Notes under the pieces: generated by a model
The model's input: only the letters and a program-made list of their open reading frames with translations
What the model was told of the DNA's origin: nothing
The model's database searches: none
Shown here: positions 1-48,703 of the stretch, piece after piece
Position numbering within the stretch: position 1 is the first letter of the stretch
Layout: every line of letters starts with the position of its first letter
Made by a program: the position numbers and the translations under genes
Source: Tannerellaceae bacterium
GTDB taxonomy: Bacteria > Bacteroidota > Bacteroidia > Bacteroidales > Tannerellaceae
NCBI GenBank assembly: GCA_031288515.1
Contig: JAITRG010000011.1
Coordinates: 1-48,703 of the forward strand
Direction of reading: 5' to 3'
DNA: 48,703 nt

Positions 1-145
1 TTAAATATAACCAATGTTTCCTGCATGGAAGTATTGACTATATGCGCGCCAAGCAATTCCGCAGGGGGTATTATGTTTTTTTAACCTGTATCTTGTGGTA
101 TTTGACTGAACAAACCATATCTTAAACGTCAAAAAGGAAAAAGTT

Positions 146-187
146 ATGAAAAAAATGATTTTATCGGTATTTATGGTAGCTTTATGA
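146..187 (+). CDS. 13-aa leader-like mini-ORF MKKMILSVFMVAL, stop overlapping the next start codon (ATGA)
   Basis: ATG at 146, TGA at 185-187 overlaps ATG 184-186; hydrophobic signal-like peptide; AAAAAGGAAAAAG upstream. Confidence 0.35.
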   Translation: MKKMILSVFMVAL

Positions 188-1275
188 ATATTTTTAATTT
201 ACTCAAGATGATATTCAAATCAGTTATAAGCCTGAGCTGTTTTTTTGTTGTTTTCTTCTCTTGTTCAGATGTAAATACGGAACAGAAGATTGTTATTGAT
301 CTGGAAAAAGATGTGGATACGATATATTATTCGAGTTTTGTAAAAAGTATAGACTATCTAACGCTGAATACCCGGGATACCTGTTTAATATCAGGCGTAG
401 AGAAATTATTTATAGACGAAGATACGATTATCATTCAAGACACAGGCAGAGAAGGAATATTTGTCTTTACAAAGTCGGGAGATATCATAAAACAAATCAA
501 TTATAGAGGAAATGGTCCGAATGAATTTACGACGATTTCTGCGTTTGCAATTGATCCGGTTTTGAATCATATTTGCATTTACGACAGAGGCTCGCTAAAA
601 ATTATCAAATACACATATCAAGGTGATTTTGTCAAATCATATAAAACGGAAAATCTATATGCCAGAGATTTTACGGTTATGGAAAATGAAGACAATCTGT
701 TTATCTTGCCATTCTATGACAGAAAACAAACCTCTGGAGTCTGGTTATCCGATACAAACGGCATTACAAAAAAAATATATATAAATGATGTGCCTGCAGA
801 TGATGAATTTGAATATACCGGTAACTATTATAACAGATCGGATGAAGGAATTTATTACTACGACAGGAATTGGGATGATTTTTCTTATATAACAAAAGAC
901 ACATTAACAAAATTGTTCCAATTTGACCTGAAGCAGAAAGTTCCGCGAGAGATAAGAATAAAAAGAGACTGGAGAGCGGAAGAATTGGAAGGATATACGA
1001 TGATGTCAAGTTTTGTAAATGCAACGAACTATTTGCTGATAGTCTATTATATTTTTGGAGACAGACCTTATTATAAATATAAATGGGTTTTCCTGAATAA
1101 ATCAAACAACGATTTAATCTGTTCCAAACATCTAATAAATGATATGGACAATACTCAATCTGATTTTGAACAATTATATTATCTGAATGATAGCACATGG
1201 TGCAGATTATTGAACATAGAAGAAAATAATTGTAATCTGTATCTTCAAATTTTACGCCTGAAGGAAAGCTGGTAA
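184..1275 (+). CDS. 6-bladed beta-propeller lipoprotein (BF3164-like family)
   Basis: 363-aa ORF with lipobox-like FFSCS, GNGPNEF and propeller-type repeats typical of Bacteroidetes 6-bladed beta-propeller proteins. Confidence 0.7.
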   Translation: MNIFNLLKMIFKSVISLSCFFVVFFSCSDVNTEQKIVIDLEKDVDTIYYSSFVKSIDYLTLNTRDTCLISGVEKLFIDEDTIIIQDTGREGIFVFTKSGDIIKQINYRGNGPNEFTTISAFAIDPVLNHICIYDRGSLKIIKYTYQGDFVKSYKTENLYARDFTVMENEDNLFILPFYDRKQTSGVWLSDTNGITKKIYINDVPADDEFEYTGNYYNRSDEGIYYYDRNWDDFSYITKDTLTKLFQFDLKQKVPREIRIKRDWRAEELEGYTMMSSFVNATNYLLIVYYIFGDRPYYKYKWVFLNKSNNDLICSKHLINDMDNTQSDFEQLYYLNDSTWCRLLNIEENNCNLYLQILRLKESW

Positions 1276-1623
1276 GCGAAAGACATTTTAAACCCAAGGC
1301 TTCCGTCATTTTGCTATTTTGACATTCTGTCATTTTATCCCCTCCCTGTTTCGCTTATTTATATCCTCATCCGGGATAACTCTCCAAAACGCGCTGCATT
1401 TGGCACGTGCCTTTTGATAAAATAACATGAAAAGAAAGGAAATGTTGACTATATGCGCGCCTATGAATCCTGTACATCTATAAAATAACGCAAAAGACAG
1501 CGATCTGCCATCTGTTTGCCCAATAAAAACAGTGGGTGAAAACAGTCGTTTCAGCGCCGTTTCAAGCCCTCGAAAGCCACTTTTACGGGCGCTTCCGAGC
1601 CTTCCGATTTTTCATTACGACGT

Positions 1624-1733
1624 CTTCAGCAAACCATCACAGCGCTTTTGCAAAGACGTCGCAGCGCTTTTGCAAAAGTATCGTAATCCTTTCCTCAAGA
1701 CTCCGTCATGTTTTTCCGAAGCCCTTCCGCAAA
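1624..1733. repeat. five contiguous degenerate 22-bp units (same family as the 22.3 kb and 48.4 kb arrays)
   Basis: Units 1624-1645, 1646-1667, 1668-1689, 1690-1711, 1712-1733, e.g. ttttgcaaagacgtcgcagcgc / ttttgcaaaagtatcgtaatcc. Confidence 0.65.
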
Positions 1734-1984
1734 ACAGGCAATCATGGCTCATTTGATTACGAAAACATTCAAAACCGCCCTCCGGTTCTCCCCTTTCCGT
1801 ACAAAATGACTGTTAGCTGAAAATGCAAATTCCTTAAAATATGTCGGCAAATAAGCCTTAACGGGAGCATATTGTAAAACGGCCCGGCTTCCTTTCCTCC
1901 CCCTCCTTTTCCTCCCAATCTTATATTCTTCGTGTCTTCCTTTAAAACTTTTCTTCCAACCATCATACTGACAGACGGTTTTGC

Positions 1985-1992
1985 TACATTTG
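1985..1992 (+). promoter_or_regulatory. Bacteroidetes -7 box TACATTTG upstream of gmd
   Basis: Matches TAnnTTTG, about 40 bp upstream of the gmd start. Confidence 0.55.
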
Positions 1993-2034
1993 CATCTCAA
2001 ACGTAGGTTCTTTTTAAGTAAAAAGAGTATGAAT

Positions 2035-3126
2035 ATGAAGAAAATAGCATTAATCTCCGGTATAACCGGACAGGACGGGTCTTTTTTGGCCGAGTTATTA
2101 ATAGGGAAGGGATACGAGGTGCATGGGATTATACGGCGGTCGTCTTCTTTTAATACAGGGCGGATTGAACATTTGTATCTGGATGAGTGGGTGCGGGATA
2201 TGAAACAGCAGCGGCTGATAAACCTGCATTATGGGGATATGACGGATAGCAGCTCGCTCATTCGGATTATCCAGGCGGTACAGCCAGACGAGATTTATAA
2301 CCTGGCGGCCCAGAGCCATGTAAAGGTTTCGTTTGATGTACCGGAATATACGGCCGAAGCAGATGCAGTGGGCACATTGCGCATACTGGAAGCTATCCGT
2401 ATATTGAGGTTGGAGCAAAAAACGAAGATATATCAGGCCTCTACCTCCGAATTGTATGGAAAGGTACTGGAAACGCCACAAAGCGAGACAACGCCTTTCT
2501 ACCCCCGCTCTCCCTATGGGGTGGCAAAACAATATGGCTTCTGGATAACAAAAAATTACCGGGAAAGCTATGGTATGTTTGCCGTGAATGGTATTTTGTT
2601 CAACCATGAGAGCGAAAGAAGAGGAGAAACGTTTGTTACCCGGAAGATTACGCTGGCGGCTGCCCGTATCGTACAGGGATTCCAGGATAAACTTTATTTG
2701 GGCAACCTGGATTCGTTGCGCGACTGGGGATATGCTAAAGAATAAGTGGAATGTATGTGGTTGATGCTTCAATATCATGTCCCGGAAGACTTTGTGATTG
2801 CTACCGGCGAATATCATACGGTACGCGAATTTTGTACGCTCGCTTTTAAAGAAGTGGGCATTGAACTCCGATGGGAAGGCAAAGGGATTGATGAAAAAGG
2901 GATCGATGTCGCTACCGGAAAGGTATTGGCGGAAGTAGACCCGAAATATTTCCGTCCGGCGGAAGTTGAACAGTTGTTAGGAAACCCGTCCAAAGCAAAG
3001 ACATTATTAGGATGGAACCCAACCCAAACAAGTTTCTCCGAATTAGTAAAAATAATGGCTCATCATGATATGAAATTTGTAAAGAAACTTCATATGCGCC
3101 AAATGCCGGAAGAAAATAATGAATAA
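2035..3126 (+). pseudogene. gmd: GDP-mannose 4,6-dehydratase interrupted by a single in-frame TAA (2743-2745)
   Basis: [41 protein letters not shown]...[17 protein letters not shown]...; both halves are in the same frame and together give a full-length Gmd. Confidence 0.85.
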
Positions 3127-4192
3127 AAATGCTAAAATATATGTAGCCGGCCATTTAGGTTTAGTTGGTTCCGCCATCTGGAACAACCTCAAACAGAAAG
3201 GATACTCCAACCTGACGGGAAGGAACTCCCATGAGCTGGATTTGCGGGACAGTATGGCAGTAAAGGGTTTCTTTGATAAAGAGCAACCGGAATATGTGCT
3301 GGTAGCCGCAGCACAGGTGGGAGGTATCATGGCAAATACTACCTACCGGGCAGATTTTATTTATAATAATCTGCAGATACAACAAAATATAATTGGCGAA
3401 TCTTTCCGCCATCAGGTAAAAAAACTGTTGTTCCTGGGAAGCACCTGTATTTATCCCAAAGAATCGAAGCAGCCGATGAATGAAAATGAACTGCTTACCG
3501 CCCCTTTGGAATATACGAATGAACCTTATGCCATTGCAAAGATTGCCGGATTAAAGATGTGTGAAAGTTTCAACTTACAGTATGGTACGAACTATATCGC
3601 CGTAATGCCAACAAATCTGTATGGCCCGAATGATAATTTCGATTTGGAACGAAGCCATGTATTGCCGGCTATGATTCGTAAAATCCATCTGGCCAATGCA
3701 CTTAAAAAGCAGGATTGGGACGCTATTCGTAAAGACCTGAAGAAACGCCCGGCGGAGGGGGAAAATGGAGAAACCGCCAGGAAAGAGGCCATCGTACAAC
3801 TTCTGCAGAAATACGGTATTACAACGAATGCCGTTGAATTATGGGGTACAGGAAAGCCGTTGCGTGAATTTCTTTGGAGCGAAGAGATGGCCGACGCCTG
3901 CGTATATATAATGGAGCATGTTGATTTTAAGGATTTGGCAAAGGATAAGAACGAAGTTCGTAACTGCCACATCAATATAGGTACGGGAAAAGAAATTTCC
4001 ATCCAGGAGTTAGCCGGATTAATAGTGAAAACAATTGGTTATGATGGCGAGATTATCTTTAATGCAGAAAAGCCGGATGGCGCCATGCGTAAACTTACAG
4101 ACCCGTCTAAACTGCATTCTTTAGGTTGGCGTCACCGGATTGACATAGAAGAAGGAGTATGCAAATTATACAATTGGTATATCTCCTCCTGA
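3119..4192 (+). CDS. fcl: GDP-L-fucose synthase
   Basis: SDR fold GHLGLVGSAI, YTNEPYAIAKIAGLKMCESFN; overlaps the gmd 3' end by 8 bp. Confidence 0.93.
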   Translation: MNKNAKIYVAGHLGLVGSAIWNNLKQKGYSNLTGRNSHELDLRDSMAVKGFFDKEQPEYVLVAAAQVGGIMANTTYRADFIYNNLQIQQNIIGESFRHQVKKLLFLGSTCIYPKESKQPMNENELLTAPLEYTNEPYAIAKIAGLKMCESFNLQYGTNYIAVMPTNLYGPNDNFDLERSHVLPAMIRKIHLANALKKQDWDAIRKDLKKRPAEGENGETARKEAIVQLLQKYGITTNAVELWGTGKPLREFLWSEEMADACVYIMEHVDFKDLAKDKNEVRNCHINIGTGKEISIQELAGLIVKTIGYDGEIIFNAEKPDGAMRKLTDPSKLHSLGWRHRIDIEEGVCKLYNWYISS

Positions 4193-4210
4193 ATCACATC
4201 CCCATTTGAA

Positions 4211-4884
4211 TATGATTCCGAGAAAAACTGATTAGATATATAAGGATCTGCATGGAAAATATAAAGGAATCAGATTGTTTTTTATAAATATTTGTTTTAT
4301 ATTGCAAAATAGAAATGTTTGATTTATATTTGCAATATAAAATAATGACCTATCGGTAAATAATCCAATTAGTGAATTATTTATTAAGTAAAAGTTCGTG
4401 ATACATATATTAGTTGTATCTTATCTGGAGATTTAACCGACGCTTACTCAAACTATGCCTTGAGGCCGTCAGGATTTATTCTGACGGCCTTTTTGAGCTT
4501 CGCCCAGGATAGATATTTCAACACGGTCATCATAAACTTCGATCATTGTTACAGCCTCCGCTCATACTAACAGTCACGATGAAAAAGCGTATTAATAATA
4601 TATGATTTCGAGAAGAACTGATTAAATATATAATGATCTGCATGGAAAATATAAAAGAATCAGATTGTTTTTTATAAATATTTGATTTATATTGCAAAAT
4701 AGAAATATTTGATTTATATTTGCACTATGAAATAATAACCTGCCGGTAATTAATCCAATAATTGGATTATTTGTTAAGTAAAGGTTCATAATACCATACG
4801 TTATTTAATTGTATCTTAGATAGATTTAACCGACGCTTATTCAAACTATGCTTTAGGGCCGTCAGGATAAAAATCCCGACGGCC
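4211..4884 (+). repeat. 390-bp-period tandem duplication (two copies, about 4211-4495 and 4601-4888)
   Basis: tatgattccgagaaaaactgatta... at 4211 and tatgatttcgagaagaactgatta... at 4601; promoter, internal hairpins and terminator are all duplicated. Confidence 0.85.
4338..4495 (+). ncRNA. candidate structured small RNA, copy 1
   Basis: -7 TATATTTG 4325-4332 and -33 ATTG 4301-4304 (20-bp spacer); terminator stem GGCCGTCAG/CTGACGGCC 4464-4489 followed by T-run; no ORF. Confidence 0.6.
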
Positions 4885-4888
4885 TTTT
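4728..4888 (+). ncRNA. candidate structured small RNA, copy 2
   Basis: -7 TATATTTG 4715-4722 and -33 ATTG 4691-4694; terminator GGCCGTC..GACGGCC 4857-4884 plus T-run; conserved TTTAACCGACGCTTAnTCAAACTATGC. Confidence 0.6.
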
Positions 4889-4964
4889 AATTACTCTGAC
4901 TACTTTAGCAAATCCGCTATTTTCCCGGCGGAGCAGGGTTTTTCTTCAAGTATATCCAGGATAC

Positions 4965-5019
4965 CAGCCAACTATCCGTTTAACTAATTAATTTTGCGTT
5001 CGTAGTATTCTTATTTATT
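4965..5019 (+). repeat. 55-bp direct repeat, copy A of the nikR upstream/promoter region
   Basis: cagccaactatccgtttaactaattaattttgcgttcgtagtattcttatttatt; 54/55 identical to 12687-12741. Confidence 0.9.
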
Positions 5020-5190
5020 GTCGTAACGGACAAGTGAATGGTCGATACGAAAACCAGAAAACTCCTCGGGCGCAGGGAATGGCGGGATTGAGTTTGCCGC
5101 GACCTGCAAAGTAATACCCGTCCTGCGAAAATCAGCGAAAGACAACGGTCTGCACAAACGCCAATAAAAGCAAAATTTTCCTGTTCATAA

Positions 5191-7266
5191 TCAATCGTTT
5201 TTAAGATAGTTATCAAACCATTTCGTTATCTCGTCAAGGCGTTTGATACGGTTGACGGGTTTGCCCGAACGCGAGAGTTCGTGGTTTTCGCCTTCGAAAA
5301 TCACAATCCTGGATGGCACTTCAAAATATTGCAGCGCATAATACATTTGCAACCCTTCGACAAGCCAGCAGCGGTAATCTTTTTCGCTGTGGATGAAAAG
5401 TGTCGGCGTTTTCACCCTGTCGGCGTATTTCAGCGGCGACCTGTCCCACAGCAGGTCGTGATTTTTCCATAAATCAGTTCCGAAATAGGTATATGTGAAC
5501 GTATGTCCTATATCGCTTGTATTGCTGAACGTCAGCCACGACGAAGCGCTTCGCTGTGAAACGGCGGCCTTGAAACGGTCGGTATGCCCGATAATCCAGT
5601 TTGTCATCACGCCTCCGTAAGAACCTCCCGTAACTCCCAGGCGATTTTCGTCAATAAATCCCGACTGTTCAATTGCCGCATCGACAAAACTCATAAGATC
5701 GTTGTAGTCGACAGTCCCGATTTTCCCGCGTATATCCGCGAAATCATTACCCCGCCCGTTGCTGCCTGTCGGATTGGTGAACAAAACGGCATAACCTTGA
5801 CTGGCCCAATATTGCATCTCGTGGAAAAATACCGTGCCATAAGTGGATTTCGGGCCGCCGTGGATATCGAAAATTGCAGGATATTTCTTCCCCTTTTCAT
5901 AATCGGCAGGAGGCAGAACGTATCCGTTCAGTGTCCGTCCTTCCTCATTTGTGAAAGTTACCTCAAGCGGTTTCGCTATTTTATGCTCGTCAAACAACGG
6001 TTTGTTGATTGAAGTCAACTGCGTGAGAATGCCTTTTTTGTCGAGAAAATAAACCTCGCCGCCACGCTGCTCGACAAGCGCCGTAAGCAGGAAACCATCT
6101 TTGTATGGCAGAAACTCCGACACGGCTATCTGTCCTTTGGTCAGGACATTTACTTTTGCATCCCGGAATGCCAGATGTATCAGGTGGGCCTGGTCAACGA
6201 TCGTAGACACATAGAACAATCCGTCCTTATCGTGATGGAATCCCGACCTGCCTCCGGAGCCAATGTCGGTACCGACGCCACCCTGACTGTAGTACGAGCC
6301 GTCGTAAATCTCCGTGGCCTTACCGGTTTTCAGATTCAGTCGGTAAATTCCTGAATTTAAGTTCTTGTCTCGCTCAATACTGTGATTGATTGTCAGAACG
6401 ACCTCGTCGTTGTCAATAAAATAGAATCCTCCATAAGATACTTTGTCGAACAGCGGCAGTTCTTTCTTTGTCAGCGTTGCCACATCAAGCACGAACAGTT
6501 TGTTTCCAATATTCGGCGCTTTACCGTACCGGGCGTCCTGCCTGACGAAAATCAGCGTTTTCCTGTCGGGCGAAAGTTCAGCCTGCGACACGGATTCGAG
6601 CGTATCATTCAGCAGTGTGCGTTCTCCCTTGTTATAAAAATAAAGATGAGACCGCTGGCCGCTGACGTCGCCACGACCGTTCGACCAGAATGGCAACTCG
6701 TCGAAAATCCTGTAATTGCGATTCTCGTCCCGCTTTTTCAGGGCTTCCTGCCGATTACCGCCTGATTCGTTCAGAAACTGCTGAAAATGCTGGCTGTACG
6801 ATGCGGTATAGAAAAACCTGTCTTTGTCAATCCATTGAACCTGACCTGCCGAAAAAGGCAGGCGCAGCCATTCTGCAGCTTCCCCGTAGCCAGGGGCAAG
6901 CCTCTGAAATACGGTCAGTTCTTCGCCTTTGCGCACCTTTTCATGGTCTTTCTCATCCCTTACCGCGCGGAATATGATACCTGTTCCGCCTTCTTCAAAG
7001 AAGTAGTCCGACACATTCTGCGATATTTTCACGGCTTGACCGTCAATCAACTGATACAGGTTTCGCGTGTAAGCGTTTTCCTCTTTGCCGGGCTGGCTGA
7101 TCACAAAAAATATGTTCCCGTCTTTTTCTTTCAGGTTGGAAATACTTTTGACTTTGGTAAAAAAGTCAATTCCAACAGGTTTTTTTGCGCCTGGTTCCTG
7201 CCCTGCGGCGAAAGTTACGGACAGGATTAATAACGATATTACAATAAATAAATAGTTTTTTCTCAT
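5191..7266 (-). CDS. S9 family (prolyl oligopeptidase/DPP-like) serine peptidase, secreted
   Basis: Signal peptide; GVTGGSYGGVMTNWI nucleophile motif; HGGPKSTYG; terminal EGENHELSRSG. Confidence 0.9.
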   Translation of the reverse strand: MRKNYLFIVISLLILSVTFAAGQEPGAKKPVGIDFFTKVKSISNLKEKDGNIFFVISQPGKEENAYTRNLYQLIDGQAVKISQNVSDYFFEEGGTGIIFRAVRDEKDHEKVRKGEELTVFQRLAPGYGEAAEWLRLPFSAGQVQWIDKDRFFYTASYSQHFQQFLNESGGNRQEALKKRDENRNYRIFDELPFWSNGRGDVSGQRSHLYFYNKGERTLLNDTLESVSQAELSPDRKTLIFVRQDARYGKAPNIGNKLFVLDVATLTKKELPLFDKVSYGGFYFIDNDEVVLTINHSIERDKNLNSGIYRLNLKTGKATEIYDGSYYSQGGVGTDIGSGGRSGFHHDKDGLFYVSTIVDQAHLIHLAFRDAKVNVLTKGQIAVSEFLPYKDGFLLTALVEQRGGEVYFLDKKGILTQLTSINKPLFDEHKIAKPLEVTFTNEEGRTLNGYVLPPADYEKGKKYPAIFDIHGGPKSTYGTVFFHEMQYWASQGYAVLFTNPTGSNGRGNDFADIRGKIGTVDYNDLMSFVDAAIEQSGFIDENRLGVTGGSYGGVMTNWIIGHTDRFKAAVSQRSASSWLTFSNTSDIGHTFTYTYFGTDLWKNHDLLWDRSPLKYADRVKTPTLFIHSEKDYRCWLVEGLQMYYALQYFEVPSRIVIFEGENHELSRSGKPVNRIKRLDEITKWFDNYLKND

Positions 7267-7267
7267 T

Positions 7268-7450
7268 GCTGTTATAATTTAATTTGATGGATTAGAGGTC
7301 AGAGACGGATCTTTTGCAATCTCGTCAAGCTGTTATAATTTAATTTGATGGATTAGGGGTCAGAGACGGATACTTTGCAATCTCGTCAAGCTGTTATAAT
7401 TTAATTTGATGGATTAGGAGTCAGAGACGGATCTTTTGCAATCTCGTCAA
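7268..7450. repeat. three 61-bp tandem copies spanning the susD 3' end and its intergenic spacer
   Basis: Units at 7268, 7329 and 7390: gctgttataatttaatttgatggattag..gtcagagacggat..tttgcaatctcgtcaa. Confidence 0.95.
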
Positions 7451-8807
7451 TCGGTATGGGGAAGAGATATCCTTCCGTTTCGCCGAGAACAGTTGCGAGG
7501 CGGCCGGTACGGCGCAGGTCGAAGAATCGGTGATTCTCTACTGCAAACTCCAGCCTGCGTTCGTTTTCGATTGCCTGCAGGGCTTTCGCCCGGGCGTCGT
7601 ATTCGGAAGTTTCAATATCAGGCACGCCGGCGCGGCTGCGTACAGCGTTTATATCTGCGCGGCTTTCTTCGATTTTGTCAAGATGGGCGCGGGCTTCGGC
7701 GCGAATGAGATATTGCTCGGCGATGCGAAACAGATAGGCGGGGTTGTTCTGTCCCGACCGCCAGTACATTCCGTTGTAAATCTGTTTACTCTTTTCGGCG
7801 ACCGTAATAATATCTGCACGATTTCCGCCAATGGCCGGGTCTTCGAGCAGTTCGAGGATTGCCTCGTTCAACGTTATTTCATACCGTCCGCCAAGCTCCG
7901 AAGGCCTCCACCAGTGACCTGCAGGATTTGTCTGCGTTGCCGTAAAATTCAATTCAAAGATTGATTCAGTCGAAGCTTCCGTCGTGTAAAACACGGAATA
8001 CGGTTTTACCAGGCTGTATTTGCTGTTGGAAATAAGTAAGGACGAGTATGTTTCGGCTTTGTCCCACTGTTCGCGATAAAGCGCTATACGGGCAGTCAGA
8101 GCCTGAACGGCTCCCAAATCAATATATATGCGCGAATCGGTTGGCCGAAGCAGTTCTTCCGCTTTTTTGAGGTCGCTTTCTATCTGTTTATAGGTATCTT
8201 CGAGCGAGCTGCGCCGAATATCCGAAACATCATCAGGGCTTGCCGTCGGCTTTGTAACGATCTGAACTCCGCCCCAGAAACGCGTCAGGTCGAAGTACGA
8301 CAGCGCACGGATAAAACAGGCCTGTCCGAGGATGGCATTGCGTTCGTCCTGAGTAAAATTATCGTCTGTCACGCCGTCGACTTTTTCTATTATATGATTT
8401 GTCATGTTGACGGTACGGTAGATGGCCGTCCATGTTCCGCTCAACGAACTGTTGTCGGACTGCAGCGTTGTGGGGCCGTAGCCGTTCAAACGCACAAAAG
8501 CCTTATAGTATGTCTGGATACCGACAAATTTAACATTGTCGGCAAAAAGGTAGGGCACAATGTCGAAACCCAATCCGTAATAACCACTCGACATCAACTG
8601 ATTGTACGCTCCGTTAAGAGCGGCGCCAGCGCTTTTTTCGTCATAAATGGATTTGCTGTCGCTGATGCTTGCCGTAGGTTCGGGCGTCAGCAGGCCGTCG
8701 CACGACAAGCATAATATTGCCGTAACAAAACATAATATCCGGTTGACAGTCATTTGTTTCATATCCGTTTGTTTCATATCCGTTTGTATCATATCCGTTT
8801 GTATCAT
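7401..8807 (-). CDS. SusD/RagB family nutrient-binding outer membrane lipoprotein
   Basis: Lipobox CLSCDG, GSYNQLM-like start, FYLIRAEARAHL / ERRLEFAVENHRFFDLRR C-terminal SusD motifs. Confidence 0.92.
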   Translation of the reverse strand: MIQTDMIQTDMKQTDMKQMTVNRILCFVTAILCLSCDGLLTPEPTASISDSKSIYDEKSAGAALNGAYNQLMSSGYYGLGFDIVPYLFADNVKFVGIQTYYKAFVRLNGYGPTTLQSDNSSLSGTWTAIYRTVNMTNHIIEKVDGVTDDNFTQDERNAILGQACFIRALSYFDLTRFWGGVQIVTKPTASPDDVSDIRRSSLEDTYKQIESDLKKAEELLRPTDSRIYIDLGAVQALTARIALYREQWDKAETYSSLLISNSKYSLVKPYSVFYTTEASTESIFELNFTATQTNPAGHWWRPSELGGRYEITLNEAILELLEDPAIGGNRADIITVAEKSKQIYNGMYWRSGQNNPAYLFRIAEQYLIRAEARAHLDKIEESRADINAVRSRAGVPDIETSEYDARAKALQAIENERRLEFAVENHRFFDLRRTGRLATVLGETEGYLFPIPIDEIAKDPSLTPNPSN

Positions 8808-8820
8808 ATCCGTTTGTATT
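8761..8820. repeat. four 15-bp tandem units encoding M(I/K)QTD at the SusD N-terminus
   Basis: atatccgtttgtttc / atatccgtttgtatc x2 / atatccgtttgtatt. Confidence 0.95.
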
Positions 8821-8824
8821 TGAG

Positions 8825-11797
8825 CTAAAATGTAAGATTAAGTCCGAAAACGGCCGTGCGCGGCGAAGGCGAAGTGGCAAAATCTATCCCGAGTACCTGT
8901 TCGCTGTTGCCTGCAACGTTTATTTCGGGGTCTGTCCCCGAGTATCTGGTAAGTATCAACAGATTGGTTCCTGTCACATAAATCCTTGCCGCCGTAATCC
9001 CGGCCGGACGCAAGAGGCTTTTCGGAAGATTGTAGCCTACCGATACCGAACGAAGTTTGATGTTCGAGCCGTCTTCCATGAAACGGCTGTTGCGCAGCGA
9101 ATAGTTATTGCCTTTTACCGTCAGGCGCGGCACGTCCGTTTCGTCGCCGGGTTTCTGCCAGCGTTTCAACTGCTCTGCCGTGTAGCCCCAGGTGGGACGG
9201 GTACCGCCGTGTTGCAGCATGTATTGAAACATGTAGAGGACGTCGTTGCCGTATGAATACGAAAAGAATATATCGACGTCGAAATTCCCTGCTTTCACCG
9301 TATTGCCAAGCCCGCCGCTGAATAACGGAAGCGCATTGCCGATATGCTCGCGGTCGTCGGCCGTGATTTTTCCGTCTCCGGTGTAATCGTCGATTATAAG
9401 GTCGCCTGTCTGTTTATCCACTCCAAGCGACTTGTATGCAAAGAACGAAAACATTGGATAGCCTTCTTCGATACGAATCCAGCTGTACTGGTCGATGGGC
9501 GAATCAAGTTTCTCTACTTTATTTGAATTGTGGGCGATATTGAACGACGTGGTCCATTCAAATTTCCTTTTCCTGATATTCGTGGCCGTTACTGCAAATT
9601 CAACGCCTTTGTTGCTTATCTCGCCCGCATTTTTTGTAATGCTCGAAAACCCTGAAATGGCGGCAATCGGCAAGCTTACAAGTAAATCGCGCGTGTATTT
9701 GTTATACAGGTTAAACTCAAGCTGCAGGCGGTCGTTGAAAAACAGTCCGTCTATGCCGAAGTTTGCCTGCGCTGTCGTTTCCCATTTCAGCTCCGGATTG
9801 GCTAACTGCAACGACGTCAGACCCGATTGCCCGTTGTAGTTTGCTCCGCCCGACCATAGCCCGTAGGACGAATAGTTGCCGATTCCGTTCTGGTTGCCGG
9901 TGATTCCGTAGCTTGCTCTCAACTTCAGGTCATTGACCCATTTGGCAGTGAACCATGATTCTTTCCGGACGTTCCATGCAAGACCGACCGAGGGGAACGT
10001 ACCCCATTTTTTATTGGCGCCGAACTTGGAAGATGCATCGGCGCGGATATTGAAGTCGGCCATATATTTGCCGTCAAAGTCGTATGCCGCCCGTCCGAAG
10101 AACGAGAGTAATCCGTTTTGCGAACTGCTGCCCGCAACCGACGATGGCGTTGCAGCCGACGAAATTTCGCGAAAGTCGTCGCTCGGAAATCCGTATGCCG
10201 TGATCGAGCGCGACGAACTGGTATTTTTCTGTACCGTATTTCCCAGTAAAAACGACAGGTTGTGGACGTCGCGCAGCGCAACGCCGTAGCGGAGCGTCTG
10301 TTCGTTAATCAGGGTCTGGCGTTTCGTACGCGCCGAAGTAGTCAATCCGCCCCTTGCCGCCCCCGTAGTCGTAACGCCGGGATAATAAATGTCTTCGTCG
10401 AACGTATTGTAATCGATATTCCAGTTCGAACGTAAGGCCAGGTTATCGATTATTGTCCATTCCGCAAAGAGCGCGCCGATCAGCCGGTTGCTGGCAGAAG
10501 TGTTGTCGAGGTCGTTAATCATTGCCAGGTAGCTGTCGTGGATAGCCCACGAAACGTAACTGCCGTCAGGATAGCGCGAGGGTATATTGGCGGGAGGGTA
10601 GATGGCAGAGGGAACGGGCGCCGCCGTGTTGTTGCCGTTCAGCGAAATCCGCCGGTCGACCCTGGATAAGCCGGTATTCGTTCCGACTTTCAGTTTTGCG
10701 GAGATTCGGTGGTCGAGATTGACTCTGAGGCTGTATCTCTTCAGGTCGTCGGGCTTTTGCGTCCCCACTTCCTGATTGAAATCCACCCCGAGATAATAGC
10801 GCGTCTTCGTATCGCCGCCCGTCACATTCACATAATGGTTTTGCTGCAGCCCCGTTCTGAAAATCGCATTCAGTTTTTCCTCAAGATAACTCGGTTCGGC
10901 GGCAGGATCGGGATAGGGTATTTTAGCCGGGTCGCCGCCGTCGTTCAGGAATACTTCGTTTGTAAGTTCGGCATACTGCGGGCCGTCGACCATGCGCCAA
11001 AGTTTTCTGACTTTGGAGACTCCAAGCGAAGCGCCCACGGAAACGCTTGTCCTGGTATTCAGCTTGCCCTGTTTTGTAGTGATGATAATGACGCCGTTAG
11101 CGCCACGGGCGCCGTAGATAGACGTCGCATTGGCATCTTTCAGCACTTCGATGCTCTCGACGTCATTGGGATTGAGGTCGGCAAGCGAATTGACGACCTG
11201 GCCGCCGTTGTCTATGCGCTGAAGGGCTTCGTTGTTGACGAACACGCCATCGACAACGTATAGCGGGCTGTTGCCGGCGTTAATAGACATTGTTCCCCGG
11301 ATATGCAGCGAGACGCTCGTGCCCGGGGCGCCCGAGTTGCTGGAAACTGTCATGCCGGGAACCTTGCCCTGCAGTTTCTGGTCGAGGCTGCTGCCGTGAA
11401 CGTCTTCTATTTCGCTTCCTTTCACATTGGATACGGAAGCGGTCACTACGCCGCGTCTTTGCTGTATATAGCCGGTGACGATCAGCTCGTCGAGCAGATT
11501 CACTTTCTCGTCGAGCGTGATTACGATGGTTTCCGAGACGTCGTAGACTTCTATTTCCTGGCGTGCGTATCCAATGTAATTTACTTCGACTGTCGCCGGC
11601 AGCGATGCGACTGTCAGCGAGAAACTCCCGTCGACGCCGGTTACGACGCCGGATTTCCCGTTTATCAGCGAAACGGTGGCTCCGATAACCGGTTCCCGCG
11701 TCTGGCGGTCAATCGCTTTCCCCTCAATTTTAAGTTCCTGTCCCCAGACAGATACCGGGACAAGCATTAGTATAAGTAATCGTTTTATTAATTTCAT
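8825..11797 (-). CDS. SusC/RagA family TonB-linked outer membrane protein
   Basis: CarboxypepD_reg N-domain (GATVSLINGKSGVVTGVDGSFSL), plug motif SPLYVVDGV, NDVESIEVLKDANATSIYGARGANGVIIITTK; start chosen at MKLIKRLLILML. Confidence 0.93.
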   Translation of the reverse strand: MKLIKRLLILMLVPVSVWGQELKIEGKAIDRQTREPVIGATVSLINGKSGVVTGVDGSFSLTVASLPATVEVNYIGYARQEIEVYDVSETIVITLDEKVNLLDELIVTGYIQQRRGVVTASVSNVKGSEIEDVHGSSLDQKLQGKVPGMTVSSNSGAPGTSVSLHIRGTMSINAGNSPLYVVDGVFVNNEALQRIDNGGQVVNSLADLNPNDVESIEVLKDANATSIYGARGANGVIIITTKQGKLNTRTSVSVGASLGVSKVRKLWRMVDGPQYAELTNEVFLNDGGDPAKIPYPDPAAEPSYLEEKLNAIFRTGLQQNHYVNVTGGDTKTRYYLGVDFNQEVGTQKPDDLKRYSLRVNLDHRISAKLKVGTNTGLSRVDRRISLNGNNTAAPVPSAIYPPANIPSRYPDGSYVSWAIHDSYLAMINDLDNTSASNRLIGALFAEWTIIDNLALRSNWNIDYNTFDEDIYYPGVTTTGAARGGLTTSARTKRQTLINEQTLRYGVALRDVHNLSFLLGNTVQKNTSSSRSITAYGFPSDDFREISSAATPSSVAGSSSQNGLLSFFGRAAYDFDGKYMADFNIRADASSKFGANKKWGTFPSVGLAWNVRKESWFTAKWVNDLKLRASYGITGNQNGIGNYSSYGLWSGGANYNGQSGLTSLQLANPELKWETTAQANFGIDGLFFNDRLQLEFNLYNKYTRDLLVSLPIAAISGFSSITKNAGEISNKGVEFAVTATNIRKRKFEWTTSFNIAHNSNKVEKLDSPIDQYSWIRIEEGYPMFSFFAYKSLGVDKQTGDLIIDDYTGDGKITADDREHIGNALPLFSGGLGNTVKAGNFDVDIFFSYSYGNDVLYMFQYMLQHGGTRPTWGYTAEQLKRWQKPGDETDVPRLTVKGNNYSLRNSRFMEDGSNIKLRSVSVGYNLPKSLLRPAGITAARIYVTGTNLLILTRYSGTDPEINVAGNSEQVLGIDFATSPSPRTAVFGLNLTF

Positions 11798-11944
11798 ATT
11801 CTGCGTTTTTGTGATGATTGATTGAAAACAGTATCGATAAACGTATGCTGTCCGGAAAGATGTTTTCCGGAAGGATACGATTTTTATCCCGTCGGGCAAG
11901 GCCTGAAAACAGCCGTCCCGTCAACTGGCGGAAGTAAATATAAC

Positions 11945-11960
11945 GTGCTCGCGCGAGCAC
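11945..11960. promoter_or_regulatory. 16-bp perfect palindrome GTGCTCGCGCGAGCAC upstream of susC
   Basis: Perfect dyad read directly; about 150 bp upstream of the likely susC start. Confidence 0.4.
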
Positions 11961-12105
11961 ATTCGGCAGGAACGGCAGTTCATACAATAAACGACGTCTT
12001 CTGCCTGGCAGCAGAGAATTGCCGAAAAAATATATCTGTACGAATGAGACGCCATTAATTTTCTTTTTTTTAATTCCAGCGGTAAAGGTAGGGGCGCTTT
12101 TTAGT

Positions 12106-12143
12106 GTACGCAATACCATTTTTATGGTAATTATACTGCGTAC
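12106..12143. promoter_or_regulatory. nested inverted repeat GTACGCA-n-TACCAT-tttt-ATGGTA-n-TGCGTAC
   Basis: Outer arms 12106-12112/12137-12143, inner arms 12114-12119/12124-12129. Confidence 0.45.
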
Positions 12144-12281
12144 GGGACCGTTTTGCGGCGGCAAATCCAGCAGGCCCGGACGACGAAGCGATACCGCAAC
12201 ATCCCGGCGCAGCGGGCCAAAAGCAATGAACCCGGCGCAGCGGAATCCTGATTGCCGGAGGAGATAAAACGAAGACGGGCG

Positions 12282-12580
12282 GCCTTTTTACGCCAGTAAA
12301 TTGGGCGCCCTGAACTGTGCGCGGCTATTTGCTCCGGGATTTTGGTTCCCCTGAACTGTGCGCAGCCTTTTTACACCAGTAAATTGGGCGCCCTGAACTG
12401 TGCGCAGCCTTTCTACACTAGTAAATTGGTTCCCCCGAATTGTGCGCGGCTATTTCTACACTAGTAAATTGGTTCCCCTGAATTGTGCGCGGCTATTTCT
12501 ACACTAGTAATTTTGGTTCCCTGAATTGTGCGAGGCTATTTGCTCCGGGATTTTGGGCGTCCGGAATTGTGCGCGGCTTC
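12282..12580. repeat. array of seven 41-43 bp degenerate tandem units (core YTGAAYTGTGCGCRGC)
   Basis: Core starts at about 12311, 12352, 12394, 12436, 12479, 12522, 12563. Confidence 0.9.
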
Positions 12581-12686
12581 AACCTGCAAGGTACAAAACC
12601 ATCCTGCGTGCGGTACGGTCTGTGCTTTGTCAGGTTTTTTCAGGACACGGCGGTTCCGAATTATTTTGATGCGGGGTCTCTGATGG

Positions 12687-12741
12687 CAGCCAACTATCCG
12701 TTTAAATAATTAATTTTGCGTTCGTAGTATTCTTATTTATT
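12687..12741 (+). repeat. 55-bp direct repeat, copy B, directly upstream of nikR (contains TAATTTTG -7-like box)
   Basis: 54/55 identical to 4965-5019. Confidence 0.9.
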
Positions 12742-12745
12742 TGTT

Positions 12746-13147
12746 ATGGCTTTAAAACGATTCGGAGTATCCCTTGAGGATAAACTGCTTGAAGAACTTG
12801 ATACGTATGCAAACGAGAATGGTTTTGCCAACCGTTCGCAGGCAATCGGGTTCCTGATCAAGAAATATGTTACGGAACAGAAATGGCAATGCAACCATAT
12901 CGTGAGCGGGACAATCATTATCATGTATCGCCGGGATAAAAAGGAAATTATATCCAGAATAGCCTCTGTCCAGCTTAGCTATACGGACGTAATCCTTTCT
13001 TCATCCCAGTATTATATTAATGACAATATTTGCATGCACATCGTAACGGTAATGGGGGAAGCGCGCCGCCTTACCGAGTTGTCCGGCCAGCTCACAACTA
13101 TAAAAGGTATCAGGCATGGGAAATTAGCCATGAGCAGGGCCGACTGA
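12746..13147 (+). CDS. nikR: NikR-family ribbon-helix-helix/ACT-like regulator with altered metal site
   Basis: RFGVSLEDKLLEELDTYANENGFANRSQAI RHH domain; C-terminal GIRHGKL; gapless alignment by eye to the NikR metal-binding region. Confidence 0.85.
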   Translation: MALKRFGVSLEDKLLEELDTYANENGFANRSQAIGFLIKKYVTEQKWQCNHIVSGTIIIMYRRDKKEIISRIASVQLSYTDVILSSSQYYINDNICMHIVTVMGEARRLTELSGQLTTIKGIRHGKLAMSRAD

Positions 13148-13157
13148 TTTTCTGTTT

Positions 13158-13766
13158 CTACCGGGGAAGCAGCGGGCGAATCTCTTTCTGAAATATTTCC
13201 CGCCCGATAATCCGGTAGTGAGGGTCGTATGCTTTGGAAAAGGGTTCGCTGTGATGCGCCACATAGTTGCCCTGTTCGAGCAGCGAAAATATCTTTGCCC
13301 GTTCCTGTTCGTAACCGGCAAGCGTCAGATTCATTGTGTGGATAACCGAGTCTATTTCCTGCCATTCCCTTTCCCATTCTTCAAGCGTGATGATTTGTAT
13401 ATTGCTTACGCTTCGTAAAAAAGCGTCGAAAAAGGCGTCGCGCGAAATAATCCCTTCTTTTATAAGGGACAGATTAACCCTGAAGAAGTTTCCGTTATAG
13501 CCGGCCGGTTCATAATACGGGCCGGCAGCCTGTTCGAACGAAGCAAGTTCCCTGTCTAAATAAGCGCCGGCAGACGCGGTATCGCCGACGATATGCCCCG
13601 GGCCGAAATAATCCTGGAAAAAATTCTTATAGATATCCTGCAACGCAGATTCCGGGTACAGGCTTAGCTGGCTTTTTACCGCCGCACGAATCCGTTCGCT
13701 TTTCGTATCCTTACAGGACGCCAGGGCCAGGGCCAAAACGATAAAAGGTATGAAATATCGTATCAT
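13158..13766 (-). CDS. conserved-looking lipoprotein of unknown function with nickel locus (GPGH, AHHS, DPHYRII motifs)
   Basis: Lipobox LALASC; 13777/13766 spacing suggests operon with the TonB receptor. Confidence 0.6.
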   Translation of the reverse strand: MIRYFIPFIVLALALASCKDTKSERIRAAVKSQLSLYPESALQDIYKNFFQDYFGPGHIVGDTASAGAYLDRELASFEQAAGPYYEPAGYNGNFFRVNLSLIKEGIISRDAFFDAFLRSVSNIQIITLEEWEREWQEIDSVIHTMNLTLAGYEQERAKIFSLLEQGNYVAHHSEPFSKAYDPHYRIIGREIFQKEIRPLLPR

Positions 13767-13776
13767 GACGTATTTT

Positions 13777-15669
13777 TTACAGATTTAGAGATATTCCTCC
13801 CATACAGGTAGCTCCGGGCATCGGGTAGCCGGCCATTGTCTCGTATTTTTTTCCTGACAGATTATCTCCCTTCACGAAAACTTCCATCCATTTCAGCGGG
13901 CGATAAGCTGCCCGTGCGTTTATTAATGTATAGCTTGCCGTTTGGGGGTTATCTCCGGCGACGAGGCAGAGCTTGCCTGTCGCCTGCACTCCGGCGCTCA
14001 GGGCGAATTTACCGGGGTGGTAAGCCATTCCGGCATAAAGTTTATTTCCGGGTGCGCCGGTAACCGGTTTTTCCATATCCAGGTAGCTATAGTTGGCATT
14101 CAGGCTGAGGTTATCCAGTATCAGGCAGTTGAGGCTAAATTCGATTCCCTTACTGGAAAATTTCCCCGTATTCCTGTTTTGCATACGGCTTTCGCCCACT
14201 GAAACAACTTCTATCATATTATCTCCCCTGATATAATATAAGGTCAGTTCCATCGACGCCCGGTTGTCCGGCAGTCCCTGCAATACGGTGAAGTCGTAGC
14301 TGAGGCTGCGTTCGGGCAGCAACTCTTCGTTGGCAGGAGCATACATGTATAATTCGCGCATATTGGGGGTGCGGAAACCCTTAGACAGTGAAAACTTCAG
14401 GCTTGTCTGTCCGGCCGCCCTGAACGAAACGCCTGCCTGCGGCGTCCATTCGGCGCCATACAGATTATGATTCTCCAAACGCAGCCCCGCTTCCAGCATG
14501 AAGTTCCGGATTTGCTGCTGGGCAAGGATATATCCCGCCACTTCATTCAGTTTGATATGGTCGGCATATATTTCGTTCACCGGGTCGCGACGGGCATTCC
14601 CGCCGTACAGTTTCGCGTCAAATCCTCCCGTAACTGTGTTGCCCCGGAACAGATTCGCCGCCTGGTATATATTTACGCCGCCCATATAGTCTGTCGATTC
14701 GAAAAGATATGGGCGGGGAGTTCCTCCTTCAAAATAACCGTCATTGATTTTATGGTCTCCCCAGTTATAGTAAAAATTCACGGCTCCCCGCGTTTTACCG
14801 TACTTGTTTTCTAACGAAAGCCCGGCCATGCCACGCAATACGTCGGTTGTTCCTTCCAGTAAGGGACGGCTTTCCTGTCCGGGTACCTGCGCTTTGGCTT
14901 TTACGATGTTTATATTCCCGGAGGCATTCCAGTTTTCAGACAAATCATAACCTGATTTTACAAATCCTGTCCATGAGTCAAAATCGGAATTGGGGCGATG
15001 CCCGTCCGTCCGTTCATAATTACTGCTGGCAATGGCCGAAAACCGTCCGGCGCGGTAGGTATCCGTTACCGTGTATCGTCGCGTGCCGTACGAACCGCCC
15101 ATCAATCTTGCCGACAAGCTGTTTCCCTCTTCGGTAGCCTGCCGGGTGATAATGTTAATGGCTCCGCCCATCGCATTGGAACCGTAGAGTATAGACGCCG
15201 CGCCGCGCGACACTTCCACGCGCTGCGCATCCGACGCGATATAGGCGTCGGCCACAGGATGCCCGTAAATAGTAGCATATTGCGGATGCCCGTCTATAAG
15301 AATAAGCAACTGTCCGGCTCCGCCCGAAAAGCCGCGCATGCTGATACCTCCTGCCGCGCCTCCCGAAACGCCGTAGCCGGCCATCCCGCGGGAGGTAACG
15401 AATAATCCCGGAACCTGTTGCATGAGCGCCGGAAGCAGCGCCGTCTCCCCGCTCTGTTCAATTACGCTGCGGGATACCACGGTAACCGGAGCAGGTATTA
15501 CGTCGCGTGGAACAGGTATCCGCGTACCCGTTACTACCACTTCACGCAGGTTGACAGCCTGATTCCTTACCGTATCCGGCGATACAGCGCGGCTGCCCTG
15601 CGCCAGGCTGACTGTTGAATACAAACAGGCTGATACTGCCAACAGTATTCCTTTCTTCATCTTTCTCAT
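13777..15669 (-). CDS. TonB-dependent outer membrane receptor, putatively nickel/metallophore
   Basis: Signal peptide, plug domain EVVVTGTRIPVPRDVIPAPVTVVSR, SRGAASILYGSNAMGGAINIITR, barrel; substrate inferred from neighbours. Confidence 0.88.
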   Translation of the reverse strand: MRKMKKGILLAVSACLYSTVSLAQGSRAVSPDTVRNQAVNLREVVVTGTRIPVPRDVIPAPVTVVSRSVIEQSGETALLPALMQQVPGLFVTSRGMAGYGVSGGAAGGISMRGFSGGAGQLLILIDGHPQYATIYGHPVADAYIASDAQRVEVSRGAASILYGSNAMGGAINIITRQATEEGNSLSARLMGGSYGTRRYTVTDTYRAGRFSAIASSNYERTDGHRPNSDFDSWTGFVKSGYDLSENWNASGNINIVKAKAQVPGQESRPLLEGTTDVLRGMAGLSLENKYGKTRGAVNFYYNWGDHKINDGYFEGGTPRPYLFESTDYMGGVNIYQAANLFRGNTVTGGFDAKLYGGNARRDPVNEIYADHIKLNEVAGYILAQQQIRNFMLEAGLRLENHNLYGAEWTPQAGVSFRAAGQTSLKFSLSKGFRTPNMRELYMYAPANEELLPERSLSYDFTVLQGLPDNRASMELTLYYIRGDNMIEVVSVGESRMQNRNTGKFSSKGIEFSLNCLILDNLSLNANYSYLDMEKPVTGAPGNKLYAGMAYHPGKFALSAGVQATGKLCLVAGDNPQTASYTLINARAAYRPLKWMEVFVKGDNLSGKKYETMAGYPMPGATCMGGISLNL

Positions 15670-15717
15670 TTTATACTAGTCGTTACTTTACCATTTATGT
15701 TATGTCAGTCGTTACTT

Positions 15718-16371
15718 TTACCATCCCAGGAATAGCATACCTCCGGCGCTGACAAGTATAATCAGGCCCGCCAGCAAGTGTACGTATCGCTCCCTGTTTC
15801 GTATTTTTATCAAAGAAAAACCTTTATGTCCCAGAAAAACCATGACCAGCATCGTCCCTATCGTCGCGATGGCAAATACCAGCGCTATCAGGAATATGGA
15901 AAACATATTGCGTTCGGAAGCAGGGTAAAGCAATAAGGGGATAAGCGCTTCGCAAGGGCCGAAAAAGAAGATCAGGAAAACAATCCAGGGCGTAGCGCGA
16001 AACGCTTTGGCTTCTTCTTCTGCGACGGGCAAATGAGAGTGGCGGGAATGCCGTACATATTTATATATACCATAGACTGTATAGCCTGCCCCAAAAAGGA
16101 ATAATGCCCACGAAACGACGCCTCCCCGCCAGGATTCGACAGATTCGAGCTTGTTCAGTCCGACTCCCAGTCCGATCCCGATCATCCCTATCAGGACGGA
16201 ACTCGCCACATGTGCGATACCTGAAATAAAGGTGATCCACATCGTTTTGGCCGTCGTCCAGCCCTGCGCCTTACTTAATACGATAAACGGCAGGTAGTGG
16301 TCAGGCCCTAATAACGTATGGATAAACCCTAAGGAAACCGCCGTAGCTAAAAGAATTGTCAGTTCATTCAT
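15718..16371 (-). CDS. UreH/TauE-SafE-like nickel permease candidate
   Basis: 6-7 TM protein with HTLLGPDHYLPF motif and FGPCEALIP; between TonB receptor and larB. Confidence 0.75.
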   Translation of the reverse strand: MNELTILLATAVSLGFIHTLLGPDHYLPFIVLSKAQGWTTAKTMWITFISGIAHVASSVLIGMIGIGLGVGLNKLESVESWRGGVVSWALFLFGAGYTVYGIYKYVRHSRHSHLPVAEEEAKAFRATPWIVFLIFFFGPCEALIPLLLYPASERNMFSIFLIALVFAIATIGTMLVMVFLGHKGFSLIKIRNRERYVHLLAGLIILVSAGGMLFLGW

Positions 16372-16376
16372 TTTTT

Positions 16377-17045
16377 TTATAATTTATTTATGAGAGACGC
16401 CTGGCAGGCCGCCCCGAATCCGTTATCTATATTTACGACACTCACGCCGCTGGCGCAACTGTTCAGCATGGAAAGCAGCGCCGCGACGCCTCCGAGGTTT
16501 GCCCCGTAGCCAACGCTTGTCGGCACGCCGATAACCGGCTTGTCTACCAGTCCTCCTACAACGCTTGCCAAAGCTCCTTCCATTCCGGCAATAACGATCA
16601 CTACCCGGGCTTGCCTTATTATATCGAGCTTATTAAAAAGCCGATGCAAACCGGCTACTCCCACATCGTACACCCGTTCTACCTTATTCCCGAGGAAAGC
16701 GGCTGTGAGCGCAGCCTCTTCGGCTACCGGCAAGTCGGAGGTTCCTGCCGCTACTACGGCAATGTAGCCTTTTTCATTCATCTCCCGGCTTCTTCTCCAT
16801 AGCAAGACGCGCGCCAGTGCGTGGTATTCGGCTCCGGGCGCTATTTTCATGACGGCCTGCGCCGTATCTGCATCCACACGGGTTATCAATATATCGGCTT
16901 CTTTCTCATATAAACGGGCGGCAATCCGGCAAATCTGATCCGGCGTTTTTCCTTCTCCGTAGATTACTTCCGGGATACCTGTCCGTTTCAGCCTGTCCAT
17001 GTCTAACATGGCAAAGCCCATATCTTCAATCATTTTGTTTTCCAT
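16377..17045 (-). CDS. larB: nickel pincer cofactor biosynthesis protein LarB
   Basis: PurE-like C-domain: [48 protein letters not shown]. Confidence 0.93.
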
Positions 17046-18216
17046 ACTGTATGACGGATTTTTCTATTTCGGATAGCGATACCTGATGCTGTTCGGCCAG
17101 GCGGCGGCAGTCATCCGACTCCGGCTTGGCGTTAACCAGTGTTCCTTTATAATACGATTGTTTTACCCGTACGTTCCCGTAGGGAGTTTCCACACGCCGT
17201 TCTTCCCGCCTCAATACATCTCTGGACAAGGTTTGGCAGCGAATACCGATAGAGGTACTGTGGGTGAACAGAATCTCTTTCATCACCTCTCTGGCCGATG
17301 GTTTGCAAAGGACGGAAAGCTGTATGGCAGGACGTGATTTTTTCATGATAACAGGCGTCATCCAGGCGTCGCTGGCTCCGGCTTTCAGTAATTGTTCCAG
17401 CAGGAAGTCATAATGCTCCGGGTTCATATCGTCTATATTACATTCCAGCAAGGCAACTTCTTCGGTTGTCACATCCGGCGTTTCTTCGCCGCTTTCGCCG
17501 TCTTCGCAAAGGAATACCCGCAGTATATTCGGAATCTCCTTATCGATGGTTCCGAGCCCGCAGCCCGTACGGATGATGCGGAAACGGCAGGCGTCGGTAA
17601 ATTCGTTTACCGTTGCGGCAAGAATAGCAGCCCCTGTGGGCGTTGTCGCTTCGTAAGCTACAAGCCCTACTTTCACCGGTATGTTTTTTACAATCTCCGC
17701 TGTGGCGGGAGCCGGCACAGGCATGACGCCATGCGCGCATTTAACCGTTCCGCTTCCCAGTTGAACAGGCGACGACATCACTTTATCTACGTTCAGGCAA
17801 GTAAGGCAAATGGCTGCCCCTACGATATCGACTATCGAATCCAGTGCGCCGACTTCATGGAAATGCACTTTTTCTTTCGGGCAGTTATGCACTTTCGCTT
17901 CGGCTTCCGCTACCCGGCTGAATATCTTCAGGGCAAGTTCCTTTACAGGTTCCTGCAGCGTACTGTTACAAATGATTTCTTCTATATGCTGCCAATGGCG
18001 GTGTTTTTCTTTTTTTGGATTTTTGATGGCGACGTCTGCTTTCGTTCCATAGATGTTCTTCCGGTGGTCTCTTTTTACCGAAAGCCGGAAACCGTCTATC
18101 CCAAGCTTTTCCAGTTCGGCAGACAGATAGCCTGCATCTACTCCGAGGTCGATCAACGCCCCAAGATTCATATCGCCGCTGATTCCGGCAAAGCAATCGT
18201 AATACAGTATTCTCAT
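17026..18216 (-). CDS. larC: nickel pincer cofactor biosynthesis protein LarC (single full-length ORF)
   Basis: [57 protein letters not shown]; overlaps larB by 20 bp and larE by 4 bp. Confidence 0.95.
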
Positions 18217-19052
18217 GGCGCAGTTTTTAAGGGATTTGTAATGGTTCTGTTCAGTTTTCCGGAAACCAAGCCTTCGGGATCAATCCATACCTGCTCAAAT
18301 CCGACAGCCTTTATTTGTCCGGCAACCGTATCCGATATAGCGTGTAAACGGGGAAGTTCGTCCGCCGGAACCTCTATCCGTGCCGAAGCGCCGTAATGCC
18401 TTACCCGTACATCTTTAAAACCAAGCGTATTCAAAATATCTTCCGCCCGTTCTATCTGCGCCAGTTTTTCAGCCGTGATAACCTGATGGTAAGGAATGCG
18501 GGAACTCAGGCATGGGCTTGCCGGCTTGTTCCAATTGGGCAATCCGAAATACCGGGCAAGCAGGCGGATATCCTCTTTCGTTACGTTACAGTCAACCAGG
18601 GGCGACTGTACCCGGTAGTTAGCTGCGGCCTGTAATCCGGGGCGGTAATCGCCCAGGTCGTCATAATTCGTGCCGTTCAGCACATCGAACAAAGGATATT
18701 TCTCTTTAACAGACTGTAATTCCCGGTAAAGATGTTGTTTGCAGAAGAAGCAGCGGTTTTGAGGATTTCGATTGTACTGCTCATCATTTATCTCCCTTGT
18801 TTTTATTACTTCAAGAGAAATATCAAATTGCCTGCAGAACTCTTCCGCCTGCTCAAAGTCCTTCGCTTTTAAACTTTCCGAATGGGATATGACCCCGACA
18901 GCATTGCTTTTCCCCTGTATCTTTCCGGCTAAAAACAAAACGAAAGCGGAATCGATTCCTCCGGAAAAAGCGACAATGGAACCTTTTCGTTTCCCGAACC
19001 AATCTTCCAGGCAGGATAGTTTGTCTTGAAGTATGGATGTTAGATTATCCAT
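18213..19052 (-). CDS. larE: ATP-dependent sacrificial sulfur transferase LarE
   Basis: PP-loop VAFSGGIDSAFVL; NRCFFCKQHLY; NKPASPCLSSRIPY. Confidence 0.93.
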   Translation of the reverse strand: MDNLTSILQDKLSCLEDWFGKRKGSIVAFSGGIDSAFVLFLAGKIQGKSNAVGVISHSESLKAKDFEQAEEFCRQFDISLEVIKTREINDEQYNRNPQNRCFFCKQHLYRELQSVKEKYPLFDVLNGTNYDDLGDYRPGLQAAANYRVQSPLVDCNVTKEDIRLLARYFGLPNWNKPASPCLSSRIPYHQVITAEKLAQIERAEDILNTLGFKDVRVRHYGASARIEVPADELPRLHAISDTVAGQIKAVGFEQVWIDPEGLVSGKLNRTITNPLKTAP

Positions 19053-19078
19053 TTATATTGTTATTTTATAATGATTAG

Positions 19079-19104
19079 TGACACGTGTTCTCGAAAACAT
19101 GTCA
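19079..19104. promoter_or_regulatory. imperfect 11-4-11 palindrome upstream of larE (candidate operator)
   Basis: TGACACGTGTT-CTCG-AAAACATGTCA, 9 of 11 positions symmetric. Confidence 0.45.
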
Positions 19105-19243
19105 TAAAAGTAAGACATAATTAAATACCATACGAATAATCAGGCAATAAAAAACGAAAAAATATCAACTAAAAGCGAATAGCGTCTCTATCATGGCGCC
19201 CGGAACACCTAAAAATCATTATCTTTGGCGGAAAAATAAAATT

Positions 19244-19552
19244 ATGACGTCAATTCATTTGGATGGTTTACTGATTGGAGTTATTACTTTTTTCATTATA
19301 GGGTTGTTCCACCCCATTGTTGTTAAAGCGGAATATTATTGGGGAACTAAGTGTTGGTGGGTTTTTCTGGTGTGCGGTATTTCAGGTATCATTACTTCTT
19401 TATTTACTGAAAATGTATTGCTATCGGCTATTTGCGGGGTGTTCGCCTTTTCGTCTTTCTGGTCGATAAAAGAAGTGTTCGAACAGGAAGGGCGCGTATT
19501 GAAAGGTTGGTTTCCCAAAAATCCGAAAAGAAATTATCCCGGACATACGTAA
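19244..19552 (+). CDS. DUF4491 family membrane protein
   Basis: HLDGLLIGVITFFIIGLFHPIVVKAEYYWGTKCWWVF...GWFPKNPKR. Confidence 0.8.
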   Translation: MTSIHLDGLLIGVITFFIIGLFHPIVVKAEYYWGTKCWWVFLVCGISGIITSLFTENVLLSAICGVFAFSSFWSIKEVFEQEGRVLKGWFPKNPKRNYPGHT

Positions 19553-19575
19553 TTGTATATTTACCGCCCGAAAAC

Positions 19576-19608
19576 AAAGAAGGCAGATCGTTTGAATCTG
19601 CCTTCTTT
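19576..19608. terminator. bidirectional intrinsic terminator between convergent genes
   Basis: 13-bp perfect stem AAAGAAGGCAGAT/ATCTGCCTTCTTT, T-rich flank. Confidence 0.8.
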
Positions 19609-19631
19609 ATTTTTAGTTGTTCCCTCTCAGT

Positions 19632-21065
19632 TTACTCATCATATACGCTTGTAATCACCTGTACCTGCATCTTTGACGAGTCTGTACGAAGGGTAAGGCT
19701 TGCCGGCTTCAGGTAGTTGCTTATCGATTCCGTCGTCACGGTATTAGTACTTACCGACATAGTCGTTCTGCTAACAGGGATAACCAGCATATTCAAATCC
19801 TTATCCGGCGCATACAGTAACTGATACTTTATCAGATTGGCCAGATTTGTTTTAGCAGTAACGCTCGCAACGCTAGTGGAAGTACTCGTAAGAGGAGTAA
19901 AAAAGTATAGTAAGGAAGCTGAATTATAGGTTCCTAAATAGGTAGTTATATTATCTTCCGCTTTCCCTTTTTCAAAGAATGTTTTAACGGAATCTTCCGG
20001 GATTAACAATACATTTCCGGGAGGCGACAAGGCATACTTCCAATTATCCTGCGGCATCGCTTTCAGTTCGAAATAAAAGGTATTTACCCGCCGGCCTTCT
20101 ACCTTTTCCTTTATTTCTTTAATCGGTATCGTTAAACGTGTGGCAACGCCGGCCGGAGACTTTATATACGTATACCGGTCATTGGGAGTCAATAATTTAT
20201 CCAAACCGGCATTTTTCATACGGTTCATTTGAATCACTTCCTTCGTTACAGGAAACATCTCATAAGCAATGACGGCAGAATCTATGGCTCCGGTAGAAGC
20301 CCTTTCCGCATAATAATTATAATAAATAACGATCCGCGTATCACTAACAGATAAAATATTCCCGCTCCCGAATGTATTGGTAATATATAATCCGGGGAAG
20401 AACTTATTGAAAGCCTCCTGACTGGCAAAATAACCCGGATTATTAATCGATTCATCATAGAACTTTTGTCCGAATGAAACGGGTAGCTTTATCTTAATAT
20501 GCGCATCATAAGTATACACTGTATAACTGCCACTCGTGGTTACGGCATTCCATAACGAATCGGAAACAGTCTGGTCACGGGGAGAATATGTTTTGGAAGC
20601 CAATGGATTATTAAAATCCACATATTGCGCTGGGTCAATATTCGTATAATAATTTCTTTCCAGCGGTTTTACAACAGGATACACGGTTGCCTGCATCGAA
20701 GCTAAAGAGTCGCCAATCCAGTCTCTGTTGGGATAAAAGATCATGAACTGAACCGAGTCGATCTTGCCGTTTACCGGTTCGTGCCTGAATGTAAAGCCAT
20801 CCTGTACATAGAACTGGCAGATAAAATCCGCTTTCAGATCGCCGAATAACGGATCATATATCTCTCCCAGTAAGCCGGTGGTCGTTTTGGCATATACCGA
20901 ATCAAGCAATACCGTAGACGCTTTGAGCATAAACGTATCGGCTTTTAACGTAGGCGTATCCTCATCCGGCTGAATACTTGGCCCTACCAATCCAAAATCA
21001 TCATTACAACCGTTCAGGAATATACTCCCTGCAACAATCCCAAGTATAAAAAGTTTGATTTTCAT
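19632..21065 (-). CDS. DUF4270 family lipoprotein
   Basis: Lipobox FLNGCNDDF, VGPSIQP; typical Bacteroidales neighbour of the GT5 gene. Confidence 0.8.
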   Translation of the reverse strand: MKIKLFILGIVAGSIFLNGCNDDFGLVGPSIQPDEDTPTLKADTFMLKASTVLLDSVYAKTTTGLLGEIYDPLFGDLKADFICQFYVQDGFTFRHEPVNGKIDSVQFMIFYPNRDWIGDSLASMQATVYPVVKPLERNYYTNIDPAQYVDFNNPLASKTYSPRDQTVSDSLWNAVTTSGSYTVYTYDAHIKIKLPVSFGQKFYDESINNPGYFASQEAFNKFFPGLYITNTFGSGNILSVSDTRIVIYYNYYAERASTGAIDSAVIAYEMFPVTKEVIQMNRMKNAGLDKLLTPNDRYTYIKSPAGVATRLTIPIKEIKEKVEGRRVNTFYFELKAMPQDNWKYALSPPGNVLLIPEDSVKTFFEKGKAEDNITTYLGTYNSASLLYFFTPLTSTSTSVASVTAKTNLANLIKYQLLYAPDKDLNMLVIPVSRTTMSVSTNTVTTESISNYLKPASLTLRTDSSKMQVQVITSVYDE

Positions 21066-21080
21066 TTTTTATTGTATTTC

Positions 21081-21899
21081 TTATTTAGAATCCAATACTA
21101 TATCGTAAAACTTATTAAAAGAGTCTATATAATCATCCGGAGATTGATAAGGCAGGAAGGGCTTCCCGTTTATGCCTGAAATATAAGAAGTTATTTCCGG
21201 GTTAACGCTTTCGCTTCCCTGTATAACGCCATCCGCGAAATCAATCGCCAATTTCGTCAGGGAAACAAAACCCGTATCATTCTTTAATAGCGCCACATCC
21301 TCGTCGGTAGCTCCGTCCATTTTCAGTTTGCCGGCAAAATCTTTCCGCAGAGGCGTGTTAAATCCATCATCATACACAGAATAAACAATCTTTGCACTCT
21401 TCAAACAAGGATCGTCGACATACATACGTTTGATATAAAGGGCCGTTAAAGCCGACATCCATCCATGGCAATGAATCAGATCCGGCATCCAGCGAAGTTT
21501 TTTAATCGTCTCCAGCACTCCGCGTACATAAAAAATAGAACGTTCATCATTATCTTCATATTCCTTTCCCCCTGCATCGCATACAAGAGATTTTCGCTGA
21601 AAAAAATCTTCATTATCAATAAAATACACCTGCATTCTGGCAGATTGTATAGAAGCGACTTTTATTATCAGTGGATGATCCGTATCGTCGATAATCAAAT
21701 TCATTCCAGACAAACGAATCACCTCGTGTAACTGGTTGCGCCTCTCGTTAATGTTTCCAAATTTAGGCATGAATGTCCTGATTTCACGTCCACACTCCTG
21801 TGTACCTTGAGGCAAATTCCTGCCTATTATAGCTATTTCTGATTCCGGTAGATAAGGGGTTATTTCTTGAGTGATAAACAAAATTCTTTTTGCATCCAT
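21081..21899 (-). CDS. glycogen/starch synthase GT5 catalytic-domain protein (N-terminal domain only)
   Basis: FITQEITPYLPESEIA, DLIHCHGWMSALTALYIKRMY; about 270 aa, no C-terminal GT1 domain. Confidence 0.78.
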   Translation of the reverse strand: MDAKRILFITQEITPYLPESEIAIIGRNLPQGTQECGREIRTFMPKFGNINERRNQLHEVIRLSGMNLIIDDTDHPLIIKVASIQSARMQVYFIDNEDFFQRKSLVCDAGGKEYEDNDERSIFYVRGVLETIKKLRWMPDLIHCHGWMSALTALYIKRMYVDDPCLKSAKIVYSVYDDGFNTPLRKDFAGKLKMDGATDEDVALLKNDTGFVSLTKLAIDFADGVIQGSESVNPEITSYISGINGKPFLPYQSPDDYIDSFNKFYDIVLDSK

Positions 21900-22188
21900 T
21901 CTAATAAAATTATTTTAAGATGGTGCAAAGATAACACTTTTTTAAGGGAAAACCGTTATAAAAATTCAAAATAAGCCCTAACACAGTATTATTCAGTCTT
22001 TCTTCCTTATTTCCATCTCCCTGTTCCTATCTCTTTATTCCTTCCATATGAAAAAGTAACGGCGCCTTCATATGAAATTATTGTTTGTCCTGCGTTAACG
22101 CATTAATTCTTTCTCATCAAAAGCGTAAAGCCTCCATCCCCCTTATTCAGGCCCATGTTATTACCCCATTACACAAGCTTGTCTGGCG

Positions 22189-22735
22189 ACGTCTTTCAGC
22201 CTTCATCCGGTTTATAGATACTTGCGTATGAACGGCTATGGCTGAAAGAAGACCCTTCAGCCTCCTTTCAGAAAAAAAATTACAGAGCCGGTAAAAAAAG
22301 AAAAAAATCATTGCATCCTCTTTTCCAAACCATTGCGACGCCTTTGGTAAACCATTGAGAAGACTCTGATGAAGCATTGCGAAGACTAAAAAAAAGCGCT
22401 ATGACGCCTTCAACAGACCATTATTATGGTTTGGTAAAAAGTATATAATGGTTTGCCAAAGGCATTATAACGGTTTACTAAAGACGTCGTAACGGCTTTT
22501 TTATGGCGTCAATCCCTCTCCTCCGGTTTTCCGACTGTAAGGAAGCTGAAAGGTCTTCTTTCGTCTTCTTTCAGGATTTCATTCTGTAAACCAGTCAGTT
22601 GCAACAAAACTGGAAGCTGAAAGGAAAGGCGAAAAAGTATCGTTTAGCAGGGGGGCCTGTTGAAAAAGCAGTTTCCGGGCGGATATCAGGTCTATCTTCT
22701 TTTTTCGCACGTTTTTTAATCTGTTAAAGTAGAAA
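22189..22735 (-). mobile_element. MITE-like element with 22-bp tandem-unit core, copy 1 (inverted relative to copy at window end)
   Basis: TIR-like arms 22242-22262 and 22544-22564; array 22307-22503; long homology to the reverse complement of 48148-48703. Confidence 0.75.
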
Positions 22736-22828
22736 TAATATGCAATGTGGTAATAATAAATTTACCCTTTGCTTTCATAAACGATAATTATTTCTTTGCT
22801 TTGTGCTCGTTTTTAAATACGGTTTACA

Positions 22829-23683
22829 ATGAAAGTAATTTCCAGTATCTGCGAATTGAAAAATTGCCTTTCCGAAGAAAGGCGAAAAAACAGGACAATC
22901 GGGTTCGTTCCTACCATGGGCGCTTTGCACGACGGCCATATTAGTTTGGTAAAACGCTGTGTAGAAGAGAATGACATATGCGTGGTCAGCCTGTTTGTAA
23001 ATCCGACGCAATTTAACGATAAACAGGATCTTGCCACCTACCCCCGTACGCCGGAAAATGATTACGCATTACTTGAAGCAGCCCGGTGCGATTACGTATT
23101 TGCCCCGGCAGAAAAAGAAATGTATCCCGAACCGGACACACGGATATTCAATCTGGGGCCGGTAGCGGAGGTAATGGAAGGGGCTCGCCGCCCGGGACAC
23201 TTCAACGGCGTAGCCCAAATAGTAAGCAAACTGTTCTATATCGTAGAGCCAGTTAAAGCTTATTTTGGCGAAAAAGACTTTCAGCAAATAGCTGTGATCC
23301 GGGTGATGGCGAAAGAATTAAACCTGCCGGTGGAAATTGTTCCCTGTCCTGTCCTGCGCGAAGCCAGCGGGCTTGCGATGAGCAGCCGGAATATGCGCCT
23401 GACCTCCGGACAACATCAAAAAGCTGCTTTGATAGCTCGTACATTGAAAGAAAGTACTACCTTTGTACCCGGAAAAAAGGTGCAAGAGGTAATAGATTAC
23501 GTGGTGAATACCATCAACAATGAGCCGGTATTGCAGGTAGAATATTTCGACATTGTAGACAGAAATACGCTACAATCTGTTAAAAACTGGGAAGAAACGG
23601 TTGATCCGGTAGGTTGTATAGCCGTCTTTTGTGGTGAAACCAGGTTGATAGATAACATAACGTACAGAAACAAATTGTCTTAA
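22829..23683 (+). CDS. panC: pantoate-beta-alanine ligase
   Basis: [36 protein letters not shown]. Confidence 0.96.
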
Positions 23684-23692
23684 CGCAAGCAT

Positions 23693-24043
23693 ATGTTTAT
23701 TGAAATTGTTAAGTCGAAAATCCATCGGGTCACAGTAACCGAAGCAAACTTGAATTACATCGGCAGTATTACGATTGACGAGGATTTATTAGACGCCGCC
23801 AATATGATTCCCAATGAAAAAGTTACCATTGTAAATAACAACAACGGAGAACGGTTTGAGACATATATAATAAAAGGAGAACGCGGCTCGGGCGTTGTCT
23901 GCCTTAACGGAGCGGCAGCCAGGAAAGCGCAGCCAGGCGACATCATTATTATCATGTCATTTGCCTTTATGGACTTCGAAGAAGCCAAGTCTTTTACGCC
24001 GGCCATTATTTTCCCCGATACGGCAACAAACAGACTGATATAA
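23693..24043 (+). CDS. panD: aspartate 1-decarboxylase
   Basis: [39 protein letters not shown]. Confidence 0.96.
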
Positions 24044-24052
24044 ACCGGTAGC

Positions 24053-25375
24053 ATGTATACCAACAAACAAATACGGAATGTCAGCTATCCCATATTCCTC
24101 AGCCTGCTGGCGCAAAATATAATTAATGTAACGGATACGGCCTTCCTCGGGAGGGTGGGAGAAGTAGAATTGGGCGCCTCGGCATTAGGCGGTTTATTTT
24201 ATATCTGCTGCTTTACGATTGCTTTTGGCTTCAGCACAGGTTCGCAAATTATGATAGCCCGGAGGAATGGCGAGGAAGAATACAGGCAAGTAGGCCCGGT
24301 GATGATACAGGGCGTATGCTTTCTAATCGTCCTGGCCATACTGTTATTTACCCTGACCCGTTTCTTTTCTACGAATATCATGCGCGTGCTTATCTCGTCG
24401 GATACCATTATGAATGCGGCAGCCGACTTTTTGAATCTCCGCGTATTCGGTTTCTTTTTCTCTTTCGCAAGTGTCATGTTCAGAGCGTTCTTTGTCGGGA
24501 TAACCCGAACCAAGGTACTTACGTTCAACGCCATATTAATGGCTATTACGAATATTATCTTAGACTATCTGTTAATATTCGGGCATGGCGGATTCCCGGA
24601 GATGGGGATCGAAGGGGCGGCTATCGCTTCCGTTGCGGCAGAAGCGGTATCTATCCTCTTTTTCGTTGTATACACACGCTTTACGGTAGACATACGGAAA
24701 TACGGGCTTAACCGGTTCGAAGGTTTCGACTTTAAACTTTTAAAACGAATACTGAGTATCTCTATCTTTACCATGATGCAGTACTTCATATCCATGAGTA
24801 CATTCCTGCTGTTCTTTATCGCCGTAGAACGTATCGGGCAGCGCGAGCTGGCAATCGCAAATATTATCCGCAGTATTTACATTATACTGTTCATCCCCGT
24901 CAACTCGTTGGCTACGGCAACCAATTCGTTTGTCAGCAACGCAATCGGCGCCGGACAGACCGGTCAGGTAATTCCCATTATCCGGAAAATCGCACGCATA
25001 TCGTTCTTCATCATGGCCCTTTGCGCTCTTATTATTTGTTCGATACCCCGCTATGTGATATCTGTTTATACGAACGACCCCACGCTCGTAGCAGGCTCCG
25101 TAGCCTCCGTATATGTTATTGCCGGGGCAATGCTGATATGCGCCGTCGGGAATATTGTGTTCAACGGCGTGTCGGGAACAGGCAATACACGCTCGGCCCT
25201 CTTGATGGAGGTTATTATTTTAATTTTTTATACAATTTATATTATTGTCATCGGCATGTATCTGAAGATGCCGGTACATATCTGCTTTACTTCCGAAATA
25301 ATCTACTATGGAGGACTATTAACTCTCAGCGTCTTCTATCTGAAAAAAGGCAATTGGCAAAACAAACGTATCTAA
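24053..25375 (+). CDS. MATE family efflux transporter
   Basis: 12-TM protein; RNVSYPIFLSLLAQNIINVTDTAFLGRVG. Confidence 0.93.
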   Translation: MYTNKQIRNVSYPIFLSLLAQNIINVTDTAFLGRVGEVELGASALGGLFYICCFTIAFGFSTGSQIMIARRNGEEEYRQVGPVMIQGVCFLIVLAILLFTLTRFFSTNIMRVLISSDTIMNAAADFLNLRVFGFFFSFASVMFRAFFVGITRTKVLTFNAILMAITNIILDYLLIFGHGGFPEMGIEGAAIASVAAEAVSILFFVVYTRFTVDIRKYGLNRFEGFDFKLLKRILSISIFTMMQYFISMSTFLLFFIAVERIGQRELAIANIIRSIYIILFIPVNSLATATNSFVSNAIGAGQTGQVIPIIRKIARISFFIMALCALIICSIPRYVISVYTNDPTLVAGSVASVYVIAGAMLICAVGNIVFNGVSGTGNTRSALLMEVIILIFYTIYIIVIGMYLKMPVHICFTSEIIYYGGLLTLSVFYLKKGNWQNKRI

Positions 25376-25492
25376 ATGCAAAAATATTCGAATTTTATAG
25401 TTGACAATTAAAAAAAAATGCACATATTTGGGGAAAAGTTAAGATAATTAAGATAAAGAGCGTGGGGTGTTTAACAAATGTCAACTGTCATG

Positions 25493-25816
25493 GAAGAATC
25501 AATGAAGAAGACACAAGGTGAAAATGGGGATAAAGAGATTCTGTACTCAAAAGCTATAAAAGCAGGAAAAAGGATTTATTACCTGGATGTGAAAAAGAAT
25601 CAGAAAGAAGACTTATTTCTGGCCATAACGGAAAGTAAGAAAATTCAGCCGAAAGATGGATCTCCTTTATCATTCGAGAAACATAAAATCTTTCTTTACA
25701 AGGAAGATTTTGATAAATTCTTAGAAGGTATACAGGATATTATAGGGTATATCCGCAAACAAAATGAAACTGCTGCCGGAGAGGCGGCAGACGAAAGAAG
25801 GCTGACTTTGTTATAA
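25493..25816 (+). CDS. DUF3276/PUR-alpha-like family protein
   Basis: EILYSKAIKAGKRIYYLDVKKNQKEDLFLAITESKK. Confidence 0.85.
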   Translation, partial: EESMKKTQGENGDKEILYSKAIKAGKRIYYLDVKKNQKEDLFLAITESKKIQPKDGSPLSFEKHKIFLYKEDFDKFLEGIQDIIGYIRKQNETAAGEAADERRLTLL

Positions 25817-25830
25817 AAGCCAGCCTTCTT
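25795..25830. terminator. intrinsic terminator overlapping the DUF3276 stop codon
   Basis: AAGAAGGCTG...CAGCCTTCTT followed by TT. Confidence 0.65.
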
Positions 25831-25850
25831 TTAAAGTACGTCGCATGTCA

Positions 25851-26018
25851 TCATGCCGGGTGAATTGCTTCTGTCGGACAGGCGTCTGCGCATGTTCCGC
25901 AATCCGTACAAGACTCCGGATCTATAGCATAGATATCACCTTCCGAAATTGCCCCCACCGGGCATTCGTCAATACAAGTACCACATGCAATACAATCTTC
26001 GCTAATTACGTAAGCCAT
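25851..26018 (-). CDS. 4Fe-4S (2x) ferredoxin, 55 aa
   Basis: Not in the supplied ORF list; translation MAYVISEDCIACGTCIDECPVGAISEGDIYAIDPESCTDCGTCADACPTEAIHPA. Confidence 0.93.
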   Translation of the reverse strand: MAYVISEDCIACGTCIDECPVGAISEGDIYAIDPESCTDCGTCADACPTEAIHPA

Positions 26019-26172
26019 CTTATTAAACGTTTAAATTCAATTATTAAAAAAACTATTAGTGGGTACAAAAATATAGTTTTCTTTGAAGTAAAAAAACATA
26101 TCTCCCATTATTTATTCATATAACCAATTTCTGCAATAAATTGTTTGAATCCCCGTTATTACACAAAATGAA

Positions 26173-26883
26173 TTGCAATTGAGACGTTTATTAGTATCAT
26201 TATATCTGCTTAGTCTCTTAACAGGCAGCGCTATGGCGCAGATTGAAAAAGTTAAGAATCAGCCATATGCCGATATGAAATTATTTCATCTCGGATTTCA
26301 TGTCGGGCTTCATACGCAGGATTTGATTCTTACGAATACAGGCGCGGTTACTGCCGGCGGCGAAACATGGTTTGCCGAAATCCCTGTTTACTCGCCGGGG
26401 TTTAGCGTGGGAATAATCGGCGATATGTTTATGAATCCTTATTTTAATCTCCGTTTTATACCAAGCATTCATTTTGGAGATAAAAAAATTGTATTCCGCG
26501 AATATAAGTCGGGAGAAGAACATGCGGCCATAGTCCGCTCAAATTACCTGACATTCCCCTTGGAAGTAAAATACAGTTCTTTCCGCTTGAACAATTACCG
26601 CCCGTATCTGACTGCCGGCGTTTACGGCGCATTGGATTTAGGACGTAAAAAAGGGGAATCAATCCTTCTGAAAGGAATGGACTACGGAATCGCGCTGGGC
26701 GTTGGATGCGACATTTACCTGCCTTATTTTAAGCTCTGTCCCGAACTTAAATTCCACTTTGGATTAAGCGACTTACTGGTGACAAACCGGACGGATTTAA
26801 CGCAGCCCGAATTGGGTATTTATACGGATGCGCTATCAAAAGCGACTTCCCGCATGATTATACTGACTTTTAACTTCGAGTAG
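26173..26883 (+). CDS. porT: PorT family (type IX secretion-associated) outer membrane protein
   Basis: QPYADMKLFHLGFHVGLHTQDL; beta-barrel; ends in TFNFE. Confidence 0.8.
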   Translation: MQLRRLLVSLYLLSLLTGSAMAQIEKVKNQPYADMKLFHLGFHVGLHTQDLILTNTGAVTAGGETWFAEIPVYSPGFSVGIIGDMFMNPYFNLRFIPSIHFGDKKIVFREYKSGEEHAAIVRSNYLTFPLEVKYSSFRLNNYRPYLTAGVYGALDLGRKKGESILLKGMDYGIALGVGCDIYLPYFKLCPELKFHFGLSDLLVTNRTDLTQPELGIYTDALSKATSRMIILTFNFE

Positions 26884-27703
26884 AAAGTTCTATATAAATA
26901 TACATCGCCGGTATAGCCATAAGGATACTGTCGAGGCGGTCTAACATGCCTCCATGCCCGGGAATTATAGCGCCGGAGTCTTTAATAGCAAGCGTCCGCT
27001 TTAACAACGACTCAGCCAAATCGCCCCACGTAGCAAAAAGAACGACAATAGCCGATAAGCCCAACCAATTATACCAGCTTAAACCGGGTACATAATACGC
27101 GAACAATTGAGAGGAAAGTAAAACGATAATAAGCCCTCCTAAAAAACCTTCCCAGGACTTTTTAGGAGATATCCGTTCAAAAAGACGGTGTTTGCCAATC
27201 GTAGAACCCACCAGGTAGGCGCCGGTATCATTTAACCAAACAAACACAAATAGCGTTAATCCGAATAAGGGCGTAAACACGACTCCGCCCGAATCGGCCG
27301 GGGTAAACAGGATGAAATTCAACAAAGAAAACGAACCGGCGCAATAAACCTGCCCTAATAAAGTATAAGCCAGATTGTTGACAGGATTAGCCTCTTTGCG
27401 GTATAACCCGGCAATAAACAGATACATTAAAAAAAGGAGGTAAGGGAGAAATATCTCCTTCCCTGACAGTTCATTTACATAAGCAAACGTTGAAAAGAAA
27501 AGATAAACGCCTCCCAACATATTAATCAAACGTTCCGGCAAAGCATTCTTATGCTGATTTAAAAGCCCGGAAAACTCCCATACGGTAAGCGCTACAATCA
27601 AAGAAAAAACGAGTAGAAACAAGTAAGGGTGTATACATAGCCCGCTTACAATAATTGCAACGAATATTGCTCCGGATAAGGTTCTTATGACTAAGTTATT
27701 CAA
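26870..27703 (-). CDS. cdsA: phosphatidate cytidylyltransferase
   Basis: NDTGAYLVGSTIGKHRLFERISPKKSWEGFLGG; SGAIIPGHGGMLDRLDS. Confidence 0.95.
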   Translation of the reverse strand: MNNLVIRTLSGAIFVAIIVSGLCIHPYLFLLVFSLIVALTVWEFSGLLNQHKNALPERLINMLGGVYLFFSTFAYVNELSGKEIFLPYLLFLMYLFIAGLYRKEANPVNNLAYTLLGQVYCAGSFSLLNFILFTPADSGGVVFTPLFGLTLFVFVWLNDTGAYLVGSTIGKHRLFERISPKKSWEGFLGGLIIVLLSSQLFAYYVPGLSWYNWLGLSAIVVLFATWGDLAESLLKRTLAIKDSGAIIPGHGGMLDRLDSILMAIPAMYIYIELSTRS

Positions 27704-27723
27704 GATTATGCGTTATTTAAGAG

Positions 27724-29709
27724 TTAGTTTGCTTTTTCAATTAGTTGATTCGCTTGTTTTTCTTTTTCTTCTTTCTCTTTTTCCTGCTGTTCTAATATTT
27801 CTTCCGAGCGGGAACCCCATGCACGTTTGCCAAATATCTCTTCCACATCTTCTGCATAGATTACTTCGCGTTCTAATAATACTTTTGCTAACTTATTGTG
27901 TCCTCCGGCGTATTCAGACAAAATCTGTTTGGCACGGGCATACTGTTCATTAACGATACGCTGTACCTCATGGTCTATCAACTTGGCCGTTTCTTCGCTA
28001 TAAGGTTTGGTAAATCCCCAATCCTGGCCGGATGAATCATAATAATTCAGGTTCGGTAATTTATCGCTCATCCCGAAATAAACCACCATCGCATATGCCT
28101 GCTTGGTTACGCGTTCCAAATCATTGGAAGCGCCGGTGGAAATTTTACCTAAGAACAATTCTTCCGCGGCGCGCCCTCCCAGCGTAGCGCACATTTCGTC
28201 CAGCAACTGGTCGCGCGTGGTGATTTGGCGCTCTTCCGGCAAATACCAGGCAGCGCCCAACGCTTTTCCTCTCGGGACAATCGTTACCTTTACCAATGGA
28301 TTGGCATGTTCAAGCAACCAACTCAGCGTGGCATGGCCCGCCTCATGATTGGCAATGCTGTTACGCTCGCTGGCTGTCGTTATCTTTGTCCGTTTTTCCA
28401 AGCCGCCGACAATACGGTCTACAGCGCTCATGAAATCTTCTTTCTGAACAAATTTCTTTTCATTACGGGCAGCTATCAACGCAGCTTCATTACAAACATT
28501 AGCAATATCGGCGCCCGAAAAACCGGGCGTTTGACGGGCAAGGAACTCCGTATCTACGCTATTGTCTATCTTAATCGGGCGTAAATGCACTCCGAATATC
28601 TCTTTCCGTTCATTCAAATCCGGCAATTCCACATGTATCTGGCGGTCGAAACGCCCGGCGCGAAGCAAGGCTTTATCCAGCACATCGGCTCTATTGGTAG
28701 CCGCTAAAATAATGACTCCACTGTTGGAACCAAAGCCGTCCATCTCCGTAAGCAATTGATTCAAGGTATTTTCCCGTTCATCATTGCTGTTCATGTTTGC
28801 GTTCTTGCCACGGGCGCGCCCTACGGCGTCAATTTCGTCAATAAAAACAATACAGGGAGCCTTTTCTTTTGCCTGGCGGAATAAATCGCGCACGCGTGAA
28901 GCCCCTACTCCGACAAACATTTCTACAAAATCGGATCCCGATAAAGAGAAAAAGGGTACATCCGCTTCGCCGGCAACCGCCTTTGCCAATAAGGTCTTGC
29001 CTGTCCCCGGAGGGCCAACCAATAAAGCGCCTTTCGGTATCTTTCCCCCTAATTCCGTATACCTGGCGGGGTCTTTCAAAAAAGAAACGATCTCTTCTAC
29101 TTCCTGCTTCGCTTCGGATAAACCGGCTACATCTTTAAATGTAACTTTCTTATCGCTATCCTTATCAAATAGCTGGGCTTTCGATTTTCCCACGCTAAAT
29201 ACGTTACCGCCTCCACCGGCAGCGCCTCCCGACATCTTACGCATCAGGAATATCATAAGAATAATAAAAAAGGCAAAGGGAGCCAATGAAAGCAGAAAGT
29301 TCCAAACCGTGTCGTCTCCTTCTTCAAAGCTAACCTGCGTAGTAATATGATTTTCAGCTACCGCTTTATCATAAAAGTCCGAGAATTTATCGGCAGAGGG
29401 GATTCTCACAACAACTTTTGGAGAGTCGCCCATTTTGGCGCTGTCTCCTCCAAATACCAAGCCTTTTTTTCCGGCTCTGACGGTAGCCTCCAATGTGTTT
29501 TTTTTATTATAAATCGTCATTTTGTCGAACACATCGTCTTGAACCAACCGTTGAAACTCAGTCCATCCCACTTCTTTTGTCGATGATGAACCGCCTGTTA
29601 AATAAAGGGCAATAAGCATCGCAATAATCAGTCCATACATCCAATAAATATTGAATTTGAACATCTTATTCGTTGATTTTTCGTTTTTAGGGAATTTATT
29701 ATTAGACAT
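27724..29709 (-). CDS. ftsH: ATP-dependent zinc metalloprotease FtsH
   Basis: [24 protein letters not shown] zinc motif. Confidence 0.97.
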
Positions 29710-29722
29710 ATCTATTTCTTTT

Positions 29723-30082
29723 TTAATCAATATCCGGGATTATGTTTACTTTCGAATCAGCCCAGAGATTTTCCAGATTATAAAACTGACGCTGTTCCGG
29801 CAAAAAAATATGCACAAGAACTGTGCCATAATCCATTCCTATCCAATGAGCATGCTGATAACCATCTACAGAAAGAGGTTTCTCCTGCGATTCTTTCCGG
29901 GCAAAATCCCATACGGAGTCGGAAAGAGCAGATACTTGCGTAGGGGTATTTCCTTCTCCTATCACCATATATTCACAAATAGCTCCCGAAATTTTGGTTA
30001 AGTCTACAGTTACAATCTTTTTGCCTTTCTTCTCCTGGAGGCCTTTGATAATTGATTCAACTAATTCTTTTGTTTGATTCAT
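29723..30082 (-). CDS. rsfS: ribosome silencing factor
   Basis: MVIGEGNTPTQVSALSDSV; DGYQHAHWIGMDYGTVLVHIF. Confidence 0.93.
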   Translation of the reverse strand: MNQTKELVESIIKGLQEKKGKKIVTVDLTKISGAICEYMVIGEGNTPTQVSALSDSVWDFARKESQEKPLSVDGYQHAHWIGMDYGTVLVHIFLPEQRQFYNLENLWADSKVNIIPDID

Positions 30083-30205
30083 GCATTAACTATTGAAAAT
30101 CTTTTTTAGAGGGAACAAATATAATTCTTAAATTTGGTATGCTAATGATATAACCCCAATAAATAAATATTTGTTTCAAAAATTTGCTCCAAACAAAAAA
30201 CCCTC

Positions 30206-30213
30206 TATCTTTG
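30206..30213 (+). promoter_or_regulatory. -7 box TATCTTTG for tRNA-Gln (TTTG at 30183-30186, 19-bp spacer)
   Basis: Match to the Bacteroidetes promoter consensus. Confidence 0.6.
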
Positions 30214-30225
30214 CATCATTAAAAT

Positions 30226-30296
30226 TGTTCTATGGTGTAATGGCAGCACAACAGATTCTGGTCCTGTTTGTCTAGGTTCGAATCCTAGTAGAACAA
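30226..30296 (+). tRNA. tRNA-Gln (anticodon CTG)
   Basis: Acceptor TGTTCTA/TAGAACA; loop TTCTGGT; T-arm CTAGGTTCGAATCCTAG. Confidence 0.88.
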
Positions 30297-30579
30297 CATT
30301 CGACATTGATAATCAGTAATTTATTTGTTGAGGTTAAATCAAGTACCTTCCTGTTTTAGTTTCTATTCTTTGTATGAATCAAGCCGTTCCACTTTCACAA
30401 GCAAATGCGAGTTAACATACCGCTCTTCATAGCCGCCCAACTATACGCATACCTGTTAGCGTCGAGCTTGAGCGACAGCGCGTATCGCCATTAGCGCTAT
30501 TTTTGAAAGCCTGCCGAGCGGGTAAGCTGTAAGAGAAAAAAGGCATAAGATACAGGCCATTTGTTTCATACAGTATATA

Positions 30580-31062
30580 TTACATAAACGTATCCTCAGA
30601 GTTACCAGGTTGTTCCGAGACATACTGTTCCGAGACAAGTTGTTCCGAGACATACTGTTCAAGGCGGGATTTTTTGAAGTCGAACCAGCATTGCCGGTAC
30701 CGGCTGTTCTCAACAATGATTTTGAAGTTTTGAAAGGGTTTTTTTCTGGATAGGGCATTCCATAAACGACTCTTTAGGGCGTCTCTAGTGGGGATGCAGT
30801 TTTCGATAAAATCTTCCATAATCTTAAACGATTGCCATGATAGAAGCGGTTCAAAACGGATAACATTTTCCCAACTATCTACTTTATCATAGACTTCCTG
30901 ATAAAATTCTTTATAATCGTCATCATAAAAAGCGTCGTATCCTTCCCCAAATACGCTACCAATCTCCAACGTGTCGGCGTTGAGAAAACAAATCATGCCT
31001 GCATCAATTTCTTCTGCTATTCTTTTTATTAATTCCTTCGGATATTTTGACAAATCCGCCAT
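30580..31062 (-). CDS. UPF0158-like protein with repetitive C-terminus
   Basis: MADLSKYPKELIKRIAEEIDAGMICFLN; C-terminal EQYVSEQLVSEQYVSEQ from a 15-bp repeat. Confidence 0.65.
   Translation of the reverse strand: MADLSKYPKELIKRIAEEIDAGMICFLNADTLEIGSVFGEGYDAFYDDDYKEFYQEVYDKVDSWENVIRFEPLLSWQSFKIMEDFIENCIPTRDALKSRLWNALSRKKPFQNFKIIVENSRYRQCWFDFKKSRLEQYVSEQLVSEQYVSEQPGNSEDTFM
30611..30660. repeat. 15-bp in-frame tandem repeat (tgttccgagacatac-like, >3 copies)
   Basis: Units at 30611, 30626, 30641 plus partial. Confidence 0.93.
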
Positions 31063-31067
31063 ACTAC

Positions 31068-31646
31068 TTAAATCTGTTTTAAATACATATTTATCTGTTC
31101 CATATCGAAGTATTTGGGATCCCATACCTCCTCTTTGTCCATGCCAAGCCACTCGCGATACCCGTCTGCCTCTTCGCTTTCCGGCATTGTTTCAAAAACC
31201 TCTTTCATTTCTTCGTATCCGTATATACTACCACAATCTTCCGGCGGGCAAGCGCCTTTACCCGAAAGGCAGACAGCCGTCTTTTGCTTGTCTTTGCTAA
31301 TTGATTCCAACGTTATCGCATGCACCCAATTATCGCCGAAGTCATAAATATAAATAAATTTTCGGAATTTATCCTTGAAAATAGTGGATAGCTTGGTTTT
31401 TGATGCGTCCAGCACTTCGGAAAAAAAATCAAAATCAAAAGGATCGTCTTCTACCGGAACAGAAATACGAATATTTCTATTATGCTCTTTGTCTCCAAAC
31501 TCGAATAAATGATAATTATCCCAACCAAAAGCCGTCTGGATTACATCATGAAAACGGAGAAATGTAAAATCTGCCGGAACAGCAATCCTCCGCCATACAG
31601 GGGGTTTAGCTATACCTTTAATCTGAATTTTGAACTGAAATATCAT
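31068..31646 (-). CDS. plasmid pRiA4b ORF-3-like family protein
   Basis: FKIQIKGIAKPPVWRRIAVPADFTFLRFHDVIQTAFGWDNYHLFEF; YDFGDNWVHAITLE. Confidence 0.88.
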   Translation of the reverse strand: MIFQFKIQIKGIAKPPVWRRIAVPADFTFLRFHDVIQTAFGWDNYHLFEFGDKEHNRNIRISVPVEDDPFDFDFFSEVLDASKTKLSTIFKDKFRKFIYIYDFGDNWVHAITLESISKDKQKTAVCLSGKGACPPEDCGSIYGYEEMKEVFETMPESEEADGYREWLGMDKEEVWDPKYFDMEQINMYLKQI

Positions 31647-31805
31647 AAAATAAGAATCACTGAGTTACTGTTGAATACAAATATACAGGATAAAAATGGA
31701 GTTACCACACAGATGAATAAAAATGTCAAAACATTTACAGGAGAAACTTACATAAAAATCGTGATTTATAAGCGCGTCGAATAAAAAGAAAGACCGCTAA
31801 CTTTT

Positions 31806-31946
31806 ATGATTGTAGCTAAGAACTACGCGTATATGGACAGAGTTTGTGGTTTTGACGTTCATAAACATAGCGTCTTTATGTGTATTCTTAGAGAAAATGG
31901 AGAAAAAACAGAAGAAGTATCCGGGACATTGGCGTCCGAATTGTAA
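31806..31946 (+). pseudogene. IS110-family transposase N-terminal fragment
   Basis: MIVAKNYAYMDRVCGFDVHKHSVFMCILRENGEKTEEVSGTLASEL*; truncated after 46 aa, no continuing DEDD domain. Confidence 0.65.
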
Positions 31947-32119
31947 TGCTTCGGAAAAGGGCTGTCATTGAATCTGTAACGATGAACTTAAAAACATCTG
32001 CCGGATAGAACATATCCGACACAGATGTTTTACAAACTTTTGATTTCATTGATAAAAAACGACTGATGCTGTTCCAATCTTATATCGAACTCACGCTAAA
32101 ATAAATAAGGACGATGTTT

Positions 32120-32476
32120 TTATTCTGCCGGCGCTTCTTCGGAAGGGATCATCGGTTGTTGCGCCGTACCGAAATTAGGAGCGATCGTATTGGGGTCTAC
32201 TCTTGTAGCTTCGTTAATTTGTTGCCTGATTTCTGACTGATTTGTTTGCGCGCTTCTTGGGATAAATGCCGTAATAACGATACTTAATGCACTCACAGTC
32301 CCGGCTAAGCCCCAAGTGGCTTTTTCTAAGAAGTCGGTTGTTTTACGTACTCCCATAATTTGGTTGGAAGAAGAAAATCCGGAAGCTAAACCGCCTCCTT
32401 TTGAATTTTGTATCAATACGATTAATATCAAAAGTATAGCCGCAATCAGGATTAGTACTGAGATAAATACATACAT
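32120..32476 (-). CDS. secG: preprotein translocase subunit SecG
   Basis: ILIVLIQNSKGGGLASGFSSSNQIMGVRKTTDFLEKATW. Confidence 0.95.
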   Translation of the reverse strand: MYVFISVLILIAAILLILIVLIQNSKGGGLASGFSSSNQIMGVRKTTDFLEKATWGLAGTVSALSIVITAFIPRSAQTNQSEIRQQINEATRVDPNTIAPNFGTAQQPMIPSEEAPAE

Positions 32477-32483
32477 TTTAGTC

Positions 32484-33236
32484 TTATTTTTTAATGTTAA
32501 TAATCAATTTTTCCAAGAATCTGATTTGGTCTGCAAAGTAAGCATTTTTTTCCGGATATTTCAAACTTAAATTTTTAATTATTTGCAAAGCCTTTTCATA
32601 TCGTTTCTGTTTGATATAAATCCGGGCCAACGTTTCTGTAAAATAGGAATCTTCATCCCTGGGAGGAGACTCGTCTTTTTTCTCTTCCATATCGCTTAAG
32701 ATGTCTTCATCATCGAGTTGCAATCCTTTTCCCGGTAATCTCTGCCGGTCTTTTTCCAGGAAAGACTCGATTAGTTCGTGATTTTTTAATTTCGGAGAGT
32801 TGCCGTCGTCCGTATTTTCTTCCGTTTCTCCCGAATCTATCCAATCTAAATAGTTGGACGAAACAGATGGGCGAAAGAGTATAGACGAATCGGAAGAGGC
32901 TGCCTTCTCTGGCGGGTTATGGGAAAAAAGAAACGAATCGATAAGTGAAAATGAATCATCCGGTATTCCCTCTTCCGTCTTTAGTTGAACCTTAAATCCA
33001 TATCGCGTACCTTCAATAAGGGTAAAAAGTTTTTTCCGGTCGGAAATGTAAATAGCCATTCTTTCCAGTTCGGATACGAAATTTACGGCATTAAGAACAG
33101 CCAGGTTTTTTAAATACAGAATTTTTGCCGTATGGAAATAAGGGTAATCCTCCGTCAATTGCTTCAACTTCGGAAGAGTATCTTTCGTCAGCAGAGAAAG
33201 GTCCTTCATTAATTGATATAATTCTGTTGCATCCAT
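32484..33236 (-). CDS. TPR-like hypothetical protein
   Basis: TLARIYIKQKRYEKALQIIKNLSLKYPEKNAYFADQI. Confidence 0.6.
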   Translation of the reverse strand: MDATELYQLMKDLSLLTKDTLPKLKQLTEDYPYFHTAKILYLKNLAVLNAVNFVSELERMAIYISDRKKLFTLIEGTRYGFKVQLKTEEGIPDDSFSLIDSFLFSHNPPEKAASSDSSILFRPSVSSNYLDWIDSGETEENTDDGNSPKLKNHELIESFLEKDRQRLPGKGLQLDDEDILSDMEEKKDESPPRDEDSYFTETLARIYIKQKRYEKALQIIKNLSLKYPEKNAYFADQIRFLEKLIINIKK

Positions 33237-33239
33237 CCC

Positions 33240-33755
33240 TTACCAGTCGGCCACAGTGGAATTGAATATTTGTTCGGTAATTTCTTTTACTAACTCTCCG
33301 TTTAGTTCATCCTGAATGGTCTCAAGCATCCGGTCACTGTTAAATTCACGGTTAGCAGAGAAAGACTGTTCAAAATCTTTATCGGGATTGGCCCGGTTGG
33401 CATAACGTACCCGTATGGTTAACGTCAGTTTTGTCATAGAAGAATAAGCATCTTCTTTTATAGCCATAGGAGCCAGGTCGTAACCTGTTATTTCACCTTC
33501 CAGATTGATATCCCCATTCGCCTGAATCATCTGAAGTTTCGTTCTTCGGGTAAAAAGGTCTTTCAGTTCTTCAGTAAACTTCTGCGCTAACGGGGGGTAA
33601 ACCAAAGGCGCCTGATTAGGGAAGTCGCTGATGGTAATTGTCTTTGTCGTTTCGTAATCAATAGAAGAACCGGTAAAACTGTATGAAATACTGCAAGCCA
33701 CACAGAGTATTCCCAATAACGAGATGAGAAACGTTGTTTGTTTATGCGCTTTCAT
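33240..33755 (-). CDS. lptE: LptE-like LPS assembly lipoprotein
   Basis: Lipobox LCVACSISYSFTG; NQAPLVYPPLAQKFTEELKDLFTRRT. Confidence 0.8.
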   Translation of the reverse strand: MKAHKQTTFLISLLGILCVACSISYSFTGSSIDYETTKTITISDFPNQAPLVYPPLAQKFTEELKDLFTRRTKLQMIQANGDINLEGEITGYDLAPMAIKEDAYSSMTKLTLTIRVRYANRANPDKDFEQSFSANREFNSDRMLETIQDELNGELVKEITEQIFNSTVADW

Positions 33756-33756
33756 A

Positions 33757-34938
33757 CTATTCCAGGTTATATTCTTTGATTTTACGATAGAGCGTACGTT
33801 CGGATATTTTCAAATCGGCAGCGGCGTTTTTACGGCGTCCGTTATGCTTTTCCAGCGCTTTTTTTATCATTTCTTTTTCTACGTCTTCCAACGATAATGA
33901 CACCTCTTCTTCAATAGGTTCCGCATCCTGAATGGAATTGCGTATAGGATGGGGATGCGAGCCGGTTTCTTCATGGATAATAGATACGGGAATATTTCCC
34001 CCCATAATTTCATGCACAAGTTTTTTCAGCTCATTTACGTCATTCTTCATGTCAAAAAGAACCTGGTAAAGTATCTCCCGTTCGCTGTTGAATATTTTTT
34101 GTTCATTTTCTTTTTTTACCAATACCGGATACTTCTCAACCGTCGCATTCGGGAGGTATTGCCGTAATATTTCCGCCGTAATATCCCGGTTTTCTTCTAT
34201 AATGGAAATACGTTCCGTCAGATTCTTTAATTCACGGATATTACCCGGCCAGCGATAAGAGACAAGTAATTGGCGGGCGCCTTCATCTAAATGAATGGCA
34301 GGCATTCGGTATTTTCCGGCGCAATCACTTGCAAATTTACGGAAGAGCAGTATGATATCGTCCGCCCCTCTCTCGCGCAAAGGGGGAATCATGACAGGGA
34401 CAGTACTTAATCTGTAGAATAAGTCTTCACGGAATTTCCCTTCCATAACAGCCTGATTGAGATTTACATTAGTAGCGGCCACAATCCGGACATTGGTTTT
34501 TAGCGCTTTGGAAGAGCCTACTTTAAGAAATTCGCCCGTTTCGAGTACGCGTAACAGGCGCGCCTGCGTGGGAATAGGCAATTCTCCTACTTCATCAAGG
34601 AATACGGTTCCCCCGTCGGCCACGTCAAAATAACCTTTTCTCTCGGCCAATGCGCCGGTGAATGAGCCTTTTTCATGTCCGAACAGTTCGGAATCTATCG
34701 TCCCTTCCGGGATAGCTCCGCAGTTGACGGCTATGTATTGCCCATGTTTACGCGGACTGTTTTGATGAATAATTTGGGGGAAAATCTCTTTTCCCACGCC
34801 ACTTTCTCCTGTGATGAGAACGGATAAGCCGGTGGGAGCTACCTGTAAGGCTACGTCGATAGCCCTGTCCAATGCCGGGCAGTTTCCGATTATTCCGTAA
34901 CGTTGTTTTATTTGTTGGATATCTGCTTTAATCATCAT
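33757..34938 (-). CDS. sigma-54-dependent AAA+ activator with Fis HTH, no N-terminal receiver domain
   Basis: GESGVGKE, GSFTGA, FLDEVGELP, C-terminal AAADLKISERTLYRKIKEY. Confidence 0.93.
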   Translation of the reverse strand: MMIKADIQQIKQRYGIIGNCPALDRAIDVALQVAPTGLSVLITGESGVGKEIFPQIIHQNSPRKHGQYIAVNCGAIPEGTIDSELFGHEKGSFTGALAERKGYFDVADGGTVFLDEVGELPIPTQARLLRVLETGEFLKVGSSKALKTNVRIVAATNVNLNQAVMEGKFREDLFYRLSTVPVMIPPLRERGADDIILLFRKFASDCAGKYRMPAIHLDEGARQLLVSYRWPGNIRELKNLTERISIIEENRDITAEILRQYLPNATVEKYPVLVKKENEQKIFNSEREILYQVLFDMKNDVNELKKLVHEIMGGNIPVSIIHEETGSHPHPIRNSIQDAEPIEEEVSLSLEDVEKEMIKKALEKHNGRRKNAAADLKISERTLYRKIKEYNLE

Positions 34939-35017
34939 ACTAAATCGAATCTCTGTAATTATTTCAGTTTATCTGTCAAAATTACAAACTTAATTCAATT
35001 TATTGCAAAGAAATACC

Positions 35018-35842
35018 CTATTTTACGCGATAGGTTTTATTATATAGGAAGTTTGCGAGTTCGGCGTCGTCTGTTATTTCCTTTATTTCATTGGGGGTAA
35101 CAGGTTGGCCTATATATACGTCGAATGTTTTTCCTTTTTTATTGAACGCTTCGGCAGGGATACGGAGCGCACGTATCCGCCAGTCTATATTGCCTAACCA
35201 ATAGAAGTATTTGGTATTTAGAAAATCAAAATATACGGGATAAACAGGGACTTCCGCTTTACGGATCAGTCTGATTACGCTATGCGTCCAGGGAAGGTCG
35301 CAAATCCGTTCAGCTTCTTTCCTGTAGAATGAAATAGCGCCGGCAGGAAAGAAACCCATCGGATGCCCTTCCCGCAAACGGCATAAAGACGCACGCACGC
35401 CGTTTACGTTTTGAAGATTCGCTCCCTGATTGGTTGAGTCGGGCATAACGGAAATAAAGTTATCTTCCATGGCTCCGATTTTCGTCAGTACTCCATTTAC
35501 CATGACTTTAAAATCCGGACGCCGGGATGCGAATATATCGATAAGTATGATCCCATCCAACGAACCTATCGGATGATTGGAGACCGTAATAAAGGCTCCT
35601 TCGGGGAGGCGTTCTAATAATTCTTCGTTGTGGACTTTATATTTAATGTTAATAAGCGGGTCCGACAGGATAGCACCGGTAAAAGCGGAACCCCGCAAAT
35701 GGCAATGATTCGTATGTATCCGGTTTACTTTTTCAGCGCAAAGCCATTTTATTACTAATTTTCCTATATAGGTTCCGGATTTACTTTTAAAAAACGGAAT
35801 CATCTTTTGAAGGTCATAAATATCGATTACAGTTCTTTTCAT
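35018..35842 (-). CDS. 1-acylglycerol-3-phosphate acyltransferase-like protein
   Basis: NHPIGSLDGIIL (NHx4D), GFFPAGAIS. Confidence 0.82.
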   Translation of the reverse strand: MKRTVIDIYDLQKMIPFFKSKSGTYIGKLVIKWLCAEKVNRIHTNHCHLRGSAFTGAILSDPLINIKYKVHNEELLERLPEGAFITVSNHPIGSLDGIILIDIFASRRPDFKVMVNGVLTKIGAMEDNFISVMPDSTNQGANLQNVNGVRASLCRLREGHPMGFFPAGAISFYRKEAERICDLPWTHSVIRLIRKAEVPVYPVYFDFLNTKYFYWLGNIDWRIRALRIPAEAFNKKGKTFDVYIGQPVTPNEIKEITDDAELANFLYNKTYRVK

Positions 35843-35851
35843 ACTGCAAAA

Positions 35852-36736
35852 TTACAAAAATGTTGCACATATTTTTTCGTGCTTTCTCGTCACAATAAGC
35901 AGAATAATATTCAAAATCACTATTTCATAAAGGAAATAAACCCATACATAACCGGAAAGAATGACAAAAAACAGGATAATCGTACGCCCGTTAAAAGTCA
36001 TCAGGTCGATAAGCGGCATTAACCTCCGGCTTTTCTCCCGGAAGGCAACCCGTATATTTTCTGGTATGTCGTCTTCATATTTATAATGCAAATTTGTGAG
36101 CATTCCCTGGAGGGAGGGAGTCGCTTTCTCCTGAATCGACGTATAAGCTTTGTAAAGAAGATAAAAGATTTTGTCAAGCCCCGGTTTGGTTTCTTTATGC
36201 TGTTTGCGTATTTGTTCGAACGTTTGAAATTCGGCGCCTTTTTCTTTACTGATAAAATATAAGTGGAGCGTTTTATAGTAATCGGTAATATTTGCCTGTA
36301 CAAGATGGGATAAACCGGATAATACGGCAGGTACAAAAAACCAATACGTATTATATTGATGGGAAAGGCGCAACGCCAGGTTCACATAAATGCAGGTAAA
36401 CCAAATATCCCCCGCCACGCCATCCAGAATACGCCCTATGGCTGACTTTATCCCGGTGAGGCGCGCTAATTGTCCGTCTACGCAATCTAATATGTTAGCG
36501 AATATAAAAAGTAAAATCCCACAAATATTATATACCGGGTTTGCAGGATAAAAAAGAAAACCAACAGAAGCCCCTATGAAAATAGAAATCACAGTTACCA
36601 TATTGGGCGTAATCGTCGTATTACGCAGGGAGCGGGCAATTCTGAAACCTATAGGACGATAAAATATCCTGTCGATGATATTTTCAGTTTCGATAGATTT
36701 TAATGATGCTTCGTATTCTTTATTTAATTCGCCCAT
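35852..36736 (-). CDS. CDP-alcohol phosphatidyltransferase family protein
   Basis: DCVDGQLARLTGIKSAIGRILDGVAGD matches the CDP-OH-P motif. Confidence 0.88.
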   Translation of the reverse strand: MGELNKEYEASLKSIETENIIDRIFYRPIGFRIARSLRNTTITPNMVTVISIFIGASVGFLFYPANPVYNICGILLFIFANILDCVDGQLARLTGIKSAIGRILDGVAGDIWFTCIYVNLALRLSHQYNTYWFFVPAVLSGLSHLVQANITDYYKTLHLYFISKEKGAEFQTFEQIRKQHKETKPGLDKIFYLLYKAYTSIQEKATPSLQGMLTNLHYKYEDDIPENIRVAFREKSRRLMPLIDLMTFNGRTIILFFVILSGYVWVYFLYEIVILNIILLIVTRKHEKICATFL

Positions 36737-36741
36737 CCGGT

Positions 36742-37470
36742 CTATTTATAAGAATAACCACCGTCAACAACAATGATTTCGCCATTCAGATAACTATTCT
36801 CGATTACCATTTTGTAGACTTCCGCTAATTCTTCCGGTTCACAGAAACGGCCCAATGCAACCTTCTTTTCTATATTCTGCCGAATTTCCAACGGTTTTTC
36901 CTTCTGCCATTCGGTGTCTACAAAACCGGGAGCAATCCCGTTTATTCTTATCTCATAAGGCGCAAGGAATTTCACCAGGTTTTTAACCAATGAATGGATG
37001 GCGCTTTTTGTTACGCCATAAGCCAAAGACGCCGAATGAGGATAAATACCCATGGCGGAACCGGTAAATACAATGCTTCCTCCTTTATTTATAAAAGGTA
37101 ACGCGCGCTGTAACAGAAAAACGGGAAAATGGACATTGCCGAAGAATATCCGTTCCCAGTCTTCCATTTGTATATCTTCAAAGGAATCCCGGCGGGTAAG
37201 TCCTGCATTAAAAACAATAGCATCCAGCGACAAATCGTTTTTTGCAAGGCAGGAACAGATGGTTTCCACAGACGCTTGTTTTGTTATATCGGCTTTGAGC
37301 AAGAAGATACCGGCTTGCGTAATCCGGCGTATTTCTTCGCGCGTATTCTTTGCCGTATCCTCATCGGAAGCATAGGTAAGGATCAGGTCATAACCCGCTT
37401 TTCCGAGTGAAAGCGCAACAGCTTTTCCAATACCTTTCGTGCCGCCGGTAATTAGTACTTGTTTTTTCAT
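36742..37470 (-). CDS. SDR family oxidoreductase
   Basis: TGGTKGIGKA; YGVTKSA; GIAPGFVDT. Confidence 0.88.
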   Translation of the reverse strand: MKKQVLITGGTKGIGKAVALSLGKAGYDLILTYASDEDTAKNTREEIRRITQAGIFLLKADITKQASVETICSCLAKNDLSLDAIVFNAGLTRRDSFEDIQMEDWERIFFGNVHFPVFLLQRALPFINKGGSIVFTGSAMGIYPHSASLAYGVTKSAIHSLVKNLVKFLAPYEIRINGIAPGFVDTEWQKEKPLEIRQNIEKKVALGRFCEPEELAEVYKMVIENSYLNGEIIVVDGGYSYK

Positions 37471-37943
37471 CCAATTTGTTGTTTTTTATCTTCCTTTACC
37501 GTAAGGGGTTTGGCATCCCGTTCTATCCGTAAATGCTGTTCGTAGGAATCATGAATGGTTTTTCGTAAATTAGAGGAGGAAACCCCTGTCCCGTAAGGGA
37601 AATAAAAAACCTGTACGCCCAGTTCTTTCAAGTAATCGTATTTCCCGTACCAATCATCGCCCACAACAAAAGCGTCAATGTTTAGTTTTTTCACCAGTTC
37701 GGTATGATCGAGCGAGTGTTGGGGAATAACGATGTCTGGCGTTTTCAGCGCTTCAATGATCTGTAAACGTTCGTTGAATGGTATAATTGGCCTTGGTTTA
37801 TATGACGAAACCAATTCGTCGGTACTTACTCCTACTATCAGGATATCAGCCAAGCTGCGCGAATAATTAATCATCCGCAGGTGGTTATAATGAAACATGT
37901 CAAACGTTCCCGAAGTATAGACAATCGTTTTATCTTTAAACAT
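37467..37943 (-). CDS. TagD-like cytidylyltransferase/nucleotidyltransferase
   Basis: YTSGTFDMFHYNHLRMI; GDDWYGKYDYLKELG; TGVSSSNLR. Confidence 0.82.
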   Translation of the reverse strand: MFKDKTIVYTSGTFDMFHYNHLRMINYSRSLADILIVGVSTDELVSSYKPRPIIPFNERLQIIEALKTPDIVIPQHSLDHTELVKKLNIDAFVVGDDWYGKYDYLKELGVQVFYFPYGTGVSSSNLRKTIHDSYEQHLRIERDAKPLTVKEDKKQQIG

Positions 37944-38050
37944 TTTGTATAGTTCAACTTTGAAAGCACAAACTTACGGAAAATCTCTCATACTTTCAAA
38001 AAGAAAATAACAGGTATGCAAATAAAAACGGCTATCTGTAAAATATACGC

Positions 38051-39160
38051 TTATAACATTTCGTCTTCAGCGTCTTTGGTAAGGTCGAGTTTCTCGTCTA
38101 CATTGCCTTTCTCAAAATATTGTTTTCGTAAAGGGTTTTGAGTAGCCTCTTCGTATATCTTACGATTACGGAAGATATCCAGCGCCGCATATAATGCCTG
38201 GCGGAACGATTCTTCCGAAGCAATGTTCCGCCCGGCCATATCATATTCGGCGCCATGGATCGGATAAGTATGAATGATCGGAAGCCCTGCCGTATAGCTA
38301 AAGCCATTTTCCGGCGCCAGCGTTTTGAAAGGCACCAGGCCCTGATCATGGTACATCGCTAAGACCCCGTCGAACTTTTCATACATTCGGGATCCGAAAA
38401 AAGTTTCGGCGGCATAAGGGCCGAAAACCATGATATCTTTTTTTTCAACCTCTTCCATTGCCGGGACAATAATGGATTCTTCTTCATTCCCAACCAAACC
38501 GGCGTCTTCGGCATGAGGGTTTAATGATAATACGGCTATTCTCGGTTTAACGATATTGAAGTCCCGTATCAGCGACCGGTTAAGCATTTCCAGTTTTTCA
38601 ACAAGATTCCCTTTCGTTATTTTCTGTGCAATTTCAGCTAAAGGAATAGCCTCTGTCGCTAACGCTATGCGCAAGTCGTCTTTGATTAAAACAGTTAACG
38701 TAGCCGTTTGTTTATTGCCGAAATGTCCGGCTAAATAGTCCGAATGGCTCGTGAAGCCGCTTTCTTTGTCCCGGATCGTATGTTTATTAACAGGAGTCGT
38801 GAGTAAAACGTCGATTACGCCCCGTTTCAAATCGGAAACGGCAGCTCTTAACGCTTTCATTGCGGCAGCGCCGGCTATTTCGGTCGGTTTGGATAATTCT
38901 ACTTTTGTGTCGTCATGCACGCAATTCAGGATGTTTACCCGGTTGGTTCCCGCATCTTCGGCGCGGGTTATATTGTTTACATTCAAAGGCGGCAATCCTA
39001 ATGTCTTCCGGTGATAGGCGGCAATCTTTGACGAGCCGTAAATAACAGGCGTGCAAATTTCGGCTACGCGGCTATCCGAAAATGTTTTGAGCATAATCTC
39101 ATACCCAATGCCATTTATATCGCCATGGGTTATACCTATTTTGATCAATCGTTCTTCCAT
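38051..39160 (-). CDS. pdxA: 4-hydroxythreonine-4-phosphate dehydrogenase
   Basis: GITHGDINGIGYEIMLK; TSHSDYLAG; MYHDQGLVPFK. Confidence 0.95.
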   Translation of the reverse strand: MEERLIKIGITHGDINGIGYEIMLKTFSDSRVAEICTPVIYGSSKIAAYHRKTLGLPPLNVNNITRAEDAGTNRVNILNCVHDDTKVELSKPTEIAGAAAMKALRAAVSDLKRGVIDVLLTTPVNKHTIRDKESGFTSHSDYLAGHFGNKQTATLTVLIKDDLRIALATEAIPLAEIAQKITKGNLVEKLEMLNRSLIRDFNIVKPRIAVLSLNPHAEDAGLVGNEEESIIVPAMEEVEKKDIMVFGPYAAETFFGSRMYEKFDGVLAMYHDQGLVPFKTLAPENGFSYTAGLPIIHTYPIHGAEYDMAGRNIASEESFRQALYAALDIFRNRKIYEEATQNPLRKQYFEKGNVDEKLDLTKDAEDEML

Positions 39161-39170
39161 ATAATTTTTA

Positions 39171-40220
39171 TTAATTAGACGCCGCCCGTTCTGTTGGAGT
39201 AATCGGTTCTACTGCCGGCTGGTCAAATTCGTCCGGTAAGCGTAATGTATATAGAGCGGCTTCTATCCTGCGGATAAAGTTCCGTTTATTTGTTTCCGGC
39301 GCATATACAAAGCCTTCCGCCACTACTACGCGGTTATTCGCTTCGTCTAAACGGGTATGGCTTACAAAAGGGCCGCCCATCATATCGCCCACCATTTTCC
39401 ACTGGCCGCGTAATACCCCGCAATATTTCCCTCGCAACGTAATGGGCGTATAGGTTAAATTGTAACGGGTTTCCGTTGCCATATATGAATCGGGAAAGGC
39501 TCCCGGCAGGTTTTCCTTTAATACGGAATCTCTTTTGGCTATCAGGTATTCTTCCGTAAATGTATTGAGGTCGGTATAGGGAAACGTATATACAATTATA
39601 TCTGTACGCCCTGTATTTGCATTATTCGACGCCCAGAAAAAATCCTCTTCGTTTCTGAAATACGTAATATCCGTTGGCACATTCAGCATAATATCGAATT
39701 TGTTTTTTACATTCTCCATTACTTCGCTGCTGTAATTTTTTTCAAATTGCCCGGCGGCGCGATGCATTTCTACCGTAGTGAAGAACTGCGTCAGCCTGTT
39801 TGTCCCGTTCGTTTTCATATAGGTCAGAATACTCTCCCGGTCGGGAGCGGTCATGGTAAGGACAACCTGTCCTTGCGTCCAACGGTCGTTCTCATACGTT
39901 AACGATACTTTCGTGTACATGGAATTATCCAATTTCACAATGAGTATATTCCTTACATACGTAAGAAGGCCATTGAAATTGGCCGGCGTAACATACGTGA
40001 TTTTAAAGGCGGCTTCAGATTGCGGCAGTCCGGGAATAGCCGATTCCAGGTCGGCTTTGATAGCTTTTCCCGCTTCCGAATCCCAAATAGCGTTGTCCAT
40101 TGTTACAACAATTTCATAAGCAAACCCGGTTGCTTTTGCCCTTACCGGATTTGAATTACAACTTCCCAGGAAGATTGTAAAGAATAAAATAGAACTGATA
40201 ATGAATGGATATACTTTCAT
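39171..40220 (-). CDS. DUF4837 family lipoprotein
   Basis: Lipobox FLGSCNS; family inferred from overall sequence and pdxA-rlmN context. Confidence 0.65.
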   Translation of the reverse strand: MKVYPFIISSILFFTIFLGSCNSNPVRAKATGFAYEIVVTMDNAIWDSEAGKAIKADLESAIPGLPQSEAAFKITYVTPANFNGLLTYVRNILIVKLDNSMYTKVSLTYENDRWTQGQVVLTMTAPDRESILTYMKTNGTNRLTQFFTTVEMHRAAGQFEKNYSSEVMENVKNKFDIMLNVPTDITYFRNEEDFFWASNNANTGRTDIIVYTFPYTDLNTFTEEYLIAKRDSVLKENLPGAFPDSYMATETRYNLTYTPITLRGKYCGVLRGQWKMVGDMMGGPFVSHTRLDEANNRVVVAEGFVYAPETNKRNFIRRIEAALYTLRLPDEFDQPAVEPITPTERAASN

Positions 40221-40344
40221 GCCTGTATTTTTATTTTTATGTTGTACAAATATAAACTTTTGTTCAGGTATAAGATGCAATATGTATCCTTTATTCCATA
40301 ATACGCCTCAGAGAAAATGCTCGCATGTATCGGATTTTAACATT

Positions 40345-41388
40345 CTATTGTTTTTTTCTATTGTTTTTTCCGGTGGATAACATGCCGCAGGCGGCGAAAA
40401 TATCTTCTCCTCTTGAGGCGCGGATCGTAGCCGTAATTCCCCGGTTGTTTAACAAATCCCTAAACTTTGCCATTTGTCTCAAATCCGCGCTTTCCAGGGG
40501 TGTGTCCGGTATGGCATGGAAACGGATCAGGTTTACCCGGCAGGGAATATTTTTCAATAAGTCGGCTAATGCAATAGCATGTTGGGGCGAATCGTTGAAA
40601 TCTTTAAATACAATATATTCAAATGAAACCCGGCGTTGATGACTGAAGTCGTATTCTTTAAGTAAGGTAAAGATTTGATTCGCCGGAAATGCTTTTTCCG
40701 CGGGCATAATGGAAAAACGTTCTTCCGGGTTGACAGCATGCAGGCTAATGGCCAAATGGCAATTACTCTCATTCAGGAACCGCTTCAATCCCTTCGCGCC
40801 AATGGTAGAAACGGTAATCCGTTTGGGGCTCCAGCCATAACCATACGGCGATGTGAGTATTTCTAATGCTTTTAATACTTCATCCGTATTATCCAATGGT
40901 TCGCCCATGCCCATAAATACGATATTGGTAAGCGTTCCGGCCTCGGGCAATGATTGTATTTGGTTCAGTATTTCGTTGGCGGTAAGGTTGGCGGTAAATC
41001 CCTGTTTGCCCGTCATGCAGAATATACAGCTCATTTTACAACCTATCTGCGATGAAATGCAGAGGGTTGCATGTTCTTCGGTTGGAATATAAACGGCTTC
41101 CACAAAAGAACCGCCGGAAACAGGATACAGGTATTTAATGGTTCCGTCGGCAGATGCGAGCGTTTCGGCAGGCGGAATAGCGCCTATTTCAAAATGCTCT
41201 TCCAGCAGGGCGCGTTTTGAAGCTGCAAGATTGGTCATATCCGCAATAACGGTTATTCTTTTTTTGTATAACCAATCTGCTATCTGTTTAGCTGCATAGG
41301 AAGGAAGGCCTACTTTTTCCGAAACTTTTTTCAGCTCCTCCAACGTCATTCCTAACAATCGTTTTTTATCTCTCATATATTTATTCAA
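40345..41388 (-). CDS. rlmN: 23S rRNA/tRNA adenine C2-methyltransferase
   Basis: CISSQIGCKMSCIFCMTGKQGF; GMGEPLDN; FRASRGEDIFAACGML. Confidence 0.96.
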   Translation of the reverse strand: MNKYMRDKKRLLGMTLEELKKVSEKVGLPSYAAKQIADWLYKKRITVIADMTNLAASKRALLEEHFEIGAIPPAETLASADGTIKYLYPVSGGSFVEAVYIPTEEHATLCISSQIGCKMSCIFCMTGKQGFTANLTANEILNQIQSLPEAGTLTNIVFMGMGEPLDNTDEVLKALEILTSPYGYGWSPKRITVSTIGAKGLKRFLNESNCHLAISLHAVNPEERFSIMPAEKAFPANQIFTLLKEYDFSHQRRVSFEYIVFKDFNDSPQHAIALADLLKNIPCRVNLIRFHAIPDTPLESADLRQMAKFRDLLNNRGITATIRASRGEDIFAACGMLSTGKNNRKKQ

Positions 41389-41472
41389 GGATGCAAAGAT
41401 AAAAAAAAACTATCGTACTTTCAGGTACAATAGCTCTTTTTAAATAACTGTATTACAGTATTGAATATCTTT

Positions 41473-43602
41473 CTAATAGAACCGTATACGGTTGTCGGTT
41501 ATTTTAGCCCTGCCTATTAATGTTTGAACGGCCTGGTATCCAAAACGATATGCATTAGACGCATCCAACGTTGCTATTTGTATTTTTTCGTCGTAAGTAG
41601 CGTTTTCCTGATTTCTTTCATATACCTGGAAAACATATACTCCATTATTTCCGATAACAGGTTCGCTTAATTGACCCGGTTTCGCCAATGCGATCATGGC
41701 ATTTAACTTTGGTTCGGCTCCTATTCCGGTTATACGGCGCGTATTGAAGTTGATGAATTTAACCGAGTCTACCGATGCATTCATGGCTTGCGCATAAGCG
41801 TCTAATGAAGTCAGGCTTTTACTTTTTAATTCATCGGCAATGATTTTACCTTTTTTCTCGGCGATTAAGACCGGTTTCAGTTCTTCAACAAGCGATAACG
41901 GGCGGTATCCTTCAGGAATGGTTCCCTGAATAGCGGCTACAACAAATTTATTGTCACATTCAAATATTTCCGAAATACTGCCTTTTTTATTCTGGAACGC
42001 CCAACGGACAACCGGGCGCGACTGGCCTATCATTTCCAGCGTCTGGTCATTGGCCGTGACGTTAACGCTAGACCGGACGTTATATCCTGCTTCTTTCGCC
42101 GCATCATCGAATTTATCTATGTTTTGATTTTTTGAAATGAACTGGTTCAATTCATTATAGATATTACTGTATGTTTTTGAACTGGGCGATACGGTCATTT
42201 CTACGTTTGCAATCTTATATTTCTGGACATTTGCCGTTTTTTCGGTCGCTTTATAAATATGAATACCGTATAAAGACTTCATTTGTTGGAGTTCATTTAA
42301 CGGAGCGGAGAATACGCCTTGTTTAAATTCATCGTTTACATAGGCTTTCGCTCCCGCTTCGGTAAGCCAGCCAACGTCGCCGCCGTTTTTGGCCGCCTGG
42401 TCGACGGAATAGGTACGGGCTATTTCGGCAAAATCGGCGCCGGCTTTTAACGCGTTCAGCAAGCTATCGGCTAATACTTCGTCTCTGCCTGTGCCTGCAA
42501 TCATAATATGTTCTACTTTTACAGAATCAGGCGCTATTGTTTTGTCAACAAGTTTAAACATTCTATACCTGTTGTTTTCAAACGCCGGGCCATATATTTC
42601 GCCTATGGAAGCAGAGGCTGCAAACGTTTTAATTTCCGGATCCAATGCGTTTTCAGAGGAGAATACATCCGCATAAGGTATTTCCGAATTTTCATTTACT
42701 ATATCAGCTATCGTATGCCCGGAACCGGTTAATTCTTCTTTGATCGTTTCAATTTCAGCGCCGGCTTTTGCATAATCCTCTTCACTGGGGACAATATCGA
42801 TGGTTATGTATTTAATTACTTTTGTTTCCGCTTGCTTATAAGCTTCTTTCCGTTGATTGTACAGTTTTTCCAGTTCGCTTTTAGTTACGCTGACAGTCGA
42901 ATCGGGTATCGTAGAATAAGGCTGCATCGCGTACATAATACTTGAGCTTTCTGTCGTTTCATTAAATGCTTCTTTTGCATCCAATGCGTTTGCGGCGATC
43001 GCTTTGCTCAGCAGCGTCGTATATTTTTGCTCCATGCGCTGAAGTTTGATATTCTTTTCCATAAACAACCAGAAATTCCTGTAAGGAAGCAATTGGGATT
43101 GCTGGTCCGGAGGCAAAGTAGCGATATTATCGTCATCTACGGTTTTCAGAAAATCCAATAAAGCCATTTTATCAAACATACCGGTCTCGGGATTGTGGAA
43201 CATCTGGTTTTGTTGAAGGACAGGCGAAATATTATTTCCCTGAACCATATCGAAAAGTTCTTCCGGGCCGACAGTCATACCCAGTTTATCCATCGCTTCC
43301 GTCAGCACGATTTCCTGTACCATTGAATTGTATACGGACTGGCGTATTTGATTCATGTATTCTTCAGGGAGGGAAGATGTGCCGGATTGCATTTTATAAA
43401 ACTCCGTCATTTCTTCAATGCGTTCCTGATATTGCTGGATACTTATCACATTACCGTCAACTTCAACTATTTTCTCCTGATTTTGTCTGAAAAATGTAGA
43501 GCCGGAGTTTAGAAAGTCTCCAATGATAAAAGCGAACAATGCAACACCTACGACGATTACCAATAATCCTGCTTTGTTCCTGATCTTTTCAAGCGTAGCC
43601 AT
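41473..43602 (-). CDS. PpiD/SurA-like periplasmic peptidylprolyl isomerase
   Basis: N-terminal TM anchor; VKVEHIMIAGTGRDE...ADFAEIARTYSVDQAAKNGGDVGW parvulin domain. Confidence 0.9.
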   Translation of the reverse strand: MATLEKIRNKAGLLVIVVGVALFAFIIGDFLNSGSTFFRQNQEKIVEVDGNVISIQQYQERIEEMTEFYKMQSGTSSLPEEYMNQIRQSVYNSMVQEIVLTEAMDKLGMTVGPEELFDMVQGNNISPVLQQNQMFHNPETGMFDKMALLDFLKTVDDDNIATLPPDQQSQLLPYRNFWLFMEKNIKLQRMEQKYTTLLSKAIAANALDAKEAFNETTESSSIMYAMQPYSTIPDSTVSVTKSELEKLYNQRKEAYKQAETKVIKYITIDIVPSEEDYAKAGAEIETIKEELTGSGHTIADIVNENSEIPYADVFSSENALDPEIKTFAASASIGEIYGPAFENNRYRMFKLVDKTIAPDSVKVEHIMIAGTGRDEVLADSLLNALKAGADFAEIARTYSVDQAAKNGGDVGWLTEAGAKAYVNDEFKQGVFSAPLNELQQMKSLYGIHIYKATEKTANVQKYKIANVEMTVSPSSKTYSNIYNELNQFISKNQNIDKFDDAAKEAGYNVRSSVNVTANDQTLEMIGQSRPVVRWAFQNKKGSISEIFECDNKFVVAAIQGTIPEGYRPLSLVEELKPVLIAEKKGKIIADELKSKSLTSLDAYAQAMNASVDSVKFINFNTRRITGIGAEPKLNAMIALAKPGQLSEPVIGNNGVYVFQVYERNQENATYDEKIQIATLDASNAYRFGYQAVQTLIGRAKITDNRIRFY

Positions 43603-43722
43603 TTATCTTTTATTGTTTTTTAAGTTTATATTACAGTTCAAGGGCACGAAGATACGAAAAAAAGAAATTGCCGCATCTTTTCTTATTCTTTTTTTAAAAT
43701 AACCGTATCAAATCCATATTTC

Positions 43723-44337
43723 TCAGGGCGTATTTTGTACGGCCGTATCTCCCGGCGTTTCGCTTACGGGGAAGATACCTGTCGAATTGAAGATTTTATA
43801 TTTTGTCATGTTTTGGTTGGATTCGAATCCGACGCCGGTGATTATCTGTTCTTTCTGTTCTATCCGGATGAATTTGTCCGAATAGATTTTATCTTCTGTT
43901 CCATCCCAGTAGAGTTCGGACGTTTCAAAATATTCGCCTTCCAGGTTTTTTATTTCCACATTTCCCGTCAGCCTCCATAAATCTTTTTTTTGATAGTAGT
44001 AAGCCGTATCGGCTTTTACGGTTGCTTCCGCCTGGAATAATGTATCAAATTTTTCAAGATAAAACCCGTCCGGGAAATACCAGTAAGGTTCGGCGGCTTT
44101 ACTGAACACGAGCCATTCTTTGGCATTGGCTCTGTAACGGGTTATTCCCGAGTCTGAAATAAGTGTGGAAACTTCGGTTGTCCGCATGGTATATGATTTT
44201 TCGGGATCAAATACGACTTCTATCACCTCTTTCTTTTCTTTTGAACAGGAGGCAGATAACAAAAGAAGCATAACAACTGTCACAGGAATAGTTGTTATGC
44301 CGTTATTATTATTCGTTCTGCGATGAAAACGATTCAT
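43723..44337 (-). CDS. lptC: LptC-like LPS export periplasmic protein
   Basis: Lipobox LLSASCS; FEKFDTLFQAEATVKADTAYY...GNVEIKNLEGEYFETSELYWD. Confidence 0.82.
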   Translation of the reverse strand: MNRFHRRTNNNNGITTIPVTVVMLLLLSASCSKEKKEVIEVVFDPEKSYTMRTTEVSTLISDSGITRYRANAKEWLVFSKAAEPYWYFPDGFYLEKFDTLFQAEATVKADTAYYYQKKDLWRLTGNVEIKNLEGEYFETSELYWDGTEDKIYSDKFIRIEQKEQIITGVGFESNQNMTKYKIFNSTGIFPVSETPGDTAVQNTP

Positions 44338-44343
44338 AAATGA

Positions 44344-45717
44344 TTATCTGACAAGCGTACGTTCTCCAATCCAGCCGCCAATTGTGACGGCTTTTCCTTT
44401 TTCAAGATCGGGATGCATGAAAATTTCTTCGGTAGAAGGGAAGTGGGCGCGATAACTGCTTATCAGTTTATTGGCTTCTTCGGCTACGCTTGCGTCTACC
44501 TGCCTTGCTCTTTCAAATTTATCTACGGCAGCGTAATACACCGTTTTTTTAAGAACCGGGTCTGTGTATACGCTTCCGGCTGTTGCGGCGTACATTTTAC
44601 CAATCAGCAAATAAGGGCTTCCGCTATTAGGAGTGATTTCCAATGCTTTCTGGCAATATTGCCTGGCTTTGGAGTAGTTGTTCTGTTCAAACAGCAATAA
44701 GGCTATCATATAATAGTCGTCGGCCTTCACATCATTCTCGGTTTCCATACCGGCCGCTTCTTCAAAGAAAGAGATAGCCGTATCATAGTCTTTTTTCTTT
44801 ACGGCCTGCCGGGCTAATCCCATAGCCGATTCCGACGTTGGCTCTAAAGCATGCGCATACTCGGCGGCGGCAAAATAAGCTTCTATTTCATTACAGCGCA
44901 TTCTTCTTAAAAGCGTGATTGCTTCTTTCAAGAAAACAAGGTTGTCTTTATTTTGCTGTATCCTGTCGGCATATAAATTCTGCAACGTTTCGCAATCGGC
45001 AGCGCCGCTCTGGGCAAAACCGGTATCCAGGCCTGTTTTCTGCGCCTGAAGCGTTTCTACATCTTTTTCGTTGCCGGCGGCTGTTGCAGCCGCCAATTGC
45101 GCCTCCAATATGGCAGACGCTTTCAGATAATCCTGAATATAAGCGTCTTTGTGATTTTCATCGGCAGTCAATAGTTGATTGGAAGCCAGCATATAATAAG
45201 ATACCGCCAGCGCTTCCGTTTTGTTGCCGAATTCGTCTACCACTTCTTTTGTCCAGCCATACATCACTTTCGGCTCGGCCTTTTCGCCTTTCAACTGGAA
45301 ATAATCCTGTACTTTACGCGATACGATCCAGTCTTTTCCGTAGCGGTTGTCATCGCCAAAATACTTTATACGCTGATCGTATACGCCCATTAATTTGTCA
45401 ATTAAAGCGTCCCTTTTTGCAGGATCGGTTTCATTAGCGATTTCCCACCCTACAATACGTACGCCATACAAATAAAGGTCTTTTGTAGACAAAGGGCATT
45501 CGTCATAGGCTATTTTCCAGAATTCGGAAGCATCTTTGTAGTTCCCTGCTTTAGCATAAGGAATAAACAGGCTGATATTAGTAATGCAACGAACGCTGTC
45601 TTCGCCGGAACCGAACGGCGTGCCGGTATTGACGCCTTTTTGCGCATATGCAGAAGACGCCCCAATTAAGCATCCGGCTGCAAGAAGAAATACTTTGATT
45701 TTCATATCTGTCTTCAT
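44344..45717 (-). CDS. tetratricopeptide-repeat protein
   Basis: Signal peptide; repeated TPR-type helices (YYMIALLLFEQNNYSKARQYCQKALEITPNSGSPYLLIGKMY). Confidence 0.82.
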   Translation of the reverse strand: MKTDMKIKVFLLAAGCLIGASSAYAQKGVNTGTPFGSGEDSVRCITNISLFIPYAKAGNYKDASEFWKIAYDECPLSTKDLYLYGVRIVGWEIANETDPAKRDALIDKLMGVYDQRIKYFGDDNRYGKDWIVSRKVQDYFQLKGEKAEPKVMYGWTKEVVDEFGNKTEALAVSYYMLASNQLLTADENHKDAYIQDYLKASAILEAQLAAATAAGNEKDVETLQAQKTGLDTGFAQSGAADCETLQNLYADRIQQNKDNLVFLKEAITLLRRMRCNEIEAYFAAAEYAHALEPTSESAMGLARQAVKKKDYDTAISFFEEAAGMETENDVKADDYYMIALLLFEQNNYSKARQYCQKALEITPNSGSPYLLIGKMYAATAGSVYTDPVLKKTVYYAAVDKFERARQVDASVAEEANKLISSYRAHFPSTEEIFMHPDLEKGKAVTIGGWIGERTLVR

Positions 45718-45740
45718 TATTTAATGTTTATATCAACGGT

Positions 45741-46982
45741 TTAATCAACTTTAAATTTAAAGAACCATCGTTCATTAAACGTATAATTAATCGTAAAACG
45801 GAAATGTTGCTGGTCTATCAGCAGCTTAGTCTCCGGTTTAATTTTCACATATTCAAACGCTATATTCAAATAAGAACGGTTGTCTACTAACGGCAATCCG
45901 AGGCCAATACTTGCTCCATATTCATTATAACCCGAATTGTTTATCCGCAAATACGAATTGCTATAATGAATACCGGCGCGGTATCTGATCCGGCTAAAGA
46001 ATATCCTGTTTTGATAATCGGGAATAAATTCGCCGCCGGCCGCCACGCGTATGCGGTTTTTAAATTCATCCGATTTATCAAAAAAGCGGGCTTGCCCCCA
46101 GTTTTCATACGAAAAGTCGGCTGCCAGCGTTAATTTGTTTTGTTTTACATAGGATATTCCCAACCCGACAGAATGGGGTATATCAAATGCCTGGTTTCTT
46201 GTTGTATCTCCTTCCGTCAAGGCGCCGCTCGCATCGGTAAAGATATCGTAAGACGTTGTATTCAAGTTCTTTTTAGGAGAATAAGCCACTCCTAACGTGA
46301 AACTTTCCCTTGCGCTGAACGGATGCGTGTACTGAAGCCCGAAATCCAGTTTAATATCCTTTACTTCCAGTTCTTTTAAGCGATAAGTAATATTATTGCC
46401 GCCGGTTGTAATCAGCAACGTCTGGTTGTGATCCATACGCCCGAACAAATAACCTATATTGGCTCCTGCAGAAAGACGCTTCTTCCATATATCTATAGAC
46501 ACGCCTGCGTACGCTTCGTTTAATCCGCCCGTACCGGAAAATTGCTCTGTATAGCCTACCTCTTCTACTTTTTCGGAGCCATAGTTGTAGCCTACGTAAG
46601 AATAAGGAAGAAGCCCGGCGCTGACAGCTATCCGGCGGTGCACCGGAAACTGTAAGGCTATGTACTCTATATTGCCATTGAGCCTGCGTTCGTTATGAAC
46701 GCCGTCATTAAACCGCGATAGCTGCCCGGCTACGCCAAAATCGAAGATAAACGTAAGCGAATCCATGCTTGTATACGAAGCCGGATTCATCGGGTTTATC
46801 TGTTTGTTTGAACGCAAACCATATCCTACGCCTCCCATCGCCCGGCCGGCTCCAAAGGAACGGTCGGCTAATTCGCCATAACCATATCTCGTATAGGGCG
46901 AGTTAGTGTTGTTTTGGGCCGGTAATACCAATGGGACGGCTAAAAGAATGCCTGCTACTACTACTCTCTTTATTTTCAGCAT
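45741..46982 (-). CDS. outer membrane beta-barrel protein (FadL/porin-like)
   Basis: SPYTRYGYGELADRSFGAGRAMGGVGYGLRSNKQINPMNPASYTSMDSLTF. Confidence 0.75.
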   Translation of the reverse strand: MLKIKRVVVAGILLAVPLVLPAQNNTNSPYTRYGYGELADRSFGAGRAMGGVGYGLRSNKQINPMNPASYTSMDSLTFIFDFGVAGQLSRFNDGVHNERRLNGNIEYIALQFPVHRRIAVSAGLLPYSYVGYNYGSEKVEEVGYTEQFSGTGGLNEAYAGVSIDIWKKRLSAGANIGYLFGRMDHNQTLLITTGGNNITYRLKELEVKDIKLDFGLQYTHPFSARESFTLGVAYSPKKNLNTTSYDIFTDASGALTEGDTTRNQAFDIPHSVGLGISYVKQNKLTLAADFSYENWGQARFFDKSDEFKNRIRVAAGGEFIPDYQNRIFFSRIRYRAGIHYSNSYLRINNSGYNEYGASIGLGLPLVDNRSYLNIAFEYVKIKPETKLLIDQQHFRFTINYTFNERWFFKFKVD

Positions 46983-47718
46983 TATACTCTAAAATTCGAT
47001 TTAATCCTACTAACACTAAATTAATGTTTGCAAAGATGATGTTTTTTAGTCGTTTGGCAAAATAATTCGTATGGCCACCTGTTAAAAAAACCAAAAGGCC
47101 TGGATATTTTAGGCGCAAATCATTGATGTAGCCGTCCATTTCGTAACAAATTCCATTTACGACACCCGCCTGAACAGCCGTTTCCGTACGATCTCCTATG
47201 AATGGAATCTCTTCCGTTTCTTTGACTAACGGAAGCTTCCTGGCGTAATCATTCAACGCCTTGAAACGGGTGGTCATACCGGGCGATATATTTCCGCCGA
47301 GGTAAACGCCTGCGGCTTCTATCAATTCATAGGTAATGGCAGTGCCTGCGTCGATAACCAGCATATCCTTTCCGGGTTCCAGGTAATGAGCGCCTACCGC
47401 GGCGGCCAGACGGTCTTTCCCTAATGTTTCCGGGGTTTGATATTGTACTTTTATCGGTAAGGGGACTTTTTCGTCCAACAGGATAAAATGGCTGAGCCTG
47501 CTTTCAAGAAATGATACTGTTTCCCGGTTGGTTCCGGTCACCGTAGACATAATACCATACTCAGGGTTATATTTCAGAAAAAGGAATGTTATATCCGATA
47601 CCTTAAAATCATCGTATATAAAAGACGTCGTCAGATGGCTATTTTCAAATATAGCAACTTTCGTAGCAGTATTCCCTTGTTCAATAATAAGATTCACCTG
47701 TTTGTGTATTTTTTGCAA
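46903..47718 (-). CDS. coaX: type III pantothenate kinase
   Basis: NLIIEQGNTATKVAIFEN; LGKDRLAAAVGAHYLEPGKDMLVIDAGTAITYELI; GGNISPGM. Confidence 0.94.
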   Translation of the reverse strand: MQKIHKQVNLIIEQGNTATKVAIFENSHLTTSFIYDDFKVSDITFLFLKYNPEYGIMSTVTGTNRETVSFLESRLSHFILLDEKVPLPIKVQYQTPETLGKDRLAAAVGAHYLEPGKDMLVIDAGTAITYELIEAAGVYLGGNISPGMTTRFKALNDYARKLPLVKETEEIPFIGDRTETAVQAGVVNGICYEMDGYINDLRLKYPGLLVFLTGGHTNYFAKRLKNIIFANINLVLVGLNRILEYNAENKESSSSRHSFSRPIGITGPKQH

Positions 47719-48147
47719 AGGAAAGCAAAAATAATGAATACTTCCCCCATCCGGCTTTTAATCTTTTCCCCACACGCCTGTTTTTCTCTGCCGGATACAA
47801 ACTAACGGTTGAATACCGTCCGTATTTGAGGCCGAAGTTAAGGTTGCCGGTAAATATTCGCCGTATTTGAGGGGTTGCGTTTTACAAAAAGACCGTAAAA
47901 TCAATCGAAGGCTTTCTAAAACATGTTTTGTATGGTTTGTCAATAAATTTTGCCGCGAATCAGCCTCTATTTACTTGCAATATGGTATTTGTAAATCAAA
48001 CCTGTTCCGGGTCAAAATAGCAAAAAAGAGGTTTTTTCAAACGCATTTTTGAAGTCTTTTTTGATAAAGATTCCCACAGCAATCTCATAAAACATTCCCA
48101 CAGCAGACGTCCGGTTGATTTTTCTCTCATGGTTGCGTTCATTAAAT

Positions 48148-48703
48148 TCTACTTTAACAGATTAAAAAACGCGCGAAGAAAGAAGCTAAACCTGATACCG
48201 TCCGGTAACCGCTTTTTCAACAGGAACCCTCCCTGTTAAACGATACTTTTTTACCTTTCCTTTCAGCTTTCAGCTTTGTTGCTAAGGATTGATTTACAGG
48301 ATGAAAATCCTGAAAAAAGACCGTTCAGCCTCCTTTCAGGAAACCGGAAGAGAGGAATTTATTCCATAAAAAAATCATTATACAGTCTTCAGTAAACCAT
48401 TATAATGCCTTCAGTAAACTATTATATACTCTTTACCAAACCATAATAATGGTCTGTTGAAGGCGTCATAGGGCTTTTTTTTAGTCTTCTCAATTGCTTC
48501 ATCAGAGTCTTCTCAATAGTTTACCAAAGGCGTCGCAAGGACGTTCTAAAGTCATCGTAATGGTTTGGAAAAGAGGATGCAATGATTTTTTTCCTCTTTT
48601 ACCGGCCCCATATTTTTTTTCTGAAACGTGGCTGAACGGTCTTCTTTCAGCCATAGCCGTTCATACGCAAGCGCTTATAAACCGGCTGTAAGCTGAAAGA
48701 TAG
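48148..48703 (+). mobile_element. MITE-like element with 22-bp tandem-unit core, copy 2 (truncated by window end)
   Basis: TIRs CTGAAAAAAGACCGTTCAGCC 48310-48330 and GGCTGAACGGTCTTCTTTCAG 48630-48650 (20/21 complementary); nine 22-bp units 48389-48586. Confidence 0.78.

Follow-up and report, generated by a model that had tools for sequence, protein, structure and literature searches.

A putative lineage-restricted small RNA gene, duplicated in tandem in the 3' flank of gmd-fcl in a Tannerellaceae bacterium

Small RNAs that arise from a promoter of their own within an mRNA's 3' UTR region form a known class. In Bacteroides thetaiotaomicron, the 145-nt sRNA GibS and the sRNA FopS, the latter with 14 paralogues and a structure reported as deposited in Rfam (PMC11697453), are credited in the accounts on which we draw (PMC7366714, PMC11697453) with an R1 seed at the single-stranded 5' end, with targets and with binding by RbpB, a protein of the RRM class that binds sRNAs in Bacteroides (PMC11697453). 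What is more, tandem sibling sRNAs have been documented, namely OmrA/OmrB, PrrF1/PrrF2 and AbcR1/AbcR2 (PMC4211561). Here, we describe a tandem pair of candidate sRNA genes in a 48,703-nt stretch of DNA from a Tannerellaceae bacterium (hereafter, the window). As far as the above accounts describe GibS and FopS, the pair is like both in its length, loose fold, own promoter and terminator, and in having a Bacteroidales host with RRM-type RNA-binding proteins, and it is like FopS in being present in multiple copies; unlike GibS and FopS, with their seed, targets and RbpB binding, the window unit is known from its sequence alone. Differences from FopS lie in the two tandem copies being tied to the gene fcl and, going by PMC11697453, in the unit matching no Rfam family. 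With OmrA/OmrB, PrrF1/PrrF2 and AbcR1/AbcR2 the pair shares the tandem duplication of sRNA genes and their similar ends, whereas the organisms and sequences are unrelated and those siblings have known roles or targets. Finally, the unit is like the 3' UTR sRNAs in its own promoter and in a terminator that is predicted to be probably shared with the upstream fcl, and unlike them in that copy 2 carries a separate terminator of its own. The promoter-terminator unit of the window is real, conserved and recently duplicated in tandem, and we consider it a probable sRNA pair whose kind is already known.

The two copies occupy a gap of 1 kb between fcl (3119-4192, plus strand), which we take to be the GDP-L-fucose synthase gene from the known pairing of gmd with fcl, and a convergent ORF (5191-7266, minus strand) that looks like an S9-type peptidase gene. 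The open reading frame list of the window contains no credible ORF inside this gap, in agreement with the sequence-only reading of this DNA that preceded our analysis, and no conserved ORF lies within the predicted transcript, so that in this respect the unit is non-coding. Each copy is made up of a roughly 90-bp upstream box, a promoter, about 155 nt, a GGCCGTC hairpin and a T run, copy 1 extending over 4210-4493 and copy 2 over 4600-4888, both on the plus strand, with homologues at loci L012 and L013. The direct-repeat comparison confirms the two copies with a 390-bp period that had been proposed: they lie head to tail, align over 195 nt at 90% and then over 47 nt at 91% with a spacing of 393, and are 87% identical over the unit. 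A related genome (G011) has a single copy, whose flanks are matched by the sequence 5' of copy 1 and by that 3' of copy 2, so that one gene was duplicated in the window lineage. Moreover, since the copies are closer to each other than to the G011 unit (75-80%), the duplication is lineage-specific and postdates the split from G011. A DNA search of the whole genome finds the unit as two copies only, side by side; a mobile element was considered and rejected, given these two adjacent copies; where the unit is missing in another genome (G005), no target duplication was seen.

Several observations concern the surroundings. The 106-bp spacer between the copies (4494-4600, minus strand) looks like part of an HATPase_c_4 (PF13749) gene with a frameshift, matching at E 0.088, under the family cut-off, and may be a broken piece of such a gene. 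At about 4975-5030 the window still matches the leader that precedes a NikR-like gene of G011, with no such gene downstream in the window. Upstream of fcl, gmd (1981-3126, plus strand) has an in-frame TAA at about 2743-2745 (AKE*VECM versus AKDYVECM in a homologue), which would make it either a pseudogene or an assembly error. The sole gene reported by Rfam or ARAGORN in the window is a tRNA-Gln (CTG) at 30226-30297 on the plus strand; in another genome (G002), a tRNA-Gln adjoins fcl.

The promoters, at 4301-4332 in copy 1 and 4691-4722 in copy 2 (plus strand), both read ATTG-N20-TATATTTG and, as TATTG-N20-TATATTTG, fit the sigma-ABfr consensus TTTG/TAnnTTTG as given in PMC7366714. A scan of the 48.7-kb window for TTG-N17-21-TAnnTTTG returns seven sites, two of them inside the gap. 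In shuffles of the gap, the plus strand contains 0.065 such sites on average and at least two in 0.1% of cases, a value to be read with the two real sites being duplicates of one. Alignment of the four sequences (copy 1, copy 2 and the units of G011 and G006) leaves 31 of 35 promoter columns invariant, versus 63 of 137 in the body, and promoter identity to G011 is 94-96%, versus 84% at fcl fourfold sites; by these measures the promoter is the most constrained part of the unit. In other words, the Bacteroidetes-type promoter that had been assigned to each copy is present in the sequence, recovered by the motif scan and conserved. A general-purpose scanner for sigma-70 promoters and terminators gave no useful information on the unit. 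The intrinsic terminators lie at 4462-4494 (copy 1) and 4855-4888 (copy 2) on the plus strand, and as to the GGCCGTC hairpin and T run described earlier, the hairpins are indeed strong (-21.9 and -20.9 kcal/mol, z -6.4 and -5.4 versus shuffles), but the T runs are short (5 and 4). In G006, two compensatory pairs retain the hairpin. As no other terminator-like hairpin was seen between the fcl stop and 4462, the fcl mRNA probably ends at the terminator of copy 1.

From the positions of promoter and terminator, we predict transcripts of about 155 nt for copy 1 (4339-4493) and about 160 nt for copy 2 (4729-4888), both on the plus strand. The whole predicted RNA folds with a z of about -3.6, but without the terminator the bodies are no stabler than shuffles (z -0.57 in copy 1 and -0.65 in copy 2), and the stability of the whole RNA is therefore due to the terminator. 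Among the terminator-less bodies of all four sequences (z -0.57, -0.65, -2.19 and +0.15), three are no better than shuffles, the value of -2.19 belonging to G011. Pair counts delineate a 5' domain, in copy 1 (4348-4395, plus strand) an outer stem ACCT (4348-4351)/AAGT (4392-4395) around an AATCC hairpin, with one broken pair, and in copy 2 (4738-4785, plus strand) an outer stem ACCT (4738-4741)/AGGT (4782-4785) around the TAATCCAA hairpin, with two double changes in G006. The 5' stem ACCT/AGGT competes with the closing stem CGGTAAAT/ATTTAACCG of the sequence-only reading, which is favored by one two-sided change but has one broken pair each in copy 2, G011 and G006. The two double changes of the 4-bp 5' stem are thus slightly more than the one of the closing stem among these four sequences; that said, covariation outside the terminator is not significant, and neither stem goes convincingly beyond shuffles. 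A further hairpin, said to have diverged while still pairing, in fact contains mispairs in copy 1.

How far the unit extends was assessed in 19 genomes of the genus (MAGs), fcl being found in 16 of the 19. The closest relatives of fcl come from Tannerellaceae MAGs, and the genus appears to belong to that family. A DNA search gives clear homologues in G011 (79%) and G006 (78%). G003 possesses a divergent homologue with promoter, 5' block GTAGGTAATTAGTCC and terminator, and a leave-one-out HMM built without it matches the G003 locus exactly where expected (E 7e-4); the order of promoter, body and terminator is the same in all three. Directly behind fcl in G009 there is a terminator-centered remnant, scoring 46 bits with a model that includes the terminator and nothing significant once the terminator is left out of the model. 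In G005 (L018/L033, directly after fcl), a genome with an fcl roughly as close as the one in G011, the whole unit is missing with clean edges, an absence best read as a loss. Beyond the genus, a promoter-plus-body model without the terminator, run against 393 genomes of the order, gave besides the window only matches of 14-23 bits, taken as chance, and phage and plasmid collections contained no match to the unit. Among the new matches of the family covariance model outside the genus, those inspected (25-37 bits) were rejected, as they end in gene-end terminators of a like GC-rich type and have no RNA body.

A stretch of 27 nt in the 3' part of the body (4432-4458 in copy 1, 4825-4851 in copy 2, plus strand) had been singled out, by comparison of the paralogues, as almost unchanged and as a potential target-pairing seed. 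Between the copies it is indeed 94% identical, but in comparisons with the homologues it falls to 57-74%, where mainly TTTAAC and CTATG survive. Being conserved between the two paralogues only, it is not supported as a seed. There is a lesson here: a comparison limited to paralogues can make a seed look conserved when more distant homologues give it no support.

Would the same facts fit a unit that is not a functional sRNA gene? The most serious alternative, which we regard as possible if rather unlikely, is that of a dispensable or decaying transcription unit, in which the promoter fires but yields an RNA whose sequence is of little consequence. The function that is conserved would then be that of the terminator at fcl's 3' end, perhaps together with that of the promoter. 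The body diverges from that of G011 faster than fourfold sites, being 67-75% identical as compared with 84% at fourfold sites of fcl and 85% in the 3' flank. The body as a whole is therefore without strong purifying selection and may be changing quickly; it is also unstructured, its invariant columns do not cluster significantly, and the clean loss in G005 and the terminator-plus-remnant of G009 point in the same direction. On the other hand, body identity to G006 (67-70%) is slightly above that of fcl fourfold sites (61%), both copies are retained, and strong promoter conservation across three species and both paralogues is not what one would expect of a useless unit.

The remaining alternatives are far less probable. 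In G011 and G003 a plus-strand gene begins about 100-150 nt past the terminator, as it would if the unit were a 5' leader with an attenuator or riboswitch for the downstream gene. However, the unit lies behind fcl in every genome having it, and what follows differs per genome: judging from the translations, G011 has a NikR-like regulator, G006 an integrase-like gene, G003 a sigma54-type regulator and G009, beyond its remnant, NusB-like and YajC-like genes, while in the window the next gene is convergent. A fixed upstream and a varying downstream gene argue against a leader, as do the lack of conservation of the body structure and the Rfam scan of the window, in which no family, riboswitches included, matches the unit at the gathering score; Yfr13 and Ssr1, which appear at E<=10, were rejected as chance matches, and the G003 locus gives weak sub-threshold matches only, of which the two strongest end on the terminator. 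A leader is thus strongly disfavoured, and the preference of the sequence-only reading for an independent transcription unit over a riboswitch is supported, with the promoter as the best-conserved part adding to the argument. Only marginally less improbable is a small-protein or dual-function locus, in which the upstream box (4236-4322) would encode a 28-residue peptide (MYKELYGKYKRISLF... in G011). Over the first 48 nt, differences between the window and G011 (L012) do fall by codon position as 3, 0 and 11 for copy 1 and 2, 0 and 12 for copy 2, a periodicity like that of a peptide under selection. However, the ATG of G011 is replaced by ATA in both copies of the window, a TGA interrupts the frame in copy 2, the frame is shifted in G006, 125 genomes contain no convincing homologue, and the ORF stops inside the promoter, ahead of the predicted transcript. 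Least probable of all, we believe, is that the unit is the 6S RNA of this lineage, overlooked by the Rfam models. Namely, Bacteroides possesses a 6S RNA according to PMC7366714, yet neither the 6S (RF00013) nor the 6S-Flavo (RF01685) model matches in this genome; most genomes of the genus, however, lack the unit, the close relative G005 among them, and instead of a conserved rod with a central bubble it has a long unpaired 3' stretch and a terminator. With the Rfam check, 6S-Flavo included, no known family emerges; the unit is confined to at most four species of one MAG genus, with a body fold at chance and no significant covariation outside the terminator. Reading it as a new RNA family is only weakly supported, and reading it as a structured one is not supported.

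The explanation we favor, with somewhat more confidence than doubt, is that of a lineage-restricted, intergenic sRNA gene that is driven by sigma-ABfr, lies in the gmd-fcl 3' flank, has recently given rise to tandem siblings by duplication and most likely acts in trans. Each copy would be an independent sRNA gene with a sigma-ABfr-type promoter, an AU-rich, loosely folded body of about 125 nt and an intrinsic terminator, the operon mRNA probably using the same first terminator and the head-to-tail duplication of a single ancestral gene having produced the putative sibling sRNAs. The genome encodes two RRM_1 proteins, and a protein with this domain probably replaces Hfq as the partner. Given these proteins, the promoter and terminator of its own and the parallel with GibS and FopS, the likeliest mode of action would be pairing in trans with mRNAs. 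RNA pairing with the start regions of gmd and fcl gave no consistent signal, one of seven tests reaching z -2.3. A more ambitious version, which we put forward as doubtful speculation, is that of a new sRNA family of the Tannerellaceae that originated in the gmd-fcl 3' flank, whose siblings are diverging in their target specificity and connect the synthesis of surface fucose with further genes for the envelope or for glycans. If the unit is transcribed, uncultured gut symbionts would possess an undescribed pair of sRNA genes, and the locus would provide a small natural case of how, inside a single genus, an sRNA gene becomes tied to a metabolic operon, is duplicated and disappears again.

Follow-up and report, generated by a model that had tools for sequence, protein, structure and literature searches.

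The window, i.e. the entire 48.7 kb stretch of Tannerellaceae DNA analysed here, carries a gene for a NikR-like RHH repressor, the only one found by a homologue search of the whole genome (G000). The opposite strand carries a putative target operon composed of larE, larC and larB and the genes for a membrane protein, a TonB-dependent receptor and a small protein (Table 1). The membrane protein is a probable nickel permease, and its homologues are found beside canonical nikR genes at L179, L181, L188, L191, L194, L196, L203, L205 and L212. The small protein is conserved and accompanies the receptor in several related genomes (also at L063, L083, L085 and L350), while the closest solved relatives of the receptor by sequence are BtuB-type proteins, at only 75 bits. 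An imperfect 43 bp tandem repeat (5.8 copies, 84 bp higher unit, positions 12286–12578) lies just upstream of nikR, and a palindrome at positions 12106–12143 lies upstream of a susC-like gene. A scan of positions 7000–22000 against Rfam found no known RNA element.

Table 1. The nikR-like gene of the window, its putative target operon and the associated sequence elements
Feature	Position	Strand	Basis or remark
nikR-like gene (RHH repressor, nickel site lost)	12746–13147	+	Intact ORF, ATG start, 133 amino acids
DNA-contact strand R5-F6-G7-V8-S9 (E. coli R3/T5/T7)	12758–12772	+	R-G-S shared with canonical Bacteroidales NikRs
C49-N50-H51, possible alternative ligands	12890–12898	+	C 33/33, H 30/33 in the non-redundant QYCH set
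Former nickel site, residues 77–98: His replaced by L77, Q88 and Y90, C96 retained, H98 gained	12974–13039	+	Alignments to solved NikRs and to relatives
Small protein of no known family, encoded at the end of the operon	13158–13766	−	No family match
TonB-dependent receptor, conserved genomic partner of the regulator	13777–15669	−	Profile match and locus comparison
Multi-pass membrane protein, HTLLGPDH motif	15718–16371	−	No family above cut-off
larB	16377–17045	−	NF033503, 310.5 bits (cut-off 175)
larC	17026–18216	−	TIGR00299, 219.8 bits (cut-off 90)
larE, heading the putative target operon	18213–19052	−	TIGR00268, 286.9 bits (cut-off 150)
Putative NikR box ATGACAT-N14-GTGTCAC (read on the − strand)	19078–19105	.	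Box-model match, sequence only
Bacteroidales-type −7 element TACTTTTA (TAnnTTTG-like)	19105–19112	−	Shares its final base with the start of the box
NikR box of L070, 28 bp			GTAACACGTTTTTTAATATACGTGTTAC

The protein had originally been predicted to be NikR-like and to align without gaps over the metal-binding region, which was confirmed by alignment to the solved NikRs from Pyrococcus horikoshii (2bj1, the closest solved relative; E = 7e-27) and Escherichia coli (1q5v; E = 1e-14). The alignment to PhNikR starts at residue 1 and is gapless across the metal site. The NikR_C domain (PF08753) is matched at 67.9 bits, against a cut-off of 22. The N-terminal RHH domain is also present: its RHH_5 score of 21 bits is slightly below the cut-off of 26, but the domain is supported by the PhNikR alignment, and in the relative L070 the RHH_1 profile is matched above its cut-off. 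The AF2 model of the monomer (pLDDT 88.5) has the NikR fold, with a metal domain that matches those of HpNikR and EcNikR (2y3y, 3pht and 1q5y) in Foldseek with an r.m.s.d. of 1.2–1.5 Å over about 81 residues. Like PhNikR, EcNikR and HpNikR (2bj1, 1q5v and 2ca9), the window protein combines the RHH and NikR_C domains and has the NRS-AI helix and the KG-RHGKL end; it differs from them in the replacement of three of the four nickel ligands, in the exchange of Glu97 for His and in the K+ site located between the domains, where Glu30 and Asp34 are replaced by Gln32 and Gly36. It also scores below the NCBIfam NikR equivalog cut-offs (NF003381, 99 against 105; NF002815, 73.2 against 83; TIGR02793, 58.1 against 175.45 bits). 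The K+ site does not divide the canonical NikRs from the class to which the window protein belongs, since Glu30 and Asp34 are each found in just 28 of the 91 canonical sequences.

In E. coli numbering, positions 76, 87, 89, 95 and 97 of the window protein are Leu, Gln, Tyr, Cys and His, and the Ni(II) ligand set His76′/His87/His89/Cys95, as confirmed for E. coli NikR in a review (PMC7055735), is therefore no longer present. The predicted replacement of the three histidines, with retention of the cysteine, is borne out by the ungapped alignment, and so is the new histidine two residues past the cysteine (CMH), which stands at the position of Glu97, a residue conserved in 90 of the 91 canonical sequences. 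True ligands shifted in the sequence and hidden by a gap are ruled out by the same ungapped alignment, and a sequencing or frame error as the cause of the lost histidines is ruled out by the fixation of this state throughout the clade and by the low dN/dS of the gene (about 0.06–0.10 against close relatives).

NikR-like proteins are present in 104 of 125 Tannerellaceae genomes, and the nearest relatives of the window genome are Tannerellaceae MAGs; homologues are also found in other Bacteroidales MAGs, many from the rumen and the horse gut. Those examined from Tannerellaceae and rumen Bacteroidales have a site of the QQYC-x-H type (hereafter QYCH). Among 185 distinct NikR-like sequences, drawn from a sample in which many genomes are incomplete MAGs and gene calls are simple ORFs, 91 are canonical (HHHC), 80 belong to the QYCH group and 14 have other lost or altered sites. 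Within the 80 sequences of the QYCH group, Cys95 and Tyr/Phe89 are invariant, Gln87 is found in 73 and His97 in 76, counts that are partly built in, as the group was chosen by Cys95, Tyr/Phe89 and His/Tyr/Gln97. An unbiased check is afforded by 33 non-redundant sequences of the clade, in which the residues corresponding to Cys96, His98, Tyr90 and Gln88 of the window protein are strongly conserved, and by the clade as recovered in the tree, where Cys95 is missing only from L089 and L224. Position 76 is mostly Gln but variable in this clade (Q, I, L, G, Y, K or T), so that no fixed residue has taken over from the old ligand of the neighbouring subunit. In the other lineages that have lost the site Cys95 is kept in just three of 14 sequences; it is usually lost together with the site, which makes the pairing of Cys95 with a new histidine two residues on specific to the QYCH clade. 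The sites of these other lineages are idiosyncratic (AQFL, SHFY, RRTS, LRTS, IRIH, TRL-, SGYY, AFRC, QHFT, EHYH and QRIV), and in the larE-linked NikR of L183 (G795) the Cys95 position is deleted outright.

Outside the QYCH group, Bacteroidales NikRs are mostly canonical, with a few further independent losses. In a tree built without the site columns (122 columns, with many unresolved forks), four changes between the HHHC and lost states are needed, of which at least two are forced by well supported branches. On the evidence of this tree, loss of the nickel site is an event that occurred more than once in the Bacteroidales. A single loss would account for the QYCH clade and probably for the lineages next to it. 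The site-lost L189, L192 and L195 are nested with canonical sequences in a starred group of the tree, L156 may represent a further separate loss and L122 (HHYC) appears to be an intermediate stage.

The DNA-binding side has been retained. A published NikR operator from delta-proteobacteria, GTGTTAC-N13/14-GTAACAC (Rodionov et al., 2004; PMC545781), was used to seed a two-half-site box model, for which training was confined to promoters of canonical (HHHC) nikR. The half-site obtained by fitting resembles GTGTCAC/GTGTTAC, and 46 of the 75 non-redundant training promoters exceed the 99% shuffle level. The best match to this model in the whole window is the box located 25 bp 5′ of the larE start codon, which coincides with the palindrome at 19079–19104 originally proposed as an operator. 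The palindrome at 12106–12143, proposed for the same role, is not among the 15 best box matches of the window, and neither are the 43 bp repeats; a second box, at 19058–19084, is probably non-functional, its far half-site being lost in L062. The larE box is conserved in the relatives L062 and L288, and in L061 both half-sites have changed together in a symmetric, compensatory manner (ATGACAT…GTGTCAC against GTAACAT…GTGTTAC in L061), next to a −7 element that reads TACTTTTG. A box abutting a −7 element is found in 13 of 25 canonical cases, against 0.9 expected by shuffling, and in one of 50 QYCH tonB boxes when searched with an expression that missed elements overlapping the box. The overlap of box and −7 element at larE suggests the geometry of a repressor.

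At most loci the regulator gene precedes, or diverges from, a gene of one TonB-receptor family, that of the window receptor. The same family is found beside canonical NikRs (L124, L126, L179, L181 and L205), which implies that the partnership probably predates the loss of the nickel site. Canonical Bacteroidales NikRs (L124, L126, L205 and L225) mostly share the DNA-contact triplet and the box with the QYCH proteins and often the adjoining TonB receptor or permease, but they keep HHHC and Glu97, and their box is usually 5′ of nikR (autoregulation) rather than of tonB. In canonical and QYCH sequences, respectively, Arg3 is found in 91 of 91 and 80 of 80, Gly5 in 83 of 91 and 80 of 80, and Ser7 in 90 of 91 and 80 of 80. 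A change in DNA specificity along with the sensor is ruled out, R-G-S and box being identical in both classes. The delta-proteobacterial regulon, which has the same operator as well as a reversed form, comprises nikMNQO-type transporters and a hydrogenase, and a lost nickel site is not mentioned in the portion of that paper drawn on here (PMC545781).

Beyond the QYCH clade, nikR genes with a lost site are also preceded by a box, with scores of 21.4 (L169 and L170), 20.7 (L151/L227) and between 10 and 16 (L197, L156, L189, L192 and L195). In the QYCH clade the box is directly 5′ of nikR in just two of 107 cases and lies instead about 22 bp past the nikR stop codon, 5′ of tonB. Indeed, at 50 of 56 QYCH loci, which average 16 kb, the best-scoring site is at the 5′ end of tonB, with about 0.02 expected per locus. 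A strict 28-mer search of the 125 Tannerellaceae genomes found matches in 47, mostly at nikR-tonB. Among the unlinked matches that were fetched, eight are again immediately 5′ of the same receptor family, in copies that retain the box just 5′ of the gene away from nikR (L331, L334 and L336–L341), and one, inside a SusD-like gene, is probably due to chance. Two further unlinked matches belong to box clusters that separate a different TonB receptor from genes of a binding-protein/ABC system, with five overlapping boxes in G005 (L332, 1919–2029) and four in G020 (L333, 2967–3075). This second receptor type with its binding-protein/ABC system is a candidate nickel-uptake system of the Tannerellaceae; the G005 cluster adjoins larEBC and a NicO-type permease.

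A site lost from a protein whose fold, DNA contacts, purifying selection and operators have all been kept requires either another effector or independence from metal, and to this extent the original suggestion of a different ligand or a metal-independent repressor stands: the three-histidine site is gone and the signs of a working regulator remain. Comparison of sequences shows the fold, the loss of the ligands, the constraint on the new residues, conserved operators and a state fixed across the clade. Very probably the protein continues to act as the repressor of a NikR-box regulon, consisting of the TonB receptor and, in the window, of larECB-permease-tonB. We favour, with even confidence, the view that it is a NikR variant in which the nickel sensor has been replaced by a remodelled Cys/His effector site while the DNA side was kept. 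The regulator, probably as the usual tetramer, would bind the box that overlaps a −7 element in front of the larE-larC-larB-permease-tonB operon or, in most relatives, the box just 5′ of the TonB-receptor gene, and would thereby block transcription. Binding to DNA would no longer require square-planar Ni(II); the remodelled pocket, formed by Cys96, His98 and Tyr90, possibly with Cys49/His51 or His124, would respond to another effector, most likely a different metal, a small molecule or a signal that reacts with thiols. Against this reading, Gln and Tyr are poor ligands for soft metals, Cys and His alone provide only two donors per subunit, the variable position 76 supplies no constant partner ligand, and many carriers lack the nickel enzymes considered below. 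A precedent for one regulator fold with varied sets of metal ligands is found in the CsoR/RcnR/InrS family (PMC7055735), the fold of which is unrelated to that of NikR. A literature search of partial coverage found no description of a NikR without the His site or of a NikR associated with the pincer nucleotide.

The main rival to a remodelled effector site, possible but tentative, is a metal-independent repressor with a degenerate sensor, acting constitutively on NikR boxes or controlled only by its own amount, which would result in fixed low expression of the receptor and Lar genes. The idiosyncratic sites of the other lost lineages are as would be seen under relaxed selection, with operators kept in most of them, and position 76 varies even within the QYCH clade. 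Relaxation does not, however, explain the conservation of Cys96, His98, Tyr90 and Gln88 in the 33 non-redundant QYCH sequences, and known NikRs depend on nickel for specific DNA binding.

It is also conceivable, although improbable, that nickel is still what the protein senses and that only the coordination has shifted, to Cys96, His98, Cys49, His51 and His124. The conservation of Cys and His at these positions is compatible with this, and the targets are still of nickel type (TonB receptor, permease and lar), including the tandem boxes of G005; InrS and RcnR, moreover, bind nickel through different ligands within one fold (PMC7055735). On the other hand, the conserved site that links the dimers (His76′ with His87, His89 and Cys95) is gone, and many carriers lack the nickel enzymes that were searched for, namely the three families LarC, NiFe-hydrogenase and urease. 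NiFe-hydrogenase is found in about 23 of 125 Tannerellaceae genomes and urease in four, and in 24 of the 41 near-complete (≥95%) regulator-bearing genomes of this family none of the three was found, so that any role connected with nickel is itself uncertain. Among genomes with canonical NikR, 45 of 57 have a hydrogenase match above the cut-off.

The original prediction also raised the nickel-pincer nucleotide cofactor (NPN) as a ligand. A sensor of NPN or of a precursor that shuts down the genes for lar and nickel uptake in response to plentiful cofactor is quite unlikely. It draws on the location of the best NikR box of the window, at larE, and on the NikRs found adjoining larE/B/C in Bacteroidales beyond the Tannerellaceae (L169, L170, L183, L189, L192 and L195), where the regulator directly precedes larE or a permease-lar operon: all six, like the window group, have lost the site, whereas canonical NikR and LarC were found on one contig in 0 of 26 genomes, although in a few of these they are close to the end of a contig. 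A naive test of lar adjacency against site loss, with 25 canonical genomes, gives p = 3e-7, but only two to three pairs are phylogenetically independent, too few for significance in a sign test. Arg recurs at position 87 in L183, L189, L192 and L195, yet the lar-linked variants have no site residues in common, which argues against a single NPN-binding pocket. Most site-lost NikRs adjoin just a TonB receptor. Within the Tannerellaceae, lar and the regulator are neighbours in just three genomes, that of the window and two very closely related ones (L061 and L062); the near-constant partner is the TonB receptor and not lar, and LarC is found in 23 of 125 genomes (49 of 393 across the order) against 104 of 125 for the regulator. 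This distribution rules out NPN as the ligand of the whole QYCH clade; as a general ligand of these regulators NPN appears unlikely, and such a role can hold at most for the lar-linked lineages. The broader proposal that Bacteroidales repeatedly turned the nickel site of NikR into a non-nickel pocket, with NPN or a precursor as the effector in lar-linked lineages, is likewise a long shot.

LarA (Lar_N, PF09861) was not detected in the window genome, which is 91% complete and contains larB, larC and larE, i.e. an NPN pathway without a detected known NPN enzyme; this also speaks against NPN sensing. In G008 a larECB-permease-tonB operon (L288) is unlinked to nikR (L342). Other lar arrangements in Bacteroidales (L260–L278) are free of NikR, with larC-larE-larB beside two conserved genes or lar with ECF-type transporter genes (L264, L275 and L278).

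NikR is the standard example of a nickel switch, and automated annotation commonly labels its homologues as nickel-responsive. In common gut bacteria, Parabacteroides and relatives, the sensor has been lost throughout a clade, and independently elsewhere, while the operator and the targets stay; a nikR annotation in QYCH genomes is thus no evidence of nickel sensing. If the NPN reading were true, lar-linked regulators would read the finished nickel cofactor and not the metal. The HHHC, HHYC, QQYC-x-H and other sites form a natural series of how a metalloregulator may be re-tuned or uncoupled from its metal.
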